From: a virus | Reading direction: 5' to 3' (one strand) | Length of the DNA: 38,622 nt | Virus record (IMG/VR): IMGVR_UViG_3300025299_000009 | Coordinates: 1-38,622 of that record | Shown here: positions 1-38,622 of the stretch, in pieces | Numbering within the stretch: position 1 is the stretch's first letter | How the letters are laid out: each line of letters begins with the position of its first letter | Translations under genes and position numbers: made by a program | Notes under the pieces: model-generated | The model's database searches: none | What the model saw: the letters and a program-made list of their open reading frames with translations, nothing else | Told to the model about the DNA's origin: nothing

Positions 1-1
1 G

Positions 2-643
2 CTCGTCGCGGCCTTCCTCGCGCAGCACAACACCGGCGTGGTCGGGCATTCGCTTGAAAAGCCGGTCTCGACCCTGACCGCGGGCGGCGCCTATGGCATG
101 CCCCAACAGGCGCTCGTCGCCTCGCATATCGTCAACATGAAGGGCTCGGAGCGGGCGGACTATCCGGCCGAGCATCCGATTCCGACCGTCTGCGCGCACA
201 CCACGCATGCGGCCGAGGTGCGCGCCTTTCTGATGAAGTATTACGGCCCGGCCATAGGCCAGGACGCTGCCGACCCGCTGCATACGGCGACGGCGAAGGC
301 GCGCTTCGGCCTCGTCACGGTCGAGATCGGCGGCGAGCCCTACATCATCGCTGATATCGGCATGCGGATGCTCTCGCCGCGCGAGCTTTATCGGGCGCAG
401 GGCTTCCCCGACAGCTACATCATCGACCGCGGCCTGAAGGTCGAGGTGCGCGAGGGCTGGGGCGACGATGACGGCCCGGCCGATGTCATCCCCATCACGA
501 AGACGGCGCAGGTCCGCATGTGCGGCAACAGCGTCTGCCCGCCGCTGGCGCAGGCGCTCGTCGGCGCGAACTACCAGCCGCGCGAGAGCGAGCAGGCCAA
601 GCCGGCCGCGACGCTGCCTCTGTTCATGGAGGCGGCGGAGTGA
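2..643 (+). CDS. DNA (cytosine-5-)-methyltransferase, C-terminal part
   Basis: The gene runs in from the left edge (open frame from base 2), so only about 213 C-terminal residues are present. It transfers a methyl group from SAM to C5 of cytosine in a specific DNA site. What is visible is the end of the target-recognition region and the conserved C-terminal motifs: SPRELYRAQGFPDSYII matches motif IX and MCGNSVCPPLAQALVGAN matches motif X. The catalytic PC motif would be upstream, outside the window. In phages such orphan methyltransferases usually shield phage DNA from host restriction or mimic a host mark. It is followed on the opposite strand by a membrane protein gene only 8 bp away. The family call is firm; specificity is unknown. 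Confidence 0.88.
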   Translation, partial: LVAAFLAQHNTGVVGHSLEKPVSTLTAGGAYGMPQQALVASHIVNMKGSERADYPAEHPIPTVCAHTTHAAEVRAFLMKYYGPAIGQDAADPLHTATAKARFGLVTVEIGGEPYIIADIGMRMLSPRELYRAQGFPDSYIIDRGLKVEVREGWGDDDGPADVIPITKTAQVRMCGNSVCPPLAQALVGANYQPRESEQAKPAATLPLFMEAAE

Positions 644-651
644 GAGGCTGG

Positions 652-1437
652 TTAATCCTTGAATGCAGTGACCGCGTATTTGTGGCGACGCGCCCAAGCA
701 GTCTTCACTGCGTCCATGTGCTTTGCGGCATAAGCCCGATACGCTTCATCGACCTGCGTGATAGCGTCACGAAATACGGATTCAGCTTCGGCGCACTGCT
801 GCGGCGTGTAGTCTTCGCCGTATTCGGGATCCACCCCAGAGGTCTGCGAAACGAAGGCGATATGCAGTTTGTCGGATGCGGCATCGAGACGCCGCAGTCC
901 TTCAATCACTCTGGTCCTGGCCAATGCCTCAGGGCCCTCCGGCGTACTCCGCAATTCAGCGGCCACGAGGATGCGGGAGAACGACCGGATTTCGTCGTGC
1001 AATCCCGAGAGCGCGTTGTGCCAATTCTGGAACGCTCTCTCGCGATTGTCGTCATCATAGTGCGTGACCAACTCCCCCGCCTTGAACAGAATGTTCACAA
1101 ATGTCCGGACGGCGTCACGTTCGGCCTCCAACTCGCGGGCGTATATTTCGGCTCGTTCCATGACTTGTATCGCCGATTGGCGGTTCATTTCAGCCAGTTG
1201 TCGGTATACGGGCCTGACAACGAAGAACGCGACGGCAGCTGCAATGAAGGCAGCCAATGTGGCTTGATAGCGATTGAGCCAGAATTCGAAACAACCAAAA
1301 CTAGGCTTTTCTTTCGCAATCTCCGCCATGACGCCGGGCGAGCACTGGGCAGAAAGCTCCGAAATCAACGCGGCCACGGGAAATGCCGTGAGAATCAAAA
1401 AAAAGCCAACCAGCGGCCAGTTAACATCGCGCGTCAT
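652..1437 (-). CDS. Membrane protein with two N-terminal helices and a coiled-coil domain, function unknown
   Basis: This 261-residue protein has a hydrophobic segment at about residues 9-29, a short loop with two Cys, and a second segment at about 58-78. A long charged, helix-rich domain follows (about 80-261) and is probably cytoplasmic. I do not recognise a domain family. The start ATG at 1437 is supported by AAGGGG four bases upstream. It is transcribed against all its neighbours, lying between the methyltransferase and the replication-type gene, and less GC-biased codons suggest a separately acquired cargo gene. Inner-membrane phage cargo of this topology is sometimes involved in superinfection exclusion, but nothing here proves that. 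Confidence 0.7.
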   Translation of the reverse strand: MTRDVNWPLVGFFLILTAFPVAALISELSAQCSPGVMAEIAKEKPSFGCFEFWLNRYQATLAAFIAAAVAFFVVRPVYRQLAEMNRQSAIQVMERAEIYARELEAERDAVRTFVNILFKAGELVTHYDDDNRERAFQNWHNALSGLHDEIRSFSRILVAAELRSTPEGPEALARTRVIEGLRRLDAASDKLHIAFVSQTSGVDPEYGEDYTPQQCAEAESVFRDAITQVDEAYRAYAAKHMDAVKTAWARRHKYAVTAFKD

Positions 1438-1490
1438 GCTGCCCCTTCCCCTCGCGGCTTAGCGATTACTCGAAATATGACGAGGCCGCT

Positions 1491-2669
1491 ATGAGCGCGG
1501 CCCTTCTCGGCTTGGCACTGAAGGCCAAGCTGCATTCCCAGACGCGCAAGATGGTGCTGATCAAGCTCGTCGACTGCTGTCACGAGGACGGCACGCGGAT
1601 CTATCCCTCGCTCGCCACCATTGCCGAGGACGCCGAATGCTCCGTGCCGACGGCGCGGCGCGTGATGCAGATGTTCTGCAAGGTCGGGCTGCTGCGGAAG
1701 GTCCGCGACGGCGGCTCCGGGGCCAAATCCACGAACCATTACGAGATGGATATCGAGATGCTGGCGCGGCTGCGCCGGCCGGAAATGTGGCCCGCGCTGG
1801 AAGCGGCGGCGCTGCACCAGCCGATGGGCGATTCCGACGATGACGAGGAGGCCGATGCGGGGCCTTCCACCGCGCCGACGGCGCCTGCCGAGGGCGGAAA
1901 TATGGGTATCACGGTGGAAGGGTATCACGGTGATAGCCTTCCAAACGGGGCGGAAGGGTATCACCCAGATGATACCCAACCCCTTAGTTATAACCCTTAC
2001 TCTGAGAGAGAGGGTGCGCAGGGGCGCGAGGGCATGCCAGCGAGCGAGGGCGAGCCTGAGCGCAGGCCCGCTCCCGCCTTCGAAGAGTTCCTCGACGCCT
2101 ATCCATTCGCCAAGGGCGACAACCGGGTGCAGCTCCGCACGGCTTGGGAGGGCGTGCCCTTCGGCGAGCGGCGCGCGGCCATCGACGGAATCGGCGCCTT
2201 TGCCGAGGAGCGCAAGGCCGGCGGGCTGAAAAGCCGCCTCTCGTCGCCTGCCTATCTGGCCGGCCGGTGCTGGGTCGGGCTGGAAGCCAAGGCGGCGAAG
2301 CGGCAAGTGACGCAGGCAGCGGGCGCGTTCTCCGAGGTCAAGGGCTGGTCGCGGGAGTGGTGGCAGGTGCTGCTGCTGCGCATCGCCGAAGGCAACCGCC
2401 AGCGCGTCGGCTTCGCCGTGCAGCAGGCCGAGGCTCACAAGTCGCTCTCCGTTCCCGCCGGCGACCTCGCGGCAGCGGACAAGCGCTTCGGCGAGATGAA
2501 GACCTTCCTCTGCCGCGGGCCGGAGATCGACGCTTGGCGGCCCTGGCTGGCCGAGCGCGGGGCGCGCATCCCGGTCTTCGACGAACGCAGCCAGTTCCGT
2601 GTGTTCCTGCCGAGCGAGAAGCCGCCCGCCGGGCGCAAGGATGAAGGGGATGACGATGTCCGGTTCTGA
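1491..2669 (+). CDS. Helix-turn-helix replication-type protein (phage O/DnaD-like)
   Basis: The 392-residue protein begins with a helix-turn-helix module (about residues 20-90; the segment around YPSLATIAEDAECSVPTARR is the recognition unit) of the kind found in phage replication initiators and in DnaD/O-type proteins. A low-complexity linker follows (about 120-180), then an alpha-helical domain rich in Arg and Trp. The linker DNA carries three GGGTATCAC repeats and two palindromes (see the repeat entry at 1904-1977), the arrangement expected where the replication origin lies inside the initiator gene, as in lambda O. I infer a role in initiating phage DNA replication. It could instead be a transcriptional regulator, because no catalytic residues are visible. 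The next gene overlaps its 3' end. Confidence 0.7.
   Translation: MSAALLGLALKAKLHSQTRKMVLIKLVDCCHEDGTRIYPSLATIAEDAECSVPTARRVMQMFCKVGLLRKVRDGGSGAKSTNHYEMDIEMLARLRRPEMWPALEAAALHQPMGDSDDDEEADAGPSTAPTAPAEGGNMGITVEGYHGDSLPNGAEGYHPDDTQPLSYNPYSEREGAQGREGMPASEGEPERRPAPAFEEFLDAYPFAKGDNRVQLRTAWEGVPFGERRAAIDGIGAFAEERKAGGLKSRLSSPAYLAGRCWVGLEAKAAKRQVTQAAGAFSEVKGWSREWWQVLLLRIAEGNRQRVGFAVQQAEAHKSLSVPAGDLAAADKRFGEMKTFLCRGPEIDAWRPWLAERGARIPVFDERSQFRVFLPSEKPPAGRKDEGDDDVRF
1904..1977. repeat. Iteron-like repeats and palindromes inside the replication-type gene (candidate origin)
   Basis: GGGTATCAC occurs three times in direct orientation, starting at 1904, 1920 and 1956. The first two copies share 13 bases (GGGTATCACGGTG). 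The second sits in a 27-bp near-perfect palindrome (1916-1942: GGAAGG and TATCAC arms, centre G1929). The third opens a perfect 8-bp inverted repeat, GGGTATCA / TGATACCC (1956-1963 and 1970-1977, 6-base spacer). An AT-richer stretch with TTAGTTATAA follows just downstream (about 1983-1995). Direct repeats beside an AT-rich element inside an initiator gene are the layout of lambdoid origins. No binding data exist, so the origin call is inference. Confidence 0.5.
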
Positions 2670-3471
2670 GGCGGCGAAGATCATCGCGCGGCAGGACAAG
2701 GCGGCGCGGGCCGAAGCGCGCAAGGCGAAGATGGCGCGGCAGGAAGCGCGCGAAGCCGAGAGACAGGCCGCCATCCTTGCCGAGCAGCAGCGGCTCGTTG
2801 CCGAGGCGAAGGCGGCGCGGGAGCGCGGCGAGATCCCGGCCGAGCCGACGGCGCGGAAGTGGAAGCCGAAGGGGAAGGCCGGCAAGGCGCCTGTCGTCGG
2901 GACGCGCGACGTTCCGAACCCATACCGGCCATCCGAGCGGATCACGGTCGCAGTCAATCTAGCCGAGCATCCGCTCGAGATGATGCTGGCAAGGGGCCGC
3001 CTCGACCAGCCGCTCTATGAAGCAGGCGTCCGCTTCCGCCGGATTTATGAGGCTGCCGAGATCGGGCCTGGTCGTGGCATCGATCCCGCTCACATCAAGG
3101 TCGATGGCGGCAAGCTCGGCGATCCGCTCTCCGACTCCGTCGTTCATGCGCAGTTCGAGCTGAAGCGGCTGGCGCGTGAGTTGGGGCAGATCGGCGAGCA
3201 GATCGTGGCCTCGGTGGCCGGACGCGGCTTGACGATCACAGAGCTCGCCGAACGCTGGCCCAGTTCCGAGGCGTATCGCAAGCGGCTCGACTATCTGGAC
3301 ATGCGCTTCAAGGAAGCCCTGCTCTTTCTCGCCGAGGAAGTCTGGGGTGCGAGGGGGCTGGAGCATGGCCGCATCATGGGCGAGCGCGACATGGGAACCG
3401 GGATCGTCGATGCCCAGGCTGTCGAGGTGGCGAACCAGACGCACCTGCGAAAGCGGGGCATCAGCCTTTGA
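2656..3471 (+). CDS. DUF6456-like phage protein, function unknown
   Basis: I place the start at ATG 2656 because AAGGGG (2644-2649) is six bases upstream; in-frame ATGs at 2641 and 2650 have worse spacing. This gives 271 residues and a 14-bp overlap with the preceding gene. The N-terminus (about 1-60) is a highly charged Ala/Arg/Glu-rich helix, probably a coiled coil. The C-terminal 150 residues form a helical domain resembling the DUF6456-type proteins found at the end of alphaproteobacterial early regions, though I am not certain of that family. Its position, last before the packaging block and followed by a hairpin terminator, would suit a late-gene regulator, but no activity can be read from the sequence. 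Confidence 0.7.
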   Translation: MSGSEAAKIIARQDKAARAEARKAKMARQEAREAERQAAILAEQQRLVAEAKAARERGEIPAEPTARKWKPKGKAGKAPVVGTRDVPNPYRPSERITVAVNLAEHPLEMMLARGRLDQPLYEAGVRFRRIYEAAEIGPGRGIDPAHIKVDGGKLGDPLSDSVVHAQFELKRLARELGQIGEQIVASVAGRGLTITELAERWPSSEAYRKRLDYLDMRFKEALLFLAEEVWGARGLEHGRIMGERDMGTGIVDAQAVEVANQTHLRKRGISL

Positions 3472-3548
3472 TATCCACCGATCCGATATCAGTGGTCTGT
3501 TGACTACTGCGCAGTTGCGTGGCCTCTTTTCAATATCAGTACGAATCG

Positions 3549-3580
3549 CGCCCGGAGCCGGACACGGCCTCCGGGCGTTG
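3549..3580 (+). terminator. Hairpin terminator between early region and packaging genes
   Basis: A perfect 9-bp inverted repeat CGCCCGGAG (3549-3557) / CTCCGGGCG (3569-3577) with an 11-base loop that can pair further (CCG/CGG) is followed by TTGTCGTT. The T-run is weak, so termination may be partial. It lies 78 bp after the DUF6456-like gene and just before the HNH gene. Confidence 0.55.
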
Positions 3581-3596
3581 TCGTTGAGGGGTGTGC

Positions 3597-3932
3597 GTGA
3601 AGCGGGCGAAGACGTTCCGAACCGCAACCCAAGCCCGGCAATCGGCCATCGCGGAACGAGAGTATGACCAGCGTCGGGCTCGGGAGAGCGAGACACGGCG
3701 GCTCTATTGGACGGCGCAATGGCGGAGGATCGCGAGGGCTCAGCTCGCCGAGCATCCGCTCTGCGCGATGTGCGAGGCGCAGGAGCTGATCACGCCCGCG
3801 ACGGTGTGCGATCACGTCACGCCGCATCGTGGCGATGTCGATGCTTTCTGGTCAGGCCCTTTCCAGAGCCTGTGCAAGACGCATCACGACAGCGCGAAGC
3901 AGCGCGAGGAGCGCGCCGACCGGCGCCGATGA
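3597..3932 (+). CDS. HNH endonuclease (packaging-associated)
   Basis: This is a 111-residue HNH nuclease. Residue numbers from the GTG at 3597: Cys56 and Cys59 (CAMC) and Cys93 with His96 (LCKTHH) form the structural zinc site; Asp72-His73 (CDHVTP) and His97 are the HNH catalytic core. I chose GTG 3597 over GTG 3591 because GAGGGG (3586-3591) is then correctly spaced. In HK97-like phages an HNH protein encoded directly before the small terminase is needed for cos cleavage together with the terminase, and the position here, 131 bp before the small terminase, matches that role exactly. It acts on phage concatemer DNA during packaging. Confidence 0.9.
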   Translation: MKRAKTFRTATQARQSAIAEREYDQRRARESETRRLYWTAQWRRIARAQLAEHPLCAMCEAQELITPATVCDHVTPHRGDVDAFWSGPFQSLCKTHHDSAKQREERADRRR

Positions 3933-4063
3933 CCGGAGGGGGGCGGGTCAAAAGTGCCCAGCCCTCATCCCCTGCACCGGGCGCCCAATGCTGCACGCGG
4001 CGTCGCGAAATTTTACCGCAACATTTTTTTTGAGGAGGGTGAGGTCCGCCTCGCCGCGAGAGC
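3933..4063. other. Putative cos/packaging-recognition region
   Basis: This 131-bp non-coding gap separates the HNH nuclease from the small terminase, where cos lies in HK97-like phages. It holds a G-run (GGAGGGGGGCGGGTC near 3936), a C-rich stretch, a GCG-rich centre and an AT tract (AAATTTTACCGCAACATTTTTTTT region, about 4010-4031). The sequence composition is unlike the coding DNA around it. No nick sites can be assigned by eye. The T-run could alternatively belong to a weak terminator, because GCGG/CCGC can pair just before it. Confidence 0.4.
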
Positions 4064-4699
4064 ATGGGCAGGCGCAAGGATTCGCCGGGGGTTCAGAAGG
4101 CCAAGGGCTATCCGGGTCGACGCAAATCGCAGACCGACGCTGAGCTGAAGGTGCAAGCCTCCGGTCCGACAGTCGAGGAACAGCTGCTCGCCAGCATGGA
4201 CATCGCGGGCTTGCGCCCGCCCCCGCGTTTCGCCCGGAAGGAGTTCAAGGAAGAGCGTGACGTCTGGATGGCGGTTGCGCCTCGCCTGAAGCAGACGCTT
4301 CGCGCATCGACCGAGTTCGGCCCGGCGCTCGTTGCGTATTGCGATGCGGTCGCGCGCTACAATCGCTGCGTCCTGGCACTTCGGCGCGAGGGCTATGTCG
4401 TGAAGGTGAAGACCGTGTCCGGCGATGAGATGCCGCGGTCGAACCCGAACGAGAAGATCCGCCAGCAGGCCCTGGCCGAGATCCTTGCGATCTCGGATCG
4501 CTTCGGCTTCACGCCGCGCGACAATTTCGCGCTTCTGATCGATCAGCGTCGCGTACTCGAGGGTGGCATGGGCGGCGGCCAGCATGATCTCGGTCTGACC
4601 GCCGCGCCCGATCCGAGCCAGACGCCGGCAGCGGCCTCCGATCCGGTCGGCGGCATGGACCGCTTCGATTCGCCGCCGCCGGGCTCGCTGCCCAACTGA
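4064..4699 (+). CDS. Terminase small subunit (P27-like)
   Basis: This 211-residue protein has the profile of P27-family small terminases: a basic N-terminus with Gly/Pro/Lys (MGRRKDSPGVQKAKGYPG), a helical core around residues 60-130 (WMAVAPRLKQTLRASTEFGPALVAYCDAVARY) and an acidic, Pro-rich tail that would contact the large subunit. It recognises the phage packaging site and delivers DNA to the large terminase. The gene precedes the large terminase by 8 bp and follows the probable cos region. The family assignment rests on the pattern and the context; exact subfamily is uncertain. Confidence 0.88.
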   Translation: MGRRKDSPGVQKAKGYPGRRKSQTDAELKVQASGPTVEEQLLASMDIAGLRPPPRFARKEFKEERDVWMAVAPRLKQTLRASTEFGPALVAYCDAVARYNRCVLALRREGYVVKVKTVSGDEMPRSNPNEKIRQQALAEILAISDRFGFTPRDNFALLIDQRRVLEGGMGGGQHDLGLTAAPDPSQTPAAASDPVGGMDRFDSPPPGSLPN

Positions 4700-4707
4700 C
4701 GGTCGCC

Positions 4708-6468
4708 ATGGAGACGAGCGGAGCGGTGGTCGCCGCGACCGGCCCACTCTGGCCGCTTCCGGACTGGCTCGCCGAGCATGAGAGCGACCCGGCCTATGGC
4801 TGGGCGATCTCGGCCTGGAAGCGGGCGGCGGTGCAGAAAGGCGCCTGGTTCGACGCCCGCAAGGCGGATCTTGTCGTCGCGAACTGGCCGCGCTGGTTCA
4901 AGCTGACGGCCGACCGCTTCGCCGGCGTGCCGTTCCGCCTGCTGAAGTGGCAGGAGATCGTTGTCCGGCTGCTGGTCGGATGGAAGCGGCCGGCGGATCA
5001 CATCGATCCGCATACCGGCAAGCCGATCGTCTACCAGGTCCGCGTCTTCTCTCGGCTGCTGCTGTGGGTGCCGCGCAAGAACGGCAAGAGCGAGTTCCTG
5101 GCCGCGCTGTCACTGCTGTTCTTCGTGCATGAACGACTGGTCGGTTCGGAGGGCTATTGCTTCGCCCGTGACGAGGATCAGGCGAAGATCACCTTCGGCC
5201 GCATGAAGAGCATGCTGTTGAAGGATCCGCAGCTCACCGGCGGCGCCACGCCGCGAGTGACGATGACGGCGAAGGGCATCTTCGTCGCCGAGACCGCGAG
5301 CGGCTTCCATCTGCTCTCCGGTAAGCCGGACGGCAAGCATGGCCGCATGCCGCAGGTCATCACCGGCGACGAGATGCACGAATGGGACACCCGCGACCTC
5401 GAGGACAACCTCCGACAGGGCACGGGCACCCGTCTTCAGCCGGTCGAGCTCTATGCCTCGACCGCCGGCATCAAGAGCAAGGTGGTCGGATTCGGGCTCT
5501 GGGAAGAGACGCTCGGCATCCTCGACGGCTCGATCGACGATCCATCCACTCTGGCCGTCGTCTTCGCCGCGGACCCGGACGACGACTGGCAGGACGAGAA
5601 GGTCTGGGCAAAGGCCAATCCGACCGTCGGCCTGACCCCGACCTGGGATTATCTCCGCAAGGAGGCGGCCAAGGCCAAGGGCAACCCGCGCGCCGAGGCG
5701 GCCTTCCGCCGCTACCACCTGAACCAGTGGGTCGAGCAGACCGTCCGCTGGCTCAATCGCGACAAGTGGCTTGCCTGCGCACCGGATCCGGAAGCGTGGC
5801 GGACGCGTCGCGAAGCCCTGAAGGGCCGGCGCTGCTTTGAGACGATCGACGTCTCGGCGACGCAGGATATCACCGCCAAGATCCAGCTCTTCGAACCTGA
5901 AGAGATCGGCGGTGCCTATCTGCTGCTGCCGCGCTTCTGGATTCCGGAAGGCTCGCTCGAGGCGCGCAAGAAGCGGGATCGCGTAACGCCCTGGGTGAAG
6001 TGGATCGAGATCGGCGCGATCGAGACGACGCCCGGCGATGCCGTCGACCAGAACTTCGTGATGCAGGCGGTCAAGGAAGACCTCGCCGATTTCGAGGTTG
6101 CCGCCGTTGGCTTCGACCCGTGGAACGCCGCGAAGCTGATCGGCGATTTGCAGCGCGACGGCATCGATCCGGAACTGCTCGTCGAGATGCGTCAGGGCAT
6201 CCTAACGCTCGGCGAGGCTTCCAAGGAATTCGAGCGCCTGGTGTTGACCGGGCTGATGGATCATGGCGGGCACCCCGTGCTCGCATGGATGGCGGGACAC
6301 GTTCAGGTGCGCTTCGACGAGAACATGAACTTCATGCCGGCCCGCAAGCGCTCGGCGGACAAGATCGACGGCATCGTCGCGTCCGTCATGGCCCTCGGCC
6401 TGACCATGCGCGAGGGTGGCGACGACGGTCTCGACGGCTACCTTTCCAGCCTCCGGGGCGCCGCGTGA
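4708..6468 (+). CDS. Terminase large subunit (ATPase and nuclease)
   Basis: At 586 residues this is a full-length HK97-type large terminase. The ATPase domain shows a Walker A variant PRKNGKSE (residues 122-129, with Lys127) and Walker B VITGDEMHEW (Asp221-Glu222). The RNase H-like nuclease domain shows its three acidic positions: Asp381 in ETIDVS, Asp470 in GFDPW, and Asp554 in KIDGIVA near the C-terminus. The enzyme pumps DNA into the prohead and cuts the concatemer. It follows the small subunit closely, and its stop overlaps the portal start by 4 bp (GTGA), suggesting translational coupling. Confidence 0.96.
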   Translation: METSGAVVAATGPLWPLPDWLAEHESDPAYGWAISAWKRAAVQKGAWFDARKADLVVANWPRWFKLTADRFAGVPFRLLKWQEIVVRLLVGWKRPADHIDPHTGKPIVYQVRVFSRLLLWVPRKNGKSEFLAALSLLFFVHERLVGSEGYCFARDEDQAKITFGRMKSMLLKDPQLTGGATPRVTMTAKGIFVAETASGFHLLSGKPDGKHGRMPQVITGDEMHEWDTRDLEDNLRQGTGTRLQPVELYASTAGIKSKVVGFGLWEETLGILDGSIDDPSTLAVVFAADPDDDWQDEKVWAKANPTVGLTPTWDYLRKEAAKAKGNPRAEAAFRRYHLNQWVEQTVRWLNRDKWLACAPDPEAWRTRREALKGRRCFETIDVSATQDITAKIQLFEPEEIGGAYLLLPRFWIPEGSLEARKKRDRVTPWVKWIEIGAIETTPGDAVDQNFVMQAVKEDLADFEVAAVGFDPWNAAKLIGDLQRDGIDPELLVEMRQGILTLGEASKEFERLVLTGLMDHGGHPVLAWMAGHVQVRFDENMNFMPARKRSADKIDGIVASVMALGLTMREGGDDGLDGYLSSLRGAA

Positions 6469-7736
6469 GCTGGTTAAGCTCAGTGCTCGGCTTCTTTCAG
6501 CCGAGAACGTCTGATAGCGCTGGGGGGCAAGGAGATGCCTTCTACCGTGCGGACGGCGATCTCGGCGAGGCGGTGACCGAGTCCTCGGTTCTCAACCTGT
6601 CGGCCGCATGGGCCTCGCTCAACCTGCTCGTCGGCACCATCGGCTCGCTGCCGCTGATGGTCTATCGCGATCGGCCGGGCGGCGGGCGCGAGGTTGCGAA
6701 GGATCATCCGCTCTACCGGATCCTACACCAGAGCCCAAATGCCGAGCAGACCACGCTCGATTTCCTCGAGCAGCTCAATCTTTCGATCGAGCTGCGCGGG
6801 AACGGTTATGCTGAGATCGACCGCATCGGCGATAAGATCGTCGCTCTGACGCCGATCCATCCCGATGTCATGACGGTGCGCCGGCCCTCCTCCGGCGATC
6901 TCGAATATCGCTGGCGCGACGGGGCCGGCCGCTATCACGTCGGCGGCGCGCGCGAGATCCTGCATATCCGCGGCTTCGGCGGGGATCCGCTGGGCGGCAT
7001 CTCGACGCTGACCCATGCGCGCAAGGCTTTCGGCCTAGCAGCCTCGGTCAACCGGGCGGCGCTGCGCACCTTCATCAATGGGCTTCGCCCGTCCGGCATC
7101 CTCAAGTTCGACAAGACGCTCTCGCCAGAGAAGCGCGACGAGCTGGAGAAGCTGCTCGTCGAGAAGTTCATGGGCGCCATGAACGCGGGCCGGCCGATGC
7201 TGCTGGAGGCGGGCGGCTCCTGGGAGCAGCTGACCTTCAATCCCGAAGAGGCGCAGATGCTCGAATCGCGCGCCTTCTCGGTCGAGGAGATCGCCCGCAT
7301 CTTCGGCGTGCCGCCTCACATGATCGGCCACACCGCCGGCAACACGAAGCTCGGCTCCTCGATCGCGGATATGACCGAAGGCTTCACGAAATACAGCCTG
7401 CGCCGGCGGCTGCGCCGGATCGAACTGGCGCTGATGAAGCAGCTTCTGTCGGCGGTCGATATCGCCGCCGGCATCATCATCGAATTCAACCTCGAGGGCC
7501 TGCTTCGCGGCGCCAGCGCGGCGCGGGCCGCCTTCTACCAGATCATGCTCGCCGCCGGCGTCATGACCATCAACGAGGTGCGTGCTCTGGAGAACCTGCC
7601 CCCGGTTCCGGGCGGCGATGTCCCGCGCATGCAGTCGCAGAACATCCCGATCACCCAATCGGCCCCGATCGGCCCAGGTACTCCGCAAAGATCGGGCGGC
7701 CCGCCGCTGGAGGAAGACGATGCTGAAGACGCATGA
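6465..7736 (+). CDS. Phage portal protein (HK97 family)
   Basis: The start is GTG 6465, overlapping the terminase stop, giving 423 residues (VSWLSSVLGF...), the usual size for HK97-family portals. Family hallmarks are the region around SAAWASLNLLVGTIGSLPL near the N-terminus, the RGNGYAEI motif, and the segment VEEIARIFGVPPHMIGH in the stem/clip part. The dodecameric ring forms the DNA entry vertex of the capsid and docks the terminase and the connector. The C-terminus is Pro/Gly-rich and acidic. The last 17 bp overlap the protease gene. Confidence 0.95.
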   Translation: MSWLSSVLGFFQPRTSDSAGGQGDAFYRADGDLGEAVTESSVLNLSAAWASLNLLVGTIGSLPLMVYRDRPGGGREVAKDHPLYRILHQSPNAEQTTLDFLEQLNLSIELRGNGYAEIDRIGDKIVALTPIHPDVMTVRRPSSGDLEYRWRDGAGRYHVGGAREILHIRGFGGDPLGGISTLTHARKAFGLAASVNRAALRTFINGLRPSGILKFDKTLSPEKRDELEKLLVEKFMGAMNAGRPMLLEAGGSWEQLTFNPEEAQMLESRAFSVEEIARIFGVPPHMIGHTAGNTKLGSSIADMTEGFTKYSLRRRLRRIELALMKQLLSAVDIAAGIIIEFNLEGLLRGASAARAAFYQIMLAAGVMTINEVRALENLPPVPGGDVPRMQSQNIPITQSAPIGPGTPQRSGGPPLEEDDAEDA

Positions 7737-8382
7737 CTTCGCGCTGGAGACCAAGGCGGTCGGCGACGAGGGCGAATTCGAGGGCTATGCCTCGACCTTC
7801 GGCAACGTCGACCAGGGCGGCGATGTCGTCGAGCCCGGCGCCTTCATCGAGTCGATCGTCCAGGCGAAGAAGGACGGCCGCACCATCCCGATGCTCTGGC
7901 AGCACGACCAGAGCGAGCCGATCGGCATCTGGATCGATATGGCCGAGGATTCGAAGGGCCTCTTCGTCAAGGGGCGTCTGCTCATCGACGTCGATCCGCT
8001 GGCGAAGCGGGCGCACGGTCTGCTCAAGGCCAAGGCGCTTGGCGGCATGTCGATCGGCTACCGCTACCTGCCCGGCCATGCCGAGCAAGATGAGAAGCGC
8101 CCAGGCGTGACGCGGCTGAAGAAGATCGACCTTCGCGAGGTCTCCCTCGTCACCATGCCCATGAACATCATGGCGCGCGTGACTGGGGTGAAAGCCCTGC
8201 TCGACGCCGGCAAGCTGCCGACGATCCGTGAATTCGAGGAGTTCCTGCGGGACGCAGGCGGCTTCTCCAAGAGCCTTGCCGCGGCGATCGCTGGCAAGGC
8301 GGCGCCGCATCTTCGGGGGGAGCCCGAGGCGAAGGCGAGCGAGCCGGCCGCATTCCTGCGCGCCTTGCTCAAACAAGGCTGA
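7720..8382 (+). CDS. Prohead maturation protease (peptidase U35)
   Basis: ATG 7720 is preceded by AGGAAG (7711-7716), giving 220 residues. It is a herpesvirus-assemblin-like serine protease: His62 (MLWQHDQSEPIG) and Ser111 (LGGMSIGYR) are the catalytic pair, and the core strand EFEGYASTFGNVDQGGDVVEPGAF is typical. It enters the prohead, cleaves the delta domain of the capsid protein and itself, and triggers maturation. It sits between portal and capsid genes, the normal order. Its last 60 residues are Ala-rich and probably form the piece lost by self-cleavage. Confidence 0.95.
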   Translation: MLKTHDFALETKAVGDEGEFEGYASTFGNVDQGGDVVEPGAFIESIVQAKKDGRTIPMLWQHDQSEPIGIWIDMAEDSKGLFVKGRLLIDVDPLAKRAHGLLKAKALGGMSIGYRYLPGHAEQDEKRPGVTRLKKIDLREVSLVTMPMNIMARVTGVKALLDAGKLPTIREFEEFLRDAGGFSKSLAAAIAGKAAPHLRGEPEAKASEPAAFLRALLKQG

Positions 8383-8413
8383 CCCTCAACTTCCCATCAC
8401 TCGGAGCATCATC

Positions 8414-9844
8414 ATGAATCGTACCTTGTCGCTTCTGGCGATCGGGCTGTTCGCCCTCGCCTTCATCACCGGTTCGACCGCGGCCTTCGCTGCCGCCGGC
8501 GAGCTCGCCTCGTCCACCTCGCTCGTTTCGGCTTCTCTGTTCGGGGCCGGCTCCGTCGCGCGCATGCTCGCCGTCTCCGGCCCGCGCGCCTTCATGCCTC
8601 GCATCATCTTCGACAAGCCGGGCGAAGGCGGACTCGAAGGCAAGTCGGTCGAGGAGCTCGCGGCCAACGTCAAGAAGATGGTCGATGAGGCCGTCGGCAA
8701 GGTGAAGGAGATCGCCGAGGAGGCGCTCGGCAAGGCCAAGTCCGGCGAGCAGATCACCGACCAGACCAAGACGAAGGCCGATGAGGCTCTCGTCAAGATG
8801 AACACGCTGACCGAGCAGCTCTCCGCGCTCGAGCAGACTGTAGCGAAGCAGAAGAAGGGTGGCAGCGACGACAAGCCCAAGAGCCTCGGCGAGCAGTTCG
8901 TCGAGAGCGATGGCTTCAAGGGCTTTCAGGATTCCGGCTTCTCCAAGTCCGCGCGCGGCGGCGATCTGAAGGTAAAGGCGACGCTGACCTCGGCGACGAC
9001 CGATGCCGCCGGCTCCGTGGGTGACGCGGTGCAGACGACGCGCGTCGCCGGCATCCTTGAGCTGCCGCAGCGCCGCATGACGGTTCGGGATCTCATCTCG
9101 CCCGGCCAGATGGATGGTTCGACGCTCGAATACGTGGTCGAGACCGGCTTCACCAACAATGCCGGCATGGTGGCTGAAGGTGCGGCGAAGCCGTCGTCCG
9201 ACATCAAGCTCGACCTGCGCTCGACCTCGGCGAAGGTGATCGCGCACTGGATGAAGGCCTCCAAGCAGATCCTGTCGGACGTCAGCCAGCTGCGCTCGAT
9301 GATCGATCAGCGCCTGCTCTATGGCCTCGCCTTCAAGGAGGAGCAGCAGCTTCTGTCCGGCGATGGCACCGGCCAGAACCTGTACGGAATCATCCCGCAG
9401 GCGACCGCCTATTCCGCGCCGGTTTCGCTCGCCGGGCTCACCATGATCGACGTGCTGCGTCTCGCCATGCTTCAGGCGGCGCTGGCCGAGTATCCGGCCA
9501 CAGGCCATGTCCTCAACCCGATCGACTGGACCGCGATCGAACTGCAGAAGGACGATATCGGCCGTTATATCATCGGCAACCCGCAGGGCGGAACGGCGCC
9601 GACCCTCTGGCGCCTGCCGGTGGTCGAAACCCAGGCCATGACGGTTCGCAAGTTCCTCACCGGCGCGTTCAAGCTCGGTGCGCAGCTCTTCGACCGTTGG
9701 GAAGGTCGCATCGAGGCCGGTTACGAGAACGACGACTTTACCAAGAACCTGGTGACCATCCTCGGCGAAGAGCGCCTTGCGCTGGCGGTCTATCGTCCCG
9801 AGGCCTTCATCTACGGCGATTTCGACACCGCTCTCGGCGAGTGA
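8414..9844 (+). CDS. Major capsid protein (HK97 fold) with an unusual hydrophobic N-terminus
   Basis: ATG 8414 has GGAG seven bases upstream and gives 476 residues. The C-terminal 300 residues have HK97 capsid features: the stretch around DLISPGQMDGSTLEYV, KASKQILSDVSQLRSMID (spine helix) and GTGQNLYGI before the A-domain. Residues about 75-150 are a charged coiled coil, the delta-type scaffold removed by the protease. Odd: residues 1-27 look like a Sec signal peptide (Arg, a 17-residue hydrophobic core, then AFAAAGEL resembling an AxA cleavage site), which a cytoplasmic capsid protein does not need. A later in-frame ATG at 8594 lacks a ribosome site, so the extension is probably translated. 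Confidence 0.95.
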   Translation: MNRTLSLLAIGLFALAFITGSTAAFAAAGELASSTSLVSASLFGAGSVARMLAVSGPRAFMPRIIFDKPGEGGLEGKSVEELAANVKKMVDEAVGKVKEIAEEALGKAKSGEQITDQTKTKADEALVKMNTLTEQLSALEQTVAKQKKGGSDDKPKSLGEQFVESDGFKGFQDSGFSKSARGGDLKVKATLTSATTDAAGSVGDAVQTTRVAGILELPQRRMTVRDLISPGQMDGSTLEYVVETGFTNNAGMVAEGAAKPSSDIKLDLRSTSAKVIAHWMKASKQILSDVSQLRSMIDQRLLYGLAFKEEQQLLSGDGTGQNLYGIIPQATAYSAPVSLAGLTMIDVLRLAMLQAALAEYPATGHVLNPIDWTAIELQKDDIGRYIIGNPQGGTAPTLWRLPVVETQAMTVRKFLTGAFKLGAQLFDRWEGRIEAGYENDDFTKNLVTILGEERLALAVYRPEAFIYGDFDTALGE

Positions 9845-9912
9845 TCTCGCTTCGGCTGACCAAGGGCGGCTCGCTTCTGGCGCGCCGTCTCTGTGAGCCG
9901 AAGGAGAGAACC

Positions 9913-10137
9913 ATGACGAGCAAGCTGCAGAAATACCGCGTGCTGCGCGGCCATGAAGGCGACCGAGCCTATGTCGAAGGCGAGACCCGCGAGGCAGATC
10001 CGGTAGCTGTCGGACATCTGGTCGGCCGCGTGCTGGAGCCGCTGCCGGCCGGTCGCAAGTCCGAACCTGCCCCGAAGAACAAGGCCGAAGGCGCCGCTCC
10101 GGCGAACAAGGCCTCCACCGGCCGCAAGGCCAAGTAA
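9913..10137 (+). CDS. Small head-region protein, function unknown
   Basis: ATG 9913 follows AAGGAGAG, a strong ribosome site, giving 74 residues. The first half is mixed strand/helix (KYRVLRGHEGDRAYVEGETREADP), the second half is a disordered Lys/Ala/Pro-rich tail. Short proteins of this sort commonly follow the capsid gene in HK97-like phages. I cannot name a family. It is co-directional with the capsid (68 bp gap) and with the following gene (33 bp gap). Confidence 0.75.
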   Translation: MTSKLQKYRVLRGHEGDRAYVEGETREADPVAVGHLVGRVLEPLPAGRKSEPAPKNKAEGAAPANKASTGRKAK

Positions 10138-10170
10138 GGGCCACCCGGCCCGCCACAGGAGAGCATGCCG

Positions 10171-10554
10171 ATGAAGCGCTACAAGGTCACCGTGACGACG
10201 GCCGCCGATGGTTCGGCCGTCGCCTATTCGCCGCGGTTCTCCGGCGAGATCCACCAGATCGAGTATGTGAAGGATACCGCCTCGGCTGGCGCCAACGCCT
10301 TCGCCAACGGCGTCGACTTCACCATCACCGGCGAGACCACCGGCGTCGGCCTCTGGACGCAGAGCGACGTGAACGCCTCGGCCGTCGTGGCGCCCCGCCA
10401 GCCGACGCATTCGCAGGCGGGCGTTGCCTCGCTCTACGCGGCCGGCGGCACGGCGGTTCAGGCGCGCGTCGCCCTGGCGAACGACCGCGTCAAGATCGCG
10501 ATCGCCTCCGGCGGCAACGCCAAGGTCGGCGCCTTTCACATCCTCGTCGACTGA
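10171..10554 (+). CDS. Conserved phage head-region beta protein, function unknown
   Basis: The protein is about 127 residues, mostly beta strand, of a type I recognise from many proteobacterial siphophages (KRYKVTVTTAADGSAVAY..., APRQPTHSQAGVASLYAAGGTAV), always near the capsid. Its role is not established; capsid decoration or a head-fibre role is a guess from position. AGGAG at 10157-10161 is better spaced for ATG 10171 than for ATG 10165, which would add two residues. Confidence 0.8.
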   Translation: MKRYKVTVTTAADGSAVAYSPRFSGEIHQIEYVKDTASAGANAFANGVDFTITGETTGVGLWTQSDVNASAVVAPRQPTHSQAGVASLYAAGGTAVQARVALANDRVKIAIASGGNAKVGAFHILVD

Positions 10555-10562
10555 GATCGCCG

Positions 10563-11171
10563 ATGCTCTGCCTTCCGCCTGCCCTGGTGACGCCTCCGGC
10601 TGAGATGCCGGTCAGCCTCGAGCAGGCGAAGGCGCATCTGCGCGTCGACCATAATGAGGATGATGCGCTGATCACGGCGGCCATCGCTGCCGCGGTCGTG
10701 CATCTCGACGGCTATTCCGGCATTCTCGGCCGCGCGCTGGTTCCGCAGGACTGGTGCGAGTTCGCATCCTTCTGGCCGGCCTCGCGCGTGGTCGAGCTGC
10801 GGCTTGCGCCGGTCGCTGCGATCGTCGAGGTCAAGGCGCGTGGCGCGGATGGCACCGAGACGGTTCTCGACCCATCCGCCTATCGCCTGCTCGCCGGTTC
10901 GTCGTCGCGGCCGATGCTGATCTTCGGCGTCGGTGCCACCCTGCCGGCGCTGGCTTGCGAGCCCGATGCGCTCGCCGTCACCTACCGGGCGGGCTATGAG
11001 GACGCCGACGGCAAGGCCGCCGTGCCGGCGCCCGTCATCAACGCGATTCTGCTGATGGTCGGCGACCTCTACCGCTTCCGTGAGACCGTCGCGCTCTCGG
11101 CGTCGTCGCCGATCCTGATGTCGACCACGGTCGACCGCCTGCTCGCGCCGCTGCGCCGGTATCAGCTCTGA
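10563..11171 (+). CDS. Head-tail connector protein (HK97 gp6 / phiE125 gp8 type)
   Basis: This 202-residue protein has the helical N-terminus typical of gp6-like connectors (VSLEQAKAHLRVDHNEDDALITAAIAAAVVHLDGYSG), a central beta region, and a C-terminal helix (INAILLMVGDLYRFRET). It forms the ring attached beneath the portal. It ends in TGATG, overlapping the head closure gene by one base, so the two are probably translationally coupled. Confidence 0.9.
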   Translation: MLCLPPALVTPPAEMPVSLEQAKAHLRVDHNEDDALITAAIAAAVVHLDGYSGILGRALVPQDWCEFASFWPASRVVELRLAPVAAIVEVKARGADGTETVLDPSAYRLLAGSSSRPMLIFGVGATLPALACEPDALAVTYRAGYEDADGKAAVPAPVINAILLMVGDLYRFRETVALSASSPILMSTTVDRLLAPLRRYQL

Positions 11172-11530
11172 TGCTGTCGGCCGGCCAGCGCGATAGCCGC
11201 GTGCGTTTCGAGCGGCGCCTCGAGGTCAACCCGGACGCCCCGGCCGATTACGGCAATGTCGAGAGCAGCTGGGCGCCCATCACCACGGTCTGGGCCGGCT
11301 TCCTGCCGGCGCGCGGGCAGGAGCGTCAGGCGGCCGATGCCCAGACATCGACCCTGACCGGCACCATCACCGTGCTGCGCTCGGCCACGACGGATGCGGT
11401 CGAGGCCGATTGCCGGGCTGTCTTCGTGGCCGGCCCCTATCGCGGCTCGATCGCCAATATCCGTACGGTCGAGCCGACCGGCGATAATCGCGAGATCCGC
11501 TTCACCGCCGAGATTGGAGCGCCGACATGA
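11171..11530 (+). CDS. Phage head closure / head-tail adaptor protein
   Basis: This 119-residue beta-barrel protein matches the head closure family (SPP1 gp16 / HK97 gp7-like). The opening MLSAGQRDSRVRFERR, a mid-protein WAGFLPARGQER, and the C-terminal RFTAEIG are typical. It joins the connector ring to the tail and stops DNA leaking out. It starts on the last base of the preceding stop and overlaps the next gene by 4 bp (ATGA). Confidence 0.9.
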   Translation: MLSAGQRDSRVRFERRLEVNPDAPADYGNVESSWAPITTVWAGFLPARGQERQAADAQTSTLTGTITVLRSATTDAVEADCRAVFVAGPYRGSIANIRTVEPTGDNREIRFTAEIGAPT

Positions 11531-11733
11531 AGGTTTCTCCGGAGCTTTTCAGGCCAACGGCTAAGCGCCTGCTCCACGAAAACGCGGCGGTGACGCGTGT
11601 GGCCGCGGCATACAGCGGGGCACCTCGTGACCACGAGGCCATGCGCCGTGCCGTCTACGAGATGGGCCTTGCCTTCGCCTCCGCCGGCTGGAAGCCGCGC
11701 ATTCGCGTGAAGGCCCGAAGCAAAAAGTTCTGA
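11527..11733 (+). CDS. Small phage protein, function unknown
   Basis: This 68-residue basic protein starts at an ATGA overlap with the head closure gene. It is mainly helical and ends in a very basic tail (RIRVKARSKKF). No family is recognised. Tight coupling within the connector block and codon use like its neighbours support a real gene. The context suggests a minor head or neck component. Confidence 0.65.
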   Translation: MKVSPELFRPTAKRLLHENAAVTRVAAAYSGAPRDHEAMRRAVYEMGLAFASAGWKPRIRVKARSKKF

Positions 11734-11760
11734 GTCAGACAGTTACGAAAGGAAACGGCC

Positions 11761-12258
11761 ATGTCTCTCGAAACCGTCGTCACCGCCTCGATCAGGGCAG
11801 TGGAGAGCGCCCCGCTCGATCTCGGCTCGGCCTCGGCGCCGATCGCGCTGGAGGTGAGGCACAACCTCGCCAACGGTTCGGCTGCCGGTCAGGCCTCGAA
11901 AGCCTTCAGCGACAGCCGCGTCATCGCGGCCAGTGGCAGCGAGAACCTCGATCTGGCCGGCGCGCTCTCCTCGGCGCTCGGCGCCACGATCGCCTTCGCC
12001 ACGGTCAAGTCTATCCTCGTCAAGGCCAAGGCGACCAATGCCAACAATGTGCTCGTCGGTCCGGCGGCTTCGAACGGCTTCCTCGGCCCCTTCGCCGATG
12101 CGTCCGATCGCGTCGCCGTGAAACCAGGCGGCAGCTTCCTGGTCAGCGCGCCGGATACGGGATGGACGGTCACGGCCGGCACCGGCGACCTGCTGACCGT
12201 CGCTAACAGCGGCGCCGGCACGGAGGTCGGTTACGACATCGTCGTGATCGGCACCTGA
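11761..12258 (+). CDS. Beta-rich structural protein, function unknown
   Basis: This 165-residue protein follows AAAGGAAACGGCC, a good ribosome site. It is Ala/Ser/Gly/Val-rich with repeated strand patterns, no cysteine and no membrane segment, which suits an extracellular virion protein. The sequence LVGPAASNGFLGPFADASDRVAVKPGG is typical of phage proteins that follow the connector genes in alphaproteobacterial siphophages. A decoration or neck role is possible, but I know no defined function. Confidence 0.75.
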   Translation: MSLETVVTASIRAVESAPLDLGSASAPIALEVRHNLANGSAAGQASKAFSDSRVIAASGSENLDLAGALSSALGATIAFATVKSILVKAKATNANNVLVGPAASNGFLGPFADASDRVAVKPGGSFLVSAPDTGWTVTAGTGDLLTVANSGAGTEVGYDIVVIGT

Positions 12259-12277
12259 GTAGCGCTTCGCCCTTATC

Positions 12278-12550
12278 GTGCCCTGGGTCCGCTTCACGGC
12301 CCGCTTCGACTGGTCGCCGACGCCTCTCAAGGGCCGAGTGACGATCTCGCACCTGCCCGGCCTGGTCCGCTTCGTCACCCGCGCCTGCGCTGCCGAGGCC
12401 TTCGCCGCCGGCAAGGCCGTCCCCTGTCCCTCACCGAGGCTTCGCCATGGCGACCAATCAAAGCCTGATCCGGCTGAAGCGCCGGCTGTTCCGGCTACCG
12501 AAGGCCGTCAGGGATGCGGCGATGAAGCAGGCGCTGCTCTCGGCTCATGA
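12278..12550 (+). CDS. Small conserved phage protein, C-terminus overlapping the gp10 gene
   Basis: From GTG 12278 the first 55 residues (PWVRFTARFDWSPTP... GLVRFVTRACAAEAFAAGKAV) match a small protein family I know from this position in rhizobial and other siphophages. It usually ends close to the start of the gp10 gene. Here the frame stays open for another 104 bp inside gp10, giving 90 residues with a Pro/Arg/Gly-rich tail that may be only overlap noise. No clear ribosome site is visible; translation may depend on coupling to the upstream gene 19 bp away. Function unknown. Confidence 0.6.
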   Translation: MPWVRFTARFDWSPTPLKGRVTISHLPGLVRFVTRACAAEAFAAGKAVPCPSPRLRHGDQSKPDPAEAPAVPATEGRQGCGDEAGAALGS

Positions 12551-12857
12551 TCTCGCCGGCGAGATCGCCGCGAAGGCACCGAAGGACGAGGGCGACCTCG
12601 CGGCCTCGGTCCGGATCGAGGGTAATGCCGACGGCACACGCTGGTACATCAAGGCCGGCGGCAAGGTGACGACGAAGCCGGTCCGCAAGGGCCAGTCGGC
12701 GACCTATGACTACGCGCTGGGTCAGGAGTTCGGCCGCGAGGGTATGCCGGCGCAGCCATTCTTCTGGCCGACCTATCGGCGGCGGAAGACGCGCGTGAAG
12801 CGCGAGATCCGCGAGGCTGCCGTCAAGGCGGCGAAGGATAGTGTGAACCGTGGCTGA
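12447..12857 (+). CDS. HK97 gp10-family tail-completion protein
   Basis: The protein is 136 residues with the gp10 signature APKDEGDLAASVRIE and a C-terminal region (YDYALGQEFGREGMPAQPFFWP) conserved in the family. gp10-like proteins act at the head-tail interface during tail completion. The end overlaps the next gene by 8 bp. Confidence 0.93.
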   Translation: MATNQSLIRLKRRLFRLPKAVRDAAMKQALLSAHDLAGEIAAKAPKDEGDLAASVRIEGNADGTRWYIKAGGKVTTKPVRKGQSATYDYALGQEFGREGMPAQPFFWPTYRRRKTRVKREIREAAVKAAKDSVNRG

Positions 12858-13245
12858 TCCGTCGCTCGCCCTGCAGGGTGCGCTCGTCACTCTCATCAAG
12901 GGCAAGACCGAGGCCGGCGATCGCGTCTATGACCGCGTCCCGGCCAAGGCCGAGAAACCCTACGTCTCGCTCGGCCCGATGGATGTCATCGGCTCCTATG
13001 CCGACTGCTATGACGGCTCCGAGACCACGGCGCAGATCGACGTCTGGGGTGACGGCGTCGGCATGCCGGTGGTCAAGCGGATCGCCTCGCAGATCCGCGA
13101 CCTGATCAACGCCGAAGATTATGCGCTCGACGGGCACACGCTGGAGCTCGGCGCGGTGCAGTCCGCCGTCTATTCCGGCGATCCGAACGGCATCACCACG
13201 CGCGCCGTCATCACCGCGCGCTTCCTGACCCAGCCCCAAGACTAA
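12850..13245 (+). CDS. Tail terminator protein (DUF3168)
   Basis: This is a 131-residue DUF3168 protein starting at GTG 12850 inside the end of the gp10 gene. Features include the N-terminal helix ADPSLALQGALVTLIKGK, VYDRVP, YVSLGPMDVI, and DVWGDGVGMPVVKRIASQIRDLI. Members form the ring that ends tail-tube polymerisation and joins tail to head. Its place between gp10 and tail tube is canonical. Confidence 0.93.
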   Translation: MADPSLALQGALVTLIKGKTEAGDRVYDRVPAKAEKPYVSLGPMDVIGSYADCYDGSETTAQIDVWGDGVGMPVVKRIASQIRDLINAEDYALDGHTLELGAVQSAVYSGDPNGITTRAVITARFLTQPQD

Positions 13246-13269
13246 CCCATACCTGAAAGGACAAGGCCC

Positions 13270-13707
13270 ATGGCTCGCCCGACCACGCGGCGCGGCTCGA
13301 AGCTGCTCATCAAGATCGGCGACGGCGGCACGCCCGAAACCTTCACCGCGCCCTGCGCCCTCGCGACCAAGGGCTTCAACCGCTCGGCGGCGATGAACGA
13401 GTTCAACGTCGCCGATTGCGACAACCCCGACGACCCCGTCTGGACCGAGCGCGTCAAGAGCGCCTTGTCCTCGACCATTTCCGGCTCGGGCACGCTGGCG
13501 AAGGAAAGCCTCGACCTCTACGAGGCGGCCTATGTCGCGCAGGACCCGGTCAATGTTCAGGTCGTGATCGACTACGCAGTCGGTCCGCGCACCTATCAGG
13601 GCGCCTATCTGCTCTCGACCTTCAACATCACCGCCGAGCAGGACGGGCTGATCCAGGTCGAGCTGGAATGGCAGTCCTCCGGCCCGGTCCTGCCGGTGGC
13701 GGCCTGA
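13270..13707 (+). CDS. Major tail tube protein
   Basis: This 145-residue protein belongs to the GTA/rhizobial tail-tube type: PTTRRGSKLLIKIGDGG near the N-terminus, FNRSAAMNEFNVADCDNPDDPVW, SGSGTLAKESL, and a C-terminal strand QVELEWQSSGPV. Subunits stack as hexamers to build the non-contractile tube. AAAGGACAAGGCCC gives a ribosome site. It shares a 1-bp stop/start overlap (TGATG) with the chaperone gene. Confidence 0.93.
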   Translation: MARPTTRRGSKLLIKIGDGGTPETFTAPCALATKGFNRSAAMNEFNVADCDNPDDPVWTERVKSALSSTISGSGTLAKESLDLYEAAYVAQDPVNVQVVIDYAVGPRTYQGAYLLSTFNITAEQDGLIQVELEWQSSGPVLPVAA

Positions 13708-14123
13708 TGTCGCTCGATGGCTCGATCGAAATATTCTGGGCGGGGGACCTGCGCGTCTTCCGCCTGCCCATCGCGCAGCTGCTCGCACTCGAGGAGAAGC
13801 GCGACTCCGCGCTCGCCGAGATCCACGGCCGGCTGATGCGCGGCGTCTGGTCTCTGCGCGACGTTACTGAGACGCTGCGTCTCGGGCTGATCGGTGCGGA
13901 CGTCGATGCGCGTCATGCGGCCAAGCTGGTCGAGGAGCACTGCGTGGACGGCCGGATCGAGGCTGCGGCCTTAGTCGCCTTCTATGCGCTGACGGCGGCC
14001 CTAGATGCCCCGAAAGCGGTGGCCCTCGCCAAGGGCGATGAGCCGGGAAAAGATCGGGCGGAGACGGACCCGAACGAGGCGAACGCCTCTCCGCCTCCGC
14101 TCTCTACGCGTCCGCAGCCCTGA
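13707..14123 (+). CDS. Tail assembly chaperone, first subunit (GTA gp12-like)
   Basis: The 138-residue protein resembles the gene-transfer-agent gp12 family (DGSIEIFWAGDLRVFRLPIAQLLALEEK... SLRDVTETLRLGLIGADVD), a tail-assembly chaperone that coats the tape measure before tube polymerisation. Its C-terminus is charged and Pro-rich. It is followed by a 50-residue frame through TGATG, instead of the programmed frameshift that makes the long chaperone form in lambda. Confidence 0.88.
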   Translation: MSLDGSIEIFWAGDLRVFRLPIAQLLALEEKRDSALAEIHGRLMRGVWSLRDVTETLRLGLIGADVDARHAAKLVEEHCVDGRIEAAALVAFYALTAALDAPKAVALAKGDEPGKDRAETDPNEANASPPPLSTRPQP

Positions 14124-14275
14124 TGAACGTGCCCCCGGCCGCACTCGGGCGGCTAGGGCTTTGGGAATACATCCTGCTCGTCCAGGGCTGGAATGAGCTG
14201 CATGGCGAAGATGGCCCGAGCATCGAGCCGCCGAGCCGGGCAGAATTCGAGGACATGGTTGGGCGGCTGGGCTGA
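14123..14275 (+). CDS. Tail assembly chaperone, small second subunit (50 aa)
   Basis: An open frame begins at ATG 14123, overlapping the previous stop by one base, and ends at the TGA at 14273-14275: 50 residues including LGLWEYILLVQGWNELHG and PPSRAEFEDMVGRLG. Short proteins of exactly this form follow gp12-like chaperones in GTAs and rhizobial siphophages and are counted as tail assembly chaperones. Coupling by TGATG supports expression together with the upstream gene. Confidence 0.8.
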   Translation: MNVPPAALGRLGLWEYILLVQGWNELHGEDGPSIEPPSRAEFEDMVGRLG

Positions 14276-14485
14276 CTAGGGCTTCGGTCTACCCTGTTGA
14301 AGCAGCTTTCGGAGCTCGTCGGCATTGATGTCAGGTTGCAGCGCCTTCAGGGCCTGCAAGTCCTTGATGAACGCCGCGACATCGACCCTGCAACGCTCTT
14401 CGGCGGCGTAGCCGGTACCGACGACAGCGACCGCCGCAAATGCGCCGACGCCAGCTATGGCGCCGATGATGATCGTCTTCAGCAT
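14276..14485 (-). CDS. Small exported protein with Sec signal, opposite strand inside the tail operon
   Basis: On the reverse strand, ATG 14485 is preceded by GGGAGG at ideal spacing and gives 69 residues. Residues 1-27 form a signal peptide (Lys3, a hydrophobic Gly/Ala/Val core, cleavage likely after GYA). The mature part has one Cys, the stretch VDVAAFIKDLQALKALQPDI, and a basic end. It fills precisely the gap between the chaperone pair and the tape measure, starting one base after the chaperone's stop. It is probably a cargo (moron) gene acting in the periplasm of the lysogen; its function is unknown. Confidence 0.72.
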   Translation of the reverse strand: MLKTIIIGAIAGVGAFAAVAVVGTGYAAEERCRVDVAAFIKDLQALKALQPDINADELRKLLQQGRPKP

Positions 14486-14545
14486 GCTTGCCTCCCGCGC
14501 TGAGACGATAACGCCGCCCGCACCTGTTGAAAAGGAAGCCTGAGA

Positions 14546-16405
14546 ATGGCCGGAAACGACCTCGTCATTCCAATCGGTGGCGATCCCGCGCAGCTGGAGC
14601 GCGCGATGAAGAAGGCGGCCGATTCCGCCGATCGCGCCGCCGCGTCGATCGAGAAGCGCTTCGACCGGCTGGACCTCGCCTCCCGCTTTGGCGTTGGCGC
14701 CATTCAGGGGGCGATCGCCGCCATCTCGGTCGATCGGCTGATCCGCGGCTTCGCCGACGCGAACAAGGAAATCGCCGGCATGGCCGAGACGGCCAAGCGT
14801 ACCGGGATCGACTTGGGCCGGCTGCAAGAGCTTCGTATGGCTGGGCAGAGTCAGGGCCTTACGGGCAAGCAGGTCGATACTGGCCTCGAAGGCTTGGCCG
14901 AGAAGCTCAATGAGGCGCGGGGCGAGGAGACGGAGCTCGGCAAGCTCTTCGATGCCAACAATATCAAGCTGAAGGATCGCAGCGGCAACGTCATCGGGAC
15001 CAATCAGGCGCTGGAGCAGGCCGCGAATCTGGTGCAGCGCGCAGCAACCGAATTCGACAAGATCAAGATCGCCGAGATCCTTGGACTGACGCGCGATTGG
15101 GTGCCGCTTCTGGAAAAGGGAGCGGATGGCCTCAACCGCATGGCGAACGAAGCGCGCCTCGCCGGCGGCGTGATCGATTCCGCTACGATCGAGAAAGCCA
15201 AGGAATTCGAGGAGCGCTGGAGCGCCGCCGTCGCCGCCTGGTCGACGATGTTCAAGTCGAATATCGGCGGCATCATCGACATGCTGAACGGCTTGGTCGG
15301 TATCGCCGGCAAGCTGGGCGCCGGCCTTGCGGACTATGCCAAGCGCACTGCCGCGGTCAGCGACATCGAGCTGAACGGCGTAAATGGCGCCTCGCGTGGT
15401 TCGCTCGAATGGGCGATCAACAAGGGCCGGGAGCTTGGCGTTTCCGAGCAGGATCTTGCTGATGCCAAAGGCCGGCTCGATGAACTGCGCGAGCTCGACC
15501 GCGAGGCCACTCGTGGCAGGCGCTCGCAGCCGCTCGACGTCACCGTTCGTCCGACGGGCCGCAGCACGGTCATCCCGCCGAAATCATCGGGTGGCGGCAG
15601 TGGCGAGAGCGAGGAAGACAAACGCTACGACCAGGTGCAGCGCTATATCGAGCAGCTGGAGAAGACGAGTCGCGTGCTCGAGGCGGAGAAGGCGACACTC
15701 GGCCTCTCCAATGCCGAACGCGCCAAGGCGATCGAGCTTGCCCGCATCGGCACGGTCACCGACGAGGGCCAGAAGGCGAAGATCGAGGAGATCGTCGGCA
15801 AGAACGAGGAGCTGCGCGCGTCGATCGCCCGCGTGAAGCAGTCGCAGGACGGCCTGCGCGATGCACAGAAGTTCTTCGGCGATGCGGCGGTCGATGCGCT
15901 GGAAGACCTGATCGTCAACGGTGCCAAGGCCGAGGACGTGGTCAAGCGCCTCGCCGCCTCGCTGGTCAAGGCGGCGCTGCAGGCGGCCCTCCTCGGCCAG
16001 GGGACGCTCGGCGGCCTCTTCGGCACGGCCGGGACCAACGGCAACCTCGGCGGGCTGATCGGCGGCTTGTTCGGGGGCTTCCGCGCCGGCGGCGGTTCGG
16101 TCTCAGCTGGCAAGGCCTATGTCGTCGGCGAGAAGCGGCCGGAACTGTTCGTTCCGTCGACCTCCGGCCGGATCGTACCGAATGTGCCGACGGTCAGCCC
16201 GGTAGCCGCCGGCGGTGGCAACCTGATCGTCAATGTCCAGAACAACACGCCGGCGCAGGTCGAGACCAAGCCGCGCAGCGATGGGGGCGTCGACATGGTG
16301 ATCAACCAGGTTGAGGGCGCGCTGGCGCAGCGCCTGCTCCGCGGTCAGGGCTCCTTGAGCCAGGCCCTTACGGCCAAGTCGACGAACCGGCATCTGCAGG
16401 GCTGA
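14546..16405 (+). CDS. Tail tape measure protein
   Basis: The protein is 619 residues, Ala/Gly-rich and mostly helical. N-terminal residues about 1-60 form a coiled coil (GGDPAQLERAMKKAADSADRAAASIEKRFDRL). Hydrophobic stretches lie at about 50-62, 238-262 and 475-510 (the last Gly/Leu-rich), and a beta-rich C-terminal end contains NLIVNVQNNTPAQV. The tape measure sets tail length and is ejected ahead of the DNA. By the usual proportionality of about 1.5 angstrom per residue, the tail would be roughly 90 nm long. AAAGGAAG lies just upstream of the start. Confidence 0.92.
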   Translation: MAGNDLVIPIGGDPAQLERAMKKAADSADRAAASIEKRFDRLDLASRFGVGAIQGAIAAISVDRLIRGFADANKEIAGMAETAKRTGIDLGRLQELRMAGQSQGLTGKQVDTGLEGLAEKLNEARGEETELGKLFDANNIKLKDRSGNVIGTNQALEQAANLVQRAATEFDKIKIAEILGLTRDWVPLLEKGADGLNRMANEARLAGGVIDSATIEKAKEFEERWSAAVAAWSTMFKSNIGGIIDMLNGLVGIAGKLGAGLADYAKRTAAVSDIELNGVNGASRGSLEWAINKGRELGVSEQDLADAKGRLDELRELDREATRGRRSQPLDVTVRPTGRSTVIPPKSSGGGSGESEEDKRYDQVQRYIEQLEKTSRVLEAEKATLGLSNAERAKAIELARIGTVTDEGQKAKIEEIVGKNEELRASIARVKQSQDGLRDAQKFFGDAAVDALEDLIVNGAKAEDVVKRLAASLVKAALQAALLGQGTLGGLFGTAGTNGNLGGLIGGLFGGFRAGGGSVSAGKAYVVGEKRPELFVPSTSGRIVPNVPTVSPVAAGGGNLIVNVQNNTPAQVETKPRSDGGVDMVINQVEGALAQRLLRGQGSLSQALTAKSTNRHLQG

Positions 16406-16407
16406 CG

Positions 16408-16785
16408 ATGGCGCTCCCCGTCTGGCCCGTGATGGTACGGGCAACGCCGGTGCTCTCCGGCGCGCAGGCTGGTGCTTCGTATGGCGCGCCGATTGCGAGT
16501 GAGACCGAGGGCGGCCCCGGCTTGATGCGCCCGCGTCCTGGCCCGCGCGTGACCGAGATGAGCTTCGTCAGTCTGCTCTGGTCGCGCGCCGAGTGGGCGG
16601 CCTTCGATCAGTTCGCGCGCGAAGATCTGCGGCAGGGCACCTCGCCCTTCCATATGCCGGTTTATCGGCCGGATGTCGGCACGGTCGATCGCATCTGTCG
16701 GATCAAGGATGCGCAGTGGACCACGGATCTCTCGGCCGTGAACCGTTTCCGCGTCTCCTTCACCCTGATCGTCTTCAACTGGTGA
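16408..16785 (+). CDS. Minor tail protein, distal-tail region
   Basis: This 125-residue, beta-rich protein is encoded 2 bp after the tape measure and 4 bp before the DUF1833 gene. Features are an RPRPGPRVTEMSFV segment, a Trp-containing core (LLWSRAEWAAFDQFAREDL), and the C-terminal strand VSFTLIVFNW, similar to the small tail proteins that link tape measure and tip in lambda (gpM-like). The exact family is uncertain; a distal tail role is inferred from position and fold pattern. Confidence 0.75.
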   Translation: MALPVWPVMVRATPVLSGAQAGASYGAPIASETEGGPGLMRPRPGPRVTEMSFVSLLWSRAEWAAFDQFAREDLRQGTSPFHMPVYRPDVGTVDRICRIKDAQWTTDLSAVNRFRVSFTLIVFNW

Positions 16786-16789
16786 GCCG

Positions 16790-17302
16790 ATGACGATCTC
16801 TGCCGCGATGACCGAGGCCTATGCCGCGAATGATGTTCGCGGCGACCTGCTGCTGACATTGGAATTCGACCACGTCACCTTTCCGGAGCCGCTGCGCTTC
16901 GTGCAGGGCAAGCGCGTCAAGGATCTCTACGAGACGGTGACGTTGCCGGTGCCCGGCAATCCGGCGGCGGTGTTCGAAGTGGTCGACTTCTCCTGGCGGC
17001 GGCCGGGGCAGGAGGAAGGCGGCACGACCAAGGCGACGATCCGCGTCGACAATGTCAGCCGGGCTTTGCAGGAGGCGCTGCGCGGCGCCATCGCCTCCGA
17101 TCAGGCCTTCGCGGTCACCTACCGCGAGTACCTGACGACGGACCCGAATAATCCGGAGGTCTTCGACGGGCTGCGCATGAGCACGGTCACCGTGACGGCG
17201 CTCTCTGCGTCGGGAGACCTTTATTACGAGGAGATCGAGATGAAGGCCTTCCCCGGCCGCACCTACGATCTCGACACCTTCCCCGCGCTTTATGGACAGT
17301 GA
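16790..17302 (+). CDS. DUF1833 tail protein
   Basis: This 170-residue protein fits DUF1833: an N-terminal EAYAANDVRGDLLLTLEFDH, a beta-rich centre, and PNNPEVFDGLRMSTVTV near the end. DUF1833 proteins are minor tail components placed between the tape measure and the NlpC/P60 hydrolase, analogous to lambda gpL. The final KAFPGRTYDLDTFPALYGQ is also typical. It is co-directional and tightly packed with the preceding gene. Confidence 0.9.
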   Translation: MTISAAMTEAYAANDVRGDLLLTLEFDHVTFPEPLRFVQGKRVKDLYETVTLPVPGNPAAVFEVVDFSWRRPGQEEGGTTKATIRVDNVSRALQEALRGAIASDQAFAVTYREYLTTDPNNPEVFDGLRMSTVTVTALSASGDLYYEEIEMKAFPGRTYDLDTFPALYGQ

Positions 17303-17315
17303 TAGGAATCAGACC

Positions 17316-17507
17316 ATGAACTGGCTCCGTCGTATCTTGCGATCGCTTTGGGTGCGTCCCGACGCCGATCTTGTTGTCTATGATCGGCTCGGCCGCGTCG
17401 TCAGCGACCCGACGGAGAAGGCCGCATTGCTTGACGAGATGTACGGCAAGCGAGCCCAGATCTACGGCGCTGATGGCTCGCTGATCGCGGATAGCCGCCC
17501 AGACTGA
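17316..17507 (+). CDS. Small tail-cluster protein, function unknown
   Basis: ATG 17316 with AGGA eight bases upstream gives 63 residues. It opens with a basic amphipathic stretch (NWLRRILRSLWVRP), followed by two short similar strands, LVVYDRLGRVV and AQIYGADGSLIA, which recall the FDxxGTLR module of the small tip proteins encoded downstream. No family is recognised. A terminator follows within 30 bp, so it ends a transcription unit. Confidence 0.65.
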   Translation: MNWLRRILRSLWVRPDADLVVYDRLGRVVSDPTEKAALLDEMYGKRAQIYGADGSLIADSRPD

Positions 17508-17535
17508 CAGACCGCGTATCGCTGCGCTTACACCA

Positions 17536-17557
17536 AGCCGCCTACGGGCGGCTTTCC
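17536..17557 (+). terminator. Intrinsic terminator inside the tail cluster
   Basis: Inverted repeat AGCCGCC (17536-17542) / GGCGGCT (17547-17553) with a TACG tetraloop, followed by TTTCCC. The stem is GC-rich and the loop stable; the U-run is short, so read-through into the downstream tail genes is likely. Confidence 0.7.
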
Positions 17558-17575
17558 CATGCCCGGAGTTCAAGA

Positions 17576-17842
17576 ATGCTCAGACGAAGCTTCCTCAAGG
17601 GAGCGGCGGCACTCGCTGCTGTGCCGTTGGCGCCGATCTCCGCTCGCGCCATGCCGATGGCTCAAGCGCCAGTCGAGATCGTGGCACCGGTGGTTCCGTA
17701 CCGGTCGTGCACCGTTCGAAGCGCTTCCGGCATCCGCGTGTTCGACGCCAATGGCACCCTGCGCATGGTGATGGGGATGCTCAATGCCGATGACCCCGCT
17801 TGGGCGTCCGAGAAGCCATGGATGATCCAGTACCATGCCTGA
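17576..17842 (+). CDS. Small protein with twin-arginine (Tat) signal, tail cluster
   Basis: This 88-residue protein starts with a textbook Tat signal: Arg3-Arg4-Ser-Phe6-Leu7-Lys8, an Ala-rich hydrophobic core to about residue 19, then SARA at 22-25 as a likely cleavage site. The mature part has one Cys and the module GIRVFDANGTLRMVMG, also seen in the tip-region protein at 21532. GGAG lies upstream of the ATG, and the stop overlaps the NlpC/P60 gene by 8 bp. A Tat-exported protein in a phage tail operon is unexpected. It may be lysogenic cargo, or a tip component sent to the periplasm. Confidence 0.75.
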   Translation: MLRRSFLKGAAALAAVPLAPISARAMPMAQAPVEIVAPVVPYRSCTVRSASGIRVFDANGTLRMVMGMLNADDPAWASEKPWMIQYHA

Positions 17843-18242
17843 TCTGGCCGCCTTCATCTCCGGCCTGATCGGACGCGCCTACGAGCCCACCGGCCTGCAT
17901 TGCTGGGAGCTTGTGCGGCAGGTCCAGCGGGAAGGCTTCGGCCGACAGCTGCCGCCGGTGCTGGTCGCGCCGGAGCGTCGGATGGAGCTCGTCGGCATGA
18001 TGAACCTGCGCCACTCCTATCCCGGCTGGCGCCAGGTGGACGCCCCCGCTCATGGCGCCGTCGTCTTCATGACCCGCCATGGCCATGAGGCATCAAAAGC
18101 GGCCTGCCATGCCGGCGTCTGGCTCGATCTCGATGGTGGCGGCGTGCTGCACACCGACGCGCCGCATGGCGTCGTCTTCGAATCCCTCGCCGAACTGACC
18201 GCCCGCAATTGGGCCGATCTGAGCTTCTACCTGCCCGCATGA
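17835..18242 (+). CDS. NlpC/P60-type peptidase, tail-associated
   Basis: This 135-residue cysteine peptidase of the NlpC/P60 fold has catalytic Cys23 (GLHCWELVRQVQRE), His92 (CHAGVWLD) and a third polar residue, His106 (VLHTDAPHG). In lambdoid and GTA tails this domain (lambda gpK-like) sits in the tail tip and cuts cell-wall peptides during DNA entry. The gene lies between the small tail genes and TipJ, its normal place. Start and stop both overlap neighbours by a few bases (ATGA into the TipJ gene). Confidence 0.9.
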   Translation: MPDLAAFISGLIGRAYEPTGLHCWELVRQVQREGFGRQLPPVLVAPERRMELVGMMNLRHSYPGWRQVDAPAHGAVVFMTRHGHEASKAACHAGVWLDLDGGGVLHTDAPHGVVFESLAELTARNWADLSFYLPA

Positions 18243-21200
18243 CCTCTGCATCCCTGCCTCTGCCGCTCGCTGCTCCCGCGGCGAAGCGTTCGCGCGCTCG
18301 CTCTCGGATCGCGGGCGGGCACATCCTGTTCCAGCGCGTCGATGGCAAGCCGATGGCCGAGCCTTTCGCACGCCCCAGGGCGCGCCGGCGGCTCTCCGCC
18401 CTCGTGCGCCGTCACGCCGATCTTTCGCGGCCCTTCATCGTCTCGGTGCATCGCCGCCAGGGCATGCCGACGGCCGACACGCTTGCCGTCACCGACATGT
18501 CGGTACGGCTGCGCCGGAGCTGGGCTGAGACCGTCATCGGCCCGCGCGATACGGTCATCATCACCTATCTGCCGCGCGGCGGCGGCGGTTCCTCGCGCGC
18601 TGGCTCGTCAGGGTCTGGAAAGGGCGCCTCGATCGGGGTGATCGTCGCCACGGTGGCGCTCGCTGCGATCGGTCAGTTCTGGGCGATCGGCGCCATCGCC
18701 GGCGGCCTCGGCGTCTCGGCAGCGACCGCCGGAACGATCTGGGCGGCTGGCTCTGCCGTGGCCATTGCAGGCGGATACTACCTGTTCTCGCGGGCGACGC
18801 AGGCCAAGGCGAACAAGACCGATGATCGTCCGGTCTATGGCGTCTCCGGCGGCGGCAACCTGCCCCGTTCCGGCGACCGCATCCCGGTGATCTATGGCCG
18901 TTGCTGGACGACGCCGGATCTGTCGCAGCCGGACTATCAGGCCTATGTCGGCGACGACAGCCAGGATCTCTACAAGCGCCTGACGATCGGCTGCGGCAAA
19001 TATGCGATCAAGGCGGTCCGCGTCGCTGGCGTCACCATGTGGACGGCTGATGGCGGGCTGACGCCGGCCTTCACCGGCTCGCAGATCGAGATCATTACGC
19101 CCGGCGCGACCTCTTCGCTCGTGCCCGGTCAGGTCGCGACCGTGGCCGCGGTGGCGAGCGTGCAGTTGCCCAAGGCGGTCGACTTCCCGAACTATGCCGG
19201 CCCCTTCGAATTTGGCAGCGGCGCGCCGCTGCAGAGCCGCATCCAACTCGACTACTCGCTGCCGCAGGGCTGCTACGCCGTTCCGGATAGCGGCAAGTCT
19301 GAAGGCAAGCAGTTCAATGCCGAATGGGGCGTGCTATTCGAATATGCGCCCTGCGATATCGATGGCACGCCGACCGGTCCGTTCACGACTCTCTTCACCG
19401 ATGGCGGCAATGTGCTCTCGACGCGGCCGATGCGCTTCACGCGCTTCGTCGATATCGGCGCGGGCCGCTACACCTTTCGCGCCCGCAACATCGGCGCGGA
19501 CGACAGCGTGCCGTTCCCGGACTTCAACGCCAAGGTGACCAATGTCGTGATGTGGGAGGGGCTGCGCGCCCATATCCCGCTGGCCGCCACCCGCCCCGGC
19601 ATTACCGAGCTCGCGATGAAGATCAGGGGTGGCAAGGCGCTGGCGGTTACGAATTTCGGCGAGGTCGAGGTCGAGGCCTCGCGTATCCTGCCGGTTTGGG
19701 ATGGCACGAACTGGACTGATCAGGAAACCGATCTCTGCGTCTGGGCGGCGGCCGATGCGCTGATGGACACGCGGCATGGCGCCGGCGAGCCCGCCAGCAA
19801 GCTCGATCTCGGCCGATGGCTCCACTACGCCGTGACGGGCGCGCCCTATAACAGCTTCTCCGGCGTCATCCGTGGCCCGGTCTCGGTCTATGAGGCGCTG
19901 TCGACGATCCTGGGCACGATGCGCGCCTCGCCGCTTCGCCTCGGCAATGTCTGGACGATCGTGCGCGACGAGCCGAAGCAGGTCCGCAAGCACGTCATCA
20001 CGCGGCGCCAGATCCTGAAGGATTCGACCGGGCAGACCTTCAATCTCGATCTGTCGGATGGCTCGGCCGACATCATCGTCGAATGGCTGGCCGATGGTGA
20101 TCCGCGTCGCGTCCGGTCGCATCGCGTCACCTTCGGCGCGCAGACGATGCACCCGCGCCGCATGCAGGCGACCGGCGCGCGCACCGGAGAGCATGCGATC
20201 CATATCGCCACCTGGGCAGCGGCGACCGCCTTTTTTCGGCGGGAGCGACGCGCCTTCTCGATGGAATATGCGGCCCGCACGTTGCTTCCGAACGACCCGG
20301 CGCGGGTCGATGCCTGGTACTTCGACCGGATCGACGCCGCCGGCGTGCTCGATGCCGAGATCGACGAGGGCGAGGGCCGCTTTGCGCTGACGCTCGACAG
20401 CGAGATCGCGGTCGAGGCCGGGCATTACGCCATCCTGCGCGGCCGCGATGGATTGGAATGGGGGCCGGTCGCGGTGACGCCGGATGGCCCGCGTATCCTG
20501 CTCGATGCTGACGACGTCGCGCTCGCCAAGAGCCTGACGGGCCTCGACCTCGAGGAGGTGCTCAATACCCCGACGCAGGAGCCAACCTCGGTCGTGATCG
20601 GCGCCTATAGCGAGGTCACGAGCCAATGGCTGATCCGCTCGATCGGCTTCGATGGCGAGACGCGCGTCAATGTCGAAGCGGTGCTCGACGCACCGGAGGT
20701 CTGGAGCGCGCTGGCCGAGCCGATCATCCTGCCGCCTCCCCCGCCCTCGACCGGGCTGGAGAACGAGGCCTCGGTCTCGATCGGGTATATCAGCGCCCGG
20801 CCTGTGCAGCGCAACGCGGCGATGTACATGGACTGGACCGTGGGCCGATCCCGCGCGGCGGCCGAGTACCAGGTCGTCATCAGCTATGACGACTGGGACA
20901 CCTCCGAATTCGTCTATCGCGGGGCGGCGACTTCCGGCACGCATCCGCTGCGCGAGACGGATGGCACGATCCGGGTGCGGGCTCGCGGCATCGCCGCAAG
21001 CGGGCTGGTCAGCGCCTGGGTCGAGACCTCCTTCACGGTGACGCCCGCGATCATCGACCTCGGCAATGCCGGGGCCGGCACCTTGCCCTACAAGGCCTTC
21101 CTCGCGGGGATGGAACCGGTCGGCATCGTCTCGGAGCTGCCTGATCCGTTCGGCTATGAAGGGCCGAAGGTGGTCGGGCTCATCGTGCCCGGCGAGAAAC

Positions 21201-21532
21201 CGAAGAGTTACTTCCTGCGGGAAGGCGCGACCGAATGGGAGCCGCAGGCTGCCGAGGACTATGTCGCCAACTCGATCACGGCGCTGGCTTTGGCGGTCGG
21301 CGCGGTCAAGGCGACGGCGATCGACGTCGCCTATCTCTCGGCGATCTCGGCGCAGCTGGGCGACATCCTCGGCGGCTCGCTCAACGTCAACAACAAGGTG
21401 ATGATCTCGGCTGATGGGACGCTGGTGATCACCGATGGTGGCGCCATTCCAGGGCTGATCTTCAGCAATAGCCTTCTGCAGGTCAACTATGATGATGGCA
21501 ACCCTGCCGTCCAGCTCGGTCGGTGGTCCTGA
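18239..21532 (+). CDS. TipJ-family host-specificity tail tip protein
   Basis: From ATG 18239 (ATGA overlap) the protein has 1097 residues and the architecture of lambda gpJ-like central tip proteins. A basic N-terminal part carries TDMSVRLRRSWAETVIGPRDTVIITYLPRGGG. A hydrophobic Gly/Ala-rich stretch follows at about 132-185. Then come the GNLPRSGDRIPVIYGR motif, the conserved tip core, and an FN3-like domain near residues 850-940. The last 150 residues (VGAVKATAIDVAYLSAISAQLGDILGG) resemble the DUF1983-type stalk. It forms the receptor-binding tip. It is the longest gene of the late operon and ends in a 1-bp overlap with the next gene. Confidence 0.93.
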   Translation: MTSASLPLPLAAPAAKRSRARSRIAGGHILFQRVDGKPMAEPFARPRARRRLSALVRRHADLSRPFIVSVHRRQGMPTADTLAVTDMSVRLRRSWAETVIGPRDTVIITYLPRGGGGSSRAGSSGSGKGASIGVIVATVALAAIGQFWAIGAIAGGLGVSAATAGTIWAAGSAVAIAGGYYLFSRATQAKANKTDDRPVYGVSGGGNLPRSGDRIPVIYGRCWTTPDLSQPDYQAYVGDDSQDLYKRLTIGCGKYAIKAVRVAGVTMWTADGGLTPAFTGSQIEIITPGATSSLVPGQVATVAAVASVQLPKAVDFPNYAGPFEFGSGAPLQSRIQLDYSLPQGCYAVPDSGKSEGKQFNAEWGVLFEYAPCDIDGTPTGPFTTLFTDGGNVLSTRPMRFTRFVDIGAGRYTFRARNIGADDSVPFPDFNAKVTNVVMWEGLRAHIPLAATRPGITELAMKIRGGKALAVTNFGEVEVEASRILPVWDGTNWTDQETDLCVWAAADALMDTRHGAGEPASKLDLGRWLHYAVTGAPYNSFSGVIRGPVSVYEALSTILGTMRASPLRLGNVWTIVRDEPKQVRKHVITRRQILKDSTGQTFNLDLSDGSADIIVEWLADGDPRRVRSHRVTFGAQTMHPRRMQATGARTGEHAIHIATWAAATAFFRRERRAFSMEYAARTLLPNDPARVDAWYFDRIDAAGVLDAEIDEGEGRFALTLDSEIAVEAGHYAILRGRDGLEWGPVAVTPDGPRILLDADDVALAKSLTGLDLEEVLNTPTQEPTSVVIGAYSEVTSQWLIRSIGFDGETRVNVEAVLDAPEVWSALAEPIILPPPPPSTGLENEASVSIGYISARPVQRNAAMYMDWTVGRSRAAAEYQVVISYDDWDTSEFVYRGAATSGTHPLRETDGTIRVRARGIAASGLVSAWVETSFTVTPAIIDLGNAGAGTLPYKAFLAGMEPVGIVSELPDPFGYEGPKVVGLIVPGEKPKSYFLREGATEWEPQAAEDYVANSITALALAVGAVKATAIDVAYLSAISAQLGDILGGSLNVNNKVMISADGTLVITDGGAIPGLIFSNSLLQVNYDDGNPAVQLGRWS

Positions 21533-21834
21533 TGTTCGCAGGGGTGCGCATCTTCGACCGCTTCGGAACTCTCCGCGTCGATATCGGTGACAGGCTGATG
21601 CGCCATATCAGCGATCCGCTGATTATCCCACCGGGCGGCAGCGGCGTCCTCGTCAGCGATGCATTCCTCACCGGATCGCCCGATTTCGAAGCCACCGTAT
21701 TCGCCGCAGACGGCGCAAGCTATTGGCCCGGCGAGGGCCTATTGCCGCCGACCGTCTCCTTCAGCGGCAACACGATGACCTATTCGGTGCCCATCGGCCT
21801 GCCGACGCAGATCATCCAACCTCTGGTGTGGTGA
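21532..21834 (+). CDS. Small tail-tip protein with FDxxGTLR module
   Basis: ATG 21532 overlaps the TipJ stop by one base and gives 100 residues. It opens with GVRIFDRFGTLRVDIGD, the beta module also seen in the Tat-signal protein at 17576. The rest is Pro/Gly-rich beta (SDPLIIPPGGSGVL). I infer that it is a tip or fibre-base protein extending TipJ. The function of the family is unknown. It ends in TGATG, coupled to the next gene. Confidence 0.7.
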   Translation: MFAGVRIFDRFGTLRVDIGDRLMRHISDPLIIPPGGSGVLVSDAFLTGSPDFEATVFAADGASYWPGEGLLPPTVSFSGNTMTYSVPIGLPTQIIQPLVW

Positions 21835-22532
21835 TGCTTCAAGCCGGACTTCGCATTTCTAACCAGTGGGGGTCGGTGCAGATCGACCAGAACTGGCGCA
21901 ACTACGGATTCCGCCAGAAGGTGCCGGTCACGATCACCGCCTATGGCACCGGCGAACCGATTGGCTACGGTGGCTATCAGTATCAGCTCGTCCTTTCCGG
22001 AACCCCGGCCCTGCGGGTAGCTTGCCGTGCCACGGAGCTGCTGCCGGTCAAGATGCACTCCTATTTCAACGGCAGCACCTGGTTCCTGAACTGGTTGTTC
22101 CTGAAATGGCTGCCTCCCGTCGCTGACGGGAGCGAAGCGATCCCCGTCACGGAGACGGTCCAGTTCTACGTCTTCGATGTTCTCGACTTCGGCACCTTCT
22201 CAAATGTGGGTCTCAGAGTCTTCAACCCTTCGATGCAGCTCGTCTTCCATTCCGATGCGCCGATGATGAAGCTGGGCTATTCCGGCGCCGGCGTGCAGGG
22301 CTGCAATATCCCGTTCCTCGGCGGTCCAGGCCGCTCCTATGTTCCTTTGATCCTGCGCAATCCGATCCATGGCCATGGCGTTGGTGGCGTTGGGTATCGC
22401 ATCGCCTCGCACTGCCTGCGGGTATCTGGCTCCACCATCATTACCGACGACCGGCAGGTCCGCAGCCTCGGCGCCTCGGATGCCTATGAGAACGTCGGCG
22501 CTTACGCCGCCATCGACGTAACCGGCCTCTAA
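21834..22532 (+). CDS. Tail-tip/fibre protein, function unknown
   Basis: ATG 21834 sits on the last base of the previous stop, giving 232 residues. The beginning (LQAGLRISNQWGSVQIDQNWRN) resembles a degenerate copy of the module opening the preceding protein. The remainder is aromatic-rich and beta-rich (YGGYQYQLVL, YFNGSTWFLNWLFLKWLPP) with a Gly-rich segment at about 155-200, and looks like a virion surface protein. Receptor binding is possible. No family is recognised. Confidence 0.75.
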   Translation: MLQAGLRISNQWGSVQIDQNWRNYGFRQKVPVTITAYGTGEPIGYGGYQYQLVLSGTPALRVACRATELLPVKMHSYFNGSTWFLNWLFLKWLPPVADGSEAIPVTETVQFYVFDVLDFGTFSNVGLRVFNPSMQLVFHSDAPMMKLGYSGAGVQGCNIPFLGGPGRSYVPLILRNPIHGHGVGGVGYRIASHCLRVSGSTIITDDRQVRSLGASDAYENVGAYAAIDVTGL

Positions 22533-22548
22533 AATCACGGACATCGCC

Positions 22549-24171
22549 ATGGATCGTTCGATCTTTCGCTTCAGTCTCTCGACTGAGGACGCGCTCAGCT
22601 ATGTCCTCGCCTTCACGGGGCTCGATCTCGACGGTCGTATCCTGCGGGTGAAGGTGAAGGACCGCGCATCGAGCACGACGCGCGCGACGCTGACGATCGG
22701 TGCGGGCCTGACCGTCTCGGGAGACGACGTCTCGGCCGCCGTCGCTCATGCGGATATGGCGAGCTGGCCACGCGGCGAGTATTCCGCCGACCTCGTCGAC
22801 ATCACCGGCGAGCCCAGCACCATCATGGCGGTGCGCTTCGTCTACGACCTACCCGGCAATCTGGTCTACGGCGTCAAGGACCGGAAGGCCTTCGTCGCAT
22901 GGTCGGAAGCGAAGGCTTATGTCACTGCGACTGGCGCTGTCGGCCCGCCGGGCCCACCCGGCTCCCGTGGCTGGGCTCCAGATTTTTCGGTGACGGCCGA
23001 TGGCGAGCGCCAGGTGCTGCAGGTCATCGACTGGATCGGCGGCACGGGCGAGAAGCCGGATATCACCGGCTATCTAGGCGCCGCCGGCATTGTCGCCGAC
23101 ATCGAGGACGCGATCGATGTTCGTGGCGCCGCCGGCGCCGATGGTACGAACGGCACCGACGGCAGTGACGGCGCTGACGGTGCCGATGGCGCGAATGGCT
23201 GGGTGCCCCTTCTCGCCATCGCGAGCGACGGAGCGCGCCGTGTCCATCAGGTCTATGACTGGGTCGGCGGAACCGGAACGAAGCCCGCGACCGGCGAATT
23301 TGTCGGCGCGTCCGGCCTGACGTCGATCATCGATGATGCCGTCGATATTCGCGGCCCGGCAGGTCTGGCTACGATCGCCAACGGCAACAAGGGTGACGTC
23401 ACCACATCTAACAGCGGCGATACCTGGATCGTCAACGATCGGGCTATCATCTTCGCCAAGATGCAGGAAATGGCGACGTCGCGTCTCCTCGGCCGCGCGA
23501 CGGCCGGCGCTGGTGACATCGAGGAGCTGTCGCCATCGGCTGCGCGCTCGATCCTGCAGATCACCGCTCAGGGCGATCTGCTGATTCTGGCGTCAGATGC
23601 CGGCACGCAGCGCTCCGCGCTTGGCGCATCCTCGGCAGGCTCTGCACTGTTCATCGCCGCTGATCAAGCAGCCCAGCGAACTGCCCTTTCCGTGATGACG
23701 AAGGTGGACGGCGCCCTGCTGACGCTGTCCGGCGCCGCGTTCGACTGGACCCCCTTGCCCGCGGGCGTTCGCAAGGTCCGCATCGCTTACCGAGCCCTGA
23801 GCACGAACGGCAGCTCCATCCCGATCGTGCAGCTCGGCACGGCGAGTGGGTTCGAGACCTCAGGCTACGCCGGGTCCGGAATTACTCTGCCTGCCACCAA
23901 CCTCGTCGCGGCGATGAGCAACGGCTTTCTCCTCGCCGGCAACTGGGGCGCGACGCTCGAACTGGATGGGGCGATCGAACTGGAGAAGATCGATTCCGGC
24001 TCCAACGCCTGGAGAGCTGCCGCAGTCGGAGGGCTGCGAAACGACACCTACGTCATGATTTCCGGCGGGTCGAAGCTTCTCGGCGGCGCCCTGACGCAGG
24101 TCCGGCTCACGACGGCCGGCGGCAGCAATACCTTCGACAACGGTCTCGCCTCCATCAGCTACTGGTATTGA
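22549..24171 (+). CDS. Tail fibre protein with collagen-like repeats
   Basis: The 540-residue fibre begins with a beta N-terminal domain (about 1-125), probably the tail-attachment part. Collagen-like Gly-X-X runs follow (GPPGPPGSRG, then eight consecutive triplets around GAAGADGTNGTDGSDGADGADGANG, two of which are Pro-free), and the region contains two copies of a 45-residue module. A helical segment (SAARSILQITAQGDLLILASD) and a beta-rich C-terminal domain (about 395-540) follow, the latter likely receptor-binding. Collagen-like runs support trimeric fibres. The gene is coupled to the assembly protein gene downstream. Confidence 0.9.
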   Translation: MDRSIFRFSLSTEDALSYVLAFTGLDLDGRILRVKVKDRASSTTRATLTIGAGLTVSGDDVSAAVAHADMASWPRGEYSADLVDITGEPSTIMAVRFVYDLPGNLVYGVKDRKAFVAWSEAKAYVTATGAVGPPGPPGSRGWAPDFSVTADGERQVLQVIDWIGGTGEKPDITGYLGAAGIVADIEDAIDVRGAAGADGTNGTDGSDGADGADGANGWVPLLAIASDGARRVHQVYDWVGGTGTKPATGEFVGASGLTSIIDDAVDIRGPAGLATIANGNKGDVTTSNSGDTWIVNDRAIIFAKMQEMATSRLLGRATAGAGDIEELSPSAARSILQITAQGDLLILASDAGTQRSALGASSAGSALFIAADQAAQRTALSVMTKVDGALLTLSGAAFDWTPLPAGVRKVRIAYRALSTNGSSIPIVQLGTASGFETSGYAGSGITLPATNLVAAMSNGFLLAGNWGATLELDGAIELEKIDSGSNAWRAAAVGGLRNDTYVMISGGSKLLGGALTQVRLTTAGGSNTFDNGLASISYWY

Positions 24172-24173
24172 TC

Positions 24174-24521
24174 ATGCGAACCATCGTGAATTGCGAAACC
24201 GGCGAAGTCACGGTCGATCCGGACTGGATCGGCGAAACCCAGCTTCCGACGCTCGACGACTATCGCCGCGCGATTCAGGTTCACATCGACGCGACCGCGA
24301 ATGTTCGCGGCTACGACAGCGGCGTGACCTGCGCGTCCTATGTCAGCTCGACGAACGCGATCTGGCAGGCCGAGGCGGTGGCCTTCGTCTCGAAACGCGA
24401 TGAGTGGTGGGCCTATGCCTATGCCGAGTTGGCGAAGGTTCAGAACAGCGAACGTGAGCAGCCGAGCGTCGCCGAGCTGATCGACGAGCTGACGCCGATG
24501 GTCTGGCCCCTCGCCGAATAG
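24174..24521 (+). CDS. Tail fibre assembly / DUF4376-like protein
   Basis: The 115-residue frame from ATG 24174 follows the fibre gene by two bases. The centre (YRRAIQVHIDATANVRGYDSGVTCASYVSS) and WQAEAVAFVSKRDEWWAYAYAEL match the DUF4376-type C-terminal module of fibre assembly chaperones. Such proteins usually assist trimerisation or attachment of the fibre encoded next to them. A terminator follows at 24558. Confidence 0.8.
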   Translation: MRTIVNCETGEVTVDPDWIGETQLPTLDDYRRAIQVHIDATANVRGYDSGVTCASYVSSTNAIWQAEAVAFVSKRDEWWAYAYAELAKVQNSEREQPSVAELIDELTPMVWPLAE

Positions 24522-24557
24522 CCGGCGCCCAACAATCGCCCTGTGGGGCTTGCCCAG

Positions 24558-24582
24558 GCCCGCCCGCTGCGGCGGGCTTTCT
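24558..24582 (+). terminator. Intrinsic terminator at the end of the tail operon
   Basis: GCCCGCC (24558-24564) and GGCGGGC (24571-24577) pair around a CGCTGC loop and are followed by TTTCTC. It separates the tail genes from the lysis genes, 18 bp before the endolysin start. Confidence 0.65.
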
Positions 24583-24599
24583 CATATCCGGAGCATTCC

Positions 24600-25451
24600 A
24601 TGACTGCGCAGAATTACGCGCGGGCGCTTCCGCGCGTCCTGGTGCACGAAGGTGGCTGGTCGAACCACAAGGCCGATCCCGGCGGCGCCACGATGAAAGG
24701 CGTGACGCAGCGCGTCTATGACGCCTTTCGTGATCGTCGTGGCGAGGAGCGCAGATCCGTCCGCCTGATCGAAGACGCCGAGCTGCAAGCGATCTATCGC
24801 CGGCAGTACTGGGATGCGATCAAAGGCGATAGCCTGCCGGTCGGCGTCGACTATGTCGTCTTCGATGGTGCCGTTAACTCTGGGCCGTCGCAGTCGGTGA
24901 AGTGGCTGCAGCGCGCACTGGGCACCATCAAGGTCGACGGTGTGATCGGCGAGGCTACGCTTGCCGCGGTCGAGGCCTATCCTGATCATGACAGGCTGAT
25001 CGCGTTGATCATCGAGCGCCGCCTCGCCTTCCTGAAGGCTCTGAAGACCTGGGGCGATTTCGGCCGCGGCTGGGCGAGCCGGGTCGCGCAGGTCAGGCAG
25101 ATCGGGCAGGCCTGGGCCTCGGGCTCCGTCGGGCCGAAGCCGGTCTTCTTCATCGGCGGCGATGCCAAAGCGACGATCGACCAGGCGAAGGCTCTGCCGG
25201 CCAAGGGCGGCGCTGATGCCACGACGGGCGCCGGCGTCGGGACGGGCGGCCTCGGTGCACTGCTCGAGCAGGCGCGGCAACAGCTCGACCCGCTGGCGGC
25301 GAGCTCGACCGTGATCGGCAACGTCGTGACCGCCCTTGTCGTCACCGGCGTCGTGCTGACGGCCGGCGGCATCGCCTATCGCTGGTATGCCGCGCGGAAG
25401 GCGAAGGCGCGGGCCGAGGCGCTCGATCTGCCCGAAGGAGTGGCGGCGTGA
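24600..25451 (+). CDS. Endolysin, GH108 N-acetylmuramidase with C-terminal membrane helix
   Basis: ATG 24600 with GGAG upstream gives 283 residues. The glycoside hydrolase 108 domain (about 1-90) carries the catalytic HEGGW (Glu17) and the NHKADPGGATMKGVTQ motif. A peptidoglycan-binding-like segment follows (KWLQRALGTIKVDGVIGEATLAAV). A Gly/Ala linker then leads to a transmembrane helix at about 240-265, closed by a basic tail (RWYAARKAKAR). It cleaves the glycan of the cell wall at lysis. The C-terminal membrane helix is unusual: most membrane-tethered endolysins carry an N-terminal SAR segment. Confidence 0.92.
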   Translation: MTAQNYARALPRVLVHEGGWSNHKADPGGATMKGVTQRVYDAFRDRRGEERRSVRLIEDAELQAIYRRQYWDAIKGDSLPVGVDYVVFDGAVNSGPSQSVKWLQRALGTIKVDGVIGEATLAAVEAYPDHDRLIALIIERRLAFLKALKTWGDFGRGWASRVAQVRQIGQAWASGSVGPKPVFFIGGDAKATIDQAKALPAKGGADATTGAGVGTGGLGALLEQARQQLDPLAASSTVIGNVVTALVVTGVVLTAGGIAYRWYAARKAKARAEALDLPEGVAA

Positions 25452-25699
25452 TCGCCTTAGCGGATCTCGTCATCGGGGGCGTCAAGTTCGCCCGCAGCAT
25501 CCCGTGGCAGGCCTGGGCCGTCGTCGGGCTTCTCGCGGCCGTCGGCCTCTACGGCTGCCAGCAATACGACCGCGGCGCCCAGGACGCGACGGCCAATTCC
25601 GAACGCAAGCAACAGGAGCAGGCCGATGAGGCTCGCAAAGAGGTGGATCGCGTGCTGCGCGGTGATCGCTCTCGCGTCATGCAGTTCGACCGTGATTGA
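25448..25699 (+). CDS. i-spanin (Rz-like), short
   Basis: The 83-residue protein overlaps the endolysin stop by 4 bp. A single N-terminal membrane helix lies at about 19-37 (PWQAWAVVGLLAAVGLYG), followed by a charged coiled-coil region (SERKQQEQADEARKEVDRVLRGD). This is the Rz layout: inner-membrane anchor plus periplasmic coil. It is short compared with lambda Rz (153 residues). The Rz call is made by architecture and by the overlapping Rz1-like lipoprotein gene; no sequence family is assignable by eye. Confidence 0.72.
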   Translation: MIALADLVIGGVKFARSIPWQAWAVVGLLAAVGLYGCQQYDRGAQDATANSERKQQEQADEARKEVDRVLRGDRSRVMQFDRD

Positions 25700-25820
25700 C
25701 GGCTGCCGGATCTTCAGCCCGATTCATGGCTCCTCGCGCGATACGGCCGAGACGCGGGCGCAGGTCGACGCGCACAACGCCAAGGGCGTCGGTGCTTGCG
25801 GCTGGAAGGCCGGGGCATGA
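25626..25820 (+). CDS. o-spanin (Rz1-like) lipoprotein overlapping Rz in another frame
   Basis: A 64-residue lipoprotein starts at ATG 25626 within the Rz-like gene and overlaps it by 74 bp in a different frame. It has a basic N-terminus, a hydrophobic core, and the lipobox LASC with Cys19 as the acylated residue. The mature part is about 46 residues. This is the outer-membrane half of the Rz/Rz1 spanin pair that fuses inner and outer membranes in the last step of lysis. It ends in an ATGA overlap with the next gene. Confidence 0.75.
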   Translation: MRLAKRWIACCAVIALASCSSTVIDGCRIFSPIHGSSRDTAETRAQVDAHNAKGVGACGWKAGA

Positions 25821-26284
25821 TCATCATCAGGGTCGCCCGTGGCATCACGGAACACTTCCCGGCGCGCGCCAGCGAATGGGGCTTCGCGATTCTGCTGATC
25901 TGGCTCGGGAGCCTGTTCATGCAGTATCCGGCGCTGTTCGATATCTCGCTTAGCTATGGCGGGCTCGCACGGCTTGCCGACGAGATCGTTTGGGGCTGGG
26001 CCTGCATCAGCGTCGGTGCTCTCCGCCTGCTCGCGCTGGTGATCAACGGCACCTTTGCCGGCACCTGGTACGGACGCTGGTCACCGCACATCCGCGGCGC
26101 CTGTGCCTTCCTGTCGTGCGGCATCTGGTTTCCGGTGTTCGCCGGCTTCCTCGCCACTGAGCGCCCCCTCCTGATCGTCTGCTATGCCGGTGTCGTGCTC
26201 GGCCTCGACGCCTACAATGTCCGGCGCGTCTGGGCCGATGCGGGCCGCGCCGAGAAAGCGCACGCCCATGCCGCCGGGATTTGA
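25817..26284 (+). CDS. Multi-pass membrane protein in the lysis cassette (possible holin)
   Basis: The start ATG 25817 overlaps the Rz1-like stop by 4 bp, giving 155 residues. Four hydrophobic helices are visible at about 24-44, 66-86, 101-121 and 124-140, with a basic N-terminus and a short charged C-terminus. Membrane proteins of this kind are common next to endolysin/spanin genes of rhizobial phages. The holin role is inferred from position; four helices is more than in classical holins, and no holin family is recognised. Confidence 0.7.
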   Translation: MIIIRVARGITEHFPARASEWGFAILLIWLGSLFMQYPALFDISLSYGGLARLADEIVWGWACISVGALRLLALVINGTFAGTWYGRWSPHIRGACAFLSCGIWFPVFAGFLATERPLLIVCYAGVVLGLDAYNVRRVWADAGRAEKAHAHAAGI

Positions 26285-26627
26285 ATGGATCGCGACGCTC
26301 CCGCCGGGATTGCAGATGCTGGTGATGATCGGGGTCGGAATCGGCTTCGTCTTGCTCGGCCGCAGCGGCTACCTCACCGGCAAGCGCGAGCCTCCCGTTT
26401 CGTCCAAGGATATGGTGCTGACGGCGGCGAGCATCACGGACATGTCGTCGGTGCGCGAGCTGGTCGCGGCGGTCACGCGGCTCGCTGAAGCCGGAGAGCG
26501 CAGCGCCGACGAGCTCGGCACCATCCGTCAGATCCTCGCCGAGGATGCCGAGCAGCGGCAGGACGATCGCCAGTATCGCCGCGGCCTCGAGGCGGGGCGG
26601 CGCGAGCCGGCAAGTCGCCGGCGCTGA
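26268..26627 (+). CDS. Single-helix membrane protein in the lysis cassette (possible holin or regulator)
   Basis: From ATG 26268 (17 bp overlap with the preceding gene) the protein has 119 residues. A hydrophobic helix spans about residues 13-32 (GLQMLVMIGVGIGFVLLG) and the rest is a charged helical cytoplasmic or periplasmic part (EDAEQRQDDRQYRRGLEAGRRE). The one-helix plus coiled-coil layout suits a holin or antiholin, but this is inference. Small phage membrane proteins of this size often close lysis operons. Confidence 0.65.
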   Translation: MPPGFEWIATLPPGLQMLVMIGVGIGFVLLGRSGYLTGKREPPVSSKDMVLTAASITDMSSVRELVAAVTRLAEAGERSADELGTIRQILAEDAEQRQDDRQYRRGLEAGRREPASRRR

Positions 26628-26685
26628 TTGAATTCGGCTCTCGCCGATCCGTGCCGGCGGTCTCCGGCCTCACAAGGAGAAGACC

Positions 26686-26928
26686 ATGAATGTCCGCGCC
26701 AAGTTCTTCGTCGAAGACATCCGTCACAACGATGTGCCCGGCACCGACCAGTACGCGACCATCACCATGAAGCCGGTTTTCGGCACCTATGGCGACGGCG
26801 AGGTCAACAAGAGCTGGAGCAAGTACACGCCGTCGGGATCTCTGAGCATCACGATCACGAACCCTGCGGCGATCGAGGCCTTCGAGAAGGGCAAGGCCTA
26901 TTACCTCGATTTCACGCCGGCCGACTGA
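26686..26928 (+). CDS. Conserved small phage protein, function unknown
   Basis: AAGGAG lies nine bases before ATG 26686, giving 80 residues of beta-rich sequence. The pattern VRAKFFVEDIRHND... TITMKPVFG... NKSWSKYTPSGSLSITITNPAAIEAFEKGKAYYLDFTPAD belongs to a protein I recognise as widespread in proteobacterial phages, with no established role. Here it stands alone between the lysis genes and a strong terminator. Confidence 0.82.
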   Translation: MNVRAKFFVEDIRHNDVPGTDQYATITMKPVFGTYGDGEVNKSWSKYTPSGSLSITITNPAAIEAFEKGKAYYLDFTPAD

Positions 26929-27006
26929 TCGGCGCACCTGATCGCCATGGCGATGGCTTGGCCGGCCTAACCGGCTGCCCTCCTGGGGCGTTTCCTCCCT
27001 AGACTT

Positions 27007-27043
27007 GGCCCCGCTCCGGTTCGCCCCGGAGCGGGGCCTTTTT
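27007..27043 (+). terminator. Strong intrinsic terminator
   Basis: A perfect 13-bp stem GGCCCCGCTCCGG (27007-27019) / CCGGAGCGGGGCC (27026-27038), with a 6-base loop, is followed by TTTTT. It ends the forward transcript carrying the lysis genes and the 80-aa gene. Confidence 0.92.
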
Positions 27044-27157
27044 CGTTTCAGCGCGATGTGCTATCGGAAGGGCCTCGACGGCGCGTCCGGTTTACTGGCG
27101 CGCAGGCGGAGTCGTCTACCGCCATCATTTCCATCGAACGCATGAAAGGGGTCCGCT

Positions 27158-27244
27158 ATGGCGCGGCTCAGGTCATGGCTTTCGCTCGGGCTGATGGCGG
27201 CGCAATTTGCGCTTTGCCTAGCCGAGCTCAGCCGATTGTTCTGA
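27158..27244 (+). CDS. Micro-ORF, 28-aa hydrophobic peptide with its own ribosome site and terminator
   Basis: ATG 27158 follows AAAGGGG at a seven-base spacing. The 28-residue product (MARLRSWLSLGLMAAQFALC then LAELSRLF) has a basic start and an amphipathic-to-hydrophobic helix. A hairpin terminator begins six bases after the TGA. No promoter is obvious, although the preceding terminator at 27007 implies one between 27044 and 27157. No homologous family is known to me; it could be a leader peptide or a small membrane-active peptide. Confidence 0.45.
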   Translation: MARLRSWLSLGLMAAQFALCLAELSRLF

Positions 27245-27253
27245 TCTATGGCC

Positions 27254-27277
27254 GCCGCCATCCGGTGGCGGCCTTTC
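27254..27277 (+). terminator. Hairpin terminator after the micro-ORF
   Basis: GCCGCCA (27254-27260) and TGGCGGC (27266-27272) pair around TCCGG and are followed by CTTTCTC. An alternative register, GGCCGCC (27250-27256) with GGCGGCC (27267-27273), is equally stable. It also lies 10 bp beyond the end of the converging reverse-strand gene. Confidence 0.6.
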
Positions 27278-27282
27278 TCAGG

Positions 27283-27597
27283 CTATGGCCGCTGCCGCCG
27301 TCTCACATGGCCGATAAGCATCTGAACCTCTGACCGCCGCGCAACCTCCACGTACCATTGCGCCTCGCGAGATTGCTTAAGGGTTAGCTCCCGGTGTGTT
27401 TTCCCGCTGAACTCGCCAAAAGTCTGAACTGAACCGGGCTCCATTTCCATTTCGATCCGATAGCTCGGTGGCGAACCGCTGGCGGCTGCCAAGCGAACGC
27501 AGGAGTCGGCATCGAGGCCGAATAGGTGTTCGAGTATCCGGCGAAGATACTCCTCCGCTTCGGCCTTTGGCATTTTGGCAACCACACCTGCGAGCAT
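27283..27597 (-). CDS. Hypothetical protein, last gene of the reverse-strand operon
   Basis: From ATG 27597, which overlaps the upstream stop by one base (TAATG), the protein has 104 residues. A second in-frame ATG at 27573 (KMPKAEAEEY) is possible. It is helical at the N-terminus (EEYLRRILEHLFGL) and has a beta middle (SYRIEMEMEPGSVQTFGEF). The C-terminus is basic and Arg-rich. No family is recognised. Confidence 0.65.
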   Translation of the reverse strand: MLAGVVAKMPKAEAEEYLRRILEHLFGLDADSCVRLAAASGSPPSYRIEMEMEPGSVQTFGEFSGKTHRELTLKQSREAQWYVEVARRSEVQMLIGHVRRRQRP

Positions 27598-27866
27598 TAG
27601 GCCGGCGCCCGCTTCAACGCCGCGTAACGGTCGATCTCGGCCCGCAATCTCGCAACGGCAGCCTCGCCGCGGATGCCCTTGATCCCGCGTGCGTCGCGAT
27701 CCTGCGAGCCCGTCACGCCGTCGAGCGTCTCGTTGCGTTTTCCGAGCGGCATATTGGCGAGGAATGCGATCTCGCACTCGTGCTTCCATTCCTCCGACCA
27801 GGTCGAAACCTCGCGGCCAGCGAGGACGGAATAGACCATGGGCGGATTATCAGGCGGGAAGGGCAT
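27597..27866 (-). CDS. Small conserved phage protein (DUF7696-like)
   Basis: This 89-residue protein is third in the reverse operon. It contains EWKHECEIAFLANMPLGKRNETLDG followed by a helix (GEAAVARLRAEIDRYAAL), a pattern I associate with DUF7696-type small phage proteins of Hyphomicrobiales, though I hold that family name tentatively. The function is unknown. The stop overlaps the next gene by one base. Confidence 0.7.
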   Translation of the reverse strand: MPFPPDNPPMVYSVLAGREVSTWSEEWKHECEIAFLANMPLGKRNETLDGVTGSQDRDARGIKGIRGEAAVARLRAEIDRYAALKRAPA

Positions 27867-27890
27867 CAGCGAATCTCTAAAGTGGTCTCG

Positions 27891-28214
27891 CTACCAATAC
27901 CCCTTTTGAGCACGACGGGCGTCTCGCCGCTTGCCGCGGCCACGATGCCATGTTGAGCCGACACGATCGCGAGGGTCGAAATCCTCGCCCTTGATTGCGT
28001 CGCGAAATTGGTCCGCCTGTGCCTGATCGCTAAAGCAGAAAACTTCATAGCTTCGCGTTCCGTCGCCAACCACGAAGCGGCGCCGGCATAGACTGGACAG
28101 TGGCCCCGAGGCGTTGAAATAGCCCAGACCGCGCCCTTCGAAGAGCGGGACCGCGACCTGATGTGGATAGTCCCGGCTAATCTGCGTGTCGCTCGGCTGG
28201 CCCCTTGCTCTCAC
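27891..28214 (-). CDS. Small phage protein, function unknown
   Basis: The GTG at 28214 is preceded on the reverse strand by GAGG at a five-base spacing, giving 107 residues, and lies 7 bp after the upstream gene's stop. A longer open frame to 28421 covers the upstream gene in another frame and is rejected. A recognisable core is GLGYFNASGPLSSLCRRRF, with SYEVFCFSDQAQADQFRDAI and a very basic tail. It contains two Cys but no clear metal site. Function unknown. Confidence 0.72.
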   Translation of the reverse strand: MRARGQPSDTQISRDYPHQVAVPLFEGRGLGYFNASGPLSSLCRRRFVVGDGTRSYEVFCFSDQAQADQFRDAIKGEDFDPRDRVGSTWHRGRGKRRDARRAQKGYW

Positions 28215-28221
28215 CGTGGCC

Positions 28222-28476
28222 TCACAGCGCCCGGATCTGCTCTTCGAACTCCTCCGGGATGGTGCCGTGCCGTGCGAGAACGTCGATCGAGGCGACTTCG
28301 CCGGTTTCATCATCTGCCACGACGTGCACGACGGCGACGCCCTCGGCCGAGCGTCCCAGTCGCTCGCCCTCATTGAGAGCATGATGCTTGGTCTTCGCGG
28401 CGACGCGCTGGGCGGGCACAAGCCGCTTCCGGTGCGTCTTGAAGGGCTGCAGGAAGAAGGTATCGACGCTCGCCAT
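28222..28476 (-). CDS. Small phage protein, first gene of the reverse operon
   Basis: ATG 28476 has AGGAG upstream on the reverse strand, giving 84 residues. It begins with ASVDTFFLQPFKTHRKRLVPAQRV, then a beta/alpha core (GVAVVHVVADDETGEVASIDVLARHG) and an acidic end. Its start lies 59 bp from the divergent SOS operon, so the regulation of both may be linked. Function unknown. Confidence 0.75.
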   Translation of the reverse strand: MASVDTFFLQPFKTHRKRLVPAQRVAAKTKHHALNEGERLGRSAEGVAVVHVVADDETGEVASIDVLARHGTIPEEFEEQIRAL

Positions 28477-28479
28477 GGC

Positions 28480-28510
28480 TTGACTCCTAGAGGCTGTTTG
28501 TTCTCATAAT
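28480..28510 (+). promoter_or_regulatory. Sigma70-type promoter of the SOS operon
   Basis: TTGACT (28480-28485) and CATAAT (28505-28510) form -35 and -10 elements separated by 19 bp, slightly long. Transcription would start near 28517, ahead of the 75-aa gene, with GAGG (28523-28526) as ribosome site for ATG 28536. The -10 element is inside the LexA box. Confidence 0.6.
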
Positions 28511-28514
28511 GTTC
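28500..28514 (+). promoter_or_regulatory. LexA (SOS) box, alphaproteobacterial type
   Basis: The sequence is GTTC TCATAAT GTTC, a perfect match to GTTC-N7-GTTC, the LexA operator of Rhizobium, Sinorhizobium, Rhodobacter and relatives. The extended half-sites GTTCTCAT are also repeated directly. It covers the -10 element of the forward promoter and stands in the gap between two divergent operons, as a repressor site should. The HMCES/YedK (SOS-associated peptidase) gene three genes downstream gives independent support. Confidence 0.8.
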
Positions 28515-28535
28515 TCATATCCGAGGACGAGAACA

Positions 28536-28763
28536 ATGCAAGCCGAGCCGGTCGACCAGCGCGTCGAGGACACGACGTTAGACGCCGAAATCTCGGGACT
28601 GATTGCAGAGCTGAGAGAAGAGCACGGCTCTGATGAAGCCGCCCTGCGAGCCCTCGCGCATGACTTCATCGTCCTGATGGCCGATGCCGACCGCTCGGTA
28701 TCGCGCGGTTATCTCCGCGGTCTGTTTTCGGAGGGAGCGCGGCCGATCCGCGAAGCCGAATGA
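28536..28763 (+). CDS. SOS operon gene 1: 75-aa acidic protein, function unknown
   Basis: I start at ATG 28536 because an upstream ATG (28509) lies inside the LexA box and before the predicted transcription start. The 75-residue protein is acidic and almost wholly helical (EISGLIAELREEHGSDEAALRALAHDFIVLMADAD). No Cys and no membrane helix are present. No family is recognised. It is the first gene of the LexA-controlled operon and is followed 3 bp later by the Cys-rich gene. Confidence 0.72.
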   Translation: MQAEPVDQRVEDTTLDAEISGLIAELREEHGSDEAALRALAHDFIVLMADADRSVSRGYLRGLFSEGARPIREAE

Positions 28764-28766
28764 GCC

Positions 28767-29141
28767 ATGGCACCGCCGAACAAGGACACAGAGCTGCGGG
28801 ACTTCCCGTGGGTCGTGGTGCGCTTCAGCTGCTACTACTGCCGGCGTCGGGCCAACAAGCGACTGGCCGCGCTCGTCTGGCACTACGGCATGCACGCGAC
28901 CTTGGCGCAGCTCGTGGCCGCGTTCCGGCGCCCCTGTCCCTGGCGACACGACAACCTCGAACGACGGCCGCAGAAATACGGGATGAAGTGCGGCGCCTAT
29001 TGCCCCGACATCGGCCGGACCTCCCCGCCGGATTGGCCTGGGCCGATGATGGGCCTCACCCTGATTGAAGGAGGGAAGGATGACCAGCTTCCAGCCGAGC
29101 CTGCGCCAGCCGAAAGAAGGCGCCGCATCGGAGGTGATTGA
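28767..29141 (+). CDS. SOS operon gene 2: Cys-rich, probable zinc-binding protein
   Basis: The 124-residue protein carries Cys22-Cys25 (CYYC) and a second pair, Cys75 and Cys79 (CGAYC), with Cys57 between them, consistent with one structural zinc ribbon split by a helical insert (RLAALVWHYGMHATLAQLVAAF). Similar two-Cys-pair proteins occur in rhizobial phages and genomes without an assigned function. A nucleic acid-binding role is plausible but not shown. Its last 62 bp overlap the clamp-motif gene. Confidence 0.72.
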   Translation: MAPPNKDTELRDFPWVVVRFSCYYCRRRANKRLAALVWHYGMHATLAQLVAAFRRPCPWRHDNLERRPQKYGMKCGAYCPDIGRTSPPDWPGPMMGLTLIEGGKDDQLPAEPAPAERRRRIGGD

Positions 29142-29373
29142 TCGCGTCCGAGATGCTGTCCGTTACGCCTGGGAGACCAGCGAATTTGCAGCAGCGGTGG
29201 CGGATGATGTCGACGACAGCGGATTCGAGTGGTTCACGGATCTGGCCGAACAGAACGATTGCGAGGTCAGCGGTCCCTATATGGGGCATGCGGAAGGGCC
29301 TGGAGACTATTTCCTCGTCCGCCACCGTCCGAAGCCACCAATACCGCAGCTCGACTTATTCCTGCGGACTTGA
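29080..29373 (+). CDS. SOS operon gene 3: 97-aa protein ending in a beta-clamp-binding motif
   Basis: ATG 29080 with GGAGGG upstream gives 97 residues. The protein is acidic in its centre (AVADDVDDSGFEWFTDLAEQNDCE), probably folded as a small alpha/beta domain. It finishes with a Pro-rich linker (RPKPPIP) and then QLDLF (residues 90-94) plus LRT. QL[SD]LF is the classic consensus by which polymerases, MutS, UvrC-type and other factors bind the bacterial sliding clamp DnaN, and its position on a flexible C-terminal tail is right for a functional site. I infer clamp binding. What it does there (recruitment or inhibition) is unknown. Confidence 0.78.
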   Translation: MTSFQPSLRQPKEGAASEVIDRVRDAVRYAWETSEFAAAVADDVDDSGFEWFTDLAEQNDCEVSGPYMGHAEGPGDYFLVRHRPKPPIPQLDLFLRT

Positions 29374-29427
29374 CGCGCCGGTGGCTGCGTCGCTGACTGC
29401 CGCGGCGACCAAAGCGAGCGCCTGAAC

Positions 29428-30153
29428 ATGTGTAATCTCTACAGCCACACCCGCAACGTCGAGGCGATGCGGAAGCTGTTCGCCAAGTTCGACGTAGCCG
29501 CTCAGATCGTGCCGCAACCCGGCATCTTCCCGGATTATGCTGCGCCCATCATCCGGAACCAGGCCGGCACGGACGTTCCGGAACTCGTCTTGGCGCGCTG
29601 GGGCATGCCGAGCAGCAAGAAGGCTCTGCTCGATGCGGCGACGAAGCGCGCGGACAAGTTGCGGGCGAAGAACAAGCCGGTCGACTTCGACGAGCTGCTC
29701 AAGATGGAACCGGACAGCGGGACGACGAACGTCCGCAACTCCTCGAGCTCACATTGGAAGCGCTGGCTCGGCCTCGAAAGCCGATGCTTGGTTCCGTTTA
29801 CATCGTTCAGCGAGTTCAATCGTGATGCCGGCGGGGACGTCTGGTTCGCGTTCGGCGAAGATCGCCCCACGGCCTTTTTCGCCGGGATTTGGACGAAAGA
29901 CTGGACCAGCGTGCGCAAGATCCGAACAGGCCTAGAGACGATCGACCTCTACGCTTTCCTGACGACTGAACCGAACGCCGAGGTCGGCGCGATCCATCCG
30001 AAGGCTATGCCGGTGATCCTCACGACGCCCGAAGAATGCGCGGCGTGGATGACGGCTCCGTGGGAGGAGGCGAAGGCGTTGCAACGCCCCCTCCCCGATC
30101 GCTCGCTCGACATCGTCGCACGCGGGCTGAAGAAAGACGGTGAAGCCGCCTAG
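29428..30153 (+). CDS. yedK: SOS response-associated peptidase, HMCES/YedK family
   Basis: This 241-residue SRAP protein carries all the active-site marks: Cys2 exposed after Met removal (MCNLY), Asn101 and Arg103 (TNVRN), Glu129 (TSFSEF) and His190 ([10 protein letters not shown]). The family forms a covalent thiazolidine crosslink between Cys2 and an abasic site in single-stranded DNA, protecting replication forks from strand breaks. It is the fourth gene of the LexA-controlled operon, 54 bp after the clamp-motif gene. The overlap with an opposite-strand small ORF at its end is 4 bp. Nothing in the sequence suggests decay. Confidence 0.95.
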
Positions 30154-30266
30154 ACCGGCCGGATCAGGAAGATCCTGACCAGCAGTACCGTCACCAGGAA
30201 GAGGATGATGGACAGAAGCCAGCTCGGCCTGGTCCAGATGCTGCGCGGCTTGTCGTCAGGGTGCAT
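30150..30266 (-). CDS. Small single-helix membrane protein (38 aa)
   Basis: On the reverse strand an ATG at 30266 opens a 38-residue frame: a short charged start ([14 protein letters not shown]), one hydrophobic helix ([16 protein letters not shown]), and RIFLIRPV at the end. Codon bias is high-GC and the frame stops exactly in the stop codon of the yedK gene, a convergent 4-bp overlap. No good ribosome site is visible (AATAAG only). Small helix proteins like this are easily missed; I give moderate weight because the hydrophobic pattern is clean. Confidence 0.45.
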
Positions 30267-30444
30267 GACTTATTGGGGAACGCGGGCCCGGAAAAGCAAG
30301 AGGCTGACACCGCTTCCCAAGCTGATGTAACGCGTTCGCGGCGACCGCCTTCCGCTTGCGGCGCATGAGAAGTATAGATCTCGGTGGGAGAATCACTCTT
30401 ATTTTCTGCTTCGAATCGATTCACTCCCTCAGTAGAGGTTGGTC
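30267..30444. other. Intergenic spacer at the edge of the AT-richer island
   Basis: The 178 bp change from GC-rich to AT-rich composition toward the right. Possible promoter elements for the AlbA_2 gene exist (TATAGA near 30373), but with a poor -35, so no promoter is claimed. A short inverted pair, CCGC TT GCGG, lies near 30350. No gene is seen on either strand beyond the 38-aa ORF. Confidence 0.4.
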
Positions 30445-31287
30445 GTGCTCCCATCTGCGCCATCTCCGATTACCGCCCAGGATGTTCGGCGTCTTATTGG
30501 AATGAGAGAGGGACCGATCCTTGAATTGAAGCGAGAAATTCCTCGACTTAATGATCAAGGGAAGGTTGAGCTTTTAAAGGACGTATCCGCGATGGCAAAT
30601 GCTATCGGCGGATCGATAGTCTATGGAATAGAAGAGAAAGATGGCGTAGCTTCAAAATTGGTTGGCATTCAATCTGATAATATCGACGACCTCTGTGTAA
30701 ATATAACAAACATCATTGCGACTGGACTCTCGCCCGCTGCCGCAGGAATTGAAATTCTGCATGTAATGGTCGAAGAGATTTCTATAATTATAATTCGCAC
30801 AACAGAAAGTCATCTAAAGCCACACCGCGTCATATATGGGGGCCGCAGCAAGTATTATCTGCGACACGGGATGAGTTCTCGGGAAATGACAGACGCCGAC
30901 CTGAGGATGACATATACGAAAGGAACTTTTCTCGGAACACATATCGATGGCGTCGTCATAAAACCGAATGATTTGTTATCAGTAGGTCAGGGAAGATTGA
31001 GCAATCGCACCATAACAAATTGCACATTCCTGGGACCAGGCACGTTAGTTATTCTTGGAAATACTTTGAGTAAAAATGAATTCCGTAATTGTCAAATGAT
31101 AGTAATACCCGGCGACAATTCCAGAACCCCAATACGATCGTCGGGCATAATAGGATGCCACGTGACCGGATGCTTTTTCTTTGACCTCACGTTGATTGTT
31201 CCACCAAATGTTCTGGAAGCATTTGTCGCAGATATGCCCAGTTTCCTTGAGCATATGCCGATCATATGCGACGGAAGGCGAAATTAA
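30445..31287 (+). CDS. AlbA_2/Schlafen-like ATPase-type domain fused to a beta-repeat domain
   Basis: I start at GTG 30445, with AGAGG six bases upstream (TTG 30439 is an alternative), giving 280 residues. Residues about 10-140 match the AlbA_2 (divergent AAA_4, Schlafen-like) domain: EGPILELKREI, DVSAMANAIGGSIVYGIEE, and KYYLRHG near its end. The C-terminal part is a cysteine-bearing beta repeat (ITNCTFLGPGTLVILGNT, FRNCQMIVIPG, GCHVTGCFFFD) resembling a small beta-helix. The gene is AT-richer than the phage, marking separate ancestry. AlbA_2 proteins occur in several phage-defence and regulatory systems; its function here is unknown. Confidence 0.8.
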   Translation: MLPSAPSPITAQDVRRLIGMREGPILELKREIPRLNDQGKVELLKDVSAMANAIGGSIVYGIEEKDGVASKLVGIQSDNIDDLCVNITNIIATGLSPAAAGIEILHVMVEEISIIIIRTTESHLKPHRVIYGGRSKYYLRHGMSSREMTDADLRMTYTKGTFLGTHIDGVVIKPNDLLSVGQGRLSNRTITNCTFLGPGTLVILGNTLSKNEFRNCQMIVIPGDNSRTPIRSSGIIGCHVTGCFFFDLTLIVPPNVLEAFVADMPSFLEHMPIICDGRRN

Positions 31288-31336
31288 TCGCTTGCGAGGA
31301 AAGCGGCGCAGGGCTCAGCCCCGACGCAAGTTAATC

Positions 31337-32119
31337 TTAAGAAGACACTCCAGCAGAGAAAAGCGATGGAGGGGAATCTTCTTCAAGGTCAAGGCGCCCC
31401 AAAACCATGAAGCGATGCCCGCTTATGTCGATAAGAAATTGTGCAAGCAATGACTTAACGCGCGAAAGGAATGCTATTGCCTCTTGATAGCGGGAGATTA
31501 TAAATTCTCTTTCGAAATTCTTGTCACCAGCGTGTAGCACGTTGCCGCAAACCCCGTAAATTTCCGCAGCCTGATCCTTGGTAAGATTGTCGCCCGACGG
31601 CGGAAGAAAATTCCCTTCGATACCCGGCTCATCTGATGGTCCAATGGTCAAGGACTCAGGGAAAAAAGCTGGATTGATCCTGGATAGCTTTGCCATAATT
31701 CTATGCGCGTTCCATTCCTCACGGATCGCCTTAGATATCTCTGCTCCACCAGCTTCATTTGCGGAAACTGACAGGAGCATCATCTCCTCGATAATCTTCC
31801 TGATGTTTAGATAGACGTAGTCGAGCGCGATCAAATCATCCATCGACAGGTTGGTTGGAACCCCGCCAGAAAGCACCCTATCTAGGTGGACAATCCTTCG
31901 CTTGACCATCGAAAAGTAGAGCATGGCCCTGCTCAGGTCCGGTTTGCGCCTAGCGGACGACCTGCCGGCTTGCCCATTTTCTCCATCCATTCGACCGACC
32001 TTGCCTGAAGGCAATTCTCCGTTGAGATGACACGACTGATACGACCCATCTAAAGCCTCGACAATATTGCGGCTCGGTGACTTTCGGACGGGGTATCCCT
32101 TTAGCGGGCGGATGCCCAT
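31337..32119 (-). CDS. Hypothetical protein of the acquired island, function unknown
   Basis: The frame runs to a GTG at 32233, but ATG 32119 has GAGGG upstream and is my choice (260 residues); ATG 31993 (MDGENGQ) is also possible. The C-terminal 200 residues are helical (LSRAMLYFSMVKRRIVHLDRVL, MDDLIALDYVYLNIRKIIEEMM, LLAQFLIDISG) and form the conserved part. This reminds me of uncharacterised helical proteins found in defence-like islands, but I cannot assign a family. It is transcribed against its neighbours: its 3' end converges with the AlbA_2 gene and its 5' end is divergent from the DUF3800 gene. Confidence 0.68.
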   Translation of the reverse strand: MGIRPLKGYPVRKSPSRNIVEALDGSYQSCHLNGELPSGKVGRMDGENGQAGRSSARRKPDLSRAMLYFSMVKRRIVHLDRVLSGGVPTNLSMDDLIALDYVYLNIRKIIEEMMLLSVSANEAGGAEISKAIREEWNAHRIMAKLSRINPAFFPESLTIGPSDEPGIEGNFLPPSGDNLTKDQAAEIYGVCGNVLHAGDKNFEREFIISRYQEAIAFLSRVKSLLAQFLIDISGHRFMVLGRLDLEEDSPPSLFSAGVSS

Positions 32120-32268
32120 AGGGCCCTCGCACGATAATTGAACCTGATTTGTTCCAGCGGGGGGGGAGATATGAGTCCCTCTCCCGCTACCACTTCCAAG
32201 AGTCAGCGCGGTAAGGCCGTTTTCACGATGCACGTATAACCTTCGGCGAATGCTAGCTGGGGGTACTG

Positions 32269-33084
32269 ATGATCCTGCTCTATTGCGATGAAACGAACTT
32301 GGAGGAGCGAAACGGGGATTTTCTGATCTATGGTGGTTTAGGTATTCCAGCCGATCGCGCGCTCGGCCTCTCTCGCTCGGTTGATGATCTGAGAAAGGAA
32401 TACAAGCTTGATCCTACCTTTCGGCTGAAGTTTAATCCCGGCCCCAAACATCTCGATCATCAGGAATTTATCGCTCTTAAGCAGCGAGTAATGGAAGCTG
32501 CTGTCGCGCATGGCGCTCTTTTGGTTGCCTACCTCATCTTGCACGACATAGCGAAAAGCCCCGATGAGGGCCGGCGAAATGGGATCAACGTCGTCTGCTA
32601 TCATTTCGACTGCTTGTTGAGGCGCAGCGAGCGTCATGGGCTTGTGCTAATCGATCGCTTCAACGATGCCGGGAACCTGATCGAAGCGCATCTGACGGAA
32701 AAATTCTCGATCGGCCTGGTCGGCATGCCATACTCGAGTCAGATGCGGCTCGGGAACATTATCGGGTTGCACTATTCGGCAATCGGCCAGTCGCACTTCC
32801 CCAGTATCGTGGACATCGTGCTCGGGTCTTTGCGGTTCGCGATTAACGCGCATACCCGCCGAAAGCAGGAGCATCACGTCACCGCTGGCGCTCTGCTAAA
32901 GCTCCTGGCGCCGATGTGCTGGCGAGACAAGGACAATGGGCCAGTGTCTGAGCTCAGCGTCGCTTTCAGTCCAAAGGTTGTAAAGGCCGATCATTATCGA
33001 GCTGCCTATCAGGGGCTAAAGGATTTCCTTGCTGCAAATGGCATCGAAACCGAGCAGCGGATCGAGGCGATCCGTACATACTAA
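32269..33084 (+). CDS. DUF3800 family protein
   Basis: Preceded by GGGGGTACTG, ATG 32269 gives 271 residues. The N-terminal strand carries the family hallmark YCDET (Asp7-Glu8; the usual form is Y-x-D-E-S). A second acidic strand is LVLIDRFND, and a C-terminal stretch, SQMRLGNIIGLHYSAIG, corresponds to the Q-x-A-D-x-x-A region, with the Asp replaced by Asn. DUF3800 proteins are thought to have an RNase H-like fold, and many lie in phage-defence or mobile regions; catalysis is unproven and may be weakened here by the change. It is the last gene before attR. Confidence 0.82.
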   Translation: MILLYCDETNLEERNGDFLIYGGLGIPADRALGLSRSVDDLRKEYKLDPTFRLKFNPGPKHLDHQEFIALKQRVMEAAVAHGALLVAYLILHDIAKSPDEGRRNGINVVCYHFDCLLRRSERHGLVLIDRFNDAGNLIEAHLTEKFSIGLVGMPYSSQMRLGNIIGLHYSAIGQSHFPSIVDIVLGSLRFAINAHTRRKQEHHVTAGALLKLLAPMCWRDKDNGPVSELSVAFSPKVVKADHYRAAYQGLKDFLAANGIETEQRIEAIRTY

Positions 33085-33115
33085 CGGCGTGGCTCGGCCC
33101 ATGGTATGCCCACGA

Positions 33116-33148
33116 TTACCGCGAACCTTTACGGAACGTGACGGGAAC
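33116..33148. repeat. Three tandem 11-bp repeats ending in GAAC, beside attR
   Basis: The units are TTACCGCGAAC (33116-33126), CTTTACGGAAC (33127-33137) and GTGACGGGAAC (33138-33148), each ending in GAAC exactly 11 bp apart. Short direct repeats some tens of bases from the core are typical arm-type sites of tyrosine integrases. GAAC-N7-GAAC is also the reverse complement of the LexA box, so the array holds two overlapping matches to that operator, but no gene start is placed to use it. Confidence 0.5.
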
Positions 33149-33196
33149 GCCCGCGTGTGAAAGCGCCGATAGAATCGGGCCTCGCGCGTTCGGAGG

Positions 33197-33245
33197 CTCG
33201 TTTACACCGAGGATGTCGGCGGTTCGAGCCCGTCACTGCCCACCA
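33197..33245 (+). other. attR: 3' fragment of tRNA-Val(TAC) at the prophage-chromosome junction
   Basis: The 49 bp hold the 3' part of a tRNA: an anticodon stem CTCG/CGAG around the loop TTTACAC (anticodon TAC, Val), a T arm GGCGG TTCGAGC CCGTC, the acceptor 3' strand ACTGCCC, and ACCA. The matching 5' acceptor strand (GGGCAGT) and D arm are absent upstream, so this is not a functional tRNA. Integration into a tRNA 3' end leaves exactly such a copy at the distal end. Its orientation places the intact tRNA and attL to the left, outside the window. Confidence 0.85.
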
Positions 33246-33385
33246 CTCCCCAATTTCCGACGTTAACCGAGACGATGTGGGCGGCATATGGCGCCCCCAG
33301 AGGGCCACGCATGAAGTATCCGTGGCAGCGAGGGGCAATGCGCAGTCTACGCGGCGTGGTCATTTGCGCCCCCTCTCCCGCTCGC
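33246..33385. other. Non-coding host sequence after attR
   Basis: About 140 bp between attR and the stop of the LuxR-type gene. It contains a few inverted GC stretches, but no convincing gene, promoter or T-tailed hairpin. Confidence 0.5.
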
Positions 33386-34474
33386 TCAGGCGGCCAGCGG
33401 AGCAAGCCTTCGAATGAAATCGGCCTGAGACTCGCAACCAGTCTTCGCGAGAATCCTCTTGATCTGTGTCCGGACGGTCTCCCGAGAAACGCCGCGCTCG
33501 AGCACGATCTCGTCGATGGTCAGGCCTTTGAGGATGCGGCTGGCCACGGCGGCCTCGGCGCGCGTCAGGTCATAGAGTTCGCAGAGCAGCGAAGCTTCGA
33601 TGCTCAGGCTCCGATCGGCCGTGGTGACCACCAGCATGGCCTGCGCTCGCGAGAAGATATCGAGCGCCTGCCGCCGGATCGGCAGCACGTGGATAATGAA
33701 GGCCGACAAGTCGTCCTTACGAGGAACCGGAATCGAGCGCGTATCGCCAATGCGATCCCGAGCGAGGTCTAGCAGGGCCGTCTGAAGAAGCGCGTTCGCG
33801 CGAACATCGTCGAGCGCGATCTTGCCCCGAGCGCGGATGACGATCTGTCCCAGAAGAGCCTCGAAGCCGGGGTTCATCGCCGTGACACTGCCGCTGGCGC
33901 TGATCAACGCGGCTCGCGCCCCTGCCCGCTCGAAGGAGTCCAGACTGGCCTGTGCCCGCTGCATCTGAAGCTTGGAAGCGAGCACTGCCGCCCGGGCCAG
34001 GTGCGGCCGAATGCCGTCGAGAACCTCTACCGCTTCGCGGGGAACTGGGCCGAGTTCGAACTTGCGCTCGAGTGTGAAGACGATGTTCTCTCCGGACGAT
34101 GCGCGAACATGGGTGGCCGTGCCCCAACCGTAGCCTTCGGGCCGCAGAAAATCCGTGTACATCTCGTCCTTTTCCAACTCCTCGTCCGAGAAGATGTCGT
34201 GGTCCGTGATGAAGCCGGTTCCGCCATGGGCCAGCAATCCGGCCATGCGGGTGTTTCGGTTCATCCAGCCTTGCGCCATGAAGCGCTCGAAAGCCGGCGC
34301 GAACTCCTTGTTGGTGACCCAATTGGTGCCGAGCTCGGAATGGGCGAACAACAGCCCTCCACTGCAGCCCACAATCTGGGCGAGCCGCTCGATGGTATCG
34401 GGCCACATCTCGGGCACTGCAGCGGCCTCGTAGAGCCTTGCCACCGCATCACCGAATTCGGTCGTATCCAGCAT
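33386..34474 (-). CDS. LuxR-type transcriptional regulator with an N-terminal sensory region
   Basis: The 362-residue protein ends with a LuxR/FixJ helix-turn-helix domain (about 295-355): YDLTRAEAAVASRILKGLTIDEIVLERGVSRETVRTQIKRILAKTGC in short overlapping pieces is the classic four-helix signature. The first 170 residues form a GAF/PAS-like sensory part and a PAS-like segment follows (GSVTAMNPGFEALLG). Orphan LuxR regulators of this shape are frequent in Hyphomicrobiales; the ligand is unknown. It is the first host gene after the prophage. Its start is divergent from the methyltransferase gene. Confidence 0.92.
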   Translation of the reverse strand: MLDTTEFGDAVARLYEAAAVPEMWPDTIERLAQIVGCSGGLLFAHSELGTNWVTNKEFAPAFERFMAQGWMNRNTRMAGLLAHGGTGFITDHDIFSDEELEKDEMYTDFLRPEGYGWGTATHVRASSGENIVFTLERKFELGPVPREAVEVLDGIRPHLARAAVLASKLQMQRAQASLDSFERAGARAALISASGSVTAMNPGFEALLGQIVIRARGKIALDDVRANALLQTALLDLARDRIGDTRSIPVPRKDDLSAFIIHVLPIRRQALDIFSRAQAMLVVTTADRSLSIEASLLCELYDLTRAEAAVASRILKGLTIDEIVLERGVSRETVRTQIKRILAKTGCESQADFIRRLAPLAA

Positions 34475-34639
34475 TTCGTCATCCCCCAGACCGTGGTGCG
34501 CGGATGCCGCATCACCGCCAAATCGTCAATCATCGCCTTGCTAGAGGATGAAGCTTAAAGCAGTATCTCGCGCTCTCGCCGAGTCATTCTCGACTATATC
34601 CACTTGAGTTAACTAAGCTAAATTCTCTGGGAATACGGC
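34475..34639. other. Divergent intergenic region between regulator and methyltransferase
   Basis: The 165 bp are AT-richer than the flanking genes, as expected for a shared promoter region (TATATCC and TTGAGTTAACTAAGC near 34595-34617). No element is sound enough to be called a promoter or operator. Confidence 0.4.
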
Positions 34640-35389
34640 ATGAACATCGCAGTTTTTGCGCAAGAATATCTTCGGGCGGCCATTCGCAAACCGAGTCAAT
34701 TCCTCAAGAGATACCCGGCACGGCTGTGCACGATTTGTGGCTATGAAGGGCGTTTCCTGGACGTCGGTCCACGTCCCGAGGCGCGCTGTCCCAATTGCTC
34801 CTCCAAGGAACGCGACCGAATCATGGGGTTGCATCTGCGCCGGAACGGCCTCGACCTGAGCGACAAGGCCGTGCTGCACTTCTCGCCGGAACGCCCGTTC
34901 TTCCGGCTTTGGCGGCGTAACCCGCGCTATGTGGCGGGAGACGTCAAGATCAGCAAGGTCGCCAATGCCGTCGTGGACATCACCAATATTCAGTTCAACG
35001 ACGGATATTTCGACTACCTGATCTGCCACCATATCCTCGAACATGTGCCCGAAGACGCGAAGGGCATGAGCGAGTGCTTCCGCGTGCTGAAGCCGGGTGG
35101 CGTGGCTTTCTTCTCGGTCCCGCTCGATCAGGAGCGCGCAGAGACCTGGGAGCCGCCACCGGACATGCCTGCGGCCGAGGTCGAACGCATCTGCGGCTGG
35201 GACCATGTCAGGCTCTACGGCCGCGACTTCCCGGACAAGCTCGCCAAGGCAGGTTTTTCCATCTCGGAAATCGCCTTCACGGCGGAGGAGGGAGAGCGCC
35301 ATCGCCTGACCGAGAAACACGATCTCGCACTTCAGGGCCTCGATCGGATTTTCGTGGGCACGGTGCCGGCCGAGGCTAGGGATCGCTAG
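34640..35389 (+). CDS. SAM-dependent methyltransferase with N-terminal zinc finger
   Basis: This is a 249-residue class I methyltransferase. N-terminal residues about 30-58 hold a zinc ribbon (CTICGYEGRF... ARCPNCSSKERDR, two CxxC pairs). A methyltransferase type 11 core follows: VLHFSPE, a VAGDVK strand, FDYLICHHILEHVPED (motif IV/V) and FRVLKPGGVAFFSVPL. The substrate cannot be told; relatives are often linked to cell-surface sugar or natural product pathways. It is not in an operon with lon, which is on the other strand. Confidence 0.87.
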   Translation: MNIAVFAQEYLRAAIRKPSQFLKRYPARLCTICGYEGRFLDVGPRPEARCPNCSSKERDRIMGLHLRRNGLDLSDKAVLHFSPERPFFRLWRRNPRYVAGDVKISKVANAVVDITNIQFNDGYFDYLICHHILEHVPEDAKGMSECFRVLKPGGVAFFSVPLDQERAETWEPPPDMPAAEVERICGWDHVRLYGRDFPDKLAKAGFSISEIAFTAEEGERHRLTEKHDLALQGLDRIFVGTVPAEARDR

Positions 35390-35601
35390 GCTTCGGGAGG
35401 CGACACGCCGGCAGAGCCGCCCGCCGTCATCTCCCTCGACAAGGCACGCTGAGAGACGCTGACCACGGATTGTACGGCGCCCCGGCAGGCCAGCGCCGCC
35501 TCAAATAGAGGCCGTCGCGGACGACGCAGCTCTTGAGCCGCCCGCAAAAAGAAAACCGCCGACGCTTGCGCGCCGGCGGTTCTCATTTCTCAGACCGAAG
35601 G
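35390..35601. other. Spacer between the convergent methyltransferase and lon genes
   Basis: About 210 bp containing the lon terminator (separate entry) and no convincing gene. A reverse-strand frame at 35386-35586 runs through the hairpin itself and is unlikely to be coding. Confidence 0.55.
35546..35580 (-). terminator. Intrinsic terminator of lon
   Basis: On the reverse strand ACCGCCG and CGGCGGT (35574-35580 with 35555-35561) pair around a 12-base loop and are followed by a T-rich tract (TTTTCTTTTT; plus-strand A-run 35546-35555). It begins 22 bp beyond the lon stop. Confidence 0.85.
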
Positions 35602-38028
<2,427 letters not shown>

Positions 38029-38167
38029 GGCAGTTCCTTTGCAGTTGCGCCCGGCGGACCCCCAAGATGGGCGGAGCGATCGGACGTAAGCGGCCAGAGC
38101 GACCATCGCTCCTCCGCCCTCGCGCATCGCACCCTCGACAGGCATGCGACTCTCGCAAGTGGACCTA

Positions 38168-38196
38168 AAGTGGAGACTTCCTCGCCGGCTTTCAAG
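38168..38196 (-). promoter_or_regulatory. Candidate heat-shock (sigma32) promoter of lon
   Basis: On the reverse strand CTTGAAA (38196-38190), 14 bp spacing, then CTCCACTT (38175-38168) resembles the sigma32 consensus (CTTGAAA ... CCCCATnT). The start would lie about 130 bp before the lon ATG. Lon is a classical heat-shock gene, which supports the call, but the -10 part matches only partly. Confidence 0.35.
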
Positions 38197-38302
38197 CGAG
38201 GCACCACGGCCATGCACCGCTGCCTTGCAGTGGCCGCAAGCCGCGGCTCTCTCCACCTCCCATCCCGGGCTTGTGCCAGAATGGAAGGCCTGTTCTTGAA
38301 CG

Positions 38303-38327
38303 CAAAACGCGCGCCAAAGGGCGCGCG
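38303..38327 (-). terminator. Intrinsic terminator of clpX
   Basis: Reverse-strand CGCGCGCC / GGCGCGCG (38320-38327 with 38308-38315) encloses a CTTT loop and is followed by TTTTG. It starts 30 bp after the clpX stop and separates clpX from lon. Confidence 0.8.
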
Positions 38328-38356
38328 TCCTGTTGTCTCAGGCTGTGGAAGGCCGC

Positions 38357-38622
38357 TCAAGCCGAGGCCGACTTCTCGTCCTCGCGCTCCGCATAGATGA
38401 AGAGCGGACGCGCCTTGTTCTCCACCGCTTCGGGGCCGATCACCACCTGCTCGACGCCTTCCAGCCCCGGCAGCTCGTACATGGTTTCGAGCAGTATGCT
38501 CTCCATGATCGAACGCAGGCCGCGCGCGCCGGTCTTCCGCTCGATCGCCTTGCGGGCGATCAGGCTGACGGCCTCGTCGGTGAAGGTGAGCTGGGTGTCC
38601 TCCATCTCGAACAGGCGCTGAT
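38357..38622 (-). CDS. clpX: ClpX, C-terminal part (ATP-dependent Clp protease ATP-binding subunit)
   Basis: The frame is open to the right edge, so only about 87 C-terminal residues are seen. The pattern [47 protein letters not shown] is the unmistakable C-terminal small domain of ClpX (sensor-2 region GARGLR). ClpX is the AAA+ unfoldase feeding ClpP. The clpX-lon order confirms that this is the host chromosome beyond the prophage. Confidence 0.95.

Follow-up and report, generated by a model that had tools for sequence, protein, structure and literature searches.

Does a small prophage protein that ends in the peptide QLDLF dock on the sliding clamp (DnaN) of its host, and is such docking used in the life of the phage? 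The protein, P0001, is encoded in the window, by which we mean the whole analysed stretch of 38,622 nucleotides from IMG/VR record IMGVR_UViG_3300025299_000009. The window is a prophage followed by an apparent host flank, and its relatives place it among Bosea-type Alphaproteobacteria. By eye, the flank past the prophage contains LuxR-like, methyltransferase-like and Lon protease ORFs (approximately 33386–38256).

The P0001 gene (29080–29373, + strand) starts with an ATG that lies inside the 3′ end of the upstream gene (overlap of 62 nt), five bases downstream of a good Shine–Dalgarno sequence, GGAGG (29070–29074, +), and its translation is MTSFQPSLRQPKEGAASEVIDRVRDAVRYAWETSEFAAAVADDVDDSGFEWFTDLAEQNDCEVSGPYMGHAEGPGDYFLVRHRPKPPIPQLDLFLRT. 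The product, of 97 aa, consists of a core alpha–beta domain (approximately residues 15–82) and a unique tail, in which a Pro-rich linker, RPKPPIP (29326–29346, +), is followed by QLDLF (residues 90–94; 29347–29361, +), LRT and the stop codon. The C-terminal end reads RPKPPIPQLDLFLRT and the terminal stretch before the stop YFLVRHRPKPPIPQLDLFLRT. A hand count gave 18 D/E vs 9 K/R residues. On the translation and the ribosome-binding site, the ORF, the linker and the peptide given in the preliminary description are real, and the protein is small and acidic as stated there.

The consensus clamp-binding motif is Q-phi-x-[L/M]-[F/L]; QLDLF fits this consensus and is the strongest pentapeptide known (PMC11139829). 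In P0001 the consensus is located at the end of the protein, as in the DnaN clients Pol II, Pol IV and Pol III alpha, but P0001 is neither a polymerase nor a known repair enzyme, and the motif is missing in its own family. The AlphaFold model was modest (mean pLDDT 65.8), with an alpha–beta core; past residue 82 it shows no secondary structure, the tail being modelled as coil at low confidence (pLDDT mostly 49–65). The strongest clamp pentapeptide on a tail modelled, albeit at low confidence, as coil makes an interaction with DnaN plausible. Judged from sequence, P0001 probably binds DnaN in vitro, while the chance that this binding is used in the life of the phage appears to fall a little short of even.

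Based on the local amino-acid composition, QL[DS]LF is expected within the last 10 residues with p = 7e-6 per protein (approximately 1e-5), and the loose form QxxL[FL] with p = 2.5e-3. We scanned 67 Bosea-genus genomes for the GC-rich QLDLF codons CAGCTSGAYCTSTTY near TGA and obtained five matches, compared with three for a reversed-pattern control; of the five, only two lay in the reading frame at the C-terminus of a protein, and a single family of HTH-like prophage proteins accounts for both. By these sequence counts, QLDLF at a protein end is rare. As P0001 was picked by eye for its motif from many windows, however, rarity alone is no proof of function. The HTH-like protein of approximately 120 aa (L133, L134 and L137–L139) conserves a C-terminal QL[DN]LF, also in further viral contigs, indicating that phage proteins of Bosea-type hosts do end in this way; the ends seen in these five were QLDLFAGTG, QLDLFP, QLDLFA and QLNLFR. 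Like P0001, it is a small prophage protein of the same host group with the same C-terminal peptide, but its domain is unrelated and its peptide, unlike that of P0001, is conserved among its homologues.

P0001 had no match in Pfam, NCBIfam or PADLOC and only a marginal one in PHROG (E 0.04). With P0001 as the sole query, homologue searches of phages, plasmids, and viral and genome contigs returned nothing, and an order-wide search of 397 genomes gave no match, a weak null in that the centre genome itself was without a match. Fold searches with two models (mean pLDDT approximately 66) gave no significant match. An RraB-like ferredoxin fold was considered and not supported. Contig-end frames of L030 (positions 1–120) spell MCIRDS and MYKRQ, which we take to be a common assembly artefact.

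The relatives of P0001 were reached only via its neighbour genes, through the matching slot in other prophages and then in the 67 Bosea-genus genomes. Approximately 12 were found, all keeping the core, with genome-scale matches of E down to 3e-6; the family has so far been seen only in Bosea-type prophages, and a family-level search of the 397 genomes matched only genomes already within the genus set. There are long forms of approximately 204–212 aa (L050, L051, L054, L056, L058, L064 and L065, with L177 and L179 more distant) and short forms of 106–114 aa (L067, L068, L069 and L070). Residues C61, G65, P66 and L79 were invariant in 10 family sequences, and both the core C-x3-GP and the following strand (G/D-Y-Y/F-L) are present in P0001. 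Some of the similarity at the N-terminus follows of necessity from the overlapping upstream gene; the family core lies outside this overlap. The proposal that the protein belongs to no known family thus stands with respect to the named databases, but P0001 is a member of an unnamed Bosea-type prophage family and not an orphan.

In this family the slot lies between a gene for a Cys-containing protein (or umuC) and the SRAP gene, mostly overlapping the former, and P0001 fits this arrangement. Its upstream gene (28767–29141, +) encodes a Cys-containing, possibly zinc-binding protein of 124 aa, with relatives at 46–83% identity in Bosea-type prophages, and is preceded by a conserved module gene of 84 aa (28509–28763, +) without a family match, a similar ORF preceding the module in several sister prophages. 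The downstream gene (29428–30153, +) encodes a 241-aa SRAP protein (PF02586, E 1.9e-18) of the YedK/HMCES superfamily. In L176/L069, the family member is located between a umuC-type polymerase gene (IMS, IMS_C, DUF4113) and the SRAP gene, in agreement with the published association of SRAP operons with the translesion polymerase genes umuC, dinB and imuB (PMC3765255). In some prophages (L011/L049 and L048) an unrelated protein occupies the slot. The P0001 gene, which directly precedes the SRAP gene of a Bosea prophage, is translated into an accessory protein whose family evolves fast. A search of positions 28500–29100 for the SOS box GAAC-N7-GTTC, with one mismatch allowed, found none. Elsewhere, an exact GAAC-N7-GTTC resembling the alphaproteobacterial SOS box is present at 32140–32154, approximately 115 bases 5′ of the ORF at 32269, and could be due to chance. 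Downstream of the SRAP gene, an AlbA_2/Schlafen-domain protein (30439–31287; PF04326, E 4.5e-14) is possibly an accessory or defence protein.

We then turn to the tail, whose conservation in homologues the preliminary description had put forward as a check. The homologues keep the rest of the protein, and neither QLDLF nor any other QxxLF end was present in any of those read (approximately 12, long and short). For a conserved clamp partner, this is the refuting outcome that the preliminary description had named. The family as a whole thus does not conserve the peptide, and the tail is private to this prophage; no close homologue sharing it was found. The short forms end in GDTLGYLGLA, TYGFWGLG or YYLVERKKAA, while the long forms run on into a second domain. 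From this comparison, the QLDLF of P0001 may be a recent lineage-specific gain or an accident of shortening. The second possibility is suggested by the position of the tail, which begins where the long homologues open the first strand of their second domain: P0001 would be a shortened long form whose tail is left over from the opening beta-strand of the missing second domain, and its match with the clamp motif would be fortuitous and unused. In the long-form model, the second domain opens with a strand at residues 100–105, where P0001 has LDLFLRT; L050, L056, L058 and L065 run on from the same point as PRKEGPRPLWKNVIVYDTK, and the hydrophobic LDLFLRT aligns gap-free on their NVIVYDT. The absence of QLDLF from every short homologue and the selection of P0001 for its motif point in the same direction. 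On the other hand, the tail shows no significant DNA similarity to the long forms, an exact QLDLF behind a Pro-rich linker would arise by chance at approximately 1e-5, and short forms occur naturally (L067–L070), so that shortness need not mean decay. We consider such a coincidence a serious possibility, though on balance a doubtful one.

Further evidence on the clamp comes from the neighbouring SRAP protein, from which P0001 differs in lacking a SRAP domain and the catalytic Cys2 (no Pfam match), being a separate alpha–beta domain. The window SRAP ends in GLKKDGEAA, with no clamp-type peptide, whereas several SRAPs of sister prophages end in QGDLF, QADLF, QGSLF, QGALF, QAALL or QATLL. SRAPs encoded by host chromosomes of the Bosea genus (L080–L109) ended in QGSLF in 30 of 30 cases, after variable tails, and 13 of 30 from Alphaproteobacteria (L140–L169) ended in Q-x-x-L-[FL], including QLSLF, QMTLF, QADLF and QFSLF; both sets were the best PF02586 scorers and not a random draw. 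For the class-wide set, composition alone would give this number with p approximately 2e-21, a value uncorrected for kinship, with genomes drawn class-wide. Among phage-type (MCNLYS-like) SRAP ORFs in genome loci, fragments included, 10/22 ended in QxxL[FL]. Since position 2 of the clamp motif prefers an aliphatic residue (PMC11139829), weaker binding would be expected of QGSLF than of QLDLF. In the literature searched, of which coverage was incomplete, we found no statement that SRAP/YedK ends in a clamp-type peptide or meets the clamp. A copy of the L050-type SRAP in L064/L171 has lost its QGDLF tail, apparently by frameshift, and ends in VARGEEG. The clamp-type peptides at the ends of neighbouring SRAP lineages make it probable that the P0001–SRAP module has some connection with the clamp.

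One form of such a connection would be a split tether, in which P0001, a separate polypeptide bound to SRAP, supplies the clamp peptide missing from the window SRAP and brings the phage SRAP to host DnaN in trans. This attractive idea draws on the contrast between the QxxL[FL]-type ends of sister SRAPs and the window SRAP, which lacks one and is adjoined by a P0001 ending in PPIPQLDLFLRT. It rests on one genome, however, and in the SRAP tree the clamp-type tail is scattered and comes and goes: the SRAPs of both the window and L010 are without it, and no CBM-bearing neighbour was seen for L010 and other tail-less members. A tether is not required, since L010 has a tail-less SRAP and no P0001-like gene. 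Binding of P0001 to SRAP as its missing peptide is thus unlikely, and the broader form of the proposal, with split tethering here and bacterial SRAPs in general as sliding-clamp clients, is likewise improbable.

The preliminary description also raised a clamp blocker resembling SocB, the clamp-binding toxin of Caulobacter, by which P0001 would compete with host polymerases for DnaN and slow host replication. As a strong consensus match, the peptide could be a competitor for the DnaN pocket, DnaN-targeting toxins such as SocB and RipA exist (PMC12795458), and SocB is likewise a small alphaproteobacterial protein, for which P0001 has a parallel in its proposed docking in that pocket. In contrast to SocB, P0001 has no recognized SocA-like or other antitoxin-like partner, its neighbours being the Cys-containing protein and SRAP; its gene occupies a repair-associated slot; and its homologues lack the peptide, indicating that this is not a family of clamp-blocking toxins. 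Family searches on P0001 gave no match pointing to SocB, and nothing like SocAB was found. The toxin proposal is therefore unsupported, and we regard it as very unlikely. The SRAP neighbourhood, with umuC as well in one relative, favours repair or replication over a toxin.

Recruitment of the clamp for phage repair or replication, the other suggestion of the preliminary description, is retained in part: the best-binding pentapeptide and the SRAP/umuC neighbourhood argue for it, but the peptide is not conserved in the family. P0001 looks like a clamp client, and we speak of resemblance and not of established membership because the motif, when examined for conservation, was absent from the relatives. 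In the preferred reading, the 15-residue tail would have been acquired in the lineage of this prophage and would act as a flexible clamp-binding motif docking in the hydrophobic pocket of host DnaN. Through such docking, the small core domain would be brought to replication forks or to sites of repair, with damage tolerance alongside SRAP (and UmuC in one relative) as the most likely setting. From the evidence at hand, that P0001 is a damage-tolerance accessory protein with a gained DnaN tether is close to an even prospect, tilting slightly against.

If the tail binds DnaN, P0001 would show cleanly how a phage protein can acquire, within a DNA-damage module, a peptide for docking on a host hub. 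The C-terminal motif of SRAP is a more general, testable lead than P0001 itself: clamp-type ends on the SRAPs of many Alphaproteobacteria would explain the route by which bacterial SRAP, which shields abasic sites, reaches replication forks.

Follow-up and report, generated by a model that had tools for sequence, protein, structure and literature searches.

The low-GC patch and its flanks

The window (the whole stretch of 38,622 nucleotides that was analysed, IMG/VR record IMGVR_UViG_3300025299_000009) contains a patch of unusual composition holding three genes, referred to here as P1, P2, and P3. P1 (30445–31287, plus strand) encodes an SLFN_AlbA_2 domain followed by a C-terminal tail, P2 (31337–31990, minus strand) encodes a 217-residue protein of the phrog_13799 family, and P3 (32269–33084, plus strand) encodes a protein that was assigned, on the basis of its relatives and a structural model, to a divergent DUF3800 subfamily with an RNase HII-like fold. 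All three genes described in the original prediction of an AT-richer island are present, and the GC content over 30439–33084 is 0.503, compared with values of 0.624–0.686 in 611 equally long windows taken from the rest of the stretch.

The three reading frames are all intact. Their strands alternate, so the genes form no operon, and promoter and terminator signals within the patch are not above chance. GC3 is 0.42 for P1, 0.54 for P2, and 0.64 for P3, compared with 0.81 for the preceding SRAP gene and 0.75–0.88 for the host genes that follow the patch. The genes are therefore unlike the phage in composition and also unlike one another, which fits separate acquisitions. Another GC dip, to approximately 0.59, is seen at the left end of the stretch, and contains a reading frame of 261 residues (652–1437, minus strand).

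Upstream of the patch is the SRAP gene (29428–30153, plus strand; Pfam SRAP, E = 1.9e-18; 39 relatives in viral contigs), which we regard as context and not as cargo. In the viral contigs whose SRAP gene is nearest to that of the window (79–81%), the similarity continues upstream of SRAP, while the sequence after SRAP differs from that of the window and has normal GC. This difference in content among otherwise similar viral contigs indicates that the slot after SRAP is variable. Within the prophage there is also a hit to the suhB/mmgR small RNA family of Rfam (26970–27052, plus strand; 58.9 bits, gathering threshold 41), located a little before the SOS-type genes.

Downstream of the patch is a 54-nt 3′ fragment of a tRNA-Val(TAC) gene (33197–33250, plus strand), with matches of 84–87% to tRNA-Val genes; the reference genes sit close to lon in each of three related genomes. 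Here the 5′ portion is lacking, and there is no complete tRNA in the whole window, so that the fragment looks like an attR formed at a tRNA. Of the earlier placing of the genes between an SOS operon and attR, the upstream side is confirmed for the SRAP gene, and the attR is probable on the strength of this fragment. In the three related genomes, tRNA and lon have a relative orientation opposite to that in the window, the tRNA lying near the 3′ end of lon. The nearest lon genes, approximately 80% identical, come from Bradyrhizobium mercantei and from one further member of the same class. No empty integration site was found; in one genome, which matches the adjoining methyltransferase gene at 78%, no tRNA is present at that place. 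The window starts among phage genes, and the other prophage end lies beyond it. The suggestion of foreign low-GC cargo beside a likely attR is supported.

A Schlafen-type domain with an unusual tail

The assignment of the first domain of P1 to the AlbA_2 family was confirmed by Pfam (PF04326, E = 4.5e-14), with a score of 53.4 bits against a curated cut-off of 25.3. The start is placed at GTG 30445, which suits the AGAGG sequence at 30434–30438 better than TTG 30439 does. Pfam and the structure model locate the domain to residues 1–161 approximately (30445–30927), leaving a tail of about 120 residues (30928–31284).

Modelling and residue comparison used an alignment of P1 with 12 viral relatives (13 sequences in total). 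The first 160 or so residues were modelled with a pLDDT of approximately 96, and the tail with a pLDDT below 50. The core model is most similar to DIP2311 (Z = 12.6), the tRNase domain of SAMD9 (Z = 11.6), and human Schlafens (Z = 8.2–11.2), where unrelated structures gave Z values of about 5. The profile of the domain also matches the solved structure of CbCash (PDB 9ylu, E = 2.8e-12), and matches solved Schlafens with E values from about 1e-6 to 6e-4. P1 shares with the SLFN_AlbA_2 family, with human SLFN11, 12, 13, and 14, and with the SAMD9 tRNase and CbCash the core fold, the E-x4-E-x-K motif, and the GG loop.

The residues E22-x4-E27-x-K29 of P1 align with E209, E214, and K216 of SLFN11, all of which are required for cleavage by that enzyme (PMC9482658), and E22 and K29 are invariant in all 13 aligned sequences. 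Because these residues are kept, the nuclease site of P1 is predicted to be intact. The third acidic position is Glu64, whereas the aligned residue in SLFN14 is Asp; in SLFN11 the third carboxylate is D252, which is dispensable, since the D252A mutant still cleaves (PMC9482658). The most likely identity of P1 is a Schlafen-type endoribonuclease, acting on tRNA or on other RNA. We infer RNA cleavage, perhaps of tRNA, from the activity of Schlafen nucleases; a number of Schlafen-linked systems in prokaryotes are reported to defend against phages by cutting tRNA (PMC12839542).

P1 differs from its closest bacterial and viral AlbA_2 relatives in its C-terminus. The relatives carry a C-terminal half of about 200 residues, which is absent from P1, and in its place is the short tail, in which an N-C-x-F/F-x-N-C-like pattern recurs over about 120 residues. 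The original prediction could not name the fusion, and no family library gave a name for this part; its description as a beta-repeat domain is a reading of the sequence and should be taken as putative. A search of 397 genomes of the order matched the tail to a single protein (locus L023, E = 2.5e-5), which has no AlbA_2 domain, and no relatives were found when the tail was used as a query against plasmids and phages. At its N-terminus the L023 protein (1360–2076) is hydrophobic, with what look like two membrane helices, and the P1-like tail comes after them. It adjoins a transposase-like gene, and matches no Pfam or PHROGs family at the thresholds used. The fusion of AlbA_2 to this tail is a new point. 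In the mechanism that we propose, the usual C-terminal half would have been swapped for a probably beta-rich tail; as a guess, the tail would keep the enzyme inactive or anchor it, and would respond to infection.

A rare phage protein and a divergent DUF3800 protein

P2 matches phrog_13799 with E = 7.3e-14. The reading frame is open to 32233, but relatives begin near ATG 31990, and the N-terminal extension (31991–32233), which has no coding-like GC pattern, is probably non-coding. The profile matches all six of the family members scanned, that of the window included (E values from 1e-12 to 3e-39); there is no credible match to P2 in Pfam. An R-x5-H string and a C-G-x-x-L-H block raised the question of a HEPN identity. 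It has no Pfam support, and it was dropped because R-x5-H varies among the relatives.

Relatives of P2 are scarce: an alignment search found them in 2 of 397 genomes of the order, and the PHROG model in 2 of 274 genomes of another class, one of these being a broken copy. No relatives were found in viral contigs using the P2 alignment as a profile. One relative is beside terminase and portal genes (L043), another is near an S24-type repressor (L044), and others are on plasmids; in most loci their GC is far below that of the surroundings. With its phage and plasmid contexts and its rarity, the family behaves like an accessory phage or plasmid gene, and P2 would be an accessory phage protein. In another prophage contig (L071, 6001–7412), a phrog_13799 gene starts 2 bases past the stop codon of SRAP, and has a GC content of 0.40 in a background of 0.62. 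A cargo slot on the SRAP side has now been seen twice, there and in the window.

P1 and P2 are adjacent and convergent, and P1 is a predicted RNase, an arrangement that could suggest a toxin-antitoxin pair. Such pairs are commonly co-directional, and in the loci compared the relatives of P2 occur without any AlbA_2 gene. A P1–P2 pair is therefore considered highly improbable.

P3 was identified as DUF3800 through homology. The protein from the window gives no match to Pfam DUF3800 even at E = 10; nonetheless its relatives, at 49–62% identity, do match it (5 of 9 family members, best E = 3.6e-6), so the family named originally for the third gene holds for the window protein by way of its relatives. 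The relatives come from Alphaproteobacteria, Betaproteobacteria, a Competibacteraceae bin, and Geothrix. Despite the very distant hosts, approximately 60 positions are invariant, including D7, E8, D129, and D182. The model (pLDDT 76.6, with residues 130–174 uncertain) has as its nearest structures RNases H2, HII, and HIII, with Z up to 9.5, and P3 would thus be an RNase H-fold nuclease cutting RNA or RNA/DNA hybrid. An RNase H fold has been predicted for DUF3800, which is tied to Cas12a2 loci and CRISPR (PMC10910872, PMC12669027). P3 resembles DUF3800 proteins (PF12686) found with Cas12a2 and other systems in this fold and in its N-terminal D-E motif, but unlike typical members it is divergent to the point of falling below Pfam detection, and unlike those linked to Cas12a2 it has no adjacent CRISPR or TPR partner. 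The DUF3800-associated RNA motif of Rfam was found neither upstream of P3 nor in the loci scanned, and the P3 alignment, used as a profile, found no relatives in viral contigs.

The conservation in P3 also bears on the suggestion that the three genes are newly gained or decaying and have no current function. Their GC has not yet been ameliorated and they lack promoter and terminator signals above chance, as would be expected. However, none of the frames is broken, the active site of P1 is kept, and some 60 residues of P3 are unchanged over very distant hosts, and we consider this explanation very unlikely.

In 4 of 9 P3 relatives (L009, L011, L013, and L014) there is an attC-like hairpin directly upstream of the gene, which sets them apart from other DUF3800 genes, and in L009, L011, and L013 there is one downstream as well. 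The scan used relaxed settings, with shuffles and random windows as controls (13 of 1800 random windows were positive); strict settings lose most of the sites. One of these loci, L013, is a Geothrix limicola contig containing a long integron cassette array (7018–16385) with many attC sites of about 122 bp, and its DUF3800 gene is between a 64-bp and a 121-bp attC. Relatives also adjoin an SMC-like ATPase in L008, another DUF3800 gene and an Mrr-type nuclease in L009, and GmrSD with an AAA ATPase (L010; the same genes are within 6 kb in L002), and a Cap4 nuclease is within 4 kb in L012; these contexts were read partly by eye, in a list uncontrolled against random genes. Further relatives are on plasmids. 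All nine family members match the PADLOC candidate PDC-M04A weakly, the match of the window protein being weak and partial (E = 0.0023, residues 3–51 only).

It appears from these sequences that one branch of DUF3800 travels between distant bacteria in integron cassettes as well as by other routes, and the recurrence of P3 relatives as integron cassettes is a new point. They resemble in this respect the integron cassette defence genes described in Science in 2025 (eads0768 and eads0915, as presented in PMC12444791). Integron cassettes whose function was unknown have often turned out to be anti-phage, the figure cited in PMC12444791 being 20% in a survey of Vibrio cholerae. P3 of the window differs in that it sits in a prophage and has no attC within 170 bp. 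With neither an attC nor an adjacent effector, the contexts of its relatives may not carry over to it.

One system or separate cargo genes

The original prediction treated the three genes as one functional island and proposed a gene-neighbourhood test of their co-occurrence. Among 110 loci fetched, relatives of P1 were present in 33, of P2 in 13, and of P3 in 11, and in none were two of the three families found together, the only exceptions being the window and one piece of its sequence. Peptide-pattern scans reach mainly close relatives, and the genomes searched were samples from two classes; viral contigs and phages, searched with single proteins, gave no relatives. Within the reach of these searches, the joint-system idea fails the test that the original prediction set for it. 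A single three-gene anti-phage system, with P1 and P3 as nucleases and P2 as a helper, would account for the adjacency of the genes and the low GC common to all of them. It is hard to reconcile with the alternating strands, the unequal GC3, and the fact that each family has relatives standing without the others, and we regard it as extremely unlikely. From the lack of co-occurrence in these loci and the alternating strands it is concluded that the three genes are independent.

We therefore favour, with slightly better than even confidence, a cargo slot running from SRAP to the probable attR, which would have been filled by three unlinked gains: a Schlafen RNase (P1), an accessory gene (P2), and an RNase H-fold nuclease (P3). 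The lysogen would benefit if single genes, each acting alone, excluded superinfecting phages, and exclusion of other phages would most economically explain why such genes are carried. Defence cargo, considered gene by gene, is a plausible reading. A possible anti-phage role of single genes has its best indirect support in P1, from its predicted active-site residues, and in P3, from the integron and nuclease/ATPase contexts of its relatives.

The serious rival is that the cargo serves phage or lysogen biology other than defence, with P1 as a nucleic-acid-binding regulator, and P2 and P3 as factors for replication, host take-over, or plasmid and phage maintenance. P2 belongs to a phage family with no assigned function, the plasmid locations of P3 relatives are as expected, and many AlbA_2 relatives are solitary, being found as lone genes without defence neighbours. 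This does not sit well with the retention of nuclease residues in P1 and of the RNase H-type acidic set in P3, or with P3 relatives in integrons and beside restriction-like genes, and we consider it possible but rather unlikely. A bolder version of the defence reading, that P1 is a new single-protein Schlafen defence RNase whose portable sensor tail also occurs in membrane-anchored proteins, and that P3 stands for an RNase H-fold defence gene that is spread widely by integrons and unrecognised by current tools, is considered unlikely.

What was a vague 'defence island' becomes three separately testable genes. P1 is a predicted Schlafen nuclease with an unusually compact C-terminus, for which the residues for catalytic mutants are known. 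Together, P1 and P3 would provide two predicted RNA-cutting enzymes, from families that are linked to anti-phage defence.
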